DNA of 64,000 nucleotides from Saccharopolyspora elongata (GTDB lineage: Bacteria; Actinomycetota; Actinomycetes; Mycobacteriales; Pseudonocardiaceae), in contig NZ_SMKW01000006.1 of the NCBI RefSeq assembly GCF_004348985.1, positions 62,001 through 126,000 of the forward strand, in the 5' to 3' direction. A model generated the notes under the pieces. It saw only the letters and a list, made by a program, of their open reading frames with translations, had not been told where the DNA came from and made no database searches. Made by a program: the position numbers and the translations under genes. Position 1 is the stretch's first letter. Each line of letters begins with the position of its first letter. Positions 1-64,000 of this stretch are shown here, piece after piece.

Positions 1-57
1 CGGAGCCTGTCCGAGATCTGCCGGAGTGCGGGTGCGGCAGGGCGGGTGGGGCGCCGT

Positions 58-117
58 TTTCGCGCGAAACCGTCATCCGGCAGGCGTGGGGAACGCCGTT
101 TTCGCGCGAAAACGGCG
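58..117. repeat. Family A palindrome pair
   Basis: Two copies of the core TTTCGCGCGAAA lie at 58-69 and 100-111, start to start 42 bp. The second sits in a perfect 24-bp palindrome (94-117). The first has a mismatch at its flanking base. The same two-copy, 42-bp arrangement recurs at 1308, 6009, 17297, 32889 and (as three copies) 57585. Confidence 0.85.
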
Positions 118-140
118 CGGAGAATAAGATGCCGAACAGC

Positions 141-166
141 CGCTATCGCGACACGAAGCACGCACG
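141..166. repeat. Half of a family D hairpin
   Basis: The segment CGCTATCGCGACACGAAGCA and the bases after it match the loop and right arm of the family D hairpins (compare 46243-46287), without the left arm. It looks like a truncated copy downstream of the DUF72 gene. A similar half copy lies at 31733-31760. Apart from these repeats I see nothing in 1-253. Confidence 0.5.
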
Positions 167-253
167 CCCCCGGAATTGCAGAAGCGTCGCTTCATAGGGG
201 ATCGGGTGCCATGCCGCCGCGCTCCACCGCCGGACGATGCCCGAGCCAACCGT

Positions 254-1141
254 TCAACAGCCGGCGCAGCGCTCGGCGAGGGCTATCGCGTCGTGGGGTG
301 CGTGGGCCTTCACGTCGTTGTCGAAGTACGCGTAGACGTCTCGGCCCTTGGTCGTTGGGGCCGGGGCGGCGACCGTGTGCTTGGTCTTGGGGCATTTGCC
401 CTCGTGCCACGACCTGATCAACTTCGCCCAGTGGTCCAGGTCCTTGGCGCTGTAGCCGCTGGCGTACAGCTCCTCGGCGCCGTGGAAGCGGAGGTAGACG
501 AAGTCGCTCGTGACGTCCTCCAGGTGCGGCCAGGCCCCCGCCGCGTCCGCCACCACCAGGCCGATGTCGTGGCTGCGGAGCAGCTCGACCGCCTCGGCGG
601 AGGCGAAGCCGGGATGGCGGACCTCCAGCGCGTGGCGCAGCGGCCGATCCGCGTCGGTCTCGGTGAGCGAGCGGCCCGCGAGCCGATCGTCGTGCCGAGC
701 GGCCAGCGCAGCGGCCGCGGCGGTGCTCCGGGGGAGGAGGCGGAAGAACGCCGTCAGGCGTTCGACGTCGACGCCCAGCGACGGCGGGAGCTGCCAGAGC
801 AGCGGCCCGAGCTTCGAGCCGAGGGCGAGGATGCCGGAGGCGAAGAAGTTCGCCAGCGGCGTTTCGGCGTCGTGGAGCCTTTTCATGTGGGTGATGTAGC
901 GGCTTCCCTTGACCGCGAACAGGAAGTCGTCCGGGGTCTGCTCCGCCCAGCGGCGGTAGGTGTGCGGGCGTTGCAGGGAGTAGAACGACGCGTTGATCTC
1001 CGCCGAGCCGAGTCGGCTCGAGAGGTACTCCAGTTCGGCGCCGCGGCGCAGATCGCGCGGGTAGAACGGACCGTGCCAGGGGCCGTACACCCAACCGGAC
1101 GTGCCGATCCGGATCCTGCGCGATGCGGAACGAGCTCGCAT
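254..1141 (-). CDS. DUF72 family protein
   Basis: A 295-residue DUF72 (YecE-like) protein, a TIM-barrel family of unknown biochemical role. The N terminus has the family signature IGTSGWVYGPWHGPFYP, followed by the conserved block AEINASFYSLQ and, near the C terminus, VYAYFDNDVKAHAP. I chose the ATG at 1141 because it puts the signature within about ten residues of the start; the frame stays open upstream without a recognisable ribosome site. Length is slightly above the usual 240-290. It is monocistronic, and the 324 bp upstream hold only a family A repeat pair. No function is inferred. Confidence 0.85.
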   Translation of the reverse strand: MRARSASRRIRIGTSGWVYGPWHGPFYPRDLRRGAELEYLSSRLGSAEINASFYSLQRPHTYRRWAEQTPDDFLFAVKGSRYITHMKRLHDAETPLANFFASGILALGSKLGPLLWQLPPSLGVDVERLTAFFRLLPRSTAAAAALAARHDDRLAGRSLTETDADRPLRHALEVRHPGFASAEAVELLRSHDIGLVVADAAGAWPHLEDVTSDFVYLRFHGAEELYASGYSAKDLDHWAKLIRSWHEGKCPKTKHTVAAPAPTTKGRDVYAYFDNDVKAHAPHDAIALAERCAGC

Positions 1142-1307
1142 GACCCTTCCCACGGTATCCGCCGGTTCGCCGACCGGCGGGTCTCCGAGCATCGGACTAC
1201 CCACCCCGGCCCGGCGCGGCACGTCCGAACGGGATTTTCCGGTTTGTCCGAGGGCCCGTTTCAGACCGGCGTGCGGGCACGTGGGACGTGGCCGCCTGGA
1301 ACGCAGG

Positions 1308-1373
1308 GCGTCGATTTCGCGCGAAATCGACGCCTCGCGTGGGGGAGGGTTGGCGATTTCGCGCGAAATCGCC
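1308..1373. repeat. Family A palindrome pair
   Basis: A perfect 26-bp palindrome (1308-1333) and a perfect 22-bp palindrome (1352-1373) share the core TTTCGCGCGAAA at 1315 and 1357, exactly 42 bp apart. Here the base flanking the core is A on the left and T on the right, whereas the copy at 94-117 has T and A, so pairing is kept. They fill the otherwise empty gap 1142-1465 between two minus-strand genes. Confidence 0.85.
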
Positions 1374-1465
1374 CCGGCGTGGGGCGCCGGATGCCTTCGG
1401 ATGAGCCGGGCGGACCATTCTGAAACGAGCTCTGGAATTGGATGCCCTCGGTCAGGCGGCAGTCG

Positions 1466-2629
1466 TCAGCGCAGGGTGACCGGGAGGGTGCGGAGGCCGC
1501 GGTTGCGGAAGGAGTTCCGCCACTGCAGCTCCTCCTCCGGCACCGCCAGCGCTAGGTCCGGGAACCGGCTCAGCAGCGCGCCGAAGCCGATCTCCCCCTC
1601 CATCCGCGCCAGCGACGCCCCGAGGCAGAAGTGCGGCCCGTGGCCGAACGCCAGGTGCGGGTTGTCGGCGCGGTCGAGGTCCAGGCGCTCCGGGTCGGCG
1701 TAGCGGTCCGGGTCGTGGTGCGCCGACACCAGCGAGAGCAGCACCGTCTCCCCGGCCGGGATGGTCACGCCGCCGATCTCGACGTCGGTGACCGGGAACC
1801 GGCGGATCGCCAGCTGCGGCGGGGGATCGAACCGCAGCAATTCGTCCACAGTGGCCGATGTGACTCCGCTGCGGGCTTCGGCGAGCGCCGACGGTCGCGT
1901 CAGCAGCGCGGCGAGCCCGTTGCCCAGCAGGTTCACCGTGTTCTCGTAGCCGGCGAACAGCACGAGGAACGCCGCCGACGTCAGCTCCTCCTCGCTGAGC
2001 CGGTCCTCCTCGTCGCGGAGCTCGATCAGGCTGCTGAGGAAGTCCGCGCCGGGATTCGCGCGCTTCGCCGCGATCAGTTCGAGCAGGTAGCCGTACAGCG
2101 CCTTGAGTGAATCCCGGGCCTGGTCGGGCGTCTCGGGTGCGAGCATGCCGTCGGTCCACGAGCGGAAGTCCGGCCGGTCGGCGGCGTCCACGCCGAGCAG
2201 CTCGCAGATCACCGTGATCGGCAGCGGCGCGCAGTAGGCCGGCATCAGGTCCGCTTCGCGCTGCCCGGCCAGGGCGTCCAGCAGCTCGTCGGCGATCTGC
2301 CGGACCCGCGGGCGCAGCGGCTCGATCCGGCGCGGGGCGAACGCCTTGCCGATGATGCGGCGCAGCCTCGTGTGCTCCGGCGCATCCATGTTGAGCAAGT
2401 TCGCGTCCAGCGCGGGCGGCAGCGAGAAGCCGCGGTAGCCGCCGCCGGAGTGCTTCTTGTCCAGCGACAGCCGCGCATCGGCCAACGCCGCGCGCACGTC
2501 CGCGTAGCGGGTGACCAGCCAGATCGATGTGCCGTCCGGGGCGGTCGCGCGGTGCACGGGCCCCTCCTCGCGGAGGCGGGCGTAGGTGGCGCGGGCAGCG
2601 GTGACGAAGGCGGAGTCGATCTCGATCAC
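1466..2629 (-). CDS. Cytochrome P450
   Basis: A 387-residue soluble bacterial class I cytochrome P450, a haem monooxygenase needing ferredoxin and a reductase (not seen in this window). The haem-binding loop FGHGPHFCLGASLAR carries the axial cysteine near the C terminus. The K-helix ExxR motif is in VDELLRF. The I-helix reads LVLFAGYENT, so the oxygen-activating acid-Thr pair of the common AGxET form is altered by an inserted Asn position. The size and the N-terminal HTRLRRIIGKAF block fit actinobacterial CYP107/CYP105-like enzymes, but family assignment would need an alignment. It starts with GTG and is divergent from phnD. No biosynthetic genes are adjacent, so the substrate is unknown. Confidence 0.9.
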   Translation of the reverse strand: MIEIDSAFVTAARATYARLREEGPVHRATAPDGTSIWLVTRYADVRAALADARLSLDKKHSGGGYRGFSLPPALDANLLNMDAPEHTRLRRIIGKAFAPRRIEPLRPRVRQIADELLDALAGQREADLMPAYCAPLPITVICELLGVDAADRPDFRSWTDGMLAPETPDQARDSLKALYGYLLELIAAKRANPGADFLSSLIELRDEEDRLSEEELTSAAFLVLFAGYENTVNLLGNGLAALLTRPSALAEARSGVTSATVDELLRFDPPPQLAIRRFPVTDVEIGGVTIPAGETVLLSLVSAHHDPDRYADPERLDLDRADNPHLAFGHGPHFCLGASLARMEGEIGFGALLSRFPDLALAVPEEELQWRNSFRNRGLRTLPVTLR

Positions 2630-2769
2630 GGTCTCGAAGCTACGCGAGTTGTCAGGTCAGATGCGCCGGACCGTCCGCAGCCGTTCGGTTCGGTGTAACC
2701 GGGAGCCGGTCACCACTCCACCTGGTTTCCGCACGCTGACCGCGCACCTCAGCGATGGAAGGACCTGCC

Positions 2770-3711
2770 ATGTTCAAGACCTCCCGGCGGTTGCTCACCG
2801 TCCTCGCCTGCGCGGCGCTGCCGCTGGGCCTGACCGCCTGCGGCCCGAGTGCGGCCACCGAGCAGGGCGGCGCGCGCAACCCGGACGAGCTGGTGTTCGC
2901 CTCGATCCCGACGGAGGACTCCACCAGCCTGGAGCAGGAGTTCCGGCCGCTGATCGACATGCTTGCGAAGGAGACCGGCAAGAAGATCCGCGTGGAGAAG
3001 GCCACCGACTACGCGGCGGTCATCGAGGGCCAGCGCACCGGCAAGATCGACATCGCGATGTACGGGCCGCTGTCGTACGTGGTCGCGAAGAACAGCGGGG
3101 TGCGGATCAGCCCGCTCGGCGCCCAGGTGGAGACCAAGGGCGGGGCGCCCGGCTACCGGGCCTACGGAGTGGTCAAGCCCGATTCGCCGGTCCAGCGCAT
3201 CGAGGACTTCCGGGGCAAGCAGGTCTGCTTCGTCGACCCCAACTCGACCTCCGGCTACCTCTACCCGAAGGCGGCGCTGCAGAAGGCCGGCATCGACGCC
3301 GAACGCGACGTCAAGCCGGTGTTGGCCGGCGGGCACGACGCGTCGGCGCTGGGCGTGGCCAGCGGCCAGTGCGACGCCGGGTTCGCCTACGACGCGATGG
3401 TCGACAAGCTGCTGCCGGAGAAGGGCGGCATCAAGACCGGTGACCTGCGGGTGGTGTGGCGCTCGGAGCTGATCCCGGGCTCGCCGGCCGCGATCGCCGA
3501 CGACCTCGACCCGGCCCTGAAGAGCAAGGTCGTGGAGGCGTTCGGGACCAAGGCCAACGCCGACTACCTCAAGGCGAACGGCTTCTGCACGGCGGACGAC
3601 TGCGAGGTCGGCGGCTACTGGGGCTTCGTCCCGGCCGACGACGCGACGTTCAACAGCGTCCGCGACGTCTGCGGCATCACCCGCGACAAGCAGTGCACCG
3701 AAGGCAGCTGA
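2770..3711 (+). CDS. phnD: Phosphonate ABC transporter substrate-binding lipoprotein (PhnD)
   Basis: A 313-residue periplasmic-binding-protein-fold lipoprotein predicted to bind phosphonates or related phosphorus compounds outside the membrane. The signal peptide ends in lipobox LTAC with the lipidated Cys at residue 24. The mature part shows the PhnD-family pattern ELVFASIPTEDSTSLEQEF, then KIRVEKATDYAAVIEGQ and VCFVDPNSTSGYLYP. I use the ATG at 2770, with GGAAGG nine bases upstream, rather than the in-frame ATG at 2755. It is followed by a 42-bp perfect palindrome and then phnF. No phnC or phnE is present in the window, so its permease must lie elsewhere or it serves another role. Confidence 0.88.
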   Translation: MFKTSRRLLTVLACAALPLGLTACGPSAATEQGGARNPDELVFASIPTEDSTSLEQEFRPLIDMLAKETGKKIRVEKATDYAAVIEGQRTGKIDIAMYGPLSYVVAKNSGVRISPLGAQVETKGGAPGYRAYGVVKPDSPVQRIEDFRGKQVCFVDPNSTSGYLYPKAALQKAGIDAERDVKPVLAGGHDASALGVASGQCDAGFAYDAMVDKLLPEKGGIKTGDLRVVWRSELIPGSPAAIADDLDPALKSKVVEAFGTKANADYLKANGFCTADDCEVGGYWGFVPADDATFNSVRDVCGITRDKQCTEGS

Positions 3712-3723
3712 CACGCGAATGTC

Positions 3724-3765
3724 CGGTGGGGACCGCAGTTTCAATTGAAACTGCGGTCCCCACCG
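3724..3765. terminator. 42-bp perfect palindrome after phnD (family B core)
   Basis: A perfect palindrome centred on CAATTG at 3742-3747, with arms of 21 bases. The core GTTTCAATTGAAAC matches family B elements elsewhere (63126-63139). It starts 12 bases after the phnD stop and probably ends or attenuates that transcript, although no T-run follows. Confidence 0.65.
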
Positions 3766-3831
3766 CTTCGAATACGTGACAAGTGTCCGGGGTGTTCACC
3801 TTCGTGATTCTGCGCGTTGGGTTCGGCGAAG

Positions 3832-3843
3832 TTGTCCGGACAA
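3832..3843. promoter_or_regulatory. Candidate PhnF operator
   Basis: A perfect 12-bp palindrome TTGTCCGGACAA ends 23 bases before the phnF start. GntR/HutC regulators usually bind such short palindromes and repress their own operon. Further upstream, GACAAGTGTC (3778-3787) is a second small inverted repeat and GTTCACC (3794-3800) resembles one unit of an actinobacterial PhoP box. Binding is inferred only. Confidence 0.45.
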
Positions 3844-3866
3844 GCTGGGCGCGCAGGCTCCCGGGC

Positions 3867-4598
3867 GTGGTCAGAAGCCGGTACGTGGAGATAGCCGACA
3901 CCCTCGCCGCCGAGCTCGCGCAGCTGCCGGCCGGCAGCCGGATCGCCGGCGAGCACGAGATCGCCGCCCGGTTCGAGGTGGGGCGGGCGGCGGCCCGCGC
4001 CGCCATGCAGGAGCTGGAGCAGCGGCTGCTGGTTCGCCGGGTGCGGGGCGCCGGCACCTTCGTGAACCGGCGCATCGACTACGTGATTTCCCAGCGGCGG
4101 GCCCCGTCCTGGCACCAGACGGTGCGCGAGGCGGGTGCCGAGCCGCGCTCGGTCGTGCGCGACGTGCGGCGCGCTCCGCTGCCCGCGGCCGAGGCCGGGC
4201 TGCTGGAGCGGCCGGCCGGCAGCCCGGCCAGCCTGCTGATCCGCCAGTACTACGTGGACGACCTGCTGCACGGCTGGTCGAACGAGTGGATCCCGGCCGA
4301 CGTGCTGCCCGACGTCGAGATCGCGGTGCACAGCGTCGAATCGGTCGACTCGATCCTGCGCCAGATGGGCAGGGTCCGGCCGGTGCGTTCCTGGTGCCGG
4401 GTCAGCAACGCGCTGCCGGAGCCCGAGGTCGTCGCGGGCCTGGAGATCGAGTCCGGCCGCCCGGTGTGGCTGGTGGAGAGCGTCAGCCGGGACTCGGGCA
4501 CCGGACTTCCGGTGCTGTTCAGCCGCTCCTGGTCGCGCCCAGATTCCGCCCGGATCGTCGTCGAGATGGACGGGCCGTACCAACCGGAGGACGAGTGA
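3867..4598 (+). CDS. phnF: GntR/HutC-family transcriptional regulator of the phosphonate operon (PhnF-like)
   Basis: A 243-residue regulator with an N-terminal winged helix (about residues 1-65, including SRIAGEHEIAARFEVGRAAARAAM and GAGTFV) and a C-terminal UTRA ligand-binding domain (residues 75-235). The open frame extends to 3783, but the extra 28 residues do not resemble a winged helix. The GTG at 3867 places the first helix (RYVEIADTLAAEL) at the usual position, so I start there. Its stop overlaps the phnG start by 4 bp, making it first gene of the translationally coupled run phnF-G-H-I-JK. It most likely senses phosphonate or phosphate-related ligands and represses its own operon through the palindrome at 3832-3843. 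Confidence 0.85.
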   Translation: MVRSRYVEIADTLAAELAQLPAGSRIAGEHEIAARFEVGRAAARAAMQELEQRLLVRRVRGAGTFVNRRIDYVISQRRAPSWHQTVREAGAEPRSVVRDVRRAPLPAAEAGLLERPAGSPASLLIRQYYVDDLLHGWSNEWIPADVLPDVEIAVHSVESVDSILRQMGRVRPVRSWCRVSNALPEPEVVAGLEIESGRPVWLVESVSRDSGTGLPVLFSRSWSRPDSARIVVEMDGPYQPEDE

Positions 4599-5011
4599 AC
4601 AGGGAACAGCGTGCCGCGCTGCTCGCCGCGGCCGAACCGGCCGAGGTGATCGAGCTGGCCGATGCCTGCCTGGAGGCGGCGCCGCCGCCGAAGGTGCTGG
4701 TGCCGCCGGAGGTCGGCTGCGTGTCGGTGCAGGTGCGGGAGCCGATCGTGCGGGACCGGTTCCTGCTCGGCGACGTGCTCGCCTGCCGCGCCGAGGTGGA
4801 GCTGGACGGTGCACGTGGCTGGGCGATGCGGCTCGGCGACGACCGGGCCGCCGCGCTGGCCGCGGCGATCCTCGACGCCGCCGTGGAATCCGGCCGGGCG
4901 CGGGCCGAGGTCGAACAGCTCTGCGCGCGGGTCGCGGAGCGGCAGCGGCTGGCCGAGGACACCGAGTGGGCCGAACTGGCCCCGACGATCGTCGAGTTCG
5001 AGGAATTGTGA
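4595..5011 (+). CDS. phnG: C-P lyase core subunit PhnG
   Basis: A 138-residue PhnG. In Escherichia coli, PhnG forms the PhnGHIJ core complex and with PhnI and PhnH couples ATP to the phosphonate to give ribose 1-phosphonate triphosphate. Family hallmarks are the N-terminal QRAALLAAAEPAEVIELA and the segment GDVLACRAEVELDG followed by GWAMRLGDDRAAALAAAILDAA. The GTG start at 4595 overlaps the phnF stop (GTGA) and its own stop overlaps the phnH ATG. It is slightly shorter than the 150-residue E. coli protein. Confidence 0.9.
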   Translation: MNREQRAALLAAAEPAEVIELADACLEAAPPPKVLVPPEVGCVSVQVREPIVRDRFLLGDVLACRAEVELDGARGWAMRLGDDRAAALAAAILDAAVESGRARAEVEQLCARVAERQRLAEDTEWAELAPTIVEFEEL

Positions 5012-5595
5012 TGACTGCGACCGCTTCCTTGTCGCCCAAGCAGGCGCAACTGGTCTTCCGCGCCGTGCTGGACGCCCTGTCCCGCCCGGGCGAGGTGCTC
5101 CGGTTTCCCGCAATTTCCATTGAAATTGGACCTTCGATTTCAATGGAAATTGCGGATCCCCGGGTTCCGGAGGCGTTGTTGCCGGTGCTGGCGCTGGCCG
5201 ACCTGGACACCCCCGTGCACGTCGATGACTGCGCCGACGTCGTCCGCACCCAGACCTCCGCGCCGATCGTCGACCGCCCCACCGCGCGCCTGGCGGCGCT
5301 GCTCAGGCCGCTCGACGACCTGGCCGGATTCCGCGTCGGAAGCGCTGCCGCGCCCGAAGACGCCGCGCTGATTTCCCTTGCCGTGGAAGGTTTCGGCCGC
5401 GGTCGGCCGCTGCGGCTGGCCGGGCCGGGCGTGCCGGGCCGCCGCGAGCTGCGCGTCGCCGGCCTGCCCGCCGACTTCGTCGCGCAGCGGCGGGACCTGA
5501 TCTCCTTCCCGGCCGGTTTCGACCTGCTGCTGGTCGCCCCCGGCGGGGAGCTGGTCGGGCTGCCGCGCTCCACCCGAGTCGAGGAAGGTGCCTGA
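5011..5595 (+). CDS. phnH: C-P lyase subunit PhnH with an in-frame family B repeat insertion
   Basis: A 194-residue PhnH, core-complex subunit of the carbon-phosphorus lyase with a PLP-transferase-like fold. The start LSPKQAQLVFRAVLDALSRPGEV and the block ALADLDTPVHVDD are recognisable. Between them, residues 34-48 (AISIEIGPSISMEIA) are encoded entirely by a 48-bp palindromic repeat at 5108-5155 identical to non-coding DNA at 63236-63283. The reading frame passes through it without a stop. The insertion lies in what should be a loop, so the protein is probably still functional. The ATG overlaps the phnG stop and the TGA overlaps the phnI ATG. Confidence 0.9.
   Translation: MTATASLSPKQAQLVFRAVLDALSRPGEVLRFPAISIEIGPSISMEIADPRVPEALLPVLALADLDTPVHVDDCADVVRTQTSAPIVDRPTARLAALLRPLDDLAGFRVGSAAAPEDAALISLAVEGFGRGRPLRLAGPGVPGRRELRVAGLPADFVAQRRDLISFPAGFDLLLVAPGGELVGLPRSTRVEEGA
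5108..5155. repeat. Family B 48-bp inverted-repeat element inside phnH
   Basis: A 19-bp perfect inverted repeat (5108-5126 and 5137-5155) flanks the 10-base loop TGGACCTTCG. Each arm contains CAATTTCCATTGAAAT, itself near palindromic. All 48 bases equal those at 63236-63283. The element is translated as part of PhnH. Confidence 0.95.
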
Positions 5596-6764
5596 TGGGA
5601 TATTCCGGAGTCCGCGGCGGGATGAACGCCATCCTCGCCGCCGAGCGGCTGGTGCGCCGGTCGCGGGACCACGCCCCGGCGGAGTGGGCGAGCACCGAGC
5701 AGATCGTGCTGCGGTTCCGCCTGGCCGTCGACCGGATCATGGGCGAGGCGGGCCTGTACGACCCGCCGACCGCCGCCGACGCGTTCCGGCAGGCCGAGGG
5801 CGACGTGCTGGAGGCCGCGCACCTCGTGCGGGCGCACCGGTCGACGCTGCCGAGGCTGGCGGTCACCGAGCCCGTCGACCCGGACGAGATGGTGGTGCTG
5901 CGCCGCATCGTCCCGGCCCACCGCACCCCGGACGGCCCGCAGCTGCTGGGCCGCACCACCGACTACACCGGCCGCCTCTTGGAGCGCCCGGCCGGAGAGC
6001 AGGGCGACGATTTCGCGCGAAATCACCGTCCCGCAGGCGTGGAGAGCGACGATTTCGCGCGAAATCGCCACGAGGCGGAGCAGGAGCGACCGGCCGAGCG
6101 CACGCCGGAGCAGCGGCAGCCGCGCCGGTTCTACCAGCTGCTCCGCGACCTGGACCTGGTCGTCGAGCACGGCGAGCCGGCCGAGGACCCCGAGCCGTTC
6201 GACATCACCCGGCGGGCCGCCCGCCCGCCGGCGCCGCGCTCGGCGGTGCTCTCCAGCATGGCCCGCGCGGAGACCGGTGCGCTGGTCGGGCTCTGGTACC
6301 GGTCGATCCTCGGGCCCGACGGCGACGTCCACGAGATCACCCTCGGCGACACCCGGCACGGCCGCGTGCCGCTGCGGGTCGTGCACCCGCACACCGGGAA
6401 ACCGGTGGAGATCGGGCAGATCCGGGTGACCGAGGCGGAGGGCATCGAGGACCTCGACGGCGCCGACGAGGACCGCACCCGGTTCGACGTCGGCTACGGG
6501 CTCTGCTTCGGGCACAACGAGCGCAAGGCGATCGCGATGGCCAACCTGGACATCGCCTGGCGCCGCGCCGCGCCGGACAGCCCGCTGGAACAGCTGCTGC
6601 TGCTCACCACCGACGGGCTGGATTCCGGCGGCTTCCTGGAGCACCTCAAGCTGCCGCACTACGTGACGTTCCGGTCCATGGTGGACCGCAAGCTCGCCCG
6701 GCGGACGGCGCGGAACTCGACCGAGCCGCGCGTGCCGGAGCCGTTCGGGGAGGAGTGCCGATGA
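5595..6764 (+). CDS. phnI: C-P lyase subunit PhnI with an in-frame family A repeat insertion
   Basis: A 389-residue PhnI, the core subunit that acts as purine nucleosidase and, with PhnGHL, forms the triphosphate-ribose phosphonate. It opens with the typical GYSGVRGGMNAILAAERLV and has the conserved LGDTRHGRVPLRVVHPHTG and GLCFGHNERKAIAMANLD blocks. Residues about 137-158 (GDDFARNHRPAGVE, then SDDFARNR) are encoded by two family A palindromes 42 bp apart. This is a 14-codon period, so the frame is kept. E. coli PhnI has 354 residues, so the insertion explains much of the excess. The ATG overlaps the phnH stop and the stop overlaps phnJK. Confidence 0.92.
   Translation: MGYSGVRGGMNAILAAERLVRRSRDHAPAEWASTEQIVLRFRLAVDRIMGEAGLYDPPTAADAFRQAEGDVLEAAHLVRAHRSTLPRLAVTEPVDPDEMVVLRRIVPAHRTPDGPQLLGRTTDYTGRLLERPAGEQGDDFARNHRPAGVESDDFARNRHEAEQERPAERTPEQRQPRRFYQLLRDLDLVVEHGEPAEDPEPFDITRRAARPPAPRSAVLSSMARAETGALVGLWYRSILGPDGDVHEITLGDTRHGRVPLRVVHPHTGKPVEIGQIRVTEAEGIEDLDGADEDRTRFDVGYGLCFGHNERKAIAMANLDIAWRRAAPDSPLEQLLLLTTDGLDSGGFLEHLKLPHYVTFRSMVDRKLARRTARNSTEPRVPEPFGEECR
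6009..6067. repeat. Family A palindrome pair inside phnI
   Basis: GATTTCGCGCGAAATC occurs at 6009-6024 and again at 6051-6066, 42 bp apart, separated by a spacer like those of the non-coding copies (compare 70-99). It is read in the frame that gives DFARN twice. All three forward frames of the core are free of stop codons. Confidence 0.93.
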
Positions 6765-8539
6765 CCACGGCCGTGCGGGATCTGCTGTCGGACACCGACG
6801 ACAGCGCGGGGATCCTCGACGAGGGAGCGAAGCGGGAGATCCGGCGGGCCGCGCTGGTCGCGGTGTGCGTGCCCGGCTACCAGGTGCCGTTCGGCTCCCG
6901 GGAGATGCCGGTGGCCCGCGGCTGGGGGTCCGGCGGGCTGCAGGTGACGCTGGCCGTGATCGGCGAGCAGGACGTCGTGAAGGTGATCGACCAGGGCGAC
7001 GACGGCGGCGTCAACGCCGTCAACCTGCGGCGCATGATCGCGGGCACCACCGGCTGCGACGCCAGCACCGACACCCGTCGGGCGACGGTCATCCAGTCGC
7101 GGCACCGGATTCCGGAGGAGCGGCTGGGCCGGCAGCACGTCCTGGTGTACCAGGTGCCGGTGCCGGAGCCGCTGCGCGGCGTGCAGAAGTCGGTCGTCGA
7201 ATGCGCCCGGATGCACGCCGAGAACGACTACTCGGCGATGTGGGTCAGCCTGTACGAGGACATGGTCCGCAACGGGGTGATCACCAAGTCGACCGGCTAC
7301 CCGGTGCTGGTGGACGGCCGCTACGTGCTGGCGACCAGCCCGGTGCCGCGCTGGGACGTGCCGAAGCTGCACCAGTGCGAGCACCTGAACCTCTACGGCG
7401 CGGGCCGGGAGAAGCGGATCTACGCGATCCCGCCGCACACCGACGTGGTGCCGCTGACCTTCGACGACATCCCGTTCGAGGTCGAGCAGGTGCCGGGCGC
7501 CAGCTGCAAGTACTGCGGCTCGACGACCAGCTTCCTGGTCGAGGGCGGCGAGGGCACCTACGTGTGCAGCGACTCGGACTGGTGCTCGCGGGTGGAGGCC
7601 GGGGACGCCGACGTGGCGGGGCACCGGCTGCCGGTGGACATGCTGCCGGAGGTGGCACAGCGGCCGGTCGAGGTCGTCGAGGCGCCGCGCCCGGTGGAAG
7701 GTCCGGAGTGGACGCTGCGCGTCGACGGCATCGGCAAGGTGTACGGGCCGGGCGGCGCGGGCGCCGTCGCGGGCACCGGTCCCGAGCACGGGACCGCGGT
7801 CAGCCCGGAGACCGGCGCCGTGGTGGCGGCCTGGGACGTGTCGTTCGACGTCGCGCCCGGTGAGGCGCTCGGCATCATCGGCGAGTCGGGCTCCGGCAAG
7901 TCGACGGCCCTGCGCTGCGTGATCGGCGACGAGCCCGCCACCGGCGGCGGCGTCTATCTATCCAGTGTGGACGATGGTCGGACGGACCTGCTTCGGCTGG
8001 ATTCCGCGCGGCGCAGGCGGCTCCGGGTGGACACCATGGCCGTCGTCTACCAGGACCCGGCCGCCGGGCTGGACCTGCGAGTGACCGCCGGCGGCAACGT
8101 CGCGGAGCGGCTGACCGCCGCCGGGTGGCGCGGCTACCACGCGATCCGCAAGCGCGCGGCCGAGCTGCTCGACCGCGTCGAGGTGCCGCTGTCCCGCATG
8201 GACGACCCGGTGAGCACCTTCTCCGGCGGGATGCGCCAGCGCGTCCAGATCGCGAAGGCGCTGGCCACCGAGCCGCCGGTGCTGCTGCTCGACGAGCCGA
8301 CCACCGGGCTCGACGCGTCGGTCGCGGCGGGCGTGCTCGACCTGCTGCGCGGGCTGCTCAGCGAGCGCGACATCGCGGCCGTGGTGGTCAGCCACGACTT
8401 CGCGGTGATCGAGGCGCTGACCGATCGCAGCCTGGTCATGCAGCTCGGGCGCGTCGTCGAGCGGGGCCTGACCGACCAGCTGTTCGCCGACCCGCACCAC
8501 CCCTACACCCAGCGGCTCGTCGCCGCCGCCCGGAGGTGA
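6761..8539 (+). CDS. phnJK: Fusion of C-P lyase PhnJ and ATP-binding subunit PhnK
   Basis: A single 592-residue frame joins two proteins that are separate in E. coli. Residues 1 to about 285 are PhnJ, the radical SAM enzyme that cleaves the C-P bond: CKYC at 249-252, then C269 and C275 in CSDSDWC match the three Fe-S ligands plus the thiyl cysteine, and PFGSREMPVARGWGSGG holds the glycyl-radical region. Residues about 310-592 are PhnK, an ABC ATPase with Walker A GESGSGKST, signature FSGGMRQRVQIAKAL and Walker B LLLDEPTTGLD. A Pro/Val-rich linker joins them. An insertion rich in Gly and Ala precedes the Walker A strand. The ATG overlaps the phnI stop; an SD at the 3' end serves phnL. Confidence 0.95.
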   Translation: MTTAVRDLLSDTDDSAGILDEGAKREIRRAALVAVCVPGYQVPFGSREMPVARGWGSGGLQVTLAVIGEQDVVKVIDQGDDGGVNAVNLRRMIAGTTGCDASTDTRRATVIQSRHRIPEERLGRQHVLVYQVPVPEPLRGVQKSVVECARMHAENDYSAMWVSLYEDMVRNGVITKSTGYPVLVDGRYVLATSPVPRWDVPKLHQCEHLNLYGAGREKRIYAIPPHTDVVPLTFDDIPFEVEQVPGASCKYCGSTTSFLVEGGEGTYVCSDSDWCSRVEAGDADVAGHRLPVDMLPEVAQRPVEVVEAPRPVEGPEWTLRVDGIGKVYGPGGAGAVAGTGPEHGTAVSPETGAVVAAWDVSFDVAPGEALGIIGESGSGKSTALRCVIGDEPATGGGVYLSSVDDGRTDLLRLDSARRRRLRVDTMAVVYQDPAAGLDLRVTAGGNVAERLTAAGWRGYHAIRKRAAELLDRVEVPLSRMDDPVSTFSGGMRQRVQIAKALATEPPVLLLDEPTTGLDASVAAGVLDLLRGLLSERDIAAVVVSHDFAVIEALTDRSLVMQLGRVVERGLTDQLFADPHHPYTQRLVAAARR

Positions 8540-8547
8540 GGTCCACA

Positions 8548-9282
8548 ATGGACGCCAAGCCCGTGCTGACCGTTCGCGGCCTGCACAAGACGTTCACCCT
8601 GCACACCGTGGACGGCCGGACGGTCGTCTCGCTGCGCGGCGTCGACCTCGACGTCTCCGCCGGTGAGCACGTCGCGATCGCCGGGCCCAGCGGTGCAGGC
8701 AAGTCCAGCCTGTTGCGCTGCACGCAGCGCAGCTACCTGCCGGATTCCGGCTCGGTCGTCCTGCACACCGGTGACGGGTCGGTGGAGCTGACCGCGCTAC
8801 CGGATCGCGCGCTCGCCCGGCTGCGCGGCAGGCAGCTCGGCTACGTCTCGCAGTTCCTCGCCACCCCGCCGCGCACCGGGCCACTGGAGGTCGTCGCGGC
8901 CGCGGCCCGGCGCCGCGGGCTGGACCGGGCGGAGGCGCGCGACGCGGCGGCGGAGTCGCTGCGTCGGCTGGCGCTGGACGAGGTGCTGTGGGACGTCGAC
9001 TGCGGGGTCCTCTCCGGCGGAGAGCGGCAGCGGGTCAACCTCGCGGCCGGAACCGTGCGGCCGCCGCGACTGCTGCTGCTGGACGAGCCGGTTTCGGCGC
9101 TCGACCCGGCGAACCGGGAGCGTGCGCTGGAGCTGATCGCTTCGCTGACCGGCCAGGGCGTGGCGGTGCTGGCGGTCTTCCACGACCTCGACGCGATCCG
9201 GCGGCTGGCGACGCGGGTGGTGGAGATGGCCGACGGCCGGATCGTCCGCTCCGGCACGGCCGAGGAGGTGCTCGCCGCATGA
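8548..9282 (+). CDS. phnL: C-P lyase ABC-type ATPase PhnL
   Basis: A 244-residue ABC ATPase of the PhnL type, required with PhnGHI for attachment of the phosphonate to ribose triphosphate and able to dock on the PhnJ-PhnK face. Walker A is GPSGAGKSS, the signature is LSGGERQRVNLAAG and Walker B is LLLLDEPVSALD. The ATG follows the phnJK stop by 8 bases, with GGAGGTGAGG just upstream and overlapping that stop. Length is close to the 226 residues of E. coli PhnL. A 160-bp gap with a duplicated 23-bp segment separates it from phnM. Confidence 0.92.
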   Translation: MDAKPVLTVRGLHKTFTLHTVDGRTVVSLRGVDLDVSAGEHVAIAGPSGAGKSSLLRCTQRSYLPDSGSVVLHTGDGSVELTALPDRALARLRGRQLGYVSQFLATPPRTGPLEVVAAAARRRGLDRAEARDAAAESLRRLALDEVLWDVDCGVLSGGERQRVNLAAGTVRPPRLLLLDEPVSALDPANRERALELIASLTGQGVAVLAVFHDLDAIRRLATRVVEMADGRIVRSGTAEEVLAA

Positions 9283-9389
9283 GTAGCCCGGTGTCAACCG
9301 CAGCCCTCCTCAACCGCACCCCAGGGGACCGTGACGCGAACCAGCCATAGGAAACCGCGAAACTCGAGTTTGACCTGGGACGTAACCAC

Positions 9390-9435
9390 AACTGTGAAGC
9401 GCGGAGAGGCGGAACTGTGAATCGCGGAGAGGCGG
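9390..9435 (+). repeat. Tandem 23-bp duplication before phnM
   Basis: Segments 9390-9412 and 9413-9435 are 22/23 identical, differing only at G/T in AACTGTGAAGCGCGGAGAGG. The second copy carries the purine-rich GGAGAGGCGG serving as the phnM ribosome site, so the duplication doubles that site. Confidence 0.85.
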
Positions 9436-9442
9436 ACCAGTC

Positions 9443-10627
9443 ATGAGCAGCGCGGTCGAGGAGGTCAGTTGGCCGTTGGCGGCGGCGCCGAAGGACTACG
9501 TGCTGGGGCACGTGCGCGCCGTGCTGCCGGACCGGGTCACCGACGACAGCCGGATCGTGGTGCGCGCCGGGCGCATCGAGGCGATCGAGGACCACCCGGC
9601 GGGATCGTCCTGCGACGTCGACGGCGGCGGCCTGCTGTGCATCCCGGGCCTGATCGACGTGCACAGCGACGCGCTGGAGCGGGAGCGCATGCCGCGCCCG
9701 TCGGCGGTGCTGCCGTGGGATTTCGCCCTGCTGTCCATGGAGGGCAAGCTCACGGCTGCCGCCGTCACGACGGTGTTCCACGGCGCGGCGTTCCAGCACA
9801 AGACCTCGCGCGGGACGCAGCGCTCGATCGGCGGCGCGAGCGAGTTGTGCGAGACGGTGCGCGCCAGGGGAGCGGGGCCGGTGGACCACCGGGTGCTGTA
9901 CCGGCTGGACGTGCGCTCCGCCGAAGGCGCCACCGCCCTGCGGGCGCAACTGGACACTGTGGACGATGGCGCGCTGGTCTCGCACGAGGACCACACGCCG
10001 GGCATCGGGCAGTACGCCGACCGGCGGCAGATGGAGCGCTACCTCGTCGGCGCGGACGGGATGACGCCGGAGGAGGCCGAGCAGCACGTCACGGAGATGA
10101 TCGCCGAGCGCGGCGAGCTGCTTGATGTGCGGGACGAGAACCTGGCCTGGCTGGGCGACCTCGCGCGGTCCGGGCGGATTCGGCTGCTCGGCCACGACCC
10201 CGAGTCGGCCGAGGAGATCTCCGCGCTGTGCACCAGGGGCGGCGCGGTGGCGGAGTTCCCGACCACGATGGCGGCGGCCGTCGCGGCCCGCGAGCACGGC
10301 CTGCCGGTCGTGGCGGGCGCGCCGAACGTCCTCCGCGGGCACTCGCACAACGGGAACGTGTCGGCCCGGGAGCTCGCCTCGCGCGGCCTGGTCACGGCGC
10401 TGGCCTCGGATTACCTGCCGTCGGGGCTGCTGGCCGCGGTGTTCGGGCTGGCCGGCGAGCTCGGGTTGCCCGCGGCGATCGCCCTGGTGACCGCCGGGCC
10501 CGCGGCGGTCGCCGGGATCGCCGACCGGGGGCGGCTGGAACCCGGACTGCGCGCGGACCTGGCGCTGGTGGAGCCGGGGCCGAAGTGGCCGCTGGTGCGG
10601 TCCGTGCTGTCGGGAGGTGCGGCGTGA
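9443..10627 (+). CDS. phnM: Alpha-D-ribose 1-methylphosphonate 5-triphosphate diphosphatase PhnM
   Basis: A 394-residue amidohydrolase-fold enzyme that removes pyrophosphate from ribose 1-phosphonate 5-triphosphate to give the substrate of PhnJ. The first metal site is in GLIDVHSDALERE; later conserved blocks are LVSHEDHTPGIGQY (metal-binding), GAPNVLRGHSHNGN and LASDYLPSGLL. Length is close to the 378 residues of the E. coli protein. The ATG at 9443 follows a GGAGAGGCGG site. The stop overlaps a GTG start for the next gene, so the phosphatase-like gene is translationally coupled. Confidence 0.93.
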   Translation: MSSAVEEVSWPLAAAPKDYVLGHVRAVLPDRVTDDSRIVVRAGRIEAIEDHPAGSSCDVDGGGLLCIPGLIDVHSDALERERMPRPSAVLPWDFALLSMEGKLTAAAVTTVFHGAAFQHKTSRGTQRSIGGASELCETVRARGAGPVDHRVLYRLDVRSAEGATALRAQLDTVDDGALVSHEDHTPGIGQYADRRQMERYLVGADGMTPEEAEQHVTEMIAERGELLDVRDENLAWLGDLARSGRIRLLGHDPESAEEISALCTRGGAVAEFPTTMAAAVAAREHGLPVVAGAPNVLRGHSHNGNVSARELASRGLVTALASDYLPSGLLAAVFGLAGELGLPAAIALVTAGPAAVAGIADRGRLEPGLRADLALVEPGPKWPLVRSVLSGGAA

Positions 10628-11433
10628 TCGGATGGCCGGTGCCGGACCCGCAGATCCCGTCCGCCGCGCACGCGGTGCTGGCCGAGGCGGCCAAGGCCGC
10701 GTCGGCGGCGTTCCGCGACGCCCGGGCCCGCTACGACCGGGCGCAGCTCGCCGAGACGTCCTCGATCGGCGCGGACGGCACCGCGTCGATGCGGCTGGAC
10801 CTGCTGGTGGAGGCCGCGATCGCGGAGGTCGTCGACGCGCACCGGATCAACATGCTCAGCGAGGAGGTCGGGTTCGTCGACAACGGATCGGCGGTGACGC
10901 TGGTGGCCGACCCGGTGGACGGCACGGCCAACGCCGCCGCCGGGGTGCCGCTGTCGGCGTTCTCGGGCGCGATCGTGCTCGACGGGACGCCGGTGGAGGC
11001 GCTGACCTGCTGGCTGGACACCGGGCGGTGCTGGCACGCGGTCGCCGGGCAGTCGCCGGAGTTCCGCACCAGCGGCCGGCGTTCGCTCGACGGCGCGGCG
11101 GTCAGCCTGCTGCGCCCGCACGAGCGCAGCGCGGACTCGTGGTGGCGGGTGGCGAAGCGGGCGGCGCGCGTGCGGATCCTGTCCACGACGTGCCTGGAGA
11201 CGATGCTGGTGGCGGAGGGTTCGACGGACGCCTTCGCCGACGCGGGCTCCGACACCCACCGCATCGTGGACCTCGTCGCGGCGATGGTGGCGCTGCCCGG
11301 AGCGGGCGGCGCGGTCCTGGACGTCCACGGCAGACCGCTGGAGGTCGACCCGGACCTCCGGCGCCGCTGGTCCGGGGTGGCGGCGGCAACGCCGGAGCTG
11401 GCGGAAGAACTCGCCGCCACCATCCGCGGCTAG
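10624..11433 (+). CDS. Inositol-monophosphatase-family phosphatase coupled to phnM
   Basis: A 269-residue member of the Li-sensitive, Mg-dependent phosphatase superfamily (IMPase, HisN, CysQ, FBPase). The metal-binding motif is LVADPVDGTANA; LSEEVG supplies the upstream glutamate; DTHRIVDLVAAMVAL stands where the usual WDxAA motif lies, with the Trp missing. The GTG start overlaps the phnM stop (GTGA), so it is produced with the C-P lyase proteins. Genes for PhnN and PhnP, which finish the pathway from cyclic ribose phosphate, are not in the window. I infer it acts on a ribose bisphosphate-type intermediate, but the family is too broad to name a substrate. Confidence 0.85.
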   Translation: MIGWPVPDPQIPSAAHAVLAEAAKAASAAFRDARARYDRAQLAETSSIGADGTASMRLDLLVEAAIAEVVDAHRINMLSEEVGFVDNGSAVTLVADPVDGTANAAAGVPLSAFSGAIVLDGTPVEALTCWLDTGRCWHAVAGQSPEFRTSGRRSLDGAAVSLLRPHERSADSWWRVAKRAARVRILSTTCLETMLVAEGSTDAFADAGSDTHRIVDLVAAMVALPGAGGAVLDVHGRPLEVDPDLRRRWSGVAAATPELAEELAATIRG

Positions 11434-11514
11434 AACCTCCAGCCGACTCGAACCCACACCCGCCGGAACGGCCCAGGTGAACGCGGGTCACGCCGCGCCG
11501 GAGCGGAGGAGGAT

Positions 11515-11536
11515 CCCGATTTTGCCTAAAATCGGG
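11515..11536. repeat. Family C hairpin
   Basis: A perfect hairpin CCCGATTTT-GCCT-AAAATCGGG. The same stem occurs in opposite orientation three times at 55062-55205. It lies in the convergent gap 11434-11662, which also holds the palindrome GTCCACAGTGGAC (11591-11603) and a terminator. Confidence 0.85.
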
Positions 11537-11619
11537 CCACCTCGGCGTGTCGGGAGCCGACGCGCCGAGGCGTGTCGTGACAGGCAATGAGTCCACAGTG
11601 GACTCTGCTGGAAGACGAA

Positions 11620-11649
11620 GGCGCCCTCGACCGCTAGGTCAAGGGCGCC
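11620..11649. terminator. Bidirectional terminator between the phn locus and the molybdenum hydroxylase genes
   Basis: Arms GGCGCCCT (11620-11627) and AGGGCGCC (11642-11649) form a GC-rich stem just past the coxM stop at 11663 and downstream of the phosphatase gene. Confidence 0.65.
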
Positions 11650-11662
11650 CTCGGCAGAACCG

Positions 11663-12484
11663 CTACGCGCCGCGTGCCGCGGCGGCTTCCAGCGCCCGGC
11701 GCACCAGCACCTTCGCCAGGTGCCGCCGGTAGTCGGCGCTGGCGCTGGCCTGGTCCGGCGGCGACGTGTCCTCCGCCGCCCGCTCCGCGGCCTCGGCGGC
11801 GCTCGCTCCGCTCGCCAGGGCCGCCTCCACGCCGTGCGCCCGCATCGGCGTCGGGCCCATGTTCACCAGCGCTACGCGCTGGCCGGCGACGGCTACGCCG
11901 ACCACCGCCCAGTCGATCGCCCGCTTGGTGAACTTCTGGAAGTCCCAGCCCTGCGCGGGGTTCTTCGCCACCCGGATCTCCACCAGCAGCTCGTCCTCGC
12001 CGAGCGCGGTCTCGAAGAAGTCGGTGAAGAACTCCGTCGCCGGGATCTCCCGGGTGCCCGACGGGCCCTGCGCGACCAGCACCGCGTCCAGCGCGAGCGC
12101 CACCGCGGGCAGGTCGGAGGCCGGGTCGCCGTGCACCAGCGAGCCGCCGATGGTGCCGCGGTGGCGGACCTGCGGGTCGCCGATGGTGCCCGCGGCGTGC
12201 GCCAGCAGCGGCACCTCGCGGGCCAGCAGCTCGGAGTTCTCCAGGTCGTGGTGCCGGGTCAGCGCCCCGATCCGGATCTCCGAACCCTCTTCGCGGATGT
12301 AGGACAGGTCGCGCAGGCCGCCGAGGTCGATCAGCACCTCCGGCACCGCCAGCCGCAGCTTCATCAGCGGCAGCAGCGAGTGCCCGCCGGCGAGCAGCTT
12401 CGCGTCGTCGCCGTGCTCGGCGAGCAGGCTCAGCGCCTCCTCGACGGTATTGGCCTTCTTGTAGGTGAACGCGGCAGGGATCAT
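11663..12484 (-). CDS. Molybdenum hydroxylase FAD-binding medium subunit (CoxM-like)
   Basis: A 273-residue FAD subunit of a xanthine oxidase/CO dehydrogenase-family enzyme. It passes electrons from the Fe-S subunit to an acceptor. FAD-binding motifs are [15 protein letters not shown] (residues about 33-47) and [18 protein letters not shown] start at the ATG at 12484, which overlaps the small-subunit stop by 4 bp; the open frame further upstream is a shadow of that subunit. Gene order on the minus strand is large, small, medium. It is the last gene of the operon and is followed by a terminator. Confidence 0.92.
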
Positions 12485-12954
12485 TCCGCGGCCCCCGACT
12501 TCTCCTTGGCCGCGGTCAGCACGGCTTCGACGATGTTGTGGTAGCCGGTGCACCGGCAGAGGTTGCCCTCCAGGCCGGACCGCACGTCGGCTTCGGTCGG
12601 GTTCGGGTTCTCCTCGACCAGCGACACCGAGGCCATCACCATGCCCGGCGTGCAGAAACCGCACTGCAGCCCGTGCTTCTGCTGGAAGGCGCGCTGCATC
12701 GGGTGCAGCTCCTCGCCGTCGGCGAGGCCCTCGATGGTGGTGACGTCGTGGCCTTCGGCCTGGGCCGCGAGCACGGTGCAGGACTTCACCGACTCGCCGT
12801 CGAGCAGCACCGTGCAGGCCCCGCACGACGTGGTGTCGCAGCCGATGTTGGTGCCCGTCAGGCCGCAGTCTTCCCGCAGGTACTGAACGAGCAGCGTGCG
12901 GTCCTCGACCTCGTGGCTGCGCTGCTCGCCGTTGACGTTGATCGAAACTTGCAC
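12481..12954 (-). CDS. Molybdenum hydroxylase [2Fe-2S] small subunit (CoxS-like)
   Basis: A 157-residue iron-sulfur subunit. The plant-type [2Fe-2S] cluster is ligated by [12 protein letters not shown] in the N-terminal half; the second cluster is in the helical C-terminal half, with CGFCTPG and CRCTGY. It starts with GTG at 12954, nine bases after AGGAG. The stop overlaps the ATG of the FAD subunit. Length is typical for the family. Confidence 0.93.
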
Positions 12955-13021
12955 GAAACGAACTCCTAAGCACTTGTCGGGTCAGCGTGATCCACTCACC
13001 CGAACCAACTCCGCGGGCTGT

Positions 13022-15280
13022 CTATGCCTCGTTGATGGCCTTCCACACCCGTTCGGGGGTGGTGGGCATGTCGATGTGCTTGACCCCGAGGTGGGCCACT
13101 GCGTCGACCACTGCGTTCTGGACCGCCGGGGTGGCGCCGATGGTGCCCGCCTCGCCGATCCCCTTGACGCCCAACGGGTTGAGCGTGGTCGGGGTTTCCA
13201 TCGTCAGCAGCTCGAAGCTGGGCAGCTCGGCCGCCGTGATGAAGGCGTAGTCGGCGAGGTTGGCGTTCTGCGGGTTTCCGTCGGCGTCGTAGGAGACCTC
13301 CTCCAGCAGGGCTTGGGCGGCGCCCTGCGCGATGCCGCCGTGCCGCTGGCCCTCGGTGAGGATCGGGTTGATGATCACGCCCGCGTCGTCAACGGTCACG
13401 TGCCGAAGATAGTTCACCTTGCCGGTTTCGGTGTCGACTTCGACGACCGCCAGGTGCGATCCGAACGGGAAGGTCGGCCGGTCCTCGGTGAAGTGCACGT
13501 CGGCGGCCAGCCCCTCGTCGGCGCGCTGGGCCAGCTCCGCCCAGGACAGCGCGACGCTCGGCGTGCCGCGCACCTGCCACGTGCCGTCGGCGAGTTCGAG
13601 GTCGGCCTCGTCGATCTCGATCAGCTCCGCGGCCAGCTTGCGGGCCTTCTCCTTGACGTCCACCGCGGCCCGGTGCACCGCGGACCCGCCCAGCTGCAGC
13701 GAGCGGGAACCCATGGTTCCCACGCCCTTCGGGATCAGGTCGGTGTCGCCGTGCACGACCTCGATCTTGTCCAGATCGATGCCCAGCTGGTCGGACACCA
13801 GCATCGCGTAGGAGGTCCAGTGGCCCTGCCCGTGCGGGGAGCTGCCGGTGAGCACCAGAACGCTGCCGTCCGGGCGGATCTCGACGTGCCCGGTCTCGCC
13901 CTCGGTGTTGTTCGGCGCGGTGATCTCCACGTAGCTGGCCAGCCCGATGCCCAGCTGGAGCGCGGCGCCCTCGGCGCGCCGCTTGGCCTGCTCCTCGCGC
14001 AGCGCCTGGTAGTCGGCGGCTTCCAGGACCGCGTCCAGGCCCTTGATGTACTCGCCGGTGTCGTAGGTCATGCCGCCCGGCGTGTCGAACGGGAACTGCT
14101 CGGGGCGCACCAGGTTGCGGCGGCGCACCTCCGCCGGGTCGACGCCGGTCTCGGCCGCGAAGAGGTCCATCGCGCGCTCCACGGCGGCGGTCGCCTCCGG
14201 CCGCCCCGCACCCCGGTAGGCGCCGATCGGCGTGGTGTTGGTGACGACGCAGCGGGCGACGGAGTCGACCTTCGGGATGTCGTAGACGCCGCTGACCATG
14301 AACCGGGTGAACAGCGGCAGGAACGCGCCCATCCGCGGGTAGGCGCCGACGTCCTGGACGATCTCCAGCCGGTAGGCCAGCACGGTGCCGTCGCGGCGGC
14401 CGCCGATGGTCACCACCTGCCGCTGCGCGCGGCCGTGGGTCATCGCGACCAGGTTCTCGCTGCGGCTCTCCACCCACTTCACCGGGCGGCCGGCGCGCTT
14501 GGCCAGGAACGCCAGCAGCGCGGCCTCCTGCTCGACGCCGATCTTGGCGCCGAAGCCGCCGCCGACGTCGGGCGTGATCACCCGGATCCGATCCTGCGGC
14601 AGCCCCAGGTTCGCCATCAGCTCGTCGCGGCAGCTCTGCGCGTTCTGGTTGGACAGCCACAGGGTGACCTTGTCGCCGTCCCAGGCGCAGGCGGCGGTGC
14701 GCACCTCCAGCGGTGCGGCGGCGAGGCGCTGGTTCTCGATCTGCTTGGTGACGACGACCTCGCAGCCGTCGAACAGCGAGTCGTCCAGCTCGCCGCTGGT
14801 GCCGGTGATGTTGGTGCCCGCCTCCGGGAACAGCAGGACTTCGTCGCGCAACGCGTCGGCGACGTCGACCACCGGGTCCAGCGGGTCGTAGTCGATGGAG
14901 ACGAGTTCGGCGGCGTCCTCGCCCTGCGCGCGGGTCTCGGTGAGCACCACGGCCACCGGCTCGCCGACGTAGCGGACCGTGTCGCGGGCCAGGTGCGGTC
15001 GTTCCATCGCAGCAGGTGGGGGGCCGCTGACGCCCATCTGCGAAACGAACGGCGGGAGGTCGACGTCCGCGCCGGTGAACACGCCGGCCACGCCGGGCAG
15101 CTCGCGGGCCGCCGAGGTGTCGATCTCGGTGATCTTGGCGTGCGCCAGCGGGCTGCGCACGAAGGTGACGTGCAGTGCCCCGGCGAGTGCGGGATCTCGC
15201 AGGTCGTCCACGTAGGTGCCGCCGGCGGTGAGTAGGCGCGGGTCCTCGCGGCGCTCGACCCGGGTGCCGAGAATGCTCAA
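13022..15280 (-). CDS. Molybdenum hydroxylase large subunit (form II CoxL/aldehyde oxidase-like)
   Basis: A 752-residue molybdopterin subunit. It carries [23 protein letters not shown] near the cofactor, the active-site loop [11 protein letters not shown] and the C-terminal base GIGEAGTIG with the catalytic Glu. The CO-specific loop with the Cys-Ser-Phe-Arg motif of true CO dehydrogenase is absent, so this is an aldehyde/heterocycle-type hydroxylase, not form I CODH. I prefer a TTG start at 15280 ([17 protein letters not shown]), preceded by GCGAGG, because family members begin there. An in-frame GTG at 15352 adds 24 atypical residues. It lies downstream of the aldolase in the same operon. 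The substrate is unknown. Confidence 0.9.
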
Positions 15281-15369
15281 TGGTGCCTCGCAGTCAACAG
15301 GATCAGAATCGGGAACCGACCAGTGAGTCTGGTGCGACGCCTCGCGCTGCACAAGACTCGCGGCCGTTT

Positions 15370-16155
15370 TCAGGCGTACCCGGCGCCTGCGGCTCGTCCC
15401 GCTCGTCCCGTCACCTGGCGGACCGCCGCGGTGGCCGCCTCGCGGAGCAGGACCGCGTCGGAGCTCAGCGACGCCAGGTCGAAGCCCAGGTCATGCCAGC
15501 GTTGCACGGTTTGGGCGCTGTCACAATGGATGCCCGCCAGCACGCCGTTTCGGCGGCAACTGTCCAAAATGGAGCGGACGAGCTGCTCGTGCTCGGCCTC
15601 GCGGACCGCCAGGACGGGCGCCATCCCGTGGCCGAGGGCGAGATCGGACGGGCCGATGTAGGCCGCGTCGATGCCCGGCGTGGACAGGATCTCGTCCGCG
15701 TTCCGCACGCCTTCGGGGGTCTCGATCATCGCGGCGAGCACGGTGCGCCGGTTGCCGGCCTCCGGCGTGTAGTCGTCGAGCTCGAACGCCGCCCGGATCG
15801 GGCCCCAGCTGCGCGAACCCATCGGCGGGTACTTCGCCGCCTCGACCGCGCGGCGGGCCTCCTCGGCGTTGTTGACCATCGGCACGATGATGCCGTGCGC
15901 GCCGGCGTCGAGGGCCTTCATGATCTGGTCCGGCTGGTTCCAGGGCACTCGCACGAAGGTCGGCGTCCCGGTGATCGCGAGCGCCTGCAGCATGAGGACC
16001 ATCTGGTCGTAGCCGACGAGCCCGTGCTGGGTGTCGATGCAGACCCAGTCGTATTCGCAGCGGCCCATCAGCTCGGCGGCGAACGGGCTGGGGATCGAGC
16101 ACCAGCCGCCGACCGTCGGGCGACCGGCCTCCAGGGTTTCACGCAGCGTTGCCAT
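15370..16155 (-). CDS. HpcH/HpaI-family 2-oxo-acid aldolase
   Basis: A 261-residue class II pyruvate-type aldolase of the HpaI family (4-hydroxy-2-oxoheptanedioate or 2-keto-3-deoxysugar acid aldolases). Motifs are IDTQHGLVGYDQ (metal and phosphate region), AMIETPEGV with the metal-binding Glu, and AAYIGPSDLALGHG with the second metal ligand. Two adjacent ATGs exist; the second (16155) is better spaced from the AAGGAG site. It heads an operon with the molybdenum hydroxylase subunits and is divergent from a FadR-type regulator. I infer a catabolic pathway in which hydroxylated substrate is later cleaved to pyruvate or a semialdehyde; the substrate is not evident. Confidence 0.88.
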   Translation of the reverse strand: MATLRETLEAGRPTVGGWCSIPSPFAAELMGRCEYDWVCIDTQHGLVGYDQMVLMLQALAITGTPTFVRVPWNQPDQIMKALDAGAHGIIVPMVNNAEEARRAVEAAKYPPMGSRSWGPIRAAFELDDYTPEAGNRRTVLAAMIETPEGVRNADEILSTPGIDAAYIGPSDLALGHGMAPVLAVREAEHEQLVRSILDSCRRNGVLAGIHCDSAQTVQRWHDLGFDLASLSSDAVLLREAATAAVRQVTGRAGRAAGAGYA

Positions 16156-16301
16156 CATGCTCCTTCGAACTCGATCGCCGACCGCGGCTTGCCGGCGTTC
16201 GGAGGGGGTCGTGCCGGGCCGGCGCCGCCCCGGCGTTGCGGGCGAAATCGGTGCTGGTCGAAGGGATTCGACGGTGCTCGGGACGTCCGCGACTCTAGGA
16301 C

Positions 16302-16312
16302 ACATCTGATGT
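16302..16312. promoter_or_regulatory. Operator palindrome 1 for the FadR-type regulator
   Basis: ACATCTGATGT, an 11-bp palindrome about one central base, identical to the copy at 16424-16434. Both lie in the 371-bp divergent gap between the aldolase operon and the regulator. Spacing and symmetry fit FadR-subfamily GntR operators. Confidence 0.7.
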
Positions 16313-16423
16313 TTCGAGCAATACGCCGAGCATGTTTCCGCGACCGCTGACCGGCCAATACCCTGTCGAACAACCGATTTCACCGTAATTCCCCGATCGA
16401 ACGATCAACGTTGACGGACCGGA

Positions 16424-16434
16424 ACATCTGATGT
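16424..16434. promoter_or_regulatory. Operator palindrome 2 for the FadR-type regulator
   Basis: A second exact copy of ACATCTGATGT, 122 bp from the first and closer to the regulator gene. A half site CTGATGT occurs at 16508-16514, just before the regulator start. Confidence 0.7.
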
Positions 16435-16448
16435 ATCGGCTGCGGTGA

Positions 16449-16494
16449 CTCGTGAGTACTTTGGATCGCCATAGCGGATCAAAACGCTCACGAG
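16449..16494. repeat. Family D hairpin in the regulator leader
   Basis: An imperfect 46-bp palindrome with ends CTCGTGAG/CTCACGAG and the family loop CGCCATAGCG. It lies between the second operator and the regulator start, so it would be in the 5' leader of that transcript. Confidence 0.75.
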
Positions 16495-16526
16495 CAGCGC
16501 GGGCCGACTGATGTGGAGGGCGCGGG

Positions 16527-17231
16527 ATGGGGCGGAGCAACGACGCGATCGAGAAGATCCGCCAGCTCATCGCCGACGGCGAGCTGCGCCCCGGCGTCCG
16601 GTTGCCGCGCGAACCGGACCTCGCCGCGCAGCTCGGGCTCTCCCGCAGCTCGATGCGGGAGGCCGTGACGGCGCTGGTGCACGCGCAGGTGCTCGACGTC
16701 CGGCGCGGCGACGGCACGTACGTGACGAGCCTGGAGCCGCACCGGCTGCTGGAGGGCATCGCCCACGCGGTCGAGCTCATGCAGGACGACACGCTGCCGG
16801 AGATCTTCGAGCTCCGCCGCCTGCTGGAGCCGCAGGCGACGGCGCTCGCCGCGGAACGGATCACGCCGGAGCAGCTGGCGCGGCTGCGCGGACACCTCGA
16901 CGCGATGCGCCGATCGGAGACGATCGAGGAGCTCATCACGCACGACGCCGAGTTCCACGCCTGCATCATGGCGGCCACCGGCAACCGGACGCTGACCTCG
17001 GTGGTCAACGGCCTGGCGGCGCGCGCCCTGCGGGCCCGGACCTGGAACGCCCTGAACATCGCCGACGCGCGCGAGCGGATCATGTCCCAGCACCAGGCGA
17101 TCTACGAGGCGCTCGAAGCCGGCGACGCGGCGCTTGCCCTGTCCTGGGCGACGATCCACGTCACGGCGTCGGAGAAGGACCTCCTCCGCACCATCCCGCC
17201 CGCCGACCGGCTAGGCCCCGGCTCCGCCTGA
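16527..17231 (+). CDS. FadR-subfamily GntR transcriptional regulator
   Basis: A 234-residue regulator. The N-terminal winged helix (residues 5-70) reads LPREPDLAAQLGLSRSSMREAVTAL and GDGTYVTS; the C-terminal all-helical FCD domain (residues 90-220) has the metal/ligand residues in HDAEFHACIMAATGN and MSQHQAIYEAL. The ATG at 16527 follows GGAGGG. It is divergent from the aldolase-molybdenum hydroxylase operon. Two identical palindromes between them make it the likely local repressor, with a pathway acid as inducer (inference). Confidence 0.9.
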   Translation: MGRSNDAIEKIRQLIADGELRPGVRLPREPDLAAQLGLSRSSMREAVTALVHAQVLDVRRGDGTYVTSLEPHRLLEGIAHAVELMQDDTLPEIFELRRLLEPQATALAAERITPEQLARLRGHLDAMRRSETIEELITHDAEFHACIMAATGNRTLTSVVNGLAARALRARTWNALNIADARERIMSQHQAIYEALEAGDAALALSWATIHVTASEKDLLRTIPPADRLGPGSA

Positions 17232-17296
17232 AAGCCGCGTCCTAGAGGTCGTTTCAGAATGCCCGCGTGGCGCCGTGACGACCTGGCGCATGCGTT

Positions 17297-17357
17297 GATT
17301 TCGCGCGAAATCGGCGTCCCTCGTGAGGGCGGGGTGGCGATTTCACGCGAAATCGCC
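17297..17357. repeat. Family A palindrome pair in a convergent gap
   Basis: Cores start at 17299 (TTTCGCGCGAAA) and 17341 (TTTCACGCGAAA), 42 bp apart. The second copy carries one substitution in the core. They lie between the convergent GntR and luciferase-like genes and may serve as a two-way terminator. Confidence 0.85.
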
Positions 17358-17395
17358 CTCGGCCGAGCATTCCCGGAGCTTTCCGAAACGACTCC

Positions 17396-18397
17396 CTAGT
17401 CCGCGAAGACCTTCTCCGCTTCGCGGATCGTGCGCAGCGCCGCTTCGCGGGACCCGGCGCCTTCGGGCATCAGGAGGACGCGCCCGACGCCGAGGGTCGC
17501 GACGCGGTCGGCCAGCTGCCTGCGGCATTCCGCCACGTCGCCCGCGATGTGGCAGTCGGCCAGCGCGGCGGCCTCGTCGAACGCCTGCGCGGCCGTCGGC
17601 GCCGGACGCTCGACCAGCGGCACGGCCTCGTGGGAGGTCTGCAGGTTCAGCTCGGCGATCCCGTTCGTCAGCAGCCGCCTCGCGGTCGGGGTTTCGTCGG
17701 CGATGGCGAAGTACGCCGAGTCGATGTTGTCCAGCGGGTCCAGCCGGTGACCGGATTCGGCCGCCGCCGCGGCATGCGCGTCCAGCACCGCGCGCTTCGC
17801 CGCCACGTCGATGAACGGGCTGAGCAGCACCGGAAGCCCGCGGCGCGCGGCCGATCGCGCGGATTCCGGCGATGACGACGCCAGCACGAACGGCGCGCGG
17901 GACGTTTCCGGCGCCGGCACGATCCGCACCTCGTCGAAGCGGTACCGCTCGCCGCCGCCCTTCGCGCGTCCCTGTCGCAACGCCTCGTCGAGCAGGGCCA
18001 CGGATTCGTCGATGTCGCGGAAGCCCGCCAGTCCGGTGCCGAATATCTCCAGGTCCACCAGCGGTTGTCCGCGCCCGACGCCGAGCGTGAACCGGTCGCC
18101 GGAGAGGTGCTGGAGCACGGCGGCCTGCTCGGCGAGGGCGAGCGGGTGGTGGTTGGGCAGGACGCAGACCGCGGTGCCGACGCCGAGGTTCGTGCGGCCC
18201 AGCAGGAAGGCCGCCATCGCCAGGGCCGATGGGTTCTGGGCCCGGGAGTTGAAGTGGTGCTCGGTCGTCCAGGCCTCGTGCCAGCCATGCCGTTCGGCCT
18301 CGCGGACGTATTCCAGCGACCACTCGAAGACCTCGCGGCCGCTCGCGCCGCTCCTGAACGAGTCGGTGAACAGGACCAGTCCGTACTTGGTGCGCAT
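17396..18397 (-). CDS. Luciferase-like flavin-dependent monooxygenase
   Basis: A 333-residue member of the bacterial luciferase-like (LLM) superfamily: TIM-barrel monooxygenases using FMNH2 or F420. It starts KYGLVLFTDSF, has HGWHEAWTTEHHFNSRAQNPSALAMAAFLLGRT, where the Glu-His pair of the family lies, and GDRFTLGVGRGQ. The ATG at 18397 follows GGAGGG. It is divergent from a TetR regulator, with a perfect inverted repeat in the 83-bp gap, so it is probably repressed by that protein. The substrate is unknown. Confidence 0.87.
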   Translation of the reverse strand: MRTKYGLVLFTDSFRSGASGREVFEWSLEYVREAERHGWHEAWTTEHHFNSRAQNPSALAMAAFLLGRTNLGVGTAVCVLPNHHPLALAEQAAVLQHLSGDRFTLGVGRGQPLVDLEIFGTGLAGFRDIDESVALLDEALRQGRAKGGGERYRFDEVRIVPAPETSRAPFVLASSSPESARSAARRGLPVLLSPFIDVAAKRAVLDAHAAAAAESGHRLDPLDNIDSAYFAIADETPTARRLLTNGIAELNLQTSHEAVPLVERPAPTAAQAFDEAAALADCHIAGDVAECRRQLADRVATLGVGRVLLMPEGAGSREAALRTIREAEKVFAD

Positions 18398-18407
18398 GCA
18401 CCCTCCT

Positions 18408-18432
18408 ATTTTTCGTCGGCTAGACGAAAAAT
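18408..18432. promoter_or_regulatory. Candidate TetR operator
   Basis: A perfect 10-bp inverted repeat ATTTTTCGTC-GGCTA-GACGAAAAAT in the gap between the luciferase-like gene and the tetR gene. It abuts the ribosome site of the former and is AT-rich compared with its surroundings, as expected of an operator. Confidence 0.7.
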
Positions 18433-18480
18433 CTAGCAGCTGGTGTCGGCCCGGTCGAGGAGGTGCGTTAGGTTGGGCTC

Positions 18481-19125
18481 GTGACCACGCCGGATGTCCC
18501 CAGGCGGCGCGGGCGTCCGCCGAAGCTGACCCGCGACGCGGTCGTGGCGGGTGCGCTGGAGGTGCTCGACGAGTCGGGTCACGACGGGCTGTCCATGCGA
18601 GCGGTCGCCGAGCACCTCGGCGTCGGCAAGATGAGCCTGTACCACCACGTGGCGGACCGCTCGGAGCTGGAACGCCTGGTCATCGAGCGCCTGCTCGCCG
18701 CGGTCGAACTGCCGGACGCGGCGCTGCCCTGGCGGGAGCGGATCGCGGCGCTGGCGCACGGCATCCGCGCGCTGGTCTTCCGGCATCCCAACGCAACTCC
18801 GCTGCTGGCGCTGCGGGAGTACAGCGACCCGGTGGCGCTGCGCCTGCCGGACGCCGTCATGACCGCGTTGCACGACGCGGGCCTGCGCGGGGCGGCGATG
18901 GTCGGAGGCGCGCGCCTGGTCTTCAGCTATGCCATCGGATTCGCCCAGCTCGACCTGGTCGACAAGGCGGACTCGGCAGGGGACTCGCCGATGGCGGCCC
19001 TGTCGGAGGCCGAGTTCCCGCACGTGGTGGCGGCGGCGCGGGAAACCCGGAACCACGGTCTGGACGAGCAGTTCGACCTAGGCCTGAAACCCCTGCTCGC
19101 CGGCCTCGCCGCGATCGCGTCCTGA
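18481..19125 (+). CDS. TetR-family transcriptional regulator
   Basis: A 214-residue TetR-type repressor. The N-terminal helix-turn-helix is clear: RGRPPKLTRDAVVAGALEVL, then LSMRAVAEHLGVGKMSLYHH. The rest is the helical ligand-binding domain with a TetR_C-like HGIRALVFRHPNATPLL segment. It begins with GTG at 18481; the GGAGG site is about 14 bases upstream, longer than usual. It is divergent from the luciferase-like monooxygenase, which it probably controls through 18408-18432. Confidence 0.88.
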   Translation: MTTPDVPRRRGRPPKLTRDAVVAGALEVLDESGHDGLSMRAVAEHLGVGKMSLYHHVADRSELERLVIERLLAAVELPDAALPWRERIAALAHGIRALVFRHPNATPLLALREYSDPVALRLPDAVMTALHDAGLRGAAMVGGARLVFSYAIGFAQLDLVDKADSAGDSPMAALSEAEFPHVVAAARETRNHGLDEQFDLGLKPLLAGLAAIAS

Positions 19126-19177
19126 GTCGCGGTCCGTCCGCCGCCATTCCACGTCGCGGAAACCGGCTTCCGTTCGT

Positions 19178-19221
19178 GCAATTTCAATGGAAATCGGACC
19201 CGCAATTTCCATTGAAATTGC
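19178..19221. repeat. Family B inverted pair in a convergent gap
   Basis: Arms GCAATTTCAATGGAAAT (19178-19194) and ATTTCCATTGAAATTGC (19205-19221) are perfect inverted repeats with a 10-base spacer, the same layout as the element in phnH. It lies between tetR and the convergent membrane-protein gene. Confidence 0.9.
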
Positions 19222-19410
19222 GGCGGAACGCGGCGATCGGCCACAGTGGACCATTCGGTTCACCCGTAGATCTCGACGTCGACGACCTTCTTGCTGCGAG
19301 CAACAGCACCGTTGCGGCTGCTGCGAGAGATCTCCACCGGGGCACGCCGCGATCGTGTTCGTCTCCGGTTCCTCGCTCGTGCGGATCGATCGGAAATCCA
19401 CAGTGGAACG

Positions 19411-20688
19411 TCAGCCGGACAGGAGGAGCAGCAGGCCGGTGCAGGTGAGCAGGACCATCGCGATCACCACCGGGAGCTGGCCGCGGCGGGCCTGCTTCGG
19501 CGGGAACAGGCGGAGGGCCTGGTCGTGGGCCGCGGCGGTGCCGGCGATGTGGCCGAGCACGATCGCGTTGATCTGCACCATCGCCACCAGCTCCGGCGAC
19601 ACCAGTCGGTAGTCGATGGCGTGGTCGCGGATGCCGAACAGATCCAGTCCGGTCCCGAACGGATCGCCGGCCAGGATCAGCGTCGTCTGCCCTTCCAGCA
19701 GGAAGAACGAGAAGTAGTGCGCGATGGCGTAGCCGAGCGCGATCGGCAGCAGCGTCGGCGCGAACAGCCCGGGGAGCCCGCGCGCGGGCGAGACCAGGGC
19801 GCTGAGCCGCATCGCGATCGCGTAGAGCGCCGAGACGGCGGCGATCGAGCCGAGCAGGCCGAGCGTGTCGCCGAGGACGCCGCCGGACTGCCAGAAGGTC
19901 GTCCTGGTCAGGCCGTCGAACCCGGTGGCGCCGATGAGCACGCACGCCACCGCCGCCATGCCCGGCTCGTCGTCGGTGCGCACCAGCCCGGCCAGGGGAT
20001 TGCGCAGGATCAGCGCGCCATCGCTGCGACGGCCGATGGGGCACAGCCGCGCGATCAGCGTCGCGTACACCTCGGAGCCGTCGCCGCGCGCGAACCAGCC
20101 CGACCCGAAAACCCGCGCTGCGACGAGGTTCACCACCGCGTAGCCGACGATCACGCCGCCGACCACGCGCGGATCGGATCGCGCCGGCAGGACCAGTTCC
20201 AGCCACACGAAGGCGCCCAGCCACACCGCGGCCGGCCAGTACCCCAGTCGTGAGGGGTAATGGTCGCCATGACGACCATTGCCGCTCACGACGGACAGGG
20301 ACGAATGCAGCGTCCGCAGCGGGTTGACGACCCGCCACACCGGACCGAACAGCGCGCTGAGCGGCACCAGGCCGACCCAGAACGTCACGTACAGCGCCCA
20401 GGGCGCGAGGTTCCGCTCCGTCTCCGGCGGCCCGAAGAAGGCCACCGCCACCACGAGAACGGCCAGCGTGAGCGTCAGAACCCTTGCCGCCCAACGAAGT
20501 CCGGGCGAGTCGACGAAACGCAGGAACGGCAGCGGCCGCCCGGCGTCGGGGTTCAGCCACGGCCGCGACCAGAGCTTCGCCAGCGCGGCGAACGAGATCG
20601 CCACCGCGATGCCGCCGCCGATGATCGCCGCGACGCCGTTGAGCGGCAGGTCGGTGCGGCCGCCGAGCCCGTGTGCCAGGAAGTTCAC
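19411..20688 (-). CDS. Polytopic membrane protein of the actinobacterial type often labelled fenitrothion hydrolase
   Basis: A 425-residue integral membrane protein, about 10 predicted helices. The N-terminal pattern NFLAHGLGGRTDLPL is shared with actinobacterial proteins usually labelled fenitrothion hydrolase, a name I would not take as function. Helices hold conserved Trp/Tyr/His residues (ALYVTFWVGLVPLSALFG, IAHYFSFFLLEGQTTL) and a charged segment FGIRDHAIDYRLVSPE near the C terminus. The GTG start at 20688 overlaps the stop of the lipoprotein gene (GTGA). With the lipoprotein it forms a two-gene unit divergent from a second membrane protein. Role unknown. Confidence 0.78.
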   Translation of the reverse strand: MNFLAHGLGGRTDLPLNGVAAIIGGGIAVAISFAALAKLWSRPWLNPDAGRPLPFLRFVDSPGLRWAARVLTLTLAVLVVAVAFFGPPETERNLAPWALYVTFWVGLVPLSALFGPVWRVVNPLRTLHSSLSVVSGNGRHGDHYPSRLGYWPAAVWLGAFVWLELVLPARSDPRVVGGVIVGYAVVNLVAARVFGSGWFARGDGSEVYATLIARLCPIGRRSDGALILRNPLAGLVRTDDEPGMAAVACVLIGATGFDGLTRTTFWQSGGVLGDTLGLLGSIAAVSALYAIAMRLSALVSPARGLPGLFAPTLLPIALGYAIAHYFSFFLLEGQTTLILAGDPFGTGLDLFGIRDHAIDYRLVSPELVAMVQINAIVLGHIAGTAAAHDQALRLFPPKQARRGQLPVVIAMVLLTCTGLLLLLSG

Positions 20689-21065
20689 CGCACCACCAGG
20701 CTGGGCAGCGCCGAGCCGGAGTGGTGCAGCTCGATCTCGAACACGCCGGGGATGTCCGCGCGGAACTCGACGGTCGCCGGCTCGCCGGGGCGGAGCTGCG
20801 CGGACTTGTCGTACCCGTGCACGTGCAGTTCGTCCGCTTCGTCGCTTCGGACGGTGAGCCGGACCAGGCCGCCGAGCGGCGCCTGGAGTCGTTCCGACGG
20901 GCCGCGCACCTGGCCGCCGATGACCTCGAAGTCCGCCGAGACCACGCTCGCCGCCGACGACTCGGCCTGCGGCGCGGGTGGTTCGGCGGTCGGAGGCGCC
21001 GTGCAGGCCGACAGCAGTGCGGCGCCGGCCAGCAGGGTGAGTCCGAAGCCTCGTGCGGTCGTCAT
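20685..21065 (-). CDS. Cupredoxin-like lipoprotein
   Basis: A 126-residue exported lipoprotein with lipobox LSAC (Cys at residue 21). The mature domain is a small beta-sandwich of the cupredoxin-like type: GGLVRLTVRSDEADELHVHGYD, then RPGEPATVEFRADIPGVFEIELHH. Two histidines around HVHGYD and two in ELHHSG could bind metal, but the canonical Cys-Met ligands of a blue copper site are not seen. It is translationally coupled to the downstream membrane protein and probably sits at the outer face beside it. Confidence 0.75.
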   Translation of the reverse strand: MTTARGFGLTLLAGAALLSACTAPPTAEPPAPQAESSAASVVSADFEVIGGQVRGPSERLQAPLGGLVRLTVRSDEADELHVHGYDKSAQLRPGEPATVEFRADIPGVFEIELHHSGSALPSLVVR

Positions 21066-21113
21066 GAATCCTCCGTGGGCCGCTCAGGTGAAGTCCAAAC
21101 CATGACAACAGCC

Positions 21114-21137
21114 AATGTCACATTAGGGCGTGACATT
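21114..21137. promoter_or_regulatory. Inverted repeat in the divergent promoter region
   Basis: AATGTCAC (21114-21121) and GTGACATT (21130-21137) are perfect 8-bp arms with an 8-base spacer, between the lipoprotein gene and the divergent membrane protein. A related repeat with the shared TGTCACATTA lies at 23247-23268 before another operon. Confidence 0.5.
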
Positions 21138-21165
21138 GTCTAGGTCCGCGTGTTCCACTACTGCC

Positions 21166-22572
21166 ATGACCTCGCTCATGCAGCAGCTGCCGGACACCCG
21201 CCCGGCCGGTGGGGCCGCCCTGGACCAGATCCTGATCGCTTCGGGAAGCGCGACGTTGCTCACCGCGCTCCTGCTCCTGCTCGGCTACGGTCACCGCACC
21301 GGTCGCACCAAGCTGCTCGCGCGGCTCGCCGAGCGATCCGAGCACTCCTGGTTCCTCCGCGGGCTGCCCGGCTGGGCCGCGCTGCCGATGCAGCTCGCAT
21401 TCGGCTCGCTGGTGCTCGCGCTGCTGGGCATGTACTGGGACATCTCGCTGCACATCACGCAGGGCCGCGACGAGGGGCCGCTGGCGAACATCGCGCACTA
21501 CCCGATCCTGTTCGGCCTGTTCGGCCTGTTCGCCGCGGGCATGCTGGCGATGGTGCTGCCACTGGGCGAGCGCCCCGGTCGCGCGGCGGTGCGGATCACC
21601 CGCGACTGGTACGCGCCGACAAGTGGAATCCTGTTGGCCGGCGCGGGTTTCTACGCGCTGCTTGGCTTCCCGCTCGACGACGTCTGGCACCGCATCTTCG
21701 GCCAGGACGTCACGCTCTGGGGTCCGACGCACCTGATGCTCATCGGCGGCGCGGGCCTGTCGCTGATCGCCCTCGCCCTGCTGGAGCGCGAGGGCCGGTT
21801 CGTCCGCACCGGCCGGGCCGAGACGATGCTCGCCTGCTACGTGCGGCGCGGCATGATCGGCGGCGGGATGCTGGCGGGGCTGTCGGTTTTCCAGGCCGAG
21901 TTCGACTTCGGCGTCCCGCAGTTCCGGCTGGTGCACCAGCCGCTGCTGATCGCTGTCGCCGCCGGGTGCGCGCTGGTGGTCGCCCGCATGTGGGTCGGGC
22001 GGGGCGGCGCGCTGTTCGCGGTCGGCTTCTACGTCCTGATCCGCGGCGGCGTCTCGGTCCTGGTCGGCCCGGTGATCGGGGAGCTGTTCGCGGCCGTCCC
22101 GCTGTACGTCGTCGAGGCGCTGTGCGTGGAGGTCGCGGCGGTCGCCCTGCTGCGCAGGCCGCTGGCGCTGGGCACGGTGTCCGGCCTGCTCATCGGCACG
22201 ATCGGGTTCGCCAGCGAATACGTGTGGACGCAGTTCGCCTTCGTGATGCCGTGGACGCCGGACATGCTGCTGGAAGGCGTGCTCATGGCCATCGTCGGCG
22301 GCGTCAGCGGCGGCCTGCTCGGGGCGTCGCTCGTGTGCGCCCTGCGCGGCGAGCTGCCGAGCCTGCCGGTGCGGCGAGCGGTGTTCGGCGGCGCCCTGCT
22401 GGCGATCGCGCTGGGCGTCACCAACGGGCTGATCGGCACCGCGCCCGCGGGAGTGCGCGCGACGATGGCGCTGGACCAGCGGACCGGCCAGGCGGACGTG
22501 CGGCTAGACCCGCCCGCGATTGCCCAGGACCCGACGTGGTTGGCGGTGACCAGCTGGCAGGGCGGCCGCTGA
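21166..22572 (+). CDS. Large polytopic membrane protein (N-terminal part; probable frameshift at its end)
   Basis: A 468-residue integral membrane protein with about 12 hydrophobic helices, for example LLTALLLLLGYG, GLFGLFAAGMLAMVLPLG and GVLMAIVGGVSGGLLGASLV. It has membrane-embedded acids and His residues (MYWDISLHITQGRDEG, GPTHLMLIGGAGLS). The frame ends abruptly at WQGGR. The +1 frame continues with a recognisable soluble domain and a final helix, so this and the next entry are probably one gene of about 610 residues split by loss of one C at 22566-22567. ATG at 21166 is chosen; a GTG at 21130 falls within the inverted repeat. Function unknown. Confidence 0.7.
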   Translation: MTSLMQQLPDTRPAGGAALDQILIASGSATLLTALLLLLGYGHRTGRTKLLARLAERSEHSWFLRGLPGWAALPMQLAFGSLVLALLGMYWDISLHITQGRDEGPLANIAHYPILFGLFGLFAAGMLAMVLPLGERPGRAAVRITRDWYAPTSGILLAGAGFYALLGFPLDDVWHRIFGQDVTLWGPTHLMLIGGAGLSLIALALLEREGRFVRTGRAETMLACYVRRGMIGGGMLAGLSVFQAEFDFGVPQFRLVHQPLLIAVAAGCALVVARMWVGRGGALFAVGFYVLIRGGVSVLVGPVIGELFAAVPLYVVEALCVEVAAVALLRRPLALGTVSGLLIGTIGFASEYVWTQFAFVMPWTPDMLLEGVLMAIVGGVSGGLLGASLVCALRGELPSLPVRRAVFGGALLAIALGVTNGLIGTAPAGVRATMALDQRTGQADVRLDPPAIAQDPTWLAVTSWQGGR

Positions 22573-22988
22573 GGGTCGACCACCTGCGGCGGATCGGCGA
22601 CGGCCATTACCGGACCACCGACCCGGTGCCGGTCGACGGGACGGGCAAGACCCTGCTGCGGTTGCACGACGGCCGCGCGATGCTCGCGTTCCCGATCCAC
22701 ATGCCGGCCGACGCGGCGCTGGGACTGCCCGAGCTGGCCGCGGAACCGCAGTTCACCCGCGACGGCCAACCGGAATGGCAGGTGCTGCAGCGCGAGACGA
22801 AGCTGGGCATCCCGCCGTGGTTGTGGGTCAGCGCGTCGCTGGTGGTGCTGGCGTGCTCGGTGGCGCTGGTGGTGTCGCTGGGCTGGGGAGCGCAGCGGGT
22901 CTCGCGCGCGATCTCGGGCCCACCGACGGCCCGCCGGGCCAAGCACCGCGCGGTCCGGGTCGCCCGGCTCGCGGACGGCACGGCATGA
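22536..22988 (+). CDS. C-terminal domain of the preceding membrane protein, in a shifted frame
   Basis: An open frame of about 150 residues with RVDHLRRIGDGHYRTTDPVPVDGTGKT-type beta structure reminiscent of FixH-like domains. It is followed by one transmembrane helix (PWLWVSASLVVLACSVALVV) and a basic tail. No good start exists: the GTG at 22536 overlaps the upstream gene by 37 bases with no ribosome site. Adding one C at 22566-22567 would fuse it to the preceding protein as WQGGPLRVDHL. I therefore treat it as the displaced 3' part. Its stop overlaps the ATG of the next small gene. Confidence 0.6.
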   Translation: MVGGDQLAGRPLRVDHLRRIGDGHYRTTDPVPVDGTGKTLLRLHDGRAMLAFPIHMPADAALGLPELAAEPQFTRDGQPEWQVLQRETKLGIPPWLWVSASLVVLACSVALVVSLGWGAQRVSRAISGPPTARRAKHRAVRVARLADGTA

Positions 22989-23143
22989 CGTCCGCGTCGG
23001 CGGAGCTGGTCCTGGCGAGCCACCCGATCATCACGGCGGTCCCGTTCTTCGTCCCGACGTTCGCGGTGGTGGCGGTGGTAGCGGTGATCGTCTACCGGGA
23101 CCGCCGCAAGAACCCCCGAGAAGACGAAGACCAGGACACCTGA
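22985..23143 (+). CDS. Small single-pass membrane protein
   Basis: A 52-residue peptide starting ATG at 22985, overlapping the previous stop (ATGA), so translation is coupled. It has one hydrophobic helix (VPFFVPTFAVVAVVAVIVY) with an adjacent basic stretch YRDRRK and an acidic C-terminal tail. Size and position suggest a small accessory subunit of the preceding membrane protein. Not recognised as a named family. Confidence 0.65.
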   Translation: MTSASAELVLASHPIITAVPFFVPTFAVVAVVAVIVYRDRRKNPREDEDQDT

Positions 23144-23156
23144 TCTCGGCGGGGGT

Positions 23157-23200
23157 CCCGGGTGCTTTGGGGTGCCAATGCGCCCCGAAGCACTCACGGG
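23157..23200. repeat. Family D hairpin, probable terminator
   Basis: An imperfect palindrome with arms GTGCTTTGGGG and CCCCGAAGCAC around a GCCAATGCG loop. It starts 13 bases after the stop of the 52-residue membrane protein, so it likely ends that operon. Confidence 0.6.
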
Positions 23201-23246
23201 TTCTGAGGTCGCCTGACCCCGGTGGGGGAATTCGAGCAAGATCTAC

Positions 23247-23266
23247 AATGTGGCACTTGTCACATT
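23247..23266. promoter_or_regulatory. Inverted repeat upstream of the 96-residue gene
   Basis: AATGTG and CACATT are inverted around 8 bases, 60 bp before the next start codon. It shares TGTCACATTA with the repeat at 21114-21137, so a common regulator is possible. TACAAT at 23244-23249 could be a -10 hexamer overlapping it. Confidence 0.4.
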
Positions 23267-23327
23267 ACGTCGTTGGGGGCAGAGTCGGTGCGGTACTAGC
23301 CCCGCTAGGCGGAAGAGGTGTTCGCCC

Positions 23328-23618
23328 ATGGCCTCGACGACGACCGAACTGGCCGATCTCCAGCGCGTCCTGGCGCAGCTCCGCAGCAGCGTCGGCGCGC
23401 TGCGGTCGCGCTACGGCGACGCCCCGGCCGTGCGCCGGATCCACAACGATGTGGAGCGACTGGACATAGACATCGCCGAACTCTCCGGCACCATGCCCAC
23501 GCAGCGGCGCAGCACCGAGTCCGCCGAGGACGTGGTGATCGTGCCCGACACCCCCTACGACCCGTCGCTGTGGCGCGACGCCGACGACGAGGGACTGGGC
23601 GGGCAGGCCCCGCACTAG
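23328..23618 (+). CDS. Small acidic protein upstream of succinate dehydrogenase
   Basis: A 96-residue soluble protein with a predicted N-terminal helix (TELADLQRVLAQLRSSVGALRSRYGD, heptad-like) and a disordered acidic C terminus ending in WRDADDEGLGG. ATG at 23328 follows GGAAGAGG. It lies ahead of the sdh genes but is cut off from them by a strong terminator-like hairpin at 23683-23708. Not a named family to me. Confidence 0.65.
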   Translation: MASTTTELADLQRVLAQLRSSVGALRSRYGDAPAVRRIHNDVERLDIDIAELSGTMPTQRRSTESAEDVVIVPDTPYDPSLWRDADDEGLGGQAPH

Positions 23619-23682
23619 GCCGCCGCAGGGACTGCACGCCGCCAGTCGGCAGCCGCTCGCCTGTCCGCAGTGGACCGGCCCG

Positions 23683-23708
23683 GATGCGGGGGAGGAGTCC
23701 CCCGCATC
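23683..23708. terminator. Perfect hairpin terminator
   Basis: GATGCGGGGG-AGGAGT-CCCCCGCATC, a 10-bp perfect GC-rich stem, 65 bases after the 96-residue gene and upstream of sdhC. Confidence 0.75.
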
Positions 23709-23837
23709 TCGCTTGATCGGGGGAAGGCCACGACCGGGTTGCGCCGGTTGGGGGACTACCTGGGTCGAGGCCGTTGATCCACAATGAGCGACCTCAGGTG
23801 AGCACCGCCGGACGAACCTAGACAACGAGGTCTGCGA

Positions 23838-24638
23838 ATGTCCGCACCACCTTCCGCCTCAGGACGGGCACGGATCTCCGTGCGAACCCTCCGCACCGAC
23901 CGGTGGTGGCTGCCGCCGCTGGTCACCTTCCTCGGGCTGCTGGCCTTCGTGGTCTACGGCCTGATCCGCACCTTCATGAACCAGTGGTACTGGGTTCCCG
24001 AGTACCACTACCTGGCGCCGTTCTACTCGCCCTGCCTGTCCACGGCCTGCGTGCCCGGCTCCAGCCACTGGGGGCAGCCGGCGCCGGACCTGGGGCCGTT
24101 CGTGCCGCCGCCGATCTTCGTGCTGCCGTTCGTCCTCGGCTTCCGGCTGACCTGCTACTACTACCGGAAGGCCTACTACCGGTCGTTCTGGGCGTCGCCG
24201 CCGGCCTGCGCGGTCTCCGAACCGCACCGCCGCTACTCCGGTGAGACCCGGTTCCCGTTGATCATGCAGAACGTGCACCGCTACTTCTTCTACGCGGCGC
24301 TGGTGGTGGCCGCGGTGCTCACCTACGACACGGTGATCGCCTTCCGGGGCGCCGACGGCGGCTTCGGCATCGGGCTGGGCACGCTGCTGATGGTGGCCAA
24401 CGTGGTGCTGCTGTGGTCGTACACGCTGTCCTGCCACTCCTGCCGGCACCTGATCGGCGGCCGCATCAACCACTTCTCCAAGCACCCGGTGCGCTACTGG
24501 TTCTGGACCAAGGTGACCTGGCTTAACGGCAAGCACATGCTGCTGGCCTGGTCGTCGCTGGTGTCGGTGGCCCTGGTCGACCTCTACGTGCTGCTGGTCG
24601 CCAGCGGCGCGTTCCCGGATCCCAGATTGTTCAACTAG
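23838..24638 (+). CDS. sdhC: Succinate dehydrogenase membrane-anchor cytochrome b subunit
   Basis: A 266-residue membrane subunit of the actinobacterial (Sdh1-like) complex that links succinate oxidation to menaquinone. Five hydrophobic helices are visible near residues 23-46, 90-107, 150-170, 180-200 and 235-257. Candidate haem ligands are in QNVHRYFFYAAL and CHSCRHLIGG. It precedes sdhA by 88 bp in the order C-A-B. It differs from the short three-helix SdhC/SdhD of proteobacteria and needs no separate SdhD. Confidence 0.9.
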   Translation: MSAPPSASGRARISVRTLRTDRWWLPPLVTFLGLLAFVVYGLIRTFMNQWYWVPEYHYLAPFYSPCLSTACVPGSSHWGQPAPDLGPFVPPPIFVLPFVLGFRLTCYYYRKAYYRSFWASPPACAVSEPHRRYSGETRFPLIMQNVHRYFFYAALVVAAVLTYDTVIAFRGADGGFGIGLGTLLMVANVVLLWSYTLSCHSCRHLIGGRINHFSKHPVRYWFWTKVTWLNGKHMLLAWSSLVSVALVDLYVLLVASGAFPDPRLFN

Positions 24639-24726
24639 CGTGCACCGCCCCTGAGAACCCGCGGCGGTGCAAGCCGAGTCCCACACCGCAAGCGGCTGCC
24701 GCCGCTTGTGAAGCAGAAGGAAGTCG

Positions 24727-26625
24727 ATGGTGGAGATCGAACGGCACGAGTACGACGTCGTCGTGATCGGCGCCGGCGGCGCGGGTCTGCGCGCGGCGAT
24801 CGAGGCGCGCTCCCAGGGCCTGCGCACGGCCGTGGTGTGCAAGTCGTTGTTCGGCAAGGCGCACACCGTGATGGCCGAGGGCGGCATCGCCGCCTCGATG
24901 GGCAACGTCAACTCGCGCGATGACTGGCAGGTGCACTTCCGCGACACCATGCGCGGCGGGAAGTTCCTGAACAACTGGCGGATGGCGGAGCTGCACGCCA
25001 AAGAGGCGCCGCAGCGGGTCTGGGAGCTGGAGACCTACGGCGCGCTGTTCGACCGCACCCCGGACGGCCGGATCAGCCAGCGCAACTTCGGCGGCCACGA
25101 GTACCCGCGGCTGGCGCACGTCGGCGACCGCACCGGCCTGGAGCTGATCCGCACGCTGCAGCAGAAGATCGTGTCGCTGCAGCAGGAGGACCACGCCGAG
25201 CACGGCGACTACGAGGCCCGCATCAAGGTCTTCCAGGAGTGCACGGTCACCGAGCTGCTGAAGGATTCCGCGCGGATCTCCGGGGCCTTCGGGTACTGGC
25301 GGGAGTCCGGTCGGTTCGTGCTGTTCCAGGCGCCGGTGGTCGTCCTCGCCACCGGCGGCATCGGCAAGTCGTTCAAGGTGACCTCGAACTCCTGGGAGTA
25401 CACCGGCGACGGGAACGCGCTGGCGCTGCGGGCCGGGGCGTCGCTGATCAACATGGAGTTCGTGCAGTTCCACCCGACGGGCATGGTCTGGCCGCCGAGC
25501 GTGAAGGGCATCCTGGTCACCGAGTCGGTGCGCGGCGACGGCGGCGTGCTGCGCAACTCCGAGGGCCGCCGGTTCATGTTCGACTACATCCCCGAGGTCT
25601 TCAAGGACAACTACGCGGACAACGAGGCCGAGGCCGACCGCTGGTACGACGACCCGGACAACAACCGCCGTCCGCCGGAGCTGCTGCCGCGCGACGAGGT
25701 GGCGCGCGCGATCAACAACGAGGTGAAGGAGGGCCGCGGCTCGCAGCACGGCGGGGTGTTCCTCGACGTGGCGACCCGGCTGCCCGCGGAGCAGATCACC
25801 CGGCGGCTGCCGTCGATGTACCACCAGTTCAAGGAACTCGCCGACGTGGACATCACCGCGGAGTCCATGGAGGTGGGGCCGACCTGCCACTACGTGATGG
25901 GCGGCGTGGAGGTGGACCCGGACACGGCGGCGTCCCGGGTGCCGGGCCTGTTCGCGGCCGGCGAGGTGGCCGGCGGGATGCACGGCTCCAACCGGCTGGG
26001 CGGGAACTCGCTGTCCGATCTGCTGGTCTTCGGCCGCCGCGCGGGTGCGGGCGCCGCCGAGTACATCGCGGGTCTCGACGCCCGTCCGGCGATCGCGGAG
26101 TCCGATGTGGACGCCGCAGCGCGGCGCGCGCAGGACCCGTTCGCCTCCGCGGCCTCGCCGAACGCGGAGAATCCCTATGCGCTGCACGCCGAACTGCAGC
26201 AGACGATGAACGACCTGGTCGGGATCATCCGCAAGGGCACGGAGATGCGGCAGGCCCTGGAGCGGCTGCGGGACCTCCGGGCGCGCGCCGAGCACCTCGC
26301 GGTGGAGGGCAACCGGCAGTTCAACCCGGGCTGGCACCTGGCCCTCGACCTGCGGAACATGCTGCTGGTCAGCGAATGCGTGGCGCGCGCCGCCCTGCTG
26401 CGCACCGAGAGCCGCGGCGGCCACACCCGCGACGACCATCCAGGGATGGACGCGAACTGGCGGCGCAAGCTGCTGGTCTGCAGCGTCGGCCACGAGCGGA
26501 TCGAGGTCGTCGAGCAGCCGCAGGCGCCGATGCGCGAGGACCTGCTGACGCTGTTCAAGGTCGAGGAGCTGCGCAAGTACTACACCGAGGAAGAACTCGC
26601 GGACGTCCAGGTGAAGGGGCTGTAG
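24727..26625 (+). CDS. sdhA: Succinate dehydrogenase/fumarate reductase flavoprotein subunit
   Basis: A 632-residue flavoprotein that oxidises succinate to fumarate. The dinucleotide fold is VVIGAGGAGLRAAIEA; the covalent FAD site is in KAHTVMAEGGIAAS (His before Thr-Val). QFHPTGMVWPP and HGSNRLGGNSLSDLLVFGRRAG are the substrate- and FAD-binding blocks, with the catalytic Arg region in RGGHTRDDHPGMD. ATG at 24727 follows GAAGGAAG. The TAG stop abuts the sdhB ATG with no gap. Confidence 0.96.
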   Translation: MVEIERHEYDVVVIGAGGAGLRAAIEARSQGLRTAVVCKSLFGKAHTVMAEGGIAASMGNVNSRDDWQVHFRDTMRGGKFLNNWRMAELHAKEAPQRVWELETYGALFDRTPDGRISQRNFGGHEYPRLAHVGDRTGLELIRTLQQKIVSLQQEDHAEHGDYEARIKVFQECTVTELLKDSARISGAFGYWRESGRFVLFQAPVVVLATGGIGKSFKVTSNSWEYTGDGNALALRAGASLINMEFVQFHPTGMVWPPSVKGILVTESVRGDGGVLRNSEGRRFMFDYIPEVFKDNYADNEAEADRWYDDPDNNRRPPELLPRDEVARAINNEVKEGRGSQHGGVFLDVATRLPAEQITRRLPSMYHQFKELADVDITAESMEVGPTCHYVMGGVEVDPDTAASRVPGLFAAGEVAGGMHGSNRLGGNSLSDLLVFGRRAGAGAAEYIAGLDARPAIAESDVDAAARRAQDPFASAASPNAENPYALHAELQQTMNDLVGIIRKGTEMRQALERLRDLRARAEHLAVEGNRQFNPGWHLALDLRNMLLVSECVARAALLRTESRGGHTRDDHPGMDANWRRKLLVCSVGHERIEVVEQPQAPMREDLLTLFKVEELRKYYTEEELADVQVKGL

Positions 26626-27369
26626 ATGGGTTACCAGGCGCACTTCCGGGTGTGGCGCGGTCCGTCCGACGGGGCGCTTCGCGACTACACCGTCGAGGTC
26701 AACGAGGGTGAGGTCGTGCTCGACATCATCCACCGGCTGCAGGCCACCCAGTGCCCGGACATGGCGGTGCGGTGGAACTGCAAGGCGGGCAAGTGCGGTT
26801 CGTGCTCGGCGGAGATCAACGGCCGGCCCCGGTTGATGTGCATGACCCGGATGTCGACGTTCGAGCGGTCCGAGACGATCACGGTCACTCCGATGCGGAC
26901 GTTCCCGCTGATCAAGGACCTGGTCTGCGACGTGTCCTACAACTACACCAAGGCCCGCGAGGTGCCGGCGTTCGCGCCGCCGGAGGGGCTGGAGCCGGGC
27001 GAGTACCGGATGCAGCAGGTGGACGTGCAGCGCTCCCAGGAGTTCCGCAAGTGCATCGAATGCTTCCTGTGCCAGAACACCTGCCACGTCATCCGCGACC
27101 ACGATGACAACAAGCAGGCGTTCTCCGGGCCCCGCTTCCTGATGCGGGTGGCGGAGCTGGAGATGCACCCGCTGGACGCGGCCGAGAACCGCCCGGAAGA
27201 GGCGCGCGGCGAGCACGGTCTCGGCCTGTGCAACATCACGAAGTGCTGCACGGACGTCTGCCCGGAGAACATCCACATCACGGACAACGCGCTGATCCCG
27301 CTGAAGGAGCGGGTGGCGGACCACCGCTACGACCCGATCCTCCGCCTCTTCCGCCGTAAGAAGGACTGA
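26626..27369 (+). CDS. sdhB: Succinate dehydrogenase iron-sulfur subunit
   Basis: A 247-residue Fe-S subunit carrying electrons from FAD to quinone. The [2Fe-2S] site is NCKAGKCGSCSAEINGRPRLMC in pattern (Cys residues at its start, middle and end), the next cluster ligands are CIECFLCQNTC and the last are CNITKCCTDVCPENI. The ATG follows the sdhA stop directly, so it is coupled. A hairpin terminator follows 16 bases downstream. Confidence 0.96.
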   Translation: MGYQAHFRVWRGPSDGALRDYTVEVNEGEVVLDIIHRLQATQCPDMAVRWNCKAGKCGSCSAEINGRPRLMCMTRMSTFERSETITVTPMRTFPLIKDLVCDVSYNYTKAREVPAFAPPEGLEPGEYRMQQVDVQRSQEFRKCIECFLCQNTCHVIRDHDDNKQAFSGPRFLMRVAELEMHPLDAAENRPEEARGEHGLGLCNITKCCTDVCPENIHITDNALIPLKERVADHRYDPILRLFRRKKD

Positions 27370-27385
27370 GCGGGACGCGAGCCCC

Positions 27386-27405
27386 GCTCACCTCGCCAGG
27401 TGAGC
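27386..27405. terminator. Terminator between convergent sdhB and methyltransferase genes
   Basis: GCTCACC and GGTGAGC form a 7-bp stem extended by outer C/G pairs. It lies in the 66-bp convergent gap. This is the one convergent junction in the window using an ordinary stem rather than a dispersed-repeat member. Confidence 0.65.
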
Positions 27406-27435
27406 AGGGCCCTCGTCGTGTTCAGCCGCCCCGGG

Positions 27436-28767
27436 TCAGATGCCGAACGGGGCCGGGTACCGGACCTTGCCGCCGGGGATCTCGGCTTCCGGGTCGAGGG
27501 GGAGGGCCATCATGGCCTCGTCCGGGACCTCGATCGTCAGGCCGATCCCGAACTCCGATGCCCGCCTGAACCCGAAGCGGGGGTAGTACTCGGGGTGCCC
27601 GAGCACCAGGACCAGCTTCTCGCCCATCGCGCGCGCCGCTTCCAGCCCGGCTCGGATCGTCGCCGAGCCGGCTCCGGTGCGCTGGTAGCGCTGCAGCACC
27701 GCGCACGGGCCGAGCGTCAGGGCCGGGAAGCCGTCGACGTGGCTGCGGGTGAGCAGCGAGTGGCCGACCACCTCGCCGTTCGCGTCCTCGGCCACGATGG
27801 ACAGCCCGTCGATCCACGCCGGGTCCTCGCGCAGCGCCTCGATCAGGTCCGCCTCCAGGGCGGTCGGGAAGGTGTCGAGGTTGACCGCGCGGATCGCGGG
27901 GATGTCGGCTTCGGTCTCCGGTCGGGTGGTCCACATCTCGGTGTTCTCCTCGTGGTTCGGGCGCAGTACGTAGCCGGTGTAGCGGTAGTCGCGGCCGTGC
28001 GCCCGGCGGATCTCGATCTCGGCCCGGGCGCCCGCGACCGCCTCCCGCATCCCGGGCGCGGTCAGGTCGGCCGCGGCGATGCGCTCGGCCAGCGGGGTGT
28101 AGTACTCGTCGAACCAGTCCGTCTCCGGCAGGTGGTAGATCGCGGACACCTCGTATCCGGCCCGGACCGCCGCGGCCGCGTTGGCCTCGGTCGTGCGCAG
28201 CGCGTAGTGCGAGTCCCAGAACGCCCGGACTTCGGGAGCCGGGTCGTCGGTCGCCCACTCGCATTCGGTGACGACCAGCACGCCGCCCGGGGCGAGCAGT
28301 CGCCGCCAGGACGCCAGCGCGGTGTCGAAACCGATGTTGTAGGCCGAACCTTCGGCCCAGACCAGGTCGAAACTCCGGTCCGGGTAAGGCAATTCGGCCA
28401 TCGTCCGGACGTCGGTGTCGATCGCATCGCCCACCCCGCTCGCCTCCGCGGCGGCGCGCAACTCCGCCAGGAACGGCTGGTGCAGGTCGACGGCCGTGAC
28501 CCGGGCACCGGCCTCGGCGGCCAGCAGCAGGGACGCCCGTCCCGGCCCGCAGCCGATGTCGAGCGCCCGGGGCGCCTCGGGTGGTGCGGCGAGTTCGAGC
28601 AGGTGCCGGGTGGTCGCGTCGGATCCGGGCCCCTGCCGGGGCAGGCCGTGGTGCAACGCGAAGAACGCGTCGCGCACGTCATCGCGGTCCGCGGCGTGCG
28701 AACTGTTGTCGTTCACAGCGGTTTTCTCCGTGGTCGTGGAAGTCCGATTCGGTCGGTCAGCGGTCAT
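27436..28767 (-). CDS. Fused SAM-dependent methyltransferase and GNAT acetyltransferase
   Basis: A 443-residue two-domain protein. Residues about 40-270 form a class I methyltransferase: SAM motif ALDIGCGPGRASLLLA, then VTAVDLHQPFL and DLVWAEGSAYNIGF. Residues about 280-443 are a GNAT N-acetyltransferase: TTRPETEADIPAIRAVNLD, with the acetyl-CoA loop QRYQRTGAGSATIRAGL and VLVLGHPEYYPRFGFRRA. The ATG at 28767 overlaps the rsgA stop (ATGA); an internal GTG at 28716 with GGAG upstream is a possible alternative. Each domain is common; the joined form is unusual. Substrates unknown. Confidence 0.85.
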   Translation of the reverse strand: MTADRPNRTSTTTEKTAVNDNSSHAADRDDVRDAFFALHHGLPRQGPGSDATTRHLLELAAPPEAPRALDIGCGPGRASLLLAAEAGARVTAVDLHQPFLAELRAAAEASGVGDAIDTDVRTMAELPYPDRSFDLVWAEGSAYNIGFDTALASWRRLLAPGGVLVVTECEWATDDPAPEVRAFWDSHYALRTTEANAAAAVRAGYEVSAIYHLPETDWFDEYYTPLAERIAAADLTAPGMREAVAGARAEIEIRRAHGRDYRYTGYVLRPNHEENTEMWTTRPETEADIPAIRAVNLDTFPTALEADLIEALREDPAWIDGLSIVAEDANGEVVGHSLLTRSHVDGFPALTLGPCAVLQRYQRTGAGSATIRAGLEAARAMGEKLVLVLGHPEYYPRFGFRRASEFGIGLTIEVPDEAMMALPLDPEAEIPGGKVRYPAPFGI

Positions 28768-29837
28768 TTCCTGCCCCGGAACCGGTAGGTGGCGCGCAGA
28801 TGCCGGGTGATGGCCTTCTTGCGGTCGTCGCGTTCGGCGCGCAGCCGGGCGTCCGCGCGGGACGCCGCCCAGTCGTTCTCCCGCTGGAGCTTGCGGTAGC
28901 TGTCGAGCCGGCGGGCGCTGAGCTCGCCTGCGGAGATCGAGGCCTGGACCGCGCAGCCGGGTTCGGTGTCGTGGCCGCAGTCCGCGAACCGGCAATCGCG
29001 GGTGAGCTCCTCGATCTCGGCGAAGACCCGTTCCAGCCCCTCGTCCGCGTCGAACAGCCCGACGCCGCGCAGGCCGGGGGTGTCGATGAGCACCCCGCCG
29101 CCCGGCAGCGGGATCAGCTCGCGGCGCACCGTGGTGTGCCGGCCCTTGCCGTCCTGCTCCCTGACGGCGCCGGTGGCCAGCCGGTCGGTGCCGAGCAGGG
29201 CGTTGGCCAACGTGGACTTGCCCGCCCCGGACCGGCCGAGCAGCACGACCGTCCCGGTCAGCAGGCCGCTGAGCCGGTCGATGCCTTCGCCGGTGACGAC
29301 GCTGGTGGCGATGGTCTCGGCACCGGGCGCCAGCAGCGCGAGCTCGGCGATCAGCCGCTCGGGGTCGTCGGCCTGGTCCACCTTGGTCGCGACGACGACC
29401 GGTACCGCGCCGCTCTCCCAAGCCAGCGCGAGCAGGCGCTCGATCCGGCCGGGGCTCGGCCGCTCCACCGCCGGAACGACCACCGCCGCGGTGTCGACGT
29501 TGGCCGCCAGCACCTGCCCGTGCGACGAACGCGACGCGCTCGACCGCACGATGGCGCTGCGTCGGGGGAGCAGGACCGCCAGCCGCGGATCTGCTCCCGG
29601 GCGCACGGCGGCCCAGTCGCCGGTGCACGGCGCCTCGAGCGGATCGGCCGGAGTCGGGGACGTACCGACGCGCATCGGTCCGTCGGCGGTGATGACGTCG
29701 CAGCTACCGCGGTCGACGCCGATGACGCGCGCCGGGATCAGCCCGGCCGCTCGGTGCTCGGAGAAGGACTGGTCGAGCGTCTCGTCCCAGCCGAAGGAAG
29801 CGAGATCGCCTGGATGTGCGGAAGTGTTGTGTGACAA
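28764..29837 (-). CDS. rsgA: Ribosome small subunit-dependent GTPase RsgA
   Basis: A 357-residue circularly permuted GTPase that checks late 30S ribosome assembly. An OB-fold N terminus precedes the permuted motifs: VATKVDQ (G4), then LLGRSGAGKSTL (G1), RHTTVRRE (G2) and IDTPGLR (G3). The C-terminal zinc knuckle is CRFADCGHDTEPGC. It starts with TTG at 29837 with AGGAG ten bases upstream. A short open frame with a strong ribosome site precedes it in the leader (29927-29995). The methyltransferase-GNAT gene is coupled to its 3' end. Confidence 0.94.
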   Translation of the reverse strand: MSHNTSAHPGDLASFGWDETLDQSFSEHRAAGLIPARVIGVDRGSCDVITADGPMRVGTSPTPADPLEAPCTGDWAAVRPGADPRLAVLLPRRSAIVRSSASRSSHGQVLAANVDTAAVVVPAVERPSPGRIERLLALAWESGAVPVVVATKVDQADDPERLIAELALLAPGAETIATSVVTGEGIDRLSGLLTGTVVLLGRSGAGKSTLANALLGTDRLATGAVREQDGKGRHTTVRRELIPLPGGGVLIDTPGLRGVGLFDADEGLERVFAEIEELTRDCRFADCGHDTEPGCAVQASISAGELSARRLDSYRKLQRENDWAASRADARLRAERDDRKKAITRHLRATYRFRGRK

Positions 29838-29926
29838 CGGAGGGAACTCCTGGTGATGGGAGTCCCGGTGGAGGCGCGCGCAGACGCGTCCGCAACGCGG
29901 GCGGACTTGTCAGCGAAGACGGCGCA

Positions 29927-29995
29927 TCAGACCGGGACTCGGGACGTGAGAACGGTCCGGGCGCTGCGTGCAGCAGCGATCACCAGGGCAACCAT
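29927..29995 (-). CDS. Candidate leader peptide upstream of rsgA
   Basis: A 22-codon frame on the minus strand, ATG at 29995, sequence beginning MVALVIAAARSARTVL and ending at TGA 29927. GGGAGGTGAG lies six bases before the ATG, the strongest ribosome site in this part of the window. It ends 89 bases before rsgA and contains several Arg codons. It could be a regulatory leader or a short independent peptide; codon support is too little to decide. Confidence 0.4.
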   Translation of the reverse strand: MVALVIAAARSARTVLTSRVPV

Positions 29996-30011
29996 TGAAT
30001 CTCACCTCCCG

Positions 30012-30446
30012 TTCCACCTGCGTCATCGAGCACGAACGGACCCAAGGCTAGCAGGTCCGGATTCTCGGGAGCACGTGATTTTTCGCACCGCCGCGGCAGC
30101 CGGGCGTGGGCGGGTCGGCCCGACTTCGCGCCGGGCGGGCGATTCTCCGTTATTCCACCGCCGTTCACCGCGCGTTACGCGGAATTCACGAGGATTCGCG
30201 GTGTTTCCCGTTTGGGAATTGTGGGAATTATCTTCCGTCGCGTTGTGTAACGGCGGCCCGCTTGTCGAAACCCCTGATCGGAGCGCTCTTCTGGCAACCT
30301 GTCCGTCCTCAATGGATACTAGTGTCGGGAGTGGCGGGTTTTTGCCATGTTCCTGGTGGGTTCTGGGGCGGCGGTTAGGTTCGACCGCAACCAAGTTGAT
30401 TTCGGATCTTTACCAGAGCAGTGCGGGGGAGTGGCGGAGGTAGGTC
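30012..30446. other. Non-coding stretch without recognised content
   Basis: About 430 bases between the rsgA leader and the next candidate gene, visibly richer in A and T than the surroundings (TTTGGGAATTGTGGGAATTA around 30210). Open frames here have no ribosome sites or family matches. The AT-rich part probably holds promoters for the flanking genes, but I cannot place -10/-35 elements with confidence. Confidence 0.4.
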
Positions 30447-30611
30447 ATGCGGCAGGCGCTCGTCGGACCCCGACAGCGGCGGCGTCACCGCACCGGCCGG
30501 ATCGTCCCGCCACCGGAACGCCCCCGGCCTGCCGCGACTTCGCGGCAGGGCTCATCGGCGGCCGGTCGTCGGCGGACCCCGAGGCGACGTCCGGCCGCCG
30601 CCAGCCCCTGA
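30447..30611 (+). CDS. Candidate small arginine-rich protein
   Basis: A 54-codon frame starting MRQALVGPRQRRRHRTGRIV, over one quarter Arg and rich in Pro, ending ahead of the VanZ gene. GGAGGTAGGTC directly precedes the ATG, a convincing ribosome site. In GC-rich DNA, Arg-rich frames arise by chance, so the site is the main support. It may be a small basic protein or a coupling leader for the VanZ gene. Confidence 0.35.
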   Translation: MRQALVGPRQRRRHRTGRIVPPPERPRPAATSRQGSSAAGRRRTPRRRPAAASP

Positions 30612-30746
30612 TCCCTTGCAGGTACCGGTCAACGCAGACCGCTGGAAATGAGAGTTCCCAACGGTTCCAGGTCATTCGGCGATCCACTGTGGATTTCCGG
30701 TGGCCGCGTCGTCCTGGCGCTGGCGGCCAGAGGAAGTGCGGCGAAC

Positions 30747-31430
30747 GTGCAGCAGATTCTCGTGGCATTCGACGGATTCGTACCAGTGGTCACCGTTCTG
30801 CTCCCGGTCGCCGTGGCGGCGGCGCTCGGATCGGCATTGGTGCGCAACTACCTGACGGAAAGATCTGTGCGGTGGGGCCCGCTGATCGACGGAGTGCTGG
30901 TCCTCTCGGTGCTCTGCGTGGCATACCTCGTCTTCACGCCCCAGCGGCCGGCGGCCGAACCGGTCCGGCCGGACCTGGGGAAGGACGTGTCGATGGCGCT
31001 GGCCGCCGACCCCGGCGACTCGCTGCCCTGGGTGCAGCTGGCCGGGAACCTCGTCCTGCTGCTGCCGCTCGGCGTGCTGGTGCCGCAGCGGGTCCGGTGG
31101 TTCGACAGCATCGTCAAGATCGCGTTCGGCGGGCTGGTGCTGGCCTGCTCGATAGAGCTGGTCCAGTTCCTGGCCGTCACCGGCCGGGTGGCGTCCACCG
31201 ACGACGTCGTGTGCAACACGATCGGCGCGACTGTCGGCGGCATCCTGGTCCGCGCGCCGAGCTGGATCGCCGCGGCGACGCCCGGCCGCCCGCAGCACAG
31301 CGCGACGGGCCGCAACGACCAGACCGTCTGGCTGCTGATCGCCAAGGTCGAGCGAGAGCGGCAGCGAGAACTCGCGGCGCCGTTCCGGCGGCGGGTGGGC
31401 CCGCTGGTCGGCGAGCAGCGCTCGCGTTGA
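30747..31430 (+). CDS. VanZ-family membrane protein
   Basis: A 227-residue VanZ-like protein: hydrophobic helices VPVVTVLLPVAVAAALGSAL, GVLVLSVLCVAYLVFTP, LAGNLVLLLPLGVLVP and a C-terminal amphipathic one. The conserved acidic pattern ACSIELVQFLAVTGRVASTDDVVCNTIGATVGG is diagnostic. VanZ itself raises teicoplanin resistance by an unknown route; homologues here are general envelope proteins. I prefer the GTG at 30747 with AGGAAG upstream; an in-frame ATG at 30648 would add 33 residues. Confidence 0.82.
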   Translation: MQQILVAFDGFVPVVTVLLPVAVAAALGSALVRNYLTERSVRWGPLIDGVLVLSVLCVAYLVFTPQRPAAEPVRPDLGKDVSMALAADPGDSLPWVQLAGNLVLLLPLGVLVPQRVRWFDSIVKIAFGGLVLACSIELVQFLAVTGRVASTDDVVCNTIGATVGGILVRAPSWIAAATPGRPQHSATGRNDQTVWLLIAKVERERQRELAAPFRRRVGPLVGEQRSR

Positions 31431-31526
31431 GACTCCGGTGGCCGGGGCCGCCTTCCGCGTCAGACAACCCGGCCACCGGTCCCAACCGTTCGGGACCGTG
31501 CGTGCATTGTGCTGCCTTTGTTTTTG

Positions 31527-31732
31527 AAGCGGCGCAGCCGCTTAGCCCACCCTCGCAACTCGCACCGCCGCGGGTTCACGGCGCCCACCCCTCCGGGGTT
31601 CTCCCAGCGAGGACAGCCCCGACGTGGTGAATTGGCCATTCATGAGCCGGGGATCCCACAGCGAGAAGGCCGCAGCAACTCCCGCAGGGGGACCGCCACC
31701 CGCACCGCCACGCAAGGTGCGCCTGGAAACAA
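31527..31732. repeat. Family E structured repeat, copy 1
   Basis: An about 200-bp element sharing a long conserved block with 47441-47627: TAGCCCACC then CGCAACT then GCACCGCCGCGGGTTC, a GCGAGGACNGCCCC block and ACCCGCACCGCCAC. It begins with a perfect hairpin AAGCGGC-GCA-GCCGCTT. The equivalent hairpin in the other copy has different arm bases but still pairs. It fills the convergent gap between VanZ and SDR genes and is followed by a half family D element (31733-31760). Confidence 0.8.
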
Positions 31733-31760
31733 GCTCTATGGCAACACGAAGCACGCACGG
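31733..31760. repeat. Half of a family D hairpin
   Basis: GCTCTATGGCAACACGAAGC and the bases after it resemble the loop and right arm of family D, without a left arm. It abuts the stop of the SDR gene at 31763. Confidence 0.5.
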
Positions 31761-31762
31761 CA

Positions 31763-32635
31763 TCAGCCCTGGAGCTTCTGGTGGCGCTCGCTCAGGGAGC
31801 GGCCCAGTCCGGTGACTTCCTGCTCCAGCTGCGGGATGAGGCGGCGCAGGACGGGGAGCATGAGCCGCTCCGCGAGGCGCGAGGACGGCACGTTGCGGAG
31901 CCAGTGCATCACCATGATCGCCCGCGGCACGTAGACGCGGCGGGCGCGGCGCTCGACACCGTCGGCGAAGGCCTTGCCGCAGTCCTCGACGCTGGTGGTC
32001 GCCCGCATCGGCCACGGCAGCCGCTTGCGCATCGCGGCGAAGGTGCGCAGGTCCTTCGCGACGTCGCGCACCATGTCGGTGTCGATCCACGACGGGTGCG
32101 CGCTGCCCACCGCGACACCGAGGTGCGCCACCTCCGAATGGATCGCGCTGGCCAGCGCCTCCGAACCCGCCTTGCTCGCGGTGTAGGCGGCCATGCCGCC
32201 GGTCGGGCTGAACGCCGACAGCGACGAGACCACCAGCAGGTAGCCGCGGCGGTCGATCAGGTGCGGCAGGGCGGCGCGGGCGGTGTGGAAGACGCCGTTG
32301 AGGTTGACGTCGACGGCCTTGACGAACGCGCGCGGATCGGAGTGGCGGACCGTGCCGATCGGCGCGATCCCGGCGTTGGCGATGACTACGTCGAGGCGGC
32401 CGAGCTTCTCGACGGCGGCGGCCACGGCGGCCTCGATCGAGTCGGGGTCGGTCACGTCGGCCTCGGCCCAGAAGTGGCCGTCGCCCAGTTCCGCGGCCAC
32501 GGCGGCGAGCTCGTCGGGCTCCAGGCCGACCAGGGCGAGCCGGGCGCCGCGCCGGGCCAGCTCCCGCGCGGTCTGCGCGCCGATCCCGCGCGCGGCGCCG
32601 GTGATCAGGACGACTTTCCCGGACACGTTCGGCAT
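31763..32635 (-). CDS. Short-chain dehydrogenase/reductase
   Basis: A 290-residue NAD(P)-dependent SDR. The cofactor motif is LITGAARGIGAQTAREL, followed by NAG in VVIANAGIAP and the catalytic Ser and YTASK in VVSSLSAFSPTGGMAAYTASKAG. The extended C terminus with MVMHWLRNVPSSRLAERLML fits the membrane-associated fatty-acyl or sterol-type SDRs of actinobacteria. The ATG at 32635 has GGGAG five bases upstream. Two operator-like palindromes lie in the promoter (32671-32698). Confidence 0.87.
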   Translation of the reverse strand: MPNVSGKVVLITGAARGIGAQTARELARRGARLALVGLEPDELAAVAAELGDGHFWAEADVTDPDSIEAAVAAAVEKLGRLDVVIANAGIAPIGTVRHSDPRAFVKAVDVNLNGVFHTARAALPHLIDRRGYLLVVSSLSAFSPTGGMAAYTASKAGSEALASAIHSEVAHLGVAVGSAHPSWIDTDMVRDVAKDLRTFAAMRKRLPWPMRATTSVEDCGKAFADGVERRARRVYVPRAIMVMHWLRNVPSSRLAERLMLPVLRRLIPQLEQEVTGLGRSLSERHQKLQG

Positions 32636-32670
32636 GAGCACTCCCTAGGTTCGTGCGGCCAGCGAGCTAT

Positions 32671-32698
32671 CTACTGGTCAGTAGGCTACTCATAGTAG
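32671..32698. promoter_or_regulatory. Pair of operator-like palindromes upstream of the SDR
   Basis: CTACTGGTCAGTAG (32671-32684) and CTACTCATAGTAG (32686-32698) are adjacent palindromes with the same CTACT...AGTAG ends, 36 bp before the SDR start. The pattern suits a TetR-family repressor. No regulator gene is adjacent, so it would act in trans. Confidence 0.55.
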
Positions 32699-32888
32699 GT
32701 TCTGGTCGCGGGGAGCGGAAGAGAAAGCGTCGAACTGGACCGCGGCCCCGGCCGCGCACTGCGCCGAGTTCCTGGCGGGCGGAATTCCTGCTGGTCCGGG
32801 CGTCGTTCGGGTGACGAAGACCGCCGAGTCGGGCCAGCGCGAGCCGGACGTCGCGCAATGACGTGATGACGTCTCGATGTGATCTTCA

Positions 32889-32954
32889 CGCCGTTTTCGC
32901 GCGAAAACGGCGTTCTGCACGCCTGGGGGATGGCGGTTTCGCGCGAAAACGGCG
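32889..32954. repeat. Family A palindrome pair
   Basis: A perfect 24-bp palindrome (32889-32912) and an imperfect copy (32932-32954) with cores at 32895 and 32937, 42 bp apart. They lie in the 586-bp non-coding stretch 32636-33221, in which I find no gene; the remainder holds the two hairpins at 33098-33205. Confidence 0.88.
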
Positions 32955-33097
32955 CCCGGCACCACGCCGCCACCGAAGTGGCGTCGCCACTGGGGAGACG
33001 GAAATCCACCCGCGCCGCGTCCCAGGTGGCCTTCTAGAGCGAGGACGCGTCGAAGATCACTGGCACGCGGCGGAGATGCACCTGATCGGGCTAAGCG

Positions 33098-33143
33098 CGA
33101 AGGGCGTCTTCGACCGGTGCGGACCGGCTGGAGACGCCCTTCG
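33098..33143. terminator. Hairpin downstream of the DUF305-like gene
   Basis: CGAAGGGCGTCT (33098-33109) pairs with AGACGCCCTTCG (33132-33143), with an inner GC-rich stem. It is the second of two strong stems after the lipoprotein gene. Confidence 0.6.
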
Positions 33144-33163
33144 GCTCCACGGGAGAAGAAAGA

Positions 33164-33205
33164 GAAGGGCGCCTCCCGCCGGTTGCCCGGCGGAAGGCGC
33201 CCTTC
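33164..33205. terminator. Terminator of the DUF305-like gene
   Basis: GAAGGGCGCCT (33164-33174) pairs with AGGCGCCCTTC (33195-33205), and an inner CCGCCGG/CCGGCGG stem closes it into one long hairpin 17 bases past the lipoprotein stop at 33222. Confidence 0.75.
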
Positions 33206-33221
33206 GCGTCTTCGAGTCGCG

Positions 33222-33839
33222 TCAGCTCAAGGCGTTGAGCTTCGTGACGGTCTGCTGCTCCTCGGCGACGAGTTCCTCGGCCAGCTTGCGCATCTGCTGC
33301 GCAGAGCCTTCCTCCTGCTCGGTGCGGGCTAGGTTCCCGGCGCCCTGCTGCAGCGACAGCATCGCCTGCTTCCACTGCTGGTCGAACTGCGCTCCGGACA
33401 GCTTCGAGATCTGCTGCAGCTGCTGGTCGGTCTGCAGACCGGCGTCGGCGGAGTCGCCTGCCTCGTCCTCCGGGGAGCTGCCGGACTGCTGGCCGGTAGC
33501 GGAGTTCAGGAACGCGGTCAACTGGTCGACTTGCGGCTGAGCCGCCTGCTTGAACTCCGCGGCGAGGGTCTTGACCTCGGCGCTCTGCGCGCTGGTGCCG
33601 GCCAGCTCGGCGAGGTTCAGGACCTGCTGCCGGTTGGCGAGCAGCTGCTGCGCGAACTCGCGGTCCGTCGCGGTGTGCTCGCCGGCCGGGGCGTGCCCCT
33701 GCCCGGCGTGCTGCTGCGCGGTCGCGGGCGGCGGCGTGCCCGGGCCCGGGGGCTGGTCGCTGGGTTCCTCGCTCGGCGTGCAGCCCGCGAGTGCGAGACC
33801 GCCGGCCAGCACGGCGCCGATGATCGTGCTCCTCCGCAC
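33222..33839 (-). CDS. DUF305-like lipoprotein
   Basis: A 205-residue lipoprotein with lipobox LAGC (Cys at residue 20), a Pro/Gln-rich linker and a helical domain with two similar halves, REFAQQLLANRQQVLNLAELAG and GAQFDQQWKQAMLSLQQGAGNL. These resemble the repeated four-helix unit of DUF305 proteins, but the usual His-His-Gln metal-like pattern is lost, so the assignment is tentative. It is divergent from ctaD by 393 bp and ends at two hairpins. Confidence 0.7.
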   Translation of the reverse strand: MRRSTIIGAVLAGGLALAGCTPSEEPSDQPPGPGTPPPATAQQHAGQGHAPAGEHTATDREFAQQLLANRQQVLNLAELAGTSAQSAEVKTLAAEFKQAAQPQVDQLTAFLNSATGQQSGSSPEDEAGDSADAGLQTDQQLQQISKLSGAQFDQQWKQAMLSLQQGAGNLARTEQEEGSAQQMRKLAEELVAEEQQTVTKLNALS

Positions 33840-34128
33840 GTGCTTCCCCTCCAGGATCTGGTGGACGTCGTCCCAGGGCGGCCCGTTGATCGGTAGCTGC
33901 TGATCGCAGCTGGGCTGCCGGACCTTTTGCCCCGTAGGCTAACCGGCGCCCCGCGGGCGCGTGCGGCCGACGTCGCCGGGAACCGCTCGCCGGGCGCGTG
34001 CTGTCGAGTTGATCTCACTACGCGTGACTGGGCACGTCGCAATGAATAGGGTGGCTACGGCCCGGCCGAACTGCGGCCGGACGCCCGGACTAGTATCCGC
34101 AGTCGGCAGGCATCGCGACTGACTTGCG

Positions 34129-34201
34129 CTGCAGGGGTCCTGCAGGGTGTCGCATGCTGTCAACCGACCCAACCGGGTCGGGCGAACCCTAGTCGGGTTC
34201 G
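34129..34201 (+). promoter_or_regulatory. Three hairpins in the ctaD leader
   Basis: CTGCAGG-GGT-CCTGCAG (34129-34145), CCGACCC-AACC-GGGTCGG (34164-34181) and CGAACCC-TAGTC-GGGTTCG (34183-34201) stand in a row before the ctaD ribosome site. They occupy the likely 5' leader in the 393-bp gap 33840-34232, where nothing else is recognised. They could regulate or stabilise the message. Confidence 0.5.
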
Positions 34202-34232
34202 AAGAGGCTTCAAAGGGAGTGCAGGAGGCACC

Positions 34233-35981
34233 GTGACGGCCGTCGCGCCACAGCCGATCGCCACGCGCCCCTATCCGGTGCGCAAAACGGTCAAGGGGTC
34301 ATTCCTGGCGCGGATGTTCCGCACCACGGACCACAAGCAAATCGGCATCCTCTACCTGGTCACGTCGATGGCGTTCTTCCTGGTCGGCGGCCTGATGGCG
34401 ATGCTGATCCGCGGTGAGCTCGCCGTTCCGGGGATGCAGTTCCTGTCGCAGGAGCAGTACAACCAGCTGTTCACGATGCACGGCACGATCATGCTGCTGC
34501 TGTACGCGACGCCGATCCTGTTCGGCTTCGCGAACTACGTGCTGCCGCTGCAGATCGGTTCGCCGGACGTCGCGTTCCCGCGGTTGAACGCCCTCGGCTA
34601 CTGGCTGTACCTGTTCGGCGGCCTGATGGTCGTCAGCGGCTTCCTGCTGCCGGGTGGCGCCGCCGACTTCGGCTGGTTCGCCTACACCCCGCTGTCGGAC
34701 GCCCTGCACTCGCCGGGGCACGGCGCGGACATGTGGATCGCCGGCCTGGCGGTCTCCGGTCTGGGCACCATCCTTGGTGCGGTCAACATGCTGACCACCG
34801 TGGTCTGCCTGCGCGCGCCCGGCATGACGATGTTCCGGATGCCGATCTTCACCTGGAACATCATGGTCACCAGCCTGCTGATCCTGATGGCGTTCCCGAT
34901 CCTGACCGCCGCGCTGCTGGGCCTGATGGCCGACCGCCACCTCGGTGCGCACGTGTTCGACCCGGCCAACGGCGGCGTGATCCTCTGGCAGCACCTGTTC
35001 TGGTTCTTCGGCCACCCCGAGGTCTACATCGTCGCGCTGCCGTTCTTCGGCATCGTCTCGGAGATCTTCCCGGTGTTCAGCCGCAAGCCGCTGTTCGGCT
35101 ACACCGGCCTGGTGCTGGCCACGCTGGGCATCGCGGCCCTGTCGGTCGTCGTGTGGGCGCACCACATGTACGCCACCGGCGCGGTGCTGCTGCCGTTCTT
35201 CGCGTTCACCACGTTCCTGATCGCGGTCCCGACCGGTGTGAAGTTCTTCAACTGGATCGGCACCATGTGGAAGGGGCAGCTGACCTTCGAGACGCCGATG
35301 ATCTTCAGCGTCGGCTTCCTGGTCACCTTCCTCTTCGGTGGCCTCACCGGTGTCCTGCTGGCCATGCCGCCGGTCGACTTCCACGTCTCGGACACCTACT
35401 TCGTGGTGGCCCACTTCCACTACGTGCTCTACGGCACGATCGTGTTCGCCACCTTCGCCGGCATCTACTTCTGGTTCCCGAAGATCACCGGCCGGATGAT
35501 GGACGAGCGGCTGGGCAAGCTGCACTTCTGGCTGACCTTCATCGGCTTCCACGGCACGTTCCTGGTGCAGCACTGGCTGGGCAACGAGGGCATGCCGCGT
35601 CGGTACGCCGACTACCTGGAGTCCGACGGCTTCACCATGCTGAACACGATCTCGACGATCGGCGCGTTCATCCTGGGCGCCTCGATGTTGCCGTTCCTCT
35701 ACAACGTGTTCAAGAGCTACCGCTACGGCGAGGTCGTCACCGTCGACGACCCGTGGGGCTACGGCAACTCCCTGGAGTGGGCGACCTCCTGCCCGCCGCC
35801 GCGGCACAACTTCACCGAGCTGCCCCGGATCCGTTCCGAGCGGCCGGCGTTCGAGCTGCACTACCCGCACATCTCGGAGCGGATGCGGCTGGAGGCGCAC
35901 CTCAGCCTTACCGGCAAGACCCTCGCCCACAAGCACGAGGAGAAGCCGGCGGTCGGCGCGTCGGGCGACGCCGAGAAGTGA
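34233..35981 (+). CDS. ctaD: Cytochrome c oxidase subunit I (aa3-type)
   Basis: A 582-residue subunit I of the aa3 oxidase, holding haem a, haem a3 and CuB in the membrane. The His-Tyr CuB site is in [18 protein letters not shown], further CuB ligands are in WAHHMY, and the haem ligands are in [13 protein letters not shown]. The N terminus has [14 protein letters not shown] and [15 protein letters not shown]. About 12 helices are visible. It begins with GTG 34233 after GGAGTGCAGGAGG. Other oxidase subunits are not adjacent, as is usual in actinobacteria. A terminator follows at 36039. Confidence 0.97.
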
Positions 35982-36038
35982 CCTGCGCGCTAGCCCCGCA
36001 CGGCGAAACTGTGCCAGGGTAGGGCTAGCTCGACGATG

Positions 36039-37332
<1,294 letters not shown>

Positions 37333-37382
37333 CGTCGGCAGCCGCGCGGAATACCGGTGGCGCGGGATCGGATAATCCAGGT

Positions 37383-38165
37383 GTGTCTGATTCCCACTCC
37401 GTGTTGGATCCGCTGATCGCCCGGTACGCCTCGTGGCTGGCACTGCCGGAGGCGGCGACCGCGGACACCTCGGACGAGGACCCGGAGAACGTGGTCCTGA
37501 TGCCGATGGTGCTGCGGATCGAGCGCCGCGAGCCGCCGGACCGCACTGCGCTGCTGGAGGCGGCCGCCGCGGCGGCGATCGAGGTGTGCCTCGACGAGCG
37601 CTGCAAGCCGGGCGGCGAGTGGCACGAGGCCATGCACACCTGGATCTCCGGGCGCATCCGCAAGGTGGCGCGGCGGGCGCGCGGCGTGCATTGGGAGGCG
37701 GTGCAGTCGCTGCGCGGGCGCACGGTGCGCGTCGGCAATGCCGAGGTGCGGGCGTTCCTGCCGATGCGGGTGGCGGACATGCCGAAGGAGCTCAGCCGCC
37801 TGCAGATCTCCGGCAGCGAGCTGGAGGCGGACGACCCGGGCGCGCCGTTGCCAGGGATGCCGACGCTGTGGCTGAACCCGGACGTGCCGATGAGCGCCGG
37901 GAAGTCCGCGGCGCAGGTGGGGCACGCGACGATGATCCTGGCCTCGCTGCTGCACGGGGCGGGGCTGGACGCCGAGCTGGAGGGCTGGGCGGCGGACGGG
38001 TTCCGCTGCTCGGTCCGGCGCGCCGATGCGGCGACCTGGGCGCGACTGCACCCGCGCGACGATCCGGAGACGGCCTGGCGGCAGGCACGGGTGGGCATGG
38101 TGCGCGACGCGGGTTTCACCGAGGTGGATCCGGGCACCGTCACGGTCCTCGCCCAGTGGAACTGA
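37383..38165 (+). CDS. PTH2-family peptidyl-tRNA hydrolase-like protein with long N-terminal domain
   Basis: A 260-residue protein whose C-terminal half (from about residue 155) matches the PTH2 peptidyl-tRNA hydrolase fold: PTLWLNPDVPMSAGKSAAQVGHATM. Bacteria normally use the unrelated Pth1, so this is an additional or repurposed enzyme. The N-terminal 150 residues are helical with a conserved ENVVLMPMVLRIERREPPDRTAL segment and are not known to me. GTG at 37383, 50 bases after serB, with weak ribosome site. Probably in one transcript with serB. Confidence 0.75.
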   Translation: MSDSHSVLDPLIARYASWLALPEAATADTSDEDPENVVLMPMVLRIERREPPDRTALLEAAAAAAIEVCLDERCKPGGEWHEAMHTWISGRIRKVARRARGVHWEAVQSLRGRTVRVGNAEVRAFLPMRVADMPKELSRLQISGSELEADDPGAPLPGMPTLWLNPDVPMSAGKSAAQVGHATMILASLLHGAGLDAELEGWAADGFRCSVRRADAATWARLHPRDDPETAWRQARVGMVRDAGFTEVDPGTVTVLAQWN

Positions 38166-38198
38166 TCCGCGAAATGTGCTGTTCCCGCTGGTAACGGC

Positions 38199-38242
38199 CC
38201 GTGAGTACTTTGTGTCGCCATAGCGGCACGAAACACGCACGG
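38199..38242. repeat. Family D hairpin in a convergent gap
   Basis: Arms begin CCGTGAGT and end ACGCACGG (imperfect), around the loop TCGCCATAGCG. It follows the PTH2 gene by 33 bases. The gap 38166-38436 also holds the terminator 38276-38300 and a small stem GCAATC-TTTC-GATTGC (38311-38326). Confidence 0.75.
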
Positions 38243-38275
38243 ACCCCGTGACCTGCGGAAACGGGCCTCCTGAAA

Positions 38276-38300
38276 CGGGCCCGGACATAGGCCGGGCCCG
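38276..38300. terminator. Perfect GC stem between convergent genes
   Basis: CGGGCCCGG-ACATAGG-CCGGGCCCG, a 9-bp perfect stem followed by TTTT four bases on, between PTH2 and CPBP genes. Confidence 0.75.
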
Positions 38301-38436
38301 AGAATGTTTTGCAATCTTTCGATTGCTAGGTCTTTGGCGGCCTGATGGTCGTCAAGGCCACTGCATCCTCGGGCCGGTCGCCGGGTTTCCCCGGTAACGA
38401 CCAATATGCCCAGCATCCGGGCCGCGACGACAGAGG

Positions 38437-39267
38437 CTAAAGTCCCGGTTCCGCGGGTCGGAGGCGCCCGCTGATCAGGATCCAGGCGCCGAGCAGGGCG
38501 ATCGGCGCCATCATGACCACCGTGGTGACCTCCGCGCTGACCGCCCCTTCGAGCGCCATGCCGGTCAGCAGCGAGAGGACCATGTTGTTGCCGCCGTGCG
38601 CGAGGCTGGCCGTCCAGATGGTTCCGCTGCGGATCCGCAGCCAGCTCAGCACGACTTCCTGGAAGTAGAACGACACCGTCCAGAGCGGCAGGCCGATCAG
38701 CACGTTGTCGAACTCGATGTAGCCGAGGAAGGCCAGGGGGTAGTGCCAGACCGCCCAGACGAGCCCCGTGACCGCGGTGGCCAGCTGTGGCCGGCCGGGG
38801 CACACGCGCAGCCGGAGGTAGCTGGTCCAGCCGAACTCCTCGCCCCAGTACAGCGGCGTGAGCACCGGCACGACGAGCAGCAGCGCCGGGATCAGCCACC
38901 AGGCGGGCAGCTCGTCCGGCCGCCACAGGCCGGTGGCGGCGGCGATCGCGAGGGCCCCGGCGGCCAGGGCGTACGGGACGAGCCAGGCGGCGAGGTAGTG
39001 GCGCAGGTTGCCGCGCAGCCGCAGCCGGAGCCCGGCGTCGCCGAAGCCTTCCCGCGTCACCCACCGCCGCACGATGATCGCCGCGACCGCCGGCCCCATC
39101 GCGGCCGGTAGCTGTGCCAGCGGGCTCGCCAGCGAGAAGCCCAGCAGCGCCGCCGCGAACATGCCCGCCCACGAGATGCCGAAGGTGAGCAGGACGAACG
39201 CCAGAACACCCTGGCGCCGCGACGTTCTCGGCCGGTCTGCGGATCGGCTGAGCTGTGAGGTCGTCAT
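38437..39267 (-). CDS. CPBP-family intramembrane glutamic endopeptidase
   Basis: A 276-residue CAAX-protease/bacteriocin-processing (CPBP, Abi) membrane protein. The catalytic Glu-Glu motif is in LYWGEEFGWTSYLR and the two following His motifs are WAVWHYPLA and SLAHGGNN. About eight helices are visible. It is divergent from the sensor kinase gene with a 134-bp gap, so the two-component pair may regulate it. Substrate unknown. Confidence 0.88.
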   Translation of the reverse strand: MTTSQLSRSADRPRTSRRQGVLAFVLLTFGISWAGMFAAALLGFSLASPLAQLPAAMGPAVAAIIVRRWVTREGFGDAGLRLRLRGNLRHYLAAWLVPYALAAGALAIAAATGLWRPDELPAWWLIPALLLVVPVLTPLYWGEEFGWTSYLRLRVCPGRPQLATAVTGLVWAVWHYPLAFLGYIEFDNVLIGLPLWTVSFYFQEVVLSWLRIRSGTIWTASLAHGGNNMVLSLLTGMALEGAVSAEVTTVVMMAPIALLGAWILISGRLRPAEPGL

Positions 39268-39401
39268 GCCGCGAGCAGATCAGCGCGGCGGCGTCCCGGT
39301 CACTACGCGCAGCCGTCCGGTTCGGGGTATGGCTGGGCATACCCCGAAGACGGGGGCCAGTGCCGCTGATCGGGCCGCCGCGATCTGGTTGGCTTGCGGC
39401 C

Positions 39402-40706
39402 GTGCGACTTCGAACATGGCTGAAAACGCTGCGGCAGCACCGGGTTCTGCTCCTCGATTGGGGTTCGATGGGCTACGTCCTCGGCGCGATCCCGGTGGTG
39501 GCGGCGGTCGCCTTCCCGGGTCTGCTGTGGACGGCGGTGGTGGCGGCCGCGGTCAAGGGCGGATCGTCGCCGGGCGGGGTCCTGGTGGTCGTTGCCGTCG
39601 GCTGCGGGTTGTTCGCGGCGGGTGCCCCGCTGGTCGCGATGCCCCTGGCGAAGCTGGAGCGGTGGCGGCTGCGGCTCGTCGACCCCCGGCCGATCAGCAG
39701 CGGCCACCGCGCCTTGGCGGCCACCGGTGCCTGGCGTCGGCTGGGCGCCCGGTACCGGGAACCGGCGACCTGGCGGGAGGTCGCTTACGCCGTCCTGCTC
39801 GCCACCGCCGGTCCCGTGGCGCATGCGCTGGTGTTCGGGATCGCGTTCGTGCTGCTGATGATGCTGATCAGCCCGCTGCTGACCATCGGCACTACCGAGC
39901 CGGTGGCGATTTTCCTCGGTACCGCAACCACTTTCGGGGAAGCCCTCTGGTACGCGCTGCCCGCATTGGCCGCGCTCCCGGTCGTGCCGTTGCTGCTCGG
40001 CCTGCTCGCCGCCGGGCATGCCGCGCTGGCCCGCGCGCTGTTGCACGACGGCCGGGAACGGCTGCGCACCGAGTTGGTCGAGGTGTCGCGGTCGAGGGCG
40101 CGGCTGGTGGACGCCTTCGAGGTCGAGCGGCGGCGGATCGAGCGGGACCTGCACGACGGCGCGCAACAGCGGTTGGTCGGCCTCACCCTGAAACTCGGCC
40201 TCGCCCGGCTGGACGTGCCGGCGGATTCCGCGGCGCACCAGAACGTTTCGGCCGCGCACGACGAGGCCAAGCAGCTCATGGCCGAGCTGCGCGAGCTGGT
40301 GCGCGGCATCCACCCACGGGTGCTCACCGACCGGGGACTGCCCGCCGCGCTCGGCGAACTCTCCGACCGCTGCCCGGTTCCGGTGGCGCTGCACGCCGGG
40401 CTGCCGGACAGGTTCCCCGCGCACGTCGAGGCGACGGCGTACTTCGTGGTCGCCGAGGCGTTGACCAACATCGTCAAGCACAGCGCCGCCACGGCCGTGT
40501 CGGTGACGGTTCGGCAGGATGCCGGTGTGCTGGCGGTCGAGGTCGCCGACGACGGCCGCGGCGGCGCCGATCCCGCGCGTGGCACGGGGCTGACCGGGCT
40601 CGCGGACCGCGTCGCGGTGATCGACGGCAAGATGTTGTTGTCCAGCCCGGTCGGCGGCCCGACCCTGTTGCGCGTGGAGCTGCCGTGTCCCGTCCCATCC
40701 GAGTAG
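39402..40706 (+). CDS. NarL-type sensor histidine kinase
   Basis: A 434-residue membrane kinase: four hydrophobic segments in the first 210 residues, then a HisKA_3 dimerisation domain with the phospho-His in RRRIERDLHDGAQQRL, and an HATPase domain with ATAYFVVAEALTNIVKHS (N box) and VADDGRGG (G box). No large extracellular domain is present, so it may sense through the membrane. The GTG at 39402 places the first helix near the start; the frame is open 49 codons further back. It overlaps the response regulator by 22 bp. Confidence 0.9.
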   Translation: MRLRTWLKTLRQHRVLLLDWGSMGYVLGAIPVVAAVAFPGLLWTAVVAAAVKGGSSPGGVLVVVAVGCGLFAAGAPLVAMPLAKLERWRLRLVDPRPISSGHRALAATGAWRRLGARYREPATWREVAYAVLLATAGPVAHALVFGIAFVLLMMLISPLLTIGTTEPVAIFLGTATTFGEALWYALPALAALPVVPLLLGLLAAGHAALARALLHDGRERLRTELVEVSRSRARLVDAFEVERRRIERDLHDGAQQRLVGLTLKLGLARLDVPADSAAHQNVSAAHDEAKQLMAELRELVRGIHPRVLTDRGLPAALGELSDRCPVPVALHAGLPDRFPAHVEATAYFVVAEALTNIVKHSAATAVSVTVRQDAGVLAVEVADDGRGGADPARGTGLTGLADRVAVIDGKMLLSSPVGGPTLLRVELPCPVPSE

Positions 40707-41338
40707 TGCTCGCCGAGGACGGCGTGCTGCTGCGGGAAGGCCTCGCCGGCCTGCTCGACAGGTTCGGCTTCGAGGTCGCCGCCGCGGTGGGTGACGCCGA
40801 CGCGCTGACCACGGGAGTCGCCGAGCACGATCCTGACCTGGTGATCACCGACATCCGCATGCCGCCGGGCTTCACCGACGAGGGCCTGCGGGCCGCCGTG
40901 GAGCTCCGCCGCGCGAACCCGGGGCTCGCGGTGGTCGCGCTCAGCCAGTACGTCGAGCGGAGCTACGCGGCCGAACTGCTCGACTCGCACGGCGGCGAAC
41001 GGGTCGGCTACCTGCTCAAGGACCGGGTGGTCGACGTCGAGGACTTCGCGGGCGCGCTGCGGCACGTGGTCGCGGGCGGGACGGTGGTCGACCCGCAGGT
41101 GGTGCGCCAACTGCTGAACCGGCAGCGCGATCCGCTGGCGGCTCTGTCGGTGCGGGAGCGCGAAGTCCTCGCCCTGGTGGCGGAGGGCCATTCCAACGCG
41201 GAGATCGCCAGGAGGCTGGTCGTCAGCGAGGCAGCGGTCGGCAAGCACGTCGGCAACATCCTCGCGAAGCTGAACCTGCCCCCGGCCGAGGACACCAACC
41301 GAAGGGTCCTCGCGGTGCTCGCCTACCTCCGGTCTTGA
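40685..41338 (+). CDS. NarL/LuxR-type response regulator
   Basis: A 217-residue regulator. Receiver domain: VVLAEDGVLLREGL with the acidic pocket, phospho-Asp in DLVITDIRMPPG, and the Lys in YLLKDR. C-terminal LuxR helix-turn-helix: LSVREREVLALVAEGHSNAE followed by IARRLVVSEAAVGKHV. The GTG at 40685 lies inside the end of the kinase gene, so expression is coupled. The divergent CPBP protease is a plausible target. Confidence 0.93.
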   Translation: MSRPIRVVLAEDGVLLREGLAGLLDRFGFEVAAAVGDADALTTGVAEHDPDLVITDIRMPPGFTDEGLRAAVELRRANPGLAVVALSQYVERSYAAELLDSHGGERVGYLLKDRVVDVEDFAGALRHVVAGGTVVDPQVVRQLLNRQRDPLAALSVREREVLALVAEGHSNAEIARRLVVSEAAVGKHVGNILAKLNLPPAEDTNRRVLAVLAYLRS

Positions 41339-41374
41339 GCCGCCTCGGGCTTCAGGTTTTGCCTGGTCAGGTCT

Positions 41375-41416
41375 CGTGCGTGGTTTGTGCTGCTATAGCG
41401 ACCCAAAGTACTCACG
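41375..41416. repeat. Family D hairpin in a convergent gap
   Basis: CGTGCGTGGTTTG...CAAAGTACTCACG with loop GCTGCTATAGCG, imperfect. It lies 37 bases after the response regulator stop and 45 before the ecfT stop. Confidence 0.7.
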
Positions 41417-41460
41417 GGCCCTGACCTGGCCGAACAGGTAGCCGGGCGGTGCGAGCGGGG

Positions 41461-42066
41461 TCAGTCGTCGCCGACGCCGCGGGCAGCGAGGGCTTCGCCG
41501 AGTTCGTCGGCGTGGCGGAGCGTGCGGACCAGGAACGGCACCGCGAACGCGGGGAACGAGCGCTCCGCGTTCCGGGCTCGTTGCGCTTCGCGCACCTGCG
41601 TCGCGATCGTCGACAGGGCCGCGACCGCCTGGAGCGTCAGGCCCACCAGCAGGCCGATCCGCTCCGGCCGGATGCCGAAGCGCCGCAGCGGGCCGAGCCC
41701 GCGCTCCACGGCGGTGACCAGGTCGTCGACCCTGGTGGTCAGGGTGAAGAGGTTGGCGGCGGTGAGCGCGCCGAGCAGCCGCAGGCACACCACGGCGGCG
41801 GTGTCGAGGCCGAGCATCCACCACTGCAGCAGGAAGACCACCAGCAGCAACGGGATGAGCAGCCGCACGGCCTGCCAGCAGCGGCGCGGCGGGATCCGGC
41901 CGACCAGGTACGCGACCGCGACCGCGAGCACGCATCCGCCCAGCGCCAGCGGCGACCCGAGCACGAAGGTCAGCACCGCGAAGGCCAGCAGAGCCAGGAA
42001 CTTCCACCCCGCGCCGAGCCGGTGCAGCGGGCTGTTCCCCGGCTCGTACAGGCCGAGCGGGCTCAC
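41461..42066 (-). CDS. ecfT: ECF transporter transmembrane subunit EcfT (BioN-like)
   Basis: A 201-residue energy-coupling-factor T subunit (CbiQ family). It has helices in FLALLAFAVLTFVLG and LLIPLLLVVFLLQWWML. The two coupling motifs are AQRARN and, near the C terminus, ALAARGVG, corresponding to the Ala-Arg-Gly signatures that grip the ATPase. The GTG at 42066 overlaps the ecfA stop. It ends an operon beginning with the biotin S-component bioY, so a biotin role is likely; T subunits can also serve other S-components. Confidence 0.9.
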   Translation of the reverse strand: MSPLGLYEPGNSPLHRLGAGWKFLALLAFAVLTFVLGSPLALGGCVLAVAVAYLVGRIPPRRCWQAVRLLIPLLLVVFLLQWWMLGLDTAAVVCLRLLGALTAANLFTLTTRVDDLVTAVERGLGPLRRFGIRPERIGLLVGLTLQAVAALSTIATQVREAQRARNAERSFPAFAVPFLVRTLRHADELGEALAARGVGDD

Positions 42067-42752
42067 TTGATCAGCTCCCGGTAGAACGGGATGGCCGAGG
42101 CGGGTTCGCCGTCGGCGACCACCTTGCCCGCGTCTAGCACCACCACCCGGTCGAAACCGTCCAGCAGGTCCAGGTCGTGGGTGACCAGCACGACCTGCTG
42201 CGGCAGCCCGTTCAGGACGTCGATGAAGTGCCGCTTGTTGCGCAGGTCGAGCAGCGTCGTCGGCTCGTCGCAGACCAGCACGTCCGGTTCCAGGACGAGC
42301 ATCGAGCACAGCGCCAGCAGCTGCTTCTGGCCGCCGGAGAGCTGGTGCGCCGGGTGCTCGGCGTAGCCCTCCAACCCGTGCTGGGCCAGCACCTCCGCCG
42401 CCCGGCGCTGCCGCTCCGCCTTGGAAAGGCCCTGCTTGCGCAGCGAGAACGCGACGTCCTCGCCCGCGGTGGGCATCACGATCTGGCTGTCCGGGTGGGT
42501 GAAGATGAACCCCACCCGCCGCCGCACCGCGCGGCCGTTGTGAGCCGGATCCACCCCGTCGACCAGCACCCGGCCGCGGCTGGGGTGCACCAGGCCGTTG
42601 ATCATCCGGGCTAGGGTGGACTTGCCGGAGCCGTTCGCCCCGACGAAGGCGACCCGCCGCTCGGCCAGCCGCAGGTCCACGCCGTCCAGCACGGTGCGCT
42701 CGTCGTAGCTGTGCCCGACGTCCTCGAACTCGATCAACCCACTCGCTCCCAC
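42063..42752 (-). CDS. ecfA: ECF transporter ATP-binding subunit EcfA (BioM-like)
   Basis: A 229-residue ABC ATPase driving biotin uptake with EcfT and BioY. Walker A GANGSGKST, Q-loop THPDSQIV, signature LSGGQKQLLAL, Walker B VLVCDEPTTLLD and switch His in VTHDLDLL. The GTG at 42752 lies 19 bases inside the end of the thiolase gene. Only one ATPase is present, as in the BioMNY systems. Confidence 0.9.
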   Translation of the reverse strand: MGASGLIEFEDVGHSYDERTVLDGVDLRLAERRVAFVGANGSGKSTLARMINGLVHPSRGRVLVDGVDPAHNGRAVRRRVGFIFTHPDSQIVMPTAGEDVAFSLRKQGLSKAERQRRAAEVLAQHGLEGYAEHPAHQLSGGQKQLLALCSMLVLEPDVLVCDEPTTLLDLRNKRHFIDVLNGLPQQVVLVTHDLDLLDGFDRVVVLDAGKVVADGEPASAIPFYRELIK

Positions 42753-43855
42753 ATCGTGGCCACGCCCAAACCCCCGCCGGAGGACAGCGCCGCCAGGCCC
42801 ACGCGCGGCCCGTCCGCCCGCACCATCCGGCCGAACAACCGCACCACGAGCACCGCGCCGGAGGCACCCCAGGGGTGGCCGAGCGCGATCGCGCCGCCGT
42901 CCGGCCCGGCCAGCCGCTCGTCGATGCCCGCGGCGTCCAGGCAGGCCAGGGTCTGCCCGGCGAAGGCCTCGTTGAACTCGACGACCTCCGGCTCGTGCTG
43001 CTCGAGCAGTTCCCGCATGGCGGGCACCGCGCCCAGACCGAGCCGGTTCGGGTCGACCCCCGTCGTGCGCCAGCCCAGCAGCCGCAGGCCCGGCACGCCG
43101 AGCCGGCGGCGCTGCTCCTCGGTGGTGATCAGCACGGCGGCGGCACCGTCGTTTATGCCGCAGGAATTCGCTGCCGTCGCGGTCCCGTCCGGGGTGAACG
43201 CGGGCCGGAACCGGGCCAGCCGCTCGGCGGTGAAGCCCTCGCGCGGCCGCTCGTCCGCGGAGATGCCGCCGACCGGCACCAGCTCGGCGTCGAAACGGCC
43301 CGCCCGCCGCGCGGCCACGGCGCGTTCGTGGCTGCGGGCGGCGAAAGCGTCCTGGCGCTGCCGGGAAATCCCGGCCTCGGCGGCCACCAGGTCCGCCGCC
43401 GGGCCCATGTCCGGGTCGCCGATCTCGGCCGGGGCGAACGGTGCCCGGTCGTAGAAGCGGGGCGGTTCGGTCGCCGATCGCGGCCGCCACGCCCGCCAAG
43501 GAGCGGTCGATGGGCTCTCGGCACCGCCGGCGAGGAACCAGTCGCCCGCGCCACCGCGGATCATCGCCGCAGCCGTGGTGATCGCGGTGAGCCCGCTCGC
43601 GCACTGCCGGTCGACGGTCATGCCGGGCGTGGCCTCTCTCAACCCGGCGCGCAACGCCGCCACCCGCGCCGGATTCCCGCCGGGGCCCAGCACGTTGCCG
43701 AGCAGCACATCGTCCCCTGTGGTCACACCGGCGTCGTCCAGGACGGCGCGCAGCACCGGCGCGGCGAGCCGGTCGACGGCCAGGTGGCGCAGCACGCCGC
43801 CGGCTTCGCCGATGGGGGTGCGACGTGCGGCGATCACGACGGGGGTCCGGTTCAC
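42734..43855 (-). CDS. Thiolase-like acyltransferase in the bioY operon
   Basis: A 373-residue thiolase-fold protein. The acyl-enzyme Cys is in DRQCASGLTAI, and NEAFAG and GHPWGASGA (catalytic His) are present. The last motif, usually Cys-x-Gly-Gly-Gly, reads ALSSGGGLG, so the second catalytic Cys is replaced by Ser. It may therefore not be a normal acetyl-CoA C-acetyltransferase. The GTG overlaps the ligase stop by 4 bp. The trio bioY, ligase, thiolase parallels the Bacillus subtilis yhfU-yhfT-yhfS genes, suggesting a role linked to biotin or its acyl precursor. Confidence 0.88.
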   Translation of the reverse strand: MNRTPVVIAARRTPIGEAGGVLRHLAVDRLAAPVLRAVLDDAGVTTGDDVLLGNVLGPGGNPARVAALRAGLREATPGMTVDRQCASGLTAITTAAAMIRGGAGDWFLAGGAESPSTAPWRAWRPRSATEPPRFYDRAPFAPAEIGDPDMGPAADLVAAEAGISRQRQDAFAARSHERAVAARRAGRFDAELVPVGGISADERPREGFTAERLARFRPAFTPDGTATAANSCGINDGAAAVLITTEEQRRRLGVPGLRLLGWRTTGVDPNRLGLGAVPAMRELLEQHEPEVVEFNEAFAGQTLACLDAAGIDERLAGPDGGAIALGHPWGASGAVLVVRLFGRMVRADGPRVGLAALSSGGGLGVATMWERVG

Positions 43856-45399
43856 AGCGCCTCCGCATCGAGGGTTCCGGTCCGCAGCCGCTTCGCGATC
43901 AGGGCGCGAGCGGGCTTGCCGGACGCGGTCCGGGGCAGCTCCCGCACCGCCAGCCAGCGCCGGGGGCGTTTCGCCGGACCCAGCGCGTTGCGGGCCCGCG
44001 CGCGGAGTTCGCGCAGCGACGGTGGTGTTGCCGGGTCGATCTCGACGACGGCGGTGACGAGCTCGCCGAGCCTCGGATGCGGGCTGGCGCAAACGAGCAC
44101 GTCAAGCACGCCCTCGGCGCCGCGCAGCACCGATTCGACCTCCTCCGCGCCCACGATCCGGGCGCCGGTGTTGATCGCCGAGCCGAGGCGGCCGAGAACC
44201 TCCAGCGACCCATCGGCGTGCCGCACGGCGCGATCGCCGACGGTCGACCAGCCGTCCTCGGTCGTCGCGGGCACGATCGCCCCGTCGCGGAGGTAGCCGT
44301 CGAAGACCAGGTCGGAGCGCACCCACAGCTCGCCGACGCCGCCCACGAGATCGCGCACGTCCACGTCGACGACCGGCCGCAGCGAACCGCCGCGCCGAAC
44401 GGCGATCAGCGAATGCTCGGCCGATCCGTAGTACTCGACGAGCTCGCACCCGGGAAGCGCCTTGGCGAGCCGTTCCGCCAATGAGTCGTCCACGCGGGCC
44501 CCGCCGCAAACGACCACGCGCAAACCGCATTCGGCCCGCAACACCGGATCACGCTCCAAAGTGGACACGAGAGCGGAGAGCATCGCGGGCACCAGGTGGA
44601 CCGCGGTGGCCCGTCGCGAAGCGGCGGCCGCACCGGCGGCGGACCATTTGTCCAGCAGTTCGACGTCGGCGCCCTCGTGGAGCGCGTGCAACGCGCCGAA
44701 GAGGAACAACGACGAACTCAGCGGACCGGGGATCAGTACGCGATCCGACGAGCTCAAGGGCAGGCCGAGCGCGGCGAAGCTGCGCAGCCACGACCGCCGA
44801 GACCGGATCAGCACCTTCGGTGACCCGCTGCTGCCGGAGGTGGTGGGCAGGTAGAAGTGCGTGCGCTCCGTGTCGGCCGGCGTTGAGCCGGTGCGGTGAA
44901 CGGCCTGTTCGTTCCGGTTGGCGAGGTGAACGGTCCGTTCGCTCGGTTCGGTTGTGGAGTGAACGCCCTGTTCGTCTCGGTTGGTGGCGTGAACGGTCCG
45001 TTCGCTCGGTTCGGTTGAGCGGGTGGCTTGTTCGCCTCCGTAGGTGGGGTGAACGGCCCGTTCGTTCCGGTAGGTGGCGTGAACGGTCCGTTCGCTCTCG
45101 TCTGCGGTTGGCGGCTCGTCCAGGTTCAGCACGAGATCCGGGCGGGCGTCGGCGAGAACCGCCGCGCGGTCTGCTTCAGTCCAGGTGGGTTCCGCGAGCA
45201 GGGTTGCGCAGCCCGCGAGATCTGCACCGAGGAAGTGGGTCAAGCGCGTCAGCGCGTCCCCTCCGTCGAAGGCGACCCTGGAGCCGTGCGGCAGGAGCCG
45301 CGCAGCGCGGCAGGCCCGCGCGAGCAGCTCCTGAGCGTCCAGCGTCGTTCCGGCGTGCGCGACCCGCGAAGCGGGGGAGCGGCCGAGGATCGGCAGCAC
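43852..45399 (-). CDS. AMP-forming acyl-CoA ligase with a repeat-encoded insertion
   Basis: A 515-residue ANL-family adenylate-forming enzyme. After a short N-terminal part (to about residue 95) comes about 70 residues encoded by family F repeats (ERTVHATYRNERAVH and variants), then the P-loop-like motif YLPTTSGSSGSPKVLIRS, VEYYGSAEHSL (A5), WSTVGDRAV (A7) and the C-terminal Lys in LPRTASGKPARALI. The GTG at 45399 lies 2 bases after the bioY stop. It resembles YhfT of B. subtilis; a fatty or dicarboxylic acid substrate is inferred. The insert falls in a loop and leaves all catalytic motifs intact. Confidence 0.87.
   Translation of the reverse strand: MLPILGRSPASRVAHAGTTLDAQELLARACRAARLLPHGSRVAFDGGDALTRLTHFLGADLAGCATLLAEPTWTEADRAAVLADARPDLVLNLDEPPTADESERTVHATYRNERAVHPTYGGEQATRSTEPSERTVHATNRDEQGVHSTTEPSERTVHLANRNEQAVHRTGSTPADTERTHFYLPTTSGSSGSPKVLIRSRRSWLRSFAALGLPLSSSDRVLIPGPLSSSLFLFGALHALHEGADVELLDKWSAAGAAAASRRATAVHLVPAMLSALVSTLERDPVLRAECGLRVVVCGGARVDDSLAERLAKALPGCELVEYYGSAEHSLIAVRRGGSLRPVVDVDVRDLVGGVGELWVRSDLVFDGYLRDGAIVPATTEDGWSTVGDRAVRHADGSLEVLGRLGSAINTGARIVGAEEVESVLRGAEGVLDVLVCASPHPRLGELVTAVVEIDPATPPSLRELRARARNALGPAKRPRRWLAVRELPRTASGKPARALIAKRLRTGTLDAEAL
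44896..45110. repeat. Family F tandem array inside the ligase gene
   Basis: Seven units built round GTGAACGGNCCGTTCG start near 44896, 44926, 44959, 44989, 45022, 45049 and 45079. Spacings of 30, 33, 30, 33, 27 and 30 are all multiples of three. GAACGGNCCGTTC is itself palindromic. Even-numbered units share the tail CTCGGTTCGGTTG. The whole array is translated on the minus strand. Confidence 0.88.
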
Positions 45400-45401
45400 G
45401 C

Positions 45402-45989
45402 TCAGCCCTCGGCGGTGGCGCGGCGCGCCGAGCCGGTCAGCGTCGCCGGGAGGGCGCGGTGCACCGCGACGGCGACGAGCGAGACGGCGACGAGCTTCAG
45501 GGCGTCGCCGGGGAGGAACACCAGCGACTGCACCGCCGCCGCGCGCAGGTCGCCGATGACCAGGCCCCAGTACGGGATGCCGATCAGGTAGTCCACGGCC
45601 ACACCCGCGACGTTGGCCGCGAGCAGCACGAACAGGCCCGGCTTCGGCAGGCCGCGCTGCACGATCAGGCCGACGACGACCGCCGCCACCACCCAGCCGA
45701 TCACGAAACCGCCGCTGGGCCCGATGAACGGCGCGAGGCCGCCACGACCGCCGGAGAGCAGCGGCAGCCCGATCGCCACCAGGGCGAGGAACAGCAGCGT
45801 GGCCGCGCCGCCCCGGCGGGCGCCGAGGATGCTGCCTGCCAGCAGCGGACCCGCGTTCTGCAGGACGATCGGCACCGCCGCGCCGCCGAGGTAGAAGCCG
45901 GGGAAGATCCCGAGGACGGCGATGAATGCGGCGAAGACCACAGTCCTGGCCAGGTTCGCGGCGGGCGCGGCTTGGCGTGGTGCGGACAC
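45402..45989 (-). CDS. bioY: Biotin transporter S-component BioY
   Basis: A 195-residue BioY: six hydrophobic helices, with the family pattern VVFAAFIAVLGIFPGFYLGG at the start and the biotin-binding PFIGPSGGFVIGWVVAA. It captures biotin and associates with the EcfA/EcfT module, encoded in the same operon. GTG at 45989 follows AGGGAG. It heads the operon bioY, ligase, thiolase, ecfA, ecfT. A weak inverted repeat GTTGATCGACAAC (46005-46017) upstream could be an operator. Confidence 0.92.
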   Translation of the reverse strand: MSAPRQAAPAANLARTVVFAAFIAVLGIFPGFYLGGAAVPIVLQNAGPLLAGSILGARRGGAATLLFLALVAIGLPLLSGGRGGLAPFIGPSGGFVIGWVVAAVVVGLIVQRGLPKPGLFVLLAANVAGVAVDYLIGIPYWGLVIGDLRAAAVQSLVFLPGDALKLVAVSLVAVAVHRALPATLTGSARRATAEG

Positions 45990-46242
45990 GACGTCTCCCT
46001 AGCGGTTGATCGACAACATGGCCGACCGGCGGCGCTGCCGGGCCGGGCTTCGCGCCGCGCCTCCTCCTCGACTGCGTCCCGCCCGGCAGGGCGTTCCTCA
46101 CCAGCGGTTCTCGTCGAATCGGGCGGCGTCGGCGGCCCGATGAGCGCGGCGAGCTCAACCTACCCGCCAACCCCGCCGGAACAGAAAGCCCAACACCGAG
46201 TTGTCGATCTCCTACAAATCCACCGTCTCGCCTGGTGGGAGC

Positions 46243-46287
46243 CCGTGCGTGTTTTGTGCTTGCTATGGCGACACAAAACACGCACGG
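46243..46287. repeat. Family D hairpin, perfect 16-bp arms
   Basis: CCGTGCGTGTTTTGTG (46243-46258) and CACAAAACACGCACGG (46272-46287) pair perfectly around CTTGCTATGGCGA. This is the cleanest member. It lies in the 430-bp divergent gap 45990-46419 between bioY and the luciferase-like gene, where nothing else is recognised. Confidence 0.9.
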
Positions 46288-46419
46288 TGCCTGAGCAGCG
46301 AAAACGGCTCAGCTGGGCTTGTGGCGTTCGCGGTAGCGCCGCTCGGGTCTGGTTGCCGCAGCGGCAGGCTGCCGAAAAGTCGGGTGCTCTGCGTGTCGAG
46401 CCGTGCACACCAGGTATCG

Positions 46420-47288
46420 GTGCGCTTTTCGATCAACATCCCGAACTTCGGCGATTTCGCCGATCCCGCAACGGTTGCGAAGGTGGCCGCGGCGGCGGAG
46501 CAGGCGCGCTGGGATGCGTTGTTCGTCTGGGATCACGTGGTGCCGACAAGGACGAGCGTCGAGGCCAGCAGTTCGGCGACCCGTGGATGCTGCTGACCGC
46601 CGCGGCGCTGGCGACCTCCCGGCTGAGGCTGGGGACGCTGGTCGCCGCGGTCGCGCGGCGGCGGCCGGAGCAGCTGGCCCGTCAGGTGGCCACCCTGGAC
46701 TCGCTGAGCGGCGGCAGGGTGATCTTCAGCGCGGGCCTCGGCGGGCCGATCGACGGCGACTTCGCCAGCTTCGGCGAAACCACCGACCCGGTGGTGCTGG
46801 CCGAGCGCCTCGACGAGGGACTGGACCTGCTGCAGCGCTACTGGTCCGGGGAGCCGGTGAACCACCGCGGTCGGCACTACTACGTCGATGACGTGACCCT
46901 GCTGCCTGCGTCGGTGCAGCGTCCTCGTCCGCCGGTCTGGATCGGCGGGGTGTGGCCGAACCGCCCGCCGATGCGCCGCGCCGCGCGTTGGGACGGCGTT
47001 GTCCCCCTGTTCAAAACGGCCGGCCACGGACACCCGCCGCGCGTCGATGAAGTGCGGGAACTGGTCGGCTACGTCCACCGGCATCGCACGGATCGGCGGG
47101 CCGACCCTTTCGAGATCGTCGTGGGCGGTGTCAGCCCGGGCGACCCCGCGGCGGCGCGCGACCTGATCGGACCGCTGGCCGAGGCCGGGGCCACCTGGTG
47201 GGACGAGCGGCTGCTCCAGACCAGCGACGACCTCCACCGGCTCGGGCCGGTGCTCGACCGCGTCGAACAGGGACCACCGGTCTGGTAG
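46420..47288 (+). pseudogene. Luciferase-like F420/FMN oxidoreductase with a frameshift
   Basis: An LLM-superfamily protein split between two frames. The N-terminal part (VRFSINIPNFGDFAD to LFVWDHVVP) begins with GTG 46420. The rest (DKDERRGQQFGDPWMLL to the stop at 47288) is one frame away. The two join smoothly as WDHVVPDKDERRGQQ if one C is added at 46543-46544, giving about 289 residues. Apart from this the sequence is intact, with RLGTLVAAVARRRPEQLARQ and GRVIFSAGLGGP. Either a recent mutation or a base lost in sequencing a C run; a similar loss is suspected at 22566. Confidence 0.75.
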
Positions 47289-47351
47289 CCGCCCGGCGCG
47301 AGCTGCGCGGCGATCACGACACCCCGAACCCCGATCCGGGATTCCCGCAAT

Positions 47352-47378
47352 CTCAATGGAAATCTGACTTCCATTGAG
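47352..47378. repeat. Degenerate family B element
   Basis: CTCAATGGAA and TTCCATTGAG pair around 7 bases, followed by CGTTTTTC. It resembles a decayed family B inverted pair. With the T-run it could terminate the luciferase-like gene 64 bases upstream. Confidence 0.6.
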
Positions 47379-47440
47379 CGTTTTTCATCCTGGTCGGCCC
47401 GTAGCCGCGGGTCGCAAAGCTGCACGTCGATGGGTGTCGC

Positions 47441-47627
47441 ATGCGCCGCAGGCGCATAGCCCACCCCCGCAACTGGCACCGCCGCGGGTTCTCAGGGGCT
47501 TCCTGGCGAGGACGGCCCCTCCGCCGTGTATTGGACATACATCAGGAGGGGCACCCACAGTCCAGGGAGCTTCTGAGGTTCCGCTACCCGCACCGCCACC
47601 CAAAACGAGGTTGGAAAAACCTAATTG
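47441..47627. repeat. Family E structured repeat, copy 2
   Basis: The partner of 31527-31732, in the same orientation. It begins with the hairpin ATGCGCC-GCA-GGCGCAT, whose arms differ from copy 1 yet still pair. Also visible is GCCCCTCC...GGAGGGGC around 47513-47552. It fills the convergent gap before the helicase stop at 47642. Confidence 0.8.
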
Positions 47628-47641
47628 AAAATGCGACGCCG

Positions 47642-49804
47642 CTAGACCTCCGATGCGGCTGCGGACAGCCTTCGCAGGGCTCCGCGCACGACCTCCGGGT
47701 CGTGGGTGGTCCAGAACGGCGGCAGCGAGGCGCGCAGGAAACCGCCGTAGCGCGCGGTGGCCAGGCGCGGGTCCAGCACCGCGATCACGCCGCGGTCCTT
47801 CGGCGAGCGCAGCAGCCGCCCGGCGCCCTGCGCCAGCAGCAGCGCCGCGTGCGTGCCCGCCACCGTGATGAACCCGTTGCCGCCGTGCTCGGAAACCGCC
47901 TTCTGGCGGGCCGAGGCGAGCGGATCGTCCGGCCGCGGGAACGGGATGCGGTCCATGATGACCAGCTGCAGCGAATCGCCCGGCACGTCCACGCCCTGCC
48001 ACAGCGACAGGGTGCCGAACAGCGAGGTCTCCGGGTCTTCGGCGAACTTGCGGACCAGGAGCGCGGTCGAGTCGTCGCCCTGGCACAGCACCGGCGTGCT
48101 CAGCCGTTCGCGCAGTTCTTCCGAAGCCTGCTTGGCGGCGCGCATCGACGAGAACAGCCCGAGCGTGCGCCCGCCCGCAGCCTGCACCAGCTCGGTCAGC
48201 TCGTCCAGGTACTGCGGCGGCAGCCCGTCGCGGCCCGGGGGTGGCAGGTGACGGGCGATGTAGAGGATGCCGCTGCGCTGGTGCTCGAACGGCGAACCCA
48301 CGTCCAGCCCGGTCCACTTCGGACCGCCGGCGTCGGAGGGGACCTCCTTCGCGGTGGCCATTCCGGCGGCCGCCTGGGCCTTCTGCTGCGGCGGCAGGCC
48401 CCACTGCCGGGCGAGCGTGTCGAACGAGCCGCCGAGCGCCAGCGTCGCCGAGGTCAGAACCGTGGTGCGCTGCCCGAAGAGCCGGTCCCGCAGCAGCCCG
48501 CCGACTCCCAGCGGAGCGACCCGCACGGTCGGCGGGCGGTTGGGTTCCGCGGACACCCACACGACGTCGTACTGCTTTTCGTCGTCGAACGCTTCCAGGA
48601 GCCGCACCGCGGTGTCGTGGACCTCTTCGGTGAGGGCGTGCGCGAGCTTGCGCGCCGTGCTGCCTTCGGCGTCTTCCTTGCGTTCCGGGCCTAGCGCGTT
48701 GATGCACGCCCAGGCCGCGTCGCGGGTCACCGTCAGCGCGCCGCCGAGGTCCTGCGGGAGTTCTTCCAGCCGACCGGGGTTCGCCGCCTGCAGCACCAGG
48801 TCCAGGCCTTCCGCGGCCTCGACGAGGCGGTCGGCGATCTCCTCGTCGATGGCCCGCCCGCAGCGGCGCGCCGCGAGCCGCACCGCGCCCGCGGTCAGCT
48901 CGCCGGTGGCGGCCGAGGTCACCCGGTCCACCAGGTCGTGCGCCTCGTCGACGAGGACGACGTCGTGGTCGGGCAGCACCGGCCGGTCGTCCAGCGCGTC
49001 GATGGCCAGCAGCGCGTGGTTCGTCACGACGATGTCCGCGCGCCCGGCCTCGGCCCTGGCGCGCTCGGCGAAGCAGTCGACGCCGACCGGGCAGCGGTGC
49101 ACACCGAGGCATTCCTTGGCGGTGACCGACATCTGCCGCCACGCCTGGTCGGTGACGCCGGGCACGAGCTCGTCGCGGTCGCCGGTCTCGGTCTCGGTGG
49201 CCCACTCCTGGATCCGCTTGACCTGCCGCTCCAGCGCGGACGCGGCGAAGGCGTCGAACAGCGCGCCGTCGTCGGGCTCCTCGGGCGCGTTGCCGTGCAC
49301 GCGGTTGAGGCACAGGTAGTTGCGGCGGCCCTTGAGGATCGCGAAGGTCGGGCGGCGGCCGATCGCCTCGGCGAGCGCGGTCGCCAGCCGGGGGAGGTCC
49401 CGGTCGACGAGCTGGCGCTGCAGCGCGATCGTCGCGGTCGAGACGACCACCGTGGTGCCCTCAGCGACGGCGTGCCGGATCGCGGGGACCAGGTACGCCA
49501 GCGACTTCCCGGTGCCGGTGCCGGCCTGCACGGCCAGGTGTTCGCCGGAGCCGATGGAGTGCTCGACGGCGGCGGCCATCCGGGCCTGGCCCTCGCGCGG
49601 CACGCCGCCGACCGCGGTGATCGCGATCTCCAGCAGCGTCGCCAGGTCCGGGATGTCCTGCTTGGGCTTGGCCGTCAGCGGCAGTTCCGGCGCTTCCCGC
49701 TTGCCCACCTTGGCGAGGTCGGCGGCGATCTCCGGTGGCAGCTCGTCGTCTTCGTCAGGCTCGAACGCAACCGGGTCGGACCATCGCGGGACAGAGGTGG
49801 GCAC
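47642..49804 (-). CDS. DinG/XPD-type Fe-S DNA helicase
   Basis: A 720-residue superfamily 2 5'-3' helicase. Walker A AVQAGTGTGKSLAYL, DEAH box VVLVDEAHDLVDR, TSATLALGG and the C-terminal motif QGAGRLLRSPKDRG. Four cysteines between motifs I and II (YLCLNR, KECLGVHRC, DC) form the expected [4Fe-4S] site. It likely unwinds damaged or structured DNA in repair. Monocistronic, start at 49804; a family E repeat lies just past its 3' end. Confidence 0.92.
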   Translation of the reverse strand: MPTSVPRWSDPVAFEPDEDDELPPEIAADLAKVGKREAPELPLTAKPKQDIPDLATLLEIAITAVGGVPREGQARMAAAVEHSIGSGEHLAVQAGTGTGKSLAYLVPAIRHAVAEGTTVVVSTATIALQRQLVDRDLPRLATALAEAIGRRPTFAILKGRRNYLCLNRVHGNAPEEPDDGALFDAFAASALERQVKRIQEWATETETGDRDELVPGVTDQAWRQMSVTAKECLGVHRCPVGVDCFAERARAEAGRADIVVTNHALLAIDALDDRPVLPDHDVVLVDEAHDLVDRVTSAATGELTAGAVRLAARRCGRAIDEEIADRLVEAAEGLDLVLQAANPGRLEELPQDLGGALTVTRDAAWACINALGPERKEDAEGSTARKLAHALTEEVHDTAVRLLEAFDDEKQYDVVWVSAEPNRPPTVRVAPLGVGGLLRDRLFGQRTTVLTSATLALGGSFDTLARQWGLPPQQKAQAAAGMATAKEVPSDAGGPKWTGLDVGSPFEHQRSGILYIARHLPPPGRDGLPPQYLDELTELVQAAGGRTLGLFSSMRAAKQASEELRERLSTPVLCQGDDSTALLVRKFAEDPETSLFGTLSLWQGVDVPGDSLQLVIMDRIPFPRPDDPLASARQKAVSEHGGNGFITVAGTHAALLLAQGAGRLLRSPKDRGVIAVLDPRLATARYGGFLRASLPPFWTTHDPEVVRGALRRLSAAASEV

Positions 49805-49930
49805 GAGAAGAAACTACCGCGCCCCCCTGTCCAAGAGCCCCGATGCCCCCGCGCTACCGCAGCCGCTCCGCGATGGATACCGCGGAGACCCGGCCGGCCA
49901 TCACGGCAAGGTGGCGTCTCTGCAGGTCAG

Positions 49931-49980
49931 GGCTCGTGCGTGTATTGGATCGCTATAGCGCTCCAAAGTGCTCACGAGCC
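49931..49980. repeat. Family D hairpin
   Basis: GGCTCGTGCG...CTCACGAGCC with loop ATCGCTATAGCG, ends perfectly paired for six bases. It lies 20 bases after the pncA stop (minus strand), so it may end the pncB-pncA transcript. Confidence 0.8.
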
Positions 49981-49999
49981 CTGAACAGCGGAAACGTAG

Positions 50000-50569
50000 C
50001 TACCGGACCACCGGTTCGCCGATGAGGTTCACGCCCGCGGCGTCTAGCTCCGACAGCGCCGCGTCGACCGTCTCGCGGGAGACGCCCGCCGTGAGCTCCA
50101 GGAGCACCGTGGTGTCCAGGCCTGCCCGGACCGCGTCGAGCGCCGTCGCCCGGACGCAGTGGTCCGTCGCGATGCCCACGACGTCGACCCGGCGGACGCC
50201 GTGGTCGGCCAGCCAGTCGCGCAGCGGCCGGTCCCGGAGGTCGATGCCCTCGAAGCCCGAGTAGCCGTCGCTGTACTGGCCCTTCGAGAACACCGCTTCC
50301 ACCGGGCCCACGTCCAGTTCCGGGTGGAACGCCGCGCCTGGAGTGCCCGCCACGCAGTGCCGCGGCCAGGAGCGGACGAAGTCCGGTTCGTCGCTGAAGT
50401 GCGCGCCCGGGTCGATGTGGTAGTCGCGGGTGGCCACCACGTGGTCGTGGTCGAATCCCGCGAGGTACCGCGAGATCTCCGTCGCCACGCCCGCGCCGCC
50501 GGCCACCGCCAGCGAGCCGCCCTCGCAGAAGTCGTTCTGCACGTCCACGATGATCAACGCTTTGGTCAT
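50000..50569 (-). CDS. pncA: Nicotinamidase (isochorismatase family)
   Basis: A 189-residue nicotinamidase converting nicotinamide to nicotinate for NAD salvage. The catalytic Asp9 is in [15 protein letters not shown], the Lys in [12 protein letters not shown] and the nucleophilic Cys in [15 protein letters not shown]; metal-binding Asp/His are in [12 protein letters not shown] use the ATG at 50569, better spaced from AGGGGGA than the preceding GTG. It follows pncB by 57 bp in one operon. Confidence 0.93.
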
Positions 50570-50626
50570 CACGTCCCCCTCGCCGTTACCGCAATTCTGG
50601 AGCGCCGCCGGGCCCGGCGGGAAGCT

Positions 50627-51931
50627 TCAGGCCTCGTGGAAAACCGTCGGGATCGCCGGTTCGCCGTGCGAGAGCTTGAGGCCCTCCCACGGCAGCGTCA
50701 CGAGCGCGTGCCGCAGCCGCTGCCGATCCTCCTCCAGCGTCGGCACGCCGTCGGCCCGCTTCCCGTCCCGGATCAACGGGATCTGCAGGAACCGGTCGTG
50801 CGGCCCGAGCACCGGCTCGGAGGCGCCCGGCGCGACCTGGTACACGACCTCCTCCACGGCGGTTCCGGTCTCCTTGTACCGCCGCACCGCGGCCTTTCGG
50901 CCGCCGCGGGACGTCTTGTGCGAGCTGCGCTTCGCGACCGGCCGACCCTCGACCTCCACCAGCTTGTAGACCATCTCGGCGGTCGGCGCGCCGGAACCGG
51001 TGACCAGCGCCGTGCCCACCCCGTAGCCGTCGACCGGCTCGGCGCGCAGCGCGGCGATGGCGTACTCGTCGAGGTCGCCGGAGACGACGATCCGGGTGCC
51101 CGTCGCGCCGAGCCCGTCGAGCTGGTCGCGGGCCTGCTGGGCGAGCACGCCGACGTCGCCGGAGTCGATCCGGACCGCGCCCAGCCCGGTCCCGGCGACC
51201 TCCACCGCGAGCTCGATGCCGCGGGTGATGTCGTAGGTGTCGACCAGCAGCGTGGTGCCGGTGCCCAGCGAGGCGACCTGCGATTCGAAAGCGGCGCGCT
51301 CGGAGTCGTTCAGCAGCGTGAACGCGTGCGCCGCCGTGCCCGCGGTCGGGATGCCGTAGCGGCGGCCCGCCTCCAGGTTCGAGGTGGCGGTGAAACCGGC
51401 CAGGTAGGCGATCCGCGCCGCGGCCACGGCCGCTTCCTCGTGCGTGCGCCGCGAGCCCATCTCGATCATCCGCCGGCCGTTGGCCGCCGACACCATCCGG
51501 GCCGCCGCGGCGGCGATCGCGCTGTCGTGGTTGAGGATCGACAGCACCAGCGTCTCCAGCACCACTGCCTCGGCGAACGTGCCGCGCACGGTCAGCAGCG
51601 GGGAGCCGGGGAAGAACAGCTCGCCCTCGGGATAGCCGTCGACCTGCCCTTGGAACCGGTAGTCGCGCAGCCATTCCAGGGTCGCGTCGTCCACGACGCG
51701 GGTGGCGGCGAGCTGTTCGAGTTCGGCCTCGCCGAACCGGAAGTTCTCGATCGCGTCGAGCACCCGGCCGGTGCCGCCGGTGACCCCGTAGCGGCGGCCG
51801 TCCGGCAGCCGCCGGGTGAACACCTCGAAGGTGCACGGGCGGTGCGCGGTGCCGTCCCGCAGCGCACTCGCGAGCATCGTCAGCTCGTACTGGTCCGTCA
51901 GCAGCGCGGTGCTGCCCGTCGGAGAGCTCAT
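50627..51931 (-). CDS. pncB: Nicotinate phosphoribosyltransferase
   Basis: A 434-residue NAPRTase that makes nicotinate mononucleotide. Conserved blocks: [55 protein letters not shown] (phosphoribosyl-binding) and [11 protein letters not shown]. The catalytic His is expected at GSRRTHEE. Start ATG 51931. It is divergent from clpS, as in many actinobacteria, and upstream of pncA, so both steps of nicotinamide recycling are together. Confidence 0.94.
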
Positions 51932-52042
51932 GCCGCAGAGATTACGTGGTGGTCGGCGCGCATTCGCAGCGCGAACCCCGTGCGTGCCGGGTTTGCCCGT
52001 GCGGTCGACACTGCTGTGACGGCCGCGTGCGACGATGGGGCC

Positions 52043-52336
52043 ATGACCTCGCCCGCTGAAATCGAGCGCGCGCAACTCGAACCGGATGCACTCGGTACCG
52101 AGGACAAGCCGTGGGTGACCGTGGTGTGGAACGACCCGGTCAACCTGATGTCCTACGTGACCTACGTGCTCCAGAAGATCTTCGGGTACACCCGGGATCA
52201 TGCGACGAAGTTGATGCTGGACGTGCACCACAAGGGCAAGGCGGTGGTTTCCTCGGGCTCCAAGGAGAAGGTCGAGGGAGACGTGGCGAAGCTGCATGCC
52301 GCCGGCCTGTGGGCGACGATGCAGAAGGATTCCTGA
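52043..52336 (+). CDS. clpS: ATP-dependent Clp protease adaptor ClpS
   Basis: A 97-residue ClpS that delivers N-degron substrates to ClpC/ClpA. The conserved strand-helix [23 protein letters not shown] holds the substrate-binding Asp and Asn; the second helix is [16 protein letters not shown]. The N-terminal extension is short. Its stop directly abuts the GTG of the DUF2017 gene. Confidence 0.93.
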
Positions 52337-52900
52337 GTGGAAGGCTGGACCCGCAAGAACGGTCACGTGCTGGCCGAGCTGTCGCAGCAGGAGGCCGCGG
52401 TCATCCGGGGCCTGGTGGGGCAGCTCAAGGACATGCTCACCGCTCGCGCCGACGAGGCGCCGAAGGACGAGCTGGCCGAGCTGACCGGCATCCGCACCGG
52501 GCCGGCGACGCCGCCGGAGGACCGCGTGCTGGCGCGGCTGCTGCCGGACTTCTACCGGCGCGACCCGATCACCGGCGAGACCGACGAGGAGGAGTCGGAC
52601 GCGGCCGGCGCGATGCGGTCGCTGCACGAGCCGGGGTTGCTGGAGGCCAAGACCGGGGCGGCCGCGTTGGTGCTGGAGACGTGCCCGCCGATGGGGGGCC
52701 GGGTCAAGCTGACGGGCGAGCAGGCCGACGGATGGCTGGCTGCGCTCAACGACGTCCGGCTGGCACTGGGCACGGCGCTGGACGTGGACGAGGAGATGCC
52801 GGACGACGTGCCCGACGACGACATGCGCCGCGAGCACCTGGGCGTCTACCAGTGGCTCACCTGGGTCCAGGACAGCTTGGTCGGCGCCCTGATGGCCTGA
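52337..52900 (+). CDS. DUF2017 protein
   Basis: A 187-residue DUF2017 protein, an actinobacterial family nearly always next to clpS, function unknown. It has an N-terminal helix LSQQEAAVIRGLVGQLKDML, an acidic middle (DPITGETDEEESDAAGAMR) and a C-terminal helix GVYQWLTWVQDSLVGALM. The GTG start immediately follows the clpS stop. The conserved adjacency suggests a link with regulated proteolysis. Confidence 0.88.
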   Translation: MEGWTRKNGHVLAELSQQEAAVIRGLVGQLKDMLTARADEAPKDELAELTGIRTGPATPPEDRVLARLLPDFYRRDPITGETDEEESDAAGAMRSLHEPGLLEAKTGAAALVLETCPPMGGRVKLTGEQADGWLAALNDVRLALGTALDVDEEMPDDVPDDDMRREHLGVYQWLTWVQDSLVGALMA

Positions 52901-52990
52901 CCGCTCCCTTGGCAGAGTGAACGGGATCACGTAGCCTCCCCTCGACCAAGAACGTGAATTTGGTTCGCATTCATCGAGGAGTGCAGGCAC

Positions 52991-54991
52991 ATGCCCGTTG
53001 CCAGGAGACGTGTGCTGGCCGCCGCCGCGGCGGCACCGCTGGTCGCTTCGGCGCTCGGCGGCACCAGCGCCGCCGCTGAACCCGCCCGCCCGACCGGCTA
53101 CCTGGTCGGCCGTGGCGTCGCCGACGTGACCGGCCCGGCCGCCGAGAACGGCATGATGGGCTACTCGATGCCCCAGCAGCAGACCGCGGGCATCCACCTG
53201 CGCACCCTCGCGCGCGCGTTCATCGTGGCCGACGGCGACAAGCGCATCGCGTTCGTCACCGCCGAGCTCGGCGCGCTGTTCCAGTCGGTGCACCAAGGGG
53301 TTCTGCGCAAGCTCGCCGAAACCCGCGCCGAGCTCTACACCGAGCAGAACGTGCTGCTCAACGCCACGCACACGCACGCCGCGTGCGGCGGCGACTCGCA
53401 CTACGCCGCCTATGACCTGTCGATCCTCGGCTTCCAGGAGCAGACCTACAACGCCGTCGTGGACGGGATCGTCGAAGCGATCTCCCGAGCGCACGACGAC
53501 CTCAAGCCCGGCACCCTGCACCTGGGCCGGGCCGTGCTGACCGACGCCAGCGTGAACCGGTCGCGCAGCGCGTTCGACCTCAACCCCCGGGCGGACAAGG
53601 ACCACTTCCCGCTGGCCATCGACCCGGCGGTCACCGTGCTGCGCTTCGTGCAGGGCGGCCGGGACGTCGGCGCGATCACCTGGTTCGCCACCCACGGCAC
53701 CTCGATGACCAACGAGAACCGGCTGATCAGCTCGGACAACAAGGGCTACGCGGCGTTCGCCTGGGAACAGCTCGGGGACGACTTCGTCGCCTGCTTCGCG
53801 CAGACCAACGCGGGCGACATGTCGCCCAACCTGAACCTGGCGCCCGGTTCCGGCCCGACCGACGACGAGTTCGAGAACACCCGGATCATCGGCGACCGCC
53901 AGTTCCGCGCCGCCAAGCGCGCTTTCGACGCGGCGGGGGAGCAGGTCGGCGGCGCCGTGGACCACCGGATGTGCTTCGTGGACATGTCGAAGGTCACTGT
54001 GGACGGTCGGTTCACGCCGGACGGCGAGCAGCACTCCACCTGCACCGCCGCGATCGGCGTGTCCATGCTCGCCGGAAGCCGCGAGGACGGGCCGGGACTC
54101 CCGATCCCCGAGGGCATCCGCAACCCGTTCCTGGACTGGCTCGGCGGCGCGGACGCGTCCATCCCGGCGGGGCTGGCGGACGCGCAGGCGCCCAAGCCGA
54201 TCGCGGTGCCCTTCGGCGCGATGAAGCCCTACCCGTGGTGCCCGGAAGTGCTGCCGCTGCAACTGATCCGGATCGGCCAGCTGCACCTGGTGGCCGGGCC
54301 CGCCGAGTTCACCATCGTGGCCGGGCTGCGGATCCGCCGCGCCGTCGCCGACGAGCTGGGCGTGCCGCTGGAGAACGTGCTGGTGCAGGGCTACGCCAAT
54401 GCGTACAGCCAGTACGTGACCACGCCGGAGGAGTACGACGCGCAGCAGTACGAGGGCGCCTCCACCCTGTTCGGCAGGTACACGCTGCCCGCCTACCAGC
54501 AGGAGTTCACCCGGCTGGCCGCCGCGATGCGGTCCGGGAAGCCGGTCCCGCCCGGGCCGACCCCGCGCGACCTGCGCGGCAAGCTGATCAACTTCCAGCC
54601 CGGCGTGGTCTTCGACGACAAGCCGCCGGGCCGCGAATTCGGCGACGTGCTCACCGAACCCGCCAACCGCTACCGGCGCGGCGAACAGGTCTCGGCGGCG
54701 TTCGTGACCGGCCACCCGAAGAACGACCTGCGCCGCGGCGGCACCTTCGCCGAGGTCCAGCGCCAGGTGGACGGCGGGTGGCGGCGCGTGGCCGACGACC
54801 GGCACTGGTCGACGAAGTACCACTGGGCGCGCATCGGTGTCGCGACCTCGACGGCGACGATCACCTGGGACGTCCCGGACAACGCCCCGGCCGGCCGCTA
54901 CCGGATAGTCCACCGCGGCAACTGGAAGAACGGCTGGAACGGCTCGATCAACGCCTTCACCGGCACCACGCAAACCTTCGTGATCACCTGA
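52991..54991 (+). CDS. Secreted neutral/alkaline ceramidase
   Basis: A 666-residue exported ceramidase that hydrolyses ceramide to sphingoid base and fatty acid. An N-terminal signal (ARRRVLAAAAAAPLVASALG) is followed by YLVGRGVADVTGPAAENGMMGY, metal ligands in NATHTHAACGG and WFATHGTSMTNEN, and the nucleophilic Ser in TNAGDMSPNLNL. The C-terminal Ig-like domain ends TFVIT. Actinobacteria lack ceramides, so it acts on host, fungal or dietary lipid. ATG 52991 follows GAGGAGTG. Its 3' end faces three family C hairpins. Confidence 0.93.
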   Translation: MPVARRRVLAAAAAAPLVASALGGTSAAAEPARPTGYLVGRGVADVTGPAAENGMMGYSMPQQQTAGIHLRTLARAFIVADGDKRIAFVTAELGALFQSVHQGVLRKLAETRAELYTEQNVLLNATHTHAACGGDSHYAAYDLSILGFQEQTYNAVVDGIVEAISRAHDDLKPGTLHLGRAVLTDASVNRSRSAFDLNPRADKDHFPLAIDPAVTVLRFVQGGRDVGAITWFATHGTSMTNENRLISSDNKGYAAFAWEQLGDDFVACFAQTNAGDMSPNLNLAPGSGPTDDEFENTRIIGDRQFRAAKRAFDAAGEQVGGAVDHRMCFVDMSKVTVDGRFTPDGEQHSTCTAAIGVSMLAGSREDGPGLPIPEGIRNPFLDWLGGADASIPAGLADAQAPKPIAVPFGAMKPYPWCPEVLPLQLIRIGQLHLVAGPAEFTIVAGLRIRRAVADELGVPLENVLVQGYANAYSQYVTTPEEYDAQQYEGASTLFGRYTLPAYQQEFTRLAAAMRSGKPVPPGPTPRDLRGKLINFQPGVVFDDKPPGREFGDVLTEPANRYRRGEQVSAAFVTGHPKNDLRRGGTFAEVQRQVDGGWRRVADDRHWSTKYHWARIGVATSTATITWDVPDNAPAGRYRIVHRGNWKNGWNGSINAFTGTTQTFVIT

Positions 54992-55061
54992 CGCCACCGG
55001 GGATCCACCGACCGTCGACAACGCCGCCCCGACGCGCCCGCGGAGGTCACCGAGGCTCCCA

Positions 55062-55205
55062 ATTTTAGGCAAAATCGGGAGCCTCGCGGCGAAGCCGAGC
55101 CGACTGCGGAGGTCGTTGGGTTCCCAATTTTAGGCAAAATTGGGAGCTCTTCGGCGTGGCCGTGTCGCGTGTGGGGGTCGTTGGGTTTCCGATTTTAGGC
55201 AAAAT
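55062..55205. repeat. Family C tandem array (three hairpins)
   Basis: ATTTTAGGCAAAAT occurs at 55062, 55127 and 55192, exactly 65 bp apart, each flanked by pairing bases (CCC/GGG or CC/GG with compensating C-A and T-G changes). Spacers share GGTCGTTGGG. It lies in the convergent gap 54992-55229 between ceramidase and TAXI genes. Confidence 0.9.
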
Positions 55206-55229
55206 TGGGAGTTTTCCCGGGCGGGCGGG

Positions 55230-56141
55230 TCAGCCGTGGAGGTCGCGGTAGGCGCGTTCGGCGCCCGAGTGCAGGGGGACCGCTCCCGTGCTGATCAGGT
55301 TCCGGACGTCCAGGAACTGGGTTCCCACCGTCTGCTGCGGCACCAGAAACGGCGCTCGCAGCACCAGGACCCGGACCACCGCTTCGGCCAGGTCGGCGGG
55401 GAGTTCCGGGGTGCAGGCCAGGATGTTGGGCACGCCGACCGTCGGAGTCCGGCTGGTCCGCCGGTAGGCGCCGGGCGGCACCAGCACCGGGTCGCACAGC
55501 GGCCCGCAGCCGGCCTCCGCCGCATCGAGCGGCAGCAGGCGGATGCCGACCCGGTCGTCGAGCGTCTTGAGCACCGGCGTCGGCAGGCCGCCGGACCACA
55601 GCAGCGCGTCGATCCGGCCGCGTTCCAACGCGTCGATCGCTTCTTCCAGCGGCAGCGATTCGCGGCGCACCCCGGGATGCGCCGCCAGCAGGTGCGCACC
55701 CAGCAACGCCGTCCCGGACTTCGGCGCGCCGATCGACACCGTGCGTTCGGCCAGCTCGGCGAGGCTGTGCACGGGACTGTCGGCCAGCACGACGAGCTGC
55801 GTGTAGTTCTCGTAAACCTGCCCGAGGGCGCGCAGCTGAACCCGGGGGCCGAGATCGCCGTTCTGCGCCGCCGCCGCGGTGTGGGCGAGCACCATGCCCA
55901 GATCGGCCGACCCGTCGCGCAGCAGCTCGACATTGGCGACGCTGCCTTGGCTGCTCAGCACCGGCATCCGCAGCCCGGGCACCGCCGCGGAAACCTCGGC
56001 GGCGAGCTGACCGGCGAAGGCCGTGTAGAAGCCGCCCGGCTCGCCAGCGGCGATGCGCAGCGTGCGCTCGGGCGTCCGCCCGGAGCAGGCGCTGACCAGC
56101 CCTGCACCGGCCAGGGCGAGCAGGGCTCGGCGGCGAATCAC
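55230..56141 (-). CDS. TAXI-family solute receptor lipoprotein
   Basis: A 303-residue TRAP-associated extracytoplasmic (TAXI) receptor, lipobox VSAC with Cys19. The mature part opens RTLRIAAGEPGGFYTAFAGQ, typical of the ligand-binding mouth, and has SIGAPKSGTALLGAHLLAAHPGV. No TRAP permease genes are adjacent. Instead its GTG start overlaps the stop of a histidine kinase gene. I infer it is the ligand-binding partner of that kinase, probably for a carboxylate. Confidence 0.85.
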   Translation of the reverse strand: MIRRRALLALAGAGLVSACSGRTPERTLRIAAGEPGGFYTAFAGQLAAEVSAAVPGLRMPVLSSQGSVANVELLRDGSADLGMVLAHTAAAAQNGDLGPRVQLRALGQVYENYTQLVVLADSPVHSLAELAERTVSIGAPKSGTALLGAHLLAAHPGVRRESLPLEEAIDALERGRIDALLWSGGLPTPVLKTLDDRVGIRLLPLDAAEAGCGPLCDPVLVPPGAYRRTSRTPTVGVPNILACTPELPADLAEAVVRVLVLRAPFLVPQQTVGTQFLDVRNLISTGAVPLHSGAERAYRDLHG

Positions 56142-57511
56142 GTCTCCTCCCGGACCGGCAGATCGAGCCGCACCGACAACCCGTGCGGCCGGACGGGCTC
56201 GATTCGCAGCGAGCCGCCGCGCGCGGTCACCAGTCGGTCGGCGATGGCCAGCCCGAGCCCGGAACCGCGGCTGCCGCGATGCCGCCCGGCGCGCCAGAAG
56301 CGTTGCGCGGCAAGGGATATCTCCGCATCGGACAGGCCGGGTCCGGTGTCGCTGACGGTGAGCGCGCAGCTGCCCGGACCGGCCTCGCAGCGCACCGACA
56401 CGGTCGCCGACGATCCGGCGTACTTGATGGCGTTGTCCAGCAGGATGTCGAGGATCTGGGCGAGGTCGTCGGCCGGGAGGTCCGCCTCGGCGTCGTCGAG
56501 CCGGGCCTCGGCGAACCGGACCCCGGCCGCCTCGGCCGCCGGCCGCCACGCCTCGATCCGGTCGGCCGCCACCGCCGCCACGTCGCTGGGTTCCACCGCG
56601 GACCCGCCGGGTTCGCGATCCGCCGTGGCCAGGGCCAGCAGCCGGTCCAGCAGCGACTCCAGCCGGTCCACCTCGTCCAAAGTGGAACGGTAGGTCTGCG
56701 CTCCTTCCGGCGTGATCCGCCGTTCCAGCGCGTCGACCCGCAGCCGCAGCGCGGCCATCGGGTTGCGCAGCTGGTGCGACGCGTCCGCGACTAGGCGCCG
56801 TTGCTGCTCCTCGGCGTCCGCGACGGCCTCCGACATGCGGTTGAAGGACACCGCCAGCTCCCGCAGCTCCGGCGGCCCGGCGTCCTCCGGAACCTGCGAG
56901 CGGCGCGATCCGGCGCCGACCGCCCGCACCCCGGCCCGCAATTCCGCCAATGGCCGCAGGATCCACCGGGCGAGCACCAACGCGAGCAGCCCGCACACCA
57001 CCAAGGCGCTCAGCGCGCCCGCCACGATCAGCGCCCACCGCTCGGCGATGTCCTGCGTCGCGTGCTGCACCGAGGCGCGCAGGACGACCGCGCCGGTCAC
57101 CCGGGTGCCGTCACCGACCGGCCGGTACCGGATCAGCTCGCCCTCGGACCACGGCCGCAGCCACGGCACCGGCCCGGCCAGCTCGTTGCGCAGCGCCTTG
57201 TCGATCGACTCGACGACGTCGGTGGCGCGCATCCCGCCGGTTTCCACGGCCGGCACCCGGTTGGTGTCGACCACCACCAGCGGCTCGCCGTAGAGCTCCG
57301 CGTAGCGGCTCGCCTCGGCACGCAGCTGGGCGGTGTCGCCGGTGCTGAACGCGTGATCGGTGAGCGCGGCGAAGCGGTCGAGGTCGGCGGTGCGGGCGAG
57401 CACCAGCTGCTGCGTTCGCTCCGCGGCGGTGGCGCGCAGCAGCGGAGCGGCGAACCCGGCCACCGCGAGGACCGAGAAGGTGAGCAGCACCAGCAACAAG
57501 CGTCGGCGCAT
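56138..57511 (-). CDS. Sensor histidine kinase (TctE/OmpR-class)
   Basis: A 457-residue kinase: first helix at residues 4-27, an extracellular domain of about 135 residues, second helix near 163-186, HAMP, HisKA with phospho-His in ADASHQLRNPMAALRL, and HATPase with DILLDNAIKYA, SDTGPGLS and GSGLGLAIADRL. It lies between a response regulator gene (222 bp upstream) and the overlapping TAXI receptor gene. It likely reports receptor occupancy. A triple family A repeat separates it from the regulator. Confidence 0.93.
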   Translation of the reverse strand: MRRRLLLVLLTFSVLAVAGFAAPLLRATAAERTQQLVLARTADLDRFAALTDHAFSTGDTAQLRAEASRYAELYGEPLVVVDTNRVPAVETGGMRATDVVESIDKALRNELAGPVPWLRPWSEGELIRYRPVGDGTRVTGAVVLRASVQHATQDIAERWALIVAGALSALVVCGLLALVLARWILRPLAELRAGVRAVGAGSRRSQVPEDAGPPELRELAVSFNRMSEAVADAEEQQRRLVADASHQLRNPMAALRLRVDALERRITPEGAQTYRSTLDEVDRLESLLDRLLALATADREPGGSAVEPSDVAAVAADRIEAWRPAAEAAGVRFAEARLDDAEADLPADDLAQILDILLDNAIKYAGSSATVSVRCEAGPGSCALTVSDTGPGLSDAEISLAAQRFWRAGRHRGSRGSGLGLAIADRLVTARGGSLRIEPVRPHGLSVRLDLPVREET

Positions 57512-57584
57512 CAGCGGTCACCGAGCCTGGTCACGGGCCGTGAGCACGGCGGCGAATCCGCTGGGCGGCCGTGCAGGGAGGAGC

Positions 57585-57690
57585 GGCGGTTTCGCGCGAA
57601 ATCGCCGACGCGAGTGCCTGGGAGGCGGCGGTTTCGCGCGAAACCGTCATTCCGCGTGCCTGGCGGTGCCGGTTTCGCGCGAAACCGCCG
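57585..57690. repeat. Family A palindrome triplet inside an operon
   Basis: Three cores at 57590, 57632 and 57673 (42 and 41 bp apart), each with GG/CC or GG/TC flanks. This is the only three-copy array in the window. It occupies the 222-bp space between response regulator and kinase genes and would be transcribed, where it could uncouple their expression. Confidence 0.9.
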
Positions 57691-57733
57691 CAAGGCGTCG
57701 CCGCACCGGCGAGCAGGACGCGTGCTCACCTGT

Positions 57734-58390
57734 TCACTCCCCGAACCGGTAGCCGAAGCCGCGGATCGTCACCAGCAGTTCCGGGCGGCCCAGCTTGGCG
57801 CGCAGCTGCGCGATGTGCACGTCCAGGGACCGCGAGACCGCCAGGTAGGCGTCGCCCCAGACCTCGTCCATCAGGCGCTGCCTGTTCACCGCGCTGCCCG
57901 CCTCGCCGGCCAGCACCGCGAGCACGTCGAACTCCTTCGGCGTCAGCTCCACGTCGCGGTCGCCGACCCGCACCCGGCGGGTCCGCAGGTCCACCAGCAC
58001 GTCGCCGACCCGGACCTCGTCGGCGGCCGCGGGCGCCGGGCGACCGCGCCGGGCCACCGCGTCGATGCGGGCCAGCAGCTCCGCCATCCGCACCGGCTTG
58101 ACCAGGTAGTCGTCCGCGCCGGAACGCAGGCCGCGGACCACCATCCGCTCCTCGCCGCGGGCGGTCAGCACCACCACCGGGATCGGCCCGACCCGGCGCA
58201 GCTTCCGCAGCACGTCGAGGCCGTCGGCGTCCGGCAGCCCCAGGTCGAGCAGCACCAGGTCGTGATCCCGGTGCCGGGTCAGCGCGTCCGCGCCGCGCGA
58301 AACCCGGGTGGGCTGGTGGCCGTGCGCGGCGAGGACGTCGACGAGCGCATCCGCCACGCCGTCGTCGTCCTCGACGAGAAGCACGCGCAC
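57734..58390 (-). CDS. OmpR-family response regulator
   Basis: A 218-residue regulator. Receiver: VLLVEDDDGVADALV, phospho-Asp in LVLLDLGLPDADG, Lys in DYLVKPVRM. C-terminal winged helix: VELTPKEFDVLAVLAGEAGS and SRSLDVHIAQLRAKLG, then IRGFGYRF. GTG start at 58390. Paired with the downstream kinase and adjacent to the MHS symporter gene, a plausible target. Confidence 0.94.
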   Translation of the reverse strand: MRVLLVEDDDGVADALVDVLAAHGHQPTRVSRGADALTRHRDHDLVLLDLGLPDADGLDVLRKLRRVGPIPVVVLTARGEERMVVRGLRSGADDYLVKPVRMAELLARIDAVARRGRPAPAAADEVRVGDVLVDLRTRRVRVGDRDVELTPKEFDVLAVLAGEAGSAVNRQRLMDEVWGDAYLAVSRSLDVHIAQLRAKLGRPELLVTIRGFGYRFGE

Positions 58391-58435
58391 CAGCCACCTC
58401 CGAAAGCTCCGCCCCGAGTATGGCGACGCGCCGGG

Positions 58436-59746
58436 TCAGCCCTCCATACGGGAGTCCTTCGACGTCTCGCGCATCCGCAGGTACACGAGCAGCGAGATCA
58501 GCACGCAGCCCGAGACGTACCAGAAGAACACCTGCTCCATGCCCGCCTTCTTCAGCCACAGCGCCACGTACTCCGAGGTGCCGCCGAAGATCGCCACCGT
58601 CAGCGCGTAGGGCAGGCCGACGCCGAGCGCGCGGATGTTGGTCGGGAACAGCTCCGCCTTCACGATCGCGTTGATCGAGGTGTAGCCGGTGACGATCACC
58701 AGGCCGCCCATCATCAGCGCGAACGCCGTGACCGGGTCCTGCGTCGAGCCGAGCAGCGTCATGATCGGCACGGTCAGCACGGTGCCGCAGACGCCGAAGG
58801 CCAGCAGCAGCCAGCGGCGGCCGATGCGGTCCGACAGCGCGCCCGCCAGCGGCTGCAGGAACAGGAACACCAGCAGCGCCAGGAAGTTGATCCAGGCGAC
58901 GGTGCCCTTGTCGATGCCCGAGGTCGCCACCATGTACTTCTGCAGGTAGGTCGTGTACGTGTAGAACGCCACGGTGCCGCCGAGGGTCAGGCCGACGACG
59001 AGCAGGCACTCCTTGGGGTGCTGCAGCAGCGCCTTGACGGTGCCGCGCGACTGGTTGCCCTCCGAGGTCTTCTTGTAGCTCTCGGTCTCGTCCATGCCGC
59101 GGCGCAGCCACATCACGATCACCGCGCCGATCGCGCCGATCGCGAACGGGATCCGCCAGCCCCACGAATCCATCTGCTCGTTGGTGAGCACCATGAGCAG
59201 CAGGATCTGCACGCCCAGCGCGGTGAGCTGCCCGGCGACGAGCGTCACGTACTGGAAGCTCGAGTAGAAGCCGCGCTTGCTCGCGGTCGCGACCTCCGAC
59301 AGGTAAGTCGCCGACGTCGCGTACTCGCCGCCGACCGAGAGGCCCTGCACCAGCCGCGCGAACACGAGCAGCAGCGGCGCGGCGAGGCCGATCGTGTGGT
59401 AGCCCGGCGTCAGCGCGATCACCAGCGAGCCGCAGGCCATCAGCGTCACCGAGAGCGTCAGCGCGGCCCGGCGGCCGAAGCGGTCCGCGTAGCGGCCGAG
59501 CAGCCAGCCACCGAGCGGGCGCATCAGGAAGCCGATGGCGAACACGCCCGCGGTGTTGAGCAGCTGGGCGGTCAGGTCGCCTTTCGGGAAGAACGCCGCC
59601 GCGAAGTACACGCTGAACGCGGTGTAGGCGTACCAGTCGTACCACTCGATCAAGTTGCCGATCGAGCCGCGAATGACGTTGGCGACCACCCGGCGCTCGC
59701 CACCGGAGCGCGCCGCAGCGTCGCGGCCGTGCACCTCAGTTGACAT
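58436..59746 (-). CDS. MHS-family metabolite:H+ symporter (MFS)
   Basis: A 436-residue 12-helix major-facilitator transporter of the metabolite:H+ symporter branch (KgtP, ProP, ShiA). Motifs LGRYADRFGRRAALTLS and GALSDRIGRRWLLLAFG mark the two halves; the N terminus GNLIEWYDWYAYTAFSVYFA is characteristic. Substrates in this branch are dicarboxylates, citrate, shikimate or betaines. ATG 59746 follows TAGGAGGAGG. It precedes, on the same strand, the response regulator gene by 45 bp and may be co-transcribed with it. Confidence 0.92.
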   Translation of the reverse strand: MSTEVHGRDAAARSGGERRVVANVIRGSIGNLIEWYDWYAYTAFSVYFAAAFFPKGDLTAQLLNTAGVFAIGFLMRPLGGWLLGRYADRFGRRAALTLSVTLMACGSLVIALTPGYHTIGLAAPLLLVFARLVQGLSVGGEYATSATYLSEVATASKRGFYSSFQYVTLVAGQLTALGVQILLLMVLTNEQMDSWGWRIPFAIGAIGAVIVMWLRRGMDETESYKKTSEGNQSRGTVKALLQHPKECLLVVGLTLGGTVAFYTYTTYLQKYMVATSGIDKGTVAWINFLALLVFLFLQPLAGALSDRIGRRWLLLAFGVCGTVLTVPIMTLLGSTQDPVTAFALMMGGLVIVTGYTSINAIVKAELFPTNIRALGVGLPYALTVAIFGGTSEYVALWLKKAGMEQVFFWYVSGCVLISLLVYLRMRETSKDSRMEG

Positions 59747-59870
59747 CCGTCCTCCTCCTAGTGAACGGACTCACAGTGCGGAGGCGGGGGATCGACAACA
59801 AGAACGGCGGCGTTTCCTTTACGTCTGGTTAACGTGATGCCAACGTGGGTGATCACGCTGTGCGGTCGGT

Positions 59871-59920
59871 GGTTCGTGCGCGGTTTGGAGCGCTATGGCA
59901 CTCCAAACCACGCACGATCC
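59871..59920. repeat. Family D hairpin in a divergent gap
   Basis: TCGTGCGCGGTTTGGAG and CTCCAAACCACGCACGA pair almost perfectly around CGCTATGGCA. It lies between the MHS symporter and P1 peptidase genes and ends 23 bases before the peptidase start. Confidence 0.85.
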
Positions 59921-59943
59921 CTGGACGAGAGGAGCCTGTCGGA

Positions 59944-60975
59944 ATGCTGCGATCGGGAGGGCTCGACGCGATCGTCGACGTCGACGGGGTGCGGGTCGGG
60001 CACGAGCAGCGGCTCGACGAGCACTGGGCCACCGGCACCAGCGTGGTCCTGGTGCCGGAGGGCGCGACGGCGGCGGTGGACGTGCGCGGCGGCGGCCCCG
60101 GAACGCGCGAGACGGATGTGCTCGAACCGAGCCACCTGGTGCAGCAGGTGCACGGCGTGGTCCTCACCGGTGGCAGCGCCTACGGCCTGGCGGCGGCCGA
60201 CGGGGTGATGCGCTGGCTCGGCGAGCGCGGGCACGGCGTGCGGGTCGGCGCCGATCCGTCGCACGTGGTTCCGGTGGTGCCGGGCGCGGTGATCTTCGAC
60301 GTGCCGATGAGCGACTGGGGCAACCGGCCCGACGCCGGGTTCGGCCACCGGGCCTGCGAGAACGCGACCCGCACCGAGGCCCGGCAGGGCAACGTCGGAG
60401 CAGGCACCGGCGCGGTCGTGGGCACGGTGAAGGGCGGCATCGGCACGGCCAGCGCCGTGCTGGACGACGGCACCACCGTCGGCGCGCTCGTGGCCGTCAA
60501 CGCGGCCGGCTCGGCGATCGACCCCGACACCGGGCTGCCGTGGATCCCGGCGCCCGGCCTGCGCCCGCCCGATCCCGCCGAGGTCGAAGCGGGCCGGCGG
60601 CTGTTCGGGAAGCGCCCTGGGCGGCGCGGTCCGGTCGAGCGGCCGCTGAACACCACGATCGGCGTGGTCGCCACCGATCTGAAGCTTTCGAAGGCCGAGT
60701 GCCGCCGGCTGGCGGTCGCCGCGCAGGACGGGCTGGCCCGCACCGTCCGGCCGGCGCACCTCCTGGTCGACGGCGACACGATGTTCGCGCTGGCCACCGG
60801 CACCGGAGCCGCCCTGCCCGCGCCGGGCGAGCCGGACTGGGCGGCGCGGCTGGACGCGGTGTGCGCGGTCGCGGCCGACGTCGTCGCGCGGGCGATCGTG
60901 CGTGGCGTGCTGGCCGCCGAACCGGTGGATGAGGTGACTTCCTACACGCGCCTCTACCCCTCGGCGCGGGAATGA
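59944..60975 (+). CDS. P1 (S58) family peptidase, DmpA-like
   Basis: A 343-residue Ntn-hydrolase-like peptidase/cyclase homologue of the DmpA family. It opens IVDVDGVRVGHEQRLDEHWATGTSVVL, has GGSAYGLAAADGVMRWL and NVGAGTGAVVGTVKGG, and the self-cleavage site is expected at RPLNTTIGVVATD, where a Thr would become the N-terminal nucleophile of the small subunit. Family members release N-terminal D- or L-residues or beta-amino acids. ATG 59944 follows GAGAGGAG. No clear partner gene. Confidence 0.88.
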   Translation: MLRSGGLDAIVDVDGVRVGHEQRLDEHWATGTSVVLVPEGATAAVDVRGGGPGTRETDVLEPSHLVQQVHGVVLTGGSAYGLAAADGVMRWLGERGHGVRVGADPSHVVPVVPGAVIFDVPMSDWGNRPDAGFGHRACENATRTEARQGNVGAGTGAVVGTVKGGIGTASAVLDDGTTVGALVAVNAAGSAIDPDTGLPWIPAPGLRPPDPAEVEAGRRLFGKRPGRRGPVERPLNTTIGVVATDLKLSKAECRRLAVAAQDGLARTVRPAHLLVDGDTMFALATGTGAALPAPGEPDWAARLDAVCAVAADVVARAIVRGVLAAEPVDEVTSYTRLYPSARE

Positions 60976-61073
60976 ATCATCGTGTACCTGCGTTTTCGCC
61001 CGACGAAGCCGCACCGGTAGCGGGATCTTCCACATCGTGGGAGGCCGGTGCCTCACCTACTAGGATGGTTGCT

Positions 61074-61529
61074 GTGCTGGTGATCCGACGCGACCTGGTC
61101 GATGCGATGGTCGCGCATGCCCGACGGGACCACCCGGACGAGGCGTGCGGCGTGATTACCGGCCCGGAAGGGTCGGACCGCCCGACACGCCTGATCGAGA
61201 TGATCAACGCCGAGCGTTCGCCCACCTTCTACCGGTTCGACTCCGCCGAACAGCTGAAGGTGTGGCGCGAGATGGACGCGCGGGACGAGGAGCCGGTGGT
61301 CATCTACCACTCGCACACCTCGACCGAGGCGTACCCATCGCGCACGGACGTCTCCTACGCCTCGGAGCCCAACGCGCACTACGTGCTCGTGTCCACCCGG
61401 GACCCGAAGACCCATGAGCTGCGTTCCTACCGGATCCTCGACGGTCAGGTGACCGAGGAGCCGGTGGAGGTCGTGGAGTCGTACATGTTCGCCCACACCG
61501 GTGCCGACGAGGTCCCAGACCTCGACTGA
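61074..61529 (+). CDS. mec: JAMM-type metalloprotease Mec
   Basis: A 151-residue Zn protease that, in Mycobacterium, releases cysteine from the CysO-cysteine adduct. The catalytic Glu23 is in DHPDEACGVI, and the zinc motif is H79-S-H81 with D92 in HSHTSTEAYPSRTD. I prefer the GTG at 61074, which gives the family start VLVIRRDLV; an ATG at 61065 is in frame. TAGGAT at 61061 looks like a -10 box so close that the message might be leaderless. It precedes cysO and cysM. Confidence 0.9.
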   Translation: MLVIRRDLVDAMVAHARRDHPDEACGVITGPEGSDRPTRLIEMINAERSPTFYRFDSAEQLKVWREMDARDEEPVVIYHSHTSTEAYPSRTDVSYASEPNAHYVLVSTRDPKTHELRSYRILDGQVTEEPVEVVESYMFAHTGADEVPDLD

Positions 61530-61598
61530 GCCGCGGCTCGCCCACCAGTGTTCGCGTCTCGATCCCAACGAAGTCCTTCGTGGACAGGAGGTTCCCCA

Positions 61599-61877
61599 AT
61601 GGCAGTCAAGGTTTCGATCCCCACCATCCTGCGCACCCACACCGGCGGCGAGAAGTCCGTCGAGGCCAAGGGCGACACCGTGGCCGAGGTGATCAACGAT
61701 CTCGACAGCAACTTCAACGGCCTGAAGGACCGCCTGGTCAAGGAAGGCAATCTGCACCGCTTCGTCAACGTCTACGTCAACGACGAGGACGTCCGCTTCG
61801 CGGGCGGCCTGGAGGCCAAGGTGGCCGACGGCGACAGCGTCACCATCCTCCCGGCCGTCGCCGGCGGCATGCGCTGA
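61599..61877 (+). CDS. cysO: Sulfur-carrier protein CysO
   Basis: A 92-residue ubiquitin-fold sulfur carrier; its C-terminal thiocarboxylate supplies sulfur to CysM. KVSIPTILRTHTGGEKSVEA and FVNVYVNDEDVRF are diagnostic. Mycobacterial CysO ends in Gly-Gly; here two residues (Met-Arg) follow that pair in ILPAVAGGMR. The tail would have to be removed before thiocarboxylation. ATG 61599 follows AGGAGG. Confidence 0.93.
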   Translation: MAVKVSIPTILRTHTGGEKSVEAKGDTVAEVINDLDSNFNGLKDRLVKEGNLHRFVNVYVNDEDVRFAGGLEAKVADGDSVTILPAVAGGMR

Positions 61878-61915
61878 CGGAATTCTGCGGGACCCGCGCC
61901 GCGCGGCGCGGGTAG

Positions 61916-63049
<1,134 letters not shown>

Positions 63050-63070
63050 TCACCGCGGACGAGCTCCCCG

Positions 63071-63107
63071 AGGAGCACCTCTGACCCGCCGGGTCAAAGG
63101 TGCTCCT
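63071..63107. terminator. Terminator of cysM
   Basis: AGGAGCACCT (63071-63080) pairs with AGGTGCTCCT (63098-63107), with inner TGACCCG-C-CGGGTCA. It starts 22 bases after the cysM stop. Confidence 0.8.
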
Positions 63108-63125
63108 CACCTGCGTCGTTCCACA

Positions 63126-63174
63126 GTTTCAATTGAAACCTCTCTCCGAGGGACCGCAATTTCCATTGAAATTG
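63126..63174. repeat. Two single family B palindromes
   Basis: GTTTCAATTGAAAC (63126-63139) and CAATTTCCATTGAAATTG (63157-63174). The first has the core of the phnD terminator at 3724-3765, the second the arm of the 48-bp element. They lie between cysM and the convergent SMP-30 gene. Confidence 0.85.
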
Positions 63175-63235
63175 AAGAAGTTGTCCACACCCTTCGGTGT
63201 GTCGGACCCACGACACGCAGGAGACTGTGGACAAC

Positions 63236-63283
63236 CCGCAATTTCCATTGAAATTGGACCTTCGATTTCAATGGAAATTGCGG
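63236..63283. repeat. Family B 48-bp element identical to the phnH insertion
   Basis: Every base of 63236-63283 equals 5108-5155: 19-bp arms and loop TGGACCTTCG. Here it is non-coding, in the convergent gap just past the SMP-30 stop at 63309. Confidence 0.95.
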
Positions 63284-63308
63284 TGCACGGGTCGGGAGTC
63301 TGATGGGG

Positions 63309-64000
63309 TCAGCCGGTGAAGGCGAAGGGGCGGGTGTCGGTGCCGATGTTCGGGAGGACCAGCAGGGCGCCGTCCGCCGCAGCCGGGTCCTGGACGCCGT
63401 CGCGGGCCGTTGTGACGTACAGGTCCGTGAGGTCCGGGCCGCCGAAGCAGCAGTCCGTCGGGCGGCGCGCCGGCAGCTGGATCGTCCGCTCCAGCTCGCC
63501 TTCCGCGGTGTAGCAGCGGATTTCGCCCCGGTTGCGCACCGCGACCCAGATCCGGCCCGCGTCGTCGACGCACAGGCCGCCCGGTTCGCCGTCGACGTCG
63601 CAGAGCGCCCGGCGGTTGTCGGCAGCACCGGCGACGAGGTCGAAATCCAGCACGTCGATGCGTCGCGCCGCGCCGTCCGACAGGTACATCCGGGTGTCGT
63701 CCGGGCTCCAGCCGATGCCGTGCCCGGCGACCAGGTCGGACACCGCGATCTTCGCCGCGCCGTCCGCCGTCACGCGGGCCAGCCAGCCCCCGGCGCCCAG
63801 CGTCGTCGCCCACAGCCGGCCCTTGCGGTCGATCGTCGTCGCCCCGGCCTGGACGCCCTCGCGGGCCCAGTAGGCCAGCCAGGTGCGCTGTTCACCGCCG
63901 GCGTCGTACAGGGCGATGCCTTCGGCCAGGTGCAGCACGAGCCCGCCGCGGCTGCGCGGTTTCGCGGCACCGACCTGCTGGGGCAACCCCATCACGTGAT
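63309..64000 (-). CDS. SMP-30/gluconolactonase-family protein (5' end beyond the window)
   Basis: At least 228 residues of a beta-propeller lactonase/regucalcin-like protein. GHGIGWSPDDTRMYLSDG, GEPGGLCVDDAGRIWVAVRNRG and RPTDCCFGGPDLTDLYVTTA are the repeating propeller motifs with metal-binding Asn/Asp/Glu positions. Family members have about 270-300 residues and begin with a block containing GEGPxW, absent here. The frame is open to the window edge, so the start lies past 64000. Confidence 0.88.
   Translation of the reverse strand, partial: HVMGLPQQVGAAKPRSRGGLVLHLAEGIALYDAGGEQRTWLAYWAREGVQAGATTIDRKGRLWATTLGAGGWLARVTADGAAKIAVSDLVAGHGIGWSPDDTRMYLSDGAARRIDVLDFDLVAGAADNRRALCDVDGEPGGLCVDDAGRIWVAVRNRGEIRCYTAEGELERTIQLPARRPTDCCFGGPDLTDLYVTTARDGVQDPAAADGALLVLPNIGTDTRPFAFTG

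Follow-up and report, generated by a model that had tools for sequence, protein, structure and literature searches.

The window analysed here is a stretch of 64,000 nucleotides from Saccharopolyspora elongata (contig NZ_SMKW01000006.1, positions 62,001 to 126,000) and harbors a C-P lyase cluster that includes phnG, phnH, phnI and a gene in which phnJ and phnK are fused. The phnH gene, encoding a subunit of C-P lyase, lies on the forward strand at 5011..5595. Within it, at 5108..5155, is found element A, a doublet of two units of TTTCNATNGAAA placed 24 bp apart, with the core type CATT..AATG; this and all other repeats are given without a strand. The element is translated in the phnH frame as AISIEIGPSISMEIA, and on each of its strands two of the three frames are open. 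An earlier note, made from the sequence alone, had described it as repeat DNA kept in frame and in a loop of an otherwise intact gene, a description borne out by the 194 codons without a stop and by a Pfam PhnH match of 116.9 bits over residues 10-191 of the product. The AlphaFold model of PhnH has a mean pLDDT of 87 and a confident core, and corresponds to the E. coli PhnH of the C-P lyase core structure 4xb6. Residues 41-49 fall below a pLDDT of 50, and on the basis of this model the insert would best be regarded as a disordered loop.

The same sequence recurs at 63236..63283, in the intergenic space between convergent genes, where a PLP-enzyme gene ends at 63049 and a reverse gene is called at 63309-63995. 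The two copies, one coding and one intergenic, agree at 48 of 48 bases, as the earlier note had reported, and the match extends by one base to the left and by none to the right. The intergenic copy belongs to a cluster that also contains a related single unit, TTTCAATTGAAA (63127..63138), and a single unit GCAATTTCCATTGAAATTG (63156..63174). The latter forms a composite with the 63236 copy, and between the units of this composite stands an inverted pair of sequences at 63181-63189 and 63226-63234 (TTGTCCACA and TGTGGACAA), both of them DnaA-box-like. Elsewhere in the window, another element A doublet, of the AATG..CATT type, lies between convergent genes at 19178..19221, and a single unit, GCAGTTTCAATTGAAACTGC, at 3735..3754 has a phosphonate-binding-protein gene on one side and a GntR gene on the other. 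With up to three mismatches, the half-unit GCAATTTCCATTGAAATTG has 14 matches on both strands of the window and none in 100 shuffles, and a chance origin of the repeat was rejected on this count.

The window contains further repeats. Another palindromic family, CGTGAGTACTTTG..CGCTATAGCG..CAAAGTACTCACG, is present at 16451, 38200, 41375, 49935 and 59875, and tandem arrays at 55054-55248 and 44891-45106 are made up of 65-bp units with ATTTTAGGCAAAAT, and of GTGAACGGTCCGTTCG repeats. No Rfam family matches within the window at its gathering score.

Size, build and placement of the repeat family

The source genome comprises 10.3 Mb in 277 contigs. The family was surveyed in 1,197,528 bases of it (four whole contigs together with the window), with genes called by a simple codon-usage finder trained on this genome. 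This sample contains 80 occurrences of the core TTTCAATGGAAA, counting its complement, and 25 of TTTCAATTGAAA, where a Markov model predicts close to none (0.00 for the 80). The centres used among 193 occurrences of TTTCNNNNGAAA are AATG (80), GCGC (78), AATT (25) and ACGT (4), with the others found once each. Among 68 gaps between neighbouring units, 42 have a spacing of 24 bp and 13 one of 71-72 bp. The longer form is a composite, and an exact DnaA-box-like TTGTCCACA is present in 14 of the 16 clusters with a gap of 60-100 bp. In the whole genome there are 136 doublets with exact cores, 41 of them CATT..AATG and 95 AATG..CATT. The 44-base core is found exactly three times (twice on contig C228 and once on C190) and, with up to three mismatches, at 55 strand placements, one place being counted on both strands. 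The identity of the two window copies thus stands, but not their treatment as a mere pair, since the element belongs to a large family.

The family is strongly biased in its placement. The 80 AATG-type units are distributed as 40 between convergent genes, 35 between tandem genes, none between divergent genes and five within genes. When counted by cluster, three of 51 are classed as divergent, of which two hold TTTCAATTGAAA units only and the third overlaps the end of a gene. Two of the 51 clusters lie wholly in genes and a third makes the C-terminus of one, an extreme depletion given a coding fraction of 0.853. At C110:141137-141178 (locus L144) of the source genome, the repeat supplies the last codons and the stop of a called gene. 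By its architecture and location, element A is a REP doublet of the REPIN-like kind.

At least eight of the 22 Saccharopolyspora genomes searched contain the family. A looser pattern gave 153 forward matches in S. hirsuta, 147 in S. oryzae, 44 in S. indica, 210 in S. kobensis, 271 in the Saccharopolyspora genome G001, five in S. shandongensis and none in S. soli. Units within called genes number one in 200 kb of S. hirsuta (the phnH site, cut by the end of the stretch), none in 200 kb of G001 and two in 369 kb of S. shandongensis. These last two appear to make up the C-terminal end of a gene called there (C127:149567-150109, L209).

No intact REP-type (RAYT) transposase was recognised in the source genome with the single model employed, Y1_Tnp, by which a diverged enzyme could be missed. 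This profile gave four matches at three loci, all of them split over frames or carrying stops. Each of the 3-kb loci concerned (L197, L198 and L200) also holds an OrfB_IS605 or Cas12f1-like_TNB piece, and they are degraded IS605-like loci in which no element A unit was found. Mobilisation by a RAYT of the source genome was rejected on this one model, the Y1_Tnp pieces being broken and without element units nearby.

The phnH site and other coding copies

An insert of equal length occupies the same place in the PhnH orthologues of S. hirsuta, S. oryzae, S. indica and S. kobensis, and in G001 the repeat at this site has three units and is eight codons longer. Among the 22 genomes of the genus, ten have a PhnH match; six of these carry the insert, one (S. 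shandongensis) has a short remnant and three (S. soli, G012 and G006) are without it. Between the conserved LP and VP there are 18 codons in the source genome, six in S. shandongensis and three in S. soli. The six codons of S. shandongensis look as though the two ends of the element had been brought together, and may represent a deletion scar. On the evidence of a contig that is syntenic with the source genome and has most aligned blocks at 91-97% DNA identity, S. shandongensis is a close sister of the source genome. The placement of S. soli differs between two trees with weak support (61; 32.8/60), so that their conflict fits one gain, or a gain followed by a loss, alike.

PhnH matches above 70% identity come from six of 30 loci, all of them Saccharopolyspora. 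In other genera, 21 of 22 aligned proteins (an alignment that left out L126 and L127 of the 30 loci) are without the insert, and the 22nd, from Pseudonocardia, has an unrelated one. Ancestral protein residues at this site were rejected as an explanation for this reason; the earlier note had named the same residues in distant genera as the finding that would speak against inserted DNA, and they did not appear. The target duplication that it had proposed to look for is not evident by eye in the alignment of phnH with its relatives. The intergenic 63236 site has an orthologue in G001, which is also occupied.

In S. shandongensis, other sequence is lodged inside element A at two orthologous sites (L204 and L202 on contig C127, matching C228:159081 and C228:192017 of the source genome), at one of them with ends resembling GCGGGTTCTCAGA..TCTGAGGTTCCGC. 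Such end motifs lie near an element end in two of ten cases in 369 kb of S. shandongensis and in one of 36 in 1.33 Mb of the source genome, so lodging inside the element is not general. Intact copies of element A are very few in S. shandongensis.

The element is also found in a gene at C205:62155-65001 whose product has SNF2-related and helicase C-terminal domains, and there it is read in another frame (QFQWKLDLQFQWKLR). The stretch concerned measures 426 bp here and 366 bp in six of six aligned relatives, including S. shandongensis, and from these lengths the 60-bp copy is a recent in-frame insertion. Comparison by eye with the empty site of S. shandongensis, the one clean site, gave no clear target-site duplication, of the kind that marks a MITE, flanking the 60 bp.

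Unrelated palindromes are also found in C-P lyase genes; these phnI and Pseudonocardia cases come from inspection of phn operons alone. In phnI, the gene adjoining phnH, a doublet from a distinct palindromic family, TTTCGCGCGAAA, lies in frame at 6005..6071. Residues related to this insert are present in S. shandongensis, S. indica and S. hirsuta, with a DFARNR-like sequence in the PhnI of the first two. This family has 78 units in the 1.2-Mb sample, of which the two of phnI are in called genes, and in 200 kb of G001 three of three units are in called genes. Further TTTCGCGCGAAA doublets in the window are located at 52-118, 1309-1375, 17293-17359, 32889-32955 and 57584-57650. The unrelated Pseudonocardia insert mentioned above belongs to the PhnH of Pseudonocardia sp. 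TRM90224 (L114:3085-3133) and is likewise a palindromic doublet, CAGGAAAG CCA CTTTCCTG and CAGGAAAG TGG CTTTCCTG 30 bp apart, at the very site of the Saccharopolyspora insert. Imperfect variants of it occur in frame in three other Pseudonocardia loci, about 2.6 kb beyond phnH (L120:5596-5644, L121:5615-5663 and L127:5708-5726). The L121 frame is a 703-codon ORF laid out like the fused PhnJ-PhnK protein of the window, and its doublet looks to be placed in the linker before the ABC part.

Probable homogenisation of old copies

Element copies of the source genome differ from their orthologues at 8-13 of 48 bases. Pairwise comparison of the phnH inserts of the source genome, S. hirsuta, S. oryzae, S. 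indica and S. kobensis gives 7-13 mismatches in 48 bases. For the intergenic copy and its orthologue in G001 the figure is 12 of 48, with three compensated pairs among the differences. The core type of the phnH copy also varies between species, being CATT..AATG in the source genome, AATG..CATT in S. hirsuta and AATT..AATT in S. kobensis. Whole-genome counts of exact cores, in the order source genome, S. hirsuta and S. kobensis, are 41, 1 and 1 for CATT..AATG, 95, 65 and 65 for AATG..CATT, and 0, 0 and 62 for AATT..AATT. The type found in phnH accordingly makes up 41/136, 65/66 and 62/128 of the typed doublets of its own genome, and the CATT..AATG type 1/66 in S. hirsuta and 1/128 in S. kobensis. 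The 38-base phnH cores of S. hirsuta and S. kobensis recur unchanged elsewhere in their own genomes. In S. oryzae, S. indica and G001, the phnH copies keep AATG/CATT cores and contain other changes, such as ATT to AAT.

Orthologous copies are thus divergent, yet in three of six species the phnH copy exactly matches the repeats of its own genome, and the copies seem to have been homogenised. At the third codon position the insert stays AT-rich, with G or C in 3-9 of its 18 codons across five species versus 153-162 of 174-177 (about 90%) in the rest of phnH. Between the source genome and S. hirsuta, the insert (9 of 45 bases) and the remainder of phnH (85 of 528) have diverged to a similar extent, which counts against a simple reading as conservation. 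The earlier note had suggested that perfect identity reflects recent movement or gene conversion; given that the sites of both copies are occupied in sister species, the movement half of this is not supported, and the identity is better read as homogenisation of old copies. Conversion is here deduced from type frequencies. The perfect 48-base match probably reflects copies kept alike and not a recent jump.

The reading that we favor, with a probability of roughly 70%, is that an old doublet in the phnH loop of a Saccharopolyspora ancestor has persisted across several splits between species while copies were homogenised within genomes. According to this scheme, one doublet would have entered a permissive phnH loop long ago and been retained because the loop tolerates around 15 extra residues. 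Within each genome, the copies would since have remained uniform, the likeliest means being gene conversion over short tracts or the displacement of old copies by new ones, as a result of which the coding copy would change along with the non-coding ones and largely keep its hairpin. Where homogenisation lapses, the phnH copy may drift, as in S. oryzae, S. indica and G001, or shorten, as in S. shandongensis. New insertions would still happen, as in the SNF2-helicase gene.

It could instead be argued that selection acts on the hairpin itself, in DNA or RNA, for processing or stability of the phn operon mRNA or as a protein-binding site, and that compensatory substitution rather than conversion produced the differences between species. 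The single strand of the 48-mer folds into one hairpin of 22 pairs (z -9.4, 200 shuffles), and five phnH orthologues retain complementarity between the arms at 19-22 of 24 pairs, compensated changes falling at positions 4, 10, 13 or 19. Of 46 distinct copies, 40 have complementary bases at core positions 10 and 37 (Fisher p ~5e-7, in copies related by descent), and the units avoid divergent gene pairs. The 46 copies comprise 34 from 1.33 Mb sampled regardless of the element and 12 from loci resembling the window copy, so that the types in the set are biased. Double-change cells number 42, compared with a shuffle mean of 29.0 and maximum of 42, counts that are not independent because the copies share descent, and the covariation signal lies mainly in two core pairs. 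Over all pairs, hairpin complementarity is 0.861, barely better than the shuffles (mean 0.848, maximum 0.871). The self-complementarity of each unit, at 0.623, is worse than the shuffle mean of 0.662, which suggests that it is the whole 48-mer, and not its units, that is maintained. The phnH genes of S. soli and S. shandongensis are open without the hairpin, and the types match those common in each genome, for which conversion or replacement is the simpler explanation. We consider selection of this kind an unlikely source of the species differences.

Recent transposition, in which one of the phnH and 63236 copies was lately copied from the other, would account for the 48/48 identity and fits a family that is active, as judged from the SNF2-helicase insertion. 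It is contradicted as a first occupation by the presence of the element at the phnH site in five other species and at the intergenic site in G001; recent transposition into phnH was rejected on these grounds and we hold it to be improbable, a possible variant being that a fresh copy replaced an older one at the same site. It is highly improbable that the units serve as binding sites for a ParB/Noc-like protein: the TTTC NNNN GAAA unit resembles parS and few centres are used among the 193 TTTCNNNNGAAA, but unit self-complementarity falls below that of the shuffles and the source genome has a single ParB_N match, which led us to reject a dedicated ParB paralogue.

Homogenisation of old copies also allows a wider, and quite tentative, proposal. 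An actinobacterial palindromic family without a recognised transposase may homogenise its copies genome-wide and rewrite the PhnH-loop copy along with them, such that, through several speciations, part of a protein would undergo concerted evolution with intergenic DNA. Doublets that are analogous, though not related, may have repeatedly colonised C-P lyase genes (phnH, phnI and the PhnJ-PhnK linker) in Saccharopolyspora and Pseudonocardia. With the phnH element, the range of Rickettsia-like coding palindromes comes to include the high-GC actinobacteria. The phnH site offers a multi-species test of the fate of a translated repeat, which persists, acquires a unit, is shortened, drifts or comes to match the current type of its genome, and concerted evolution of coding and non-coding repeats becomes directly testable. 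A caution also follows, in that recent movement should not be read from perfect identity between two short repeats.

Comparison with known systems

REPs and REPINs, as described by Bertels and Rainey 2011 (PMC3116915) and Di Nocera 2013 (PMC3733652), share with element A the palindromic units, the inverted pairs forming one hairpin, the high copy number, the location in gaps between convergent or same-direction genes and the presence of some copies in genes. Palindromic units of 20-40 bp in high copy correspond here to the 80 AATG-type units in 1.2 Mb, inverted hairpin doublets to the spacing of 24 bp, which holds for 42 of 68 gaps, and to the z of -9.4, and extragenic placement to the 75 units between convergent (40) or tandem (35) genes. 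For the associated RAYT the source genome gave no intact counterpart with Y1_Tnp. Element A also seems to be without the GTAG tag. A centre resembling the other tag, CGTC, recurs often in sister species, but there the stem begins two bases later and the CCA tail described in PMC3733652 is missing. Among the 46 distinct copies the commonest centre is GGACCTTC, and GACGTC is common among the G001 and S. kobensis copies listed. REPs within genes are known from several bacterial groups, according to the main text of PMC3733652, from which the words actinobacteria, Saccharopolyspora and Mycobacterium are absent.

The earlier note knew of no such system in actinobacteria, and a literature search of openly licensed PubMed Central papers likewise showed none. 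The S. erythraea repeats dealt with in PMC3610266 are long inverted repeats.

Coding palindromes that are evolutionarily kept are also described for nematomorph mitochondria in PMC6649704, where template switching is discussed for the concerted evolution of their arms. Those inverted repeats, of up to 284 bp, are found in mitochondrial genes of four animal species, whereas element A belongs to a dispersed and mostly non-coding bacterial family.

The Rickettsia palindromic elements (RPEs) differ from element A in size and setting, being 100-150 bp in length, whereas element A is a mostly intergenic 48-bp repeat of a 10-Mb actinobacterium (PMC3767692 and PMC6649704). They are furthermore reported in the latter to lose their repeat identity with time, whereas the palindrome here is largely kept. 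The likeness that the earlier note had seen is nonetheless sound, for the phnH element is an in-frame translated repeat at a site shared by orthologues. In the same two sources, RPEs are in-frame insertions that spare the gene, occupy the same site in orthologues and lie in exposed parts of proteins, and the same site sometimes holds a different group of elements. PMC3767692 also records Rickettsia genes in which the palindromic group differs from species to species at neighbouring positions of a single gene, much as the PhnH proteins of Saccharopolyspora and Pseudonocardia hold unrelated doublets at one site.
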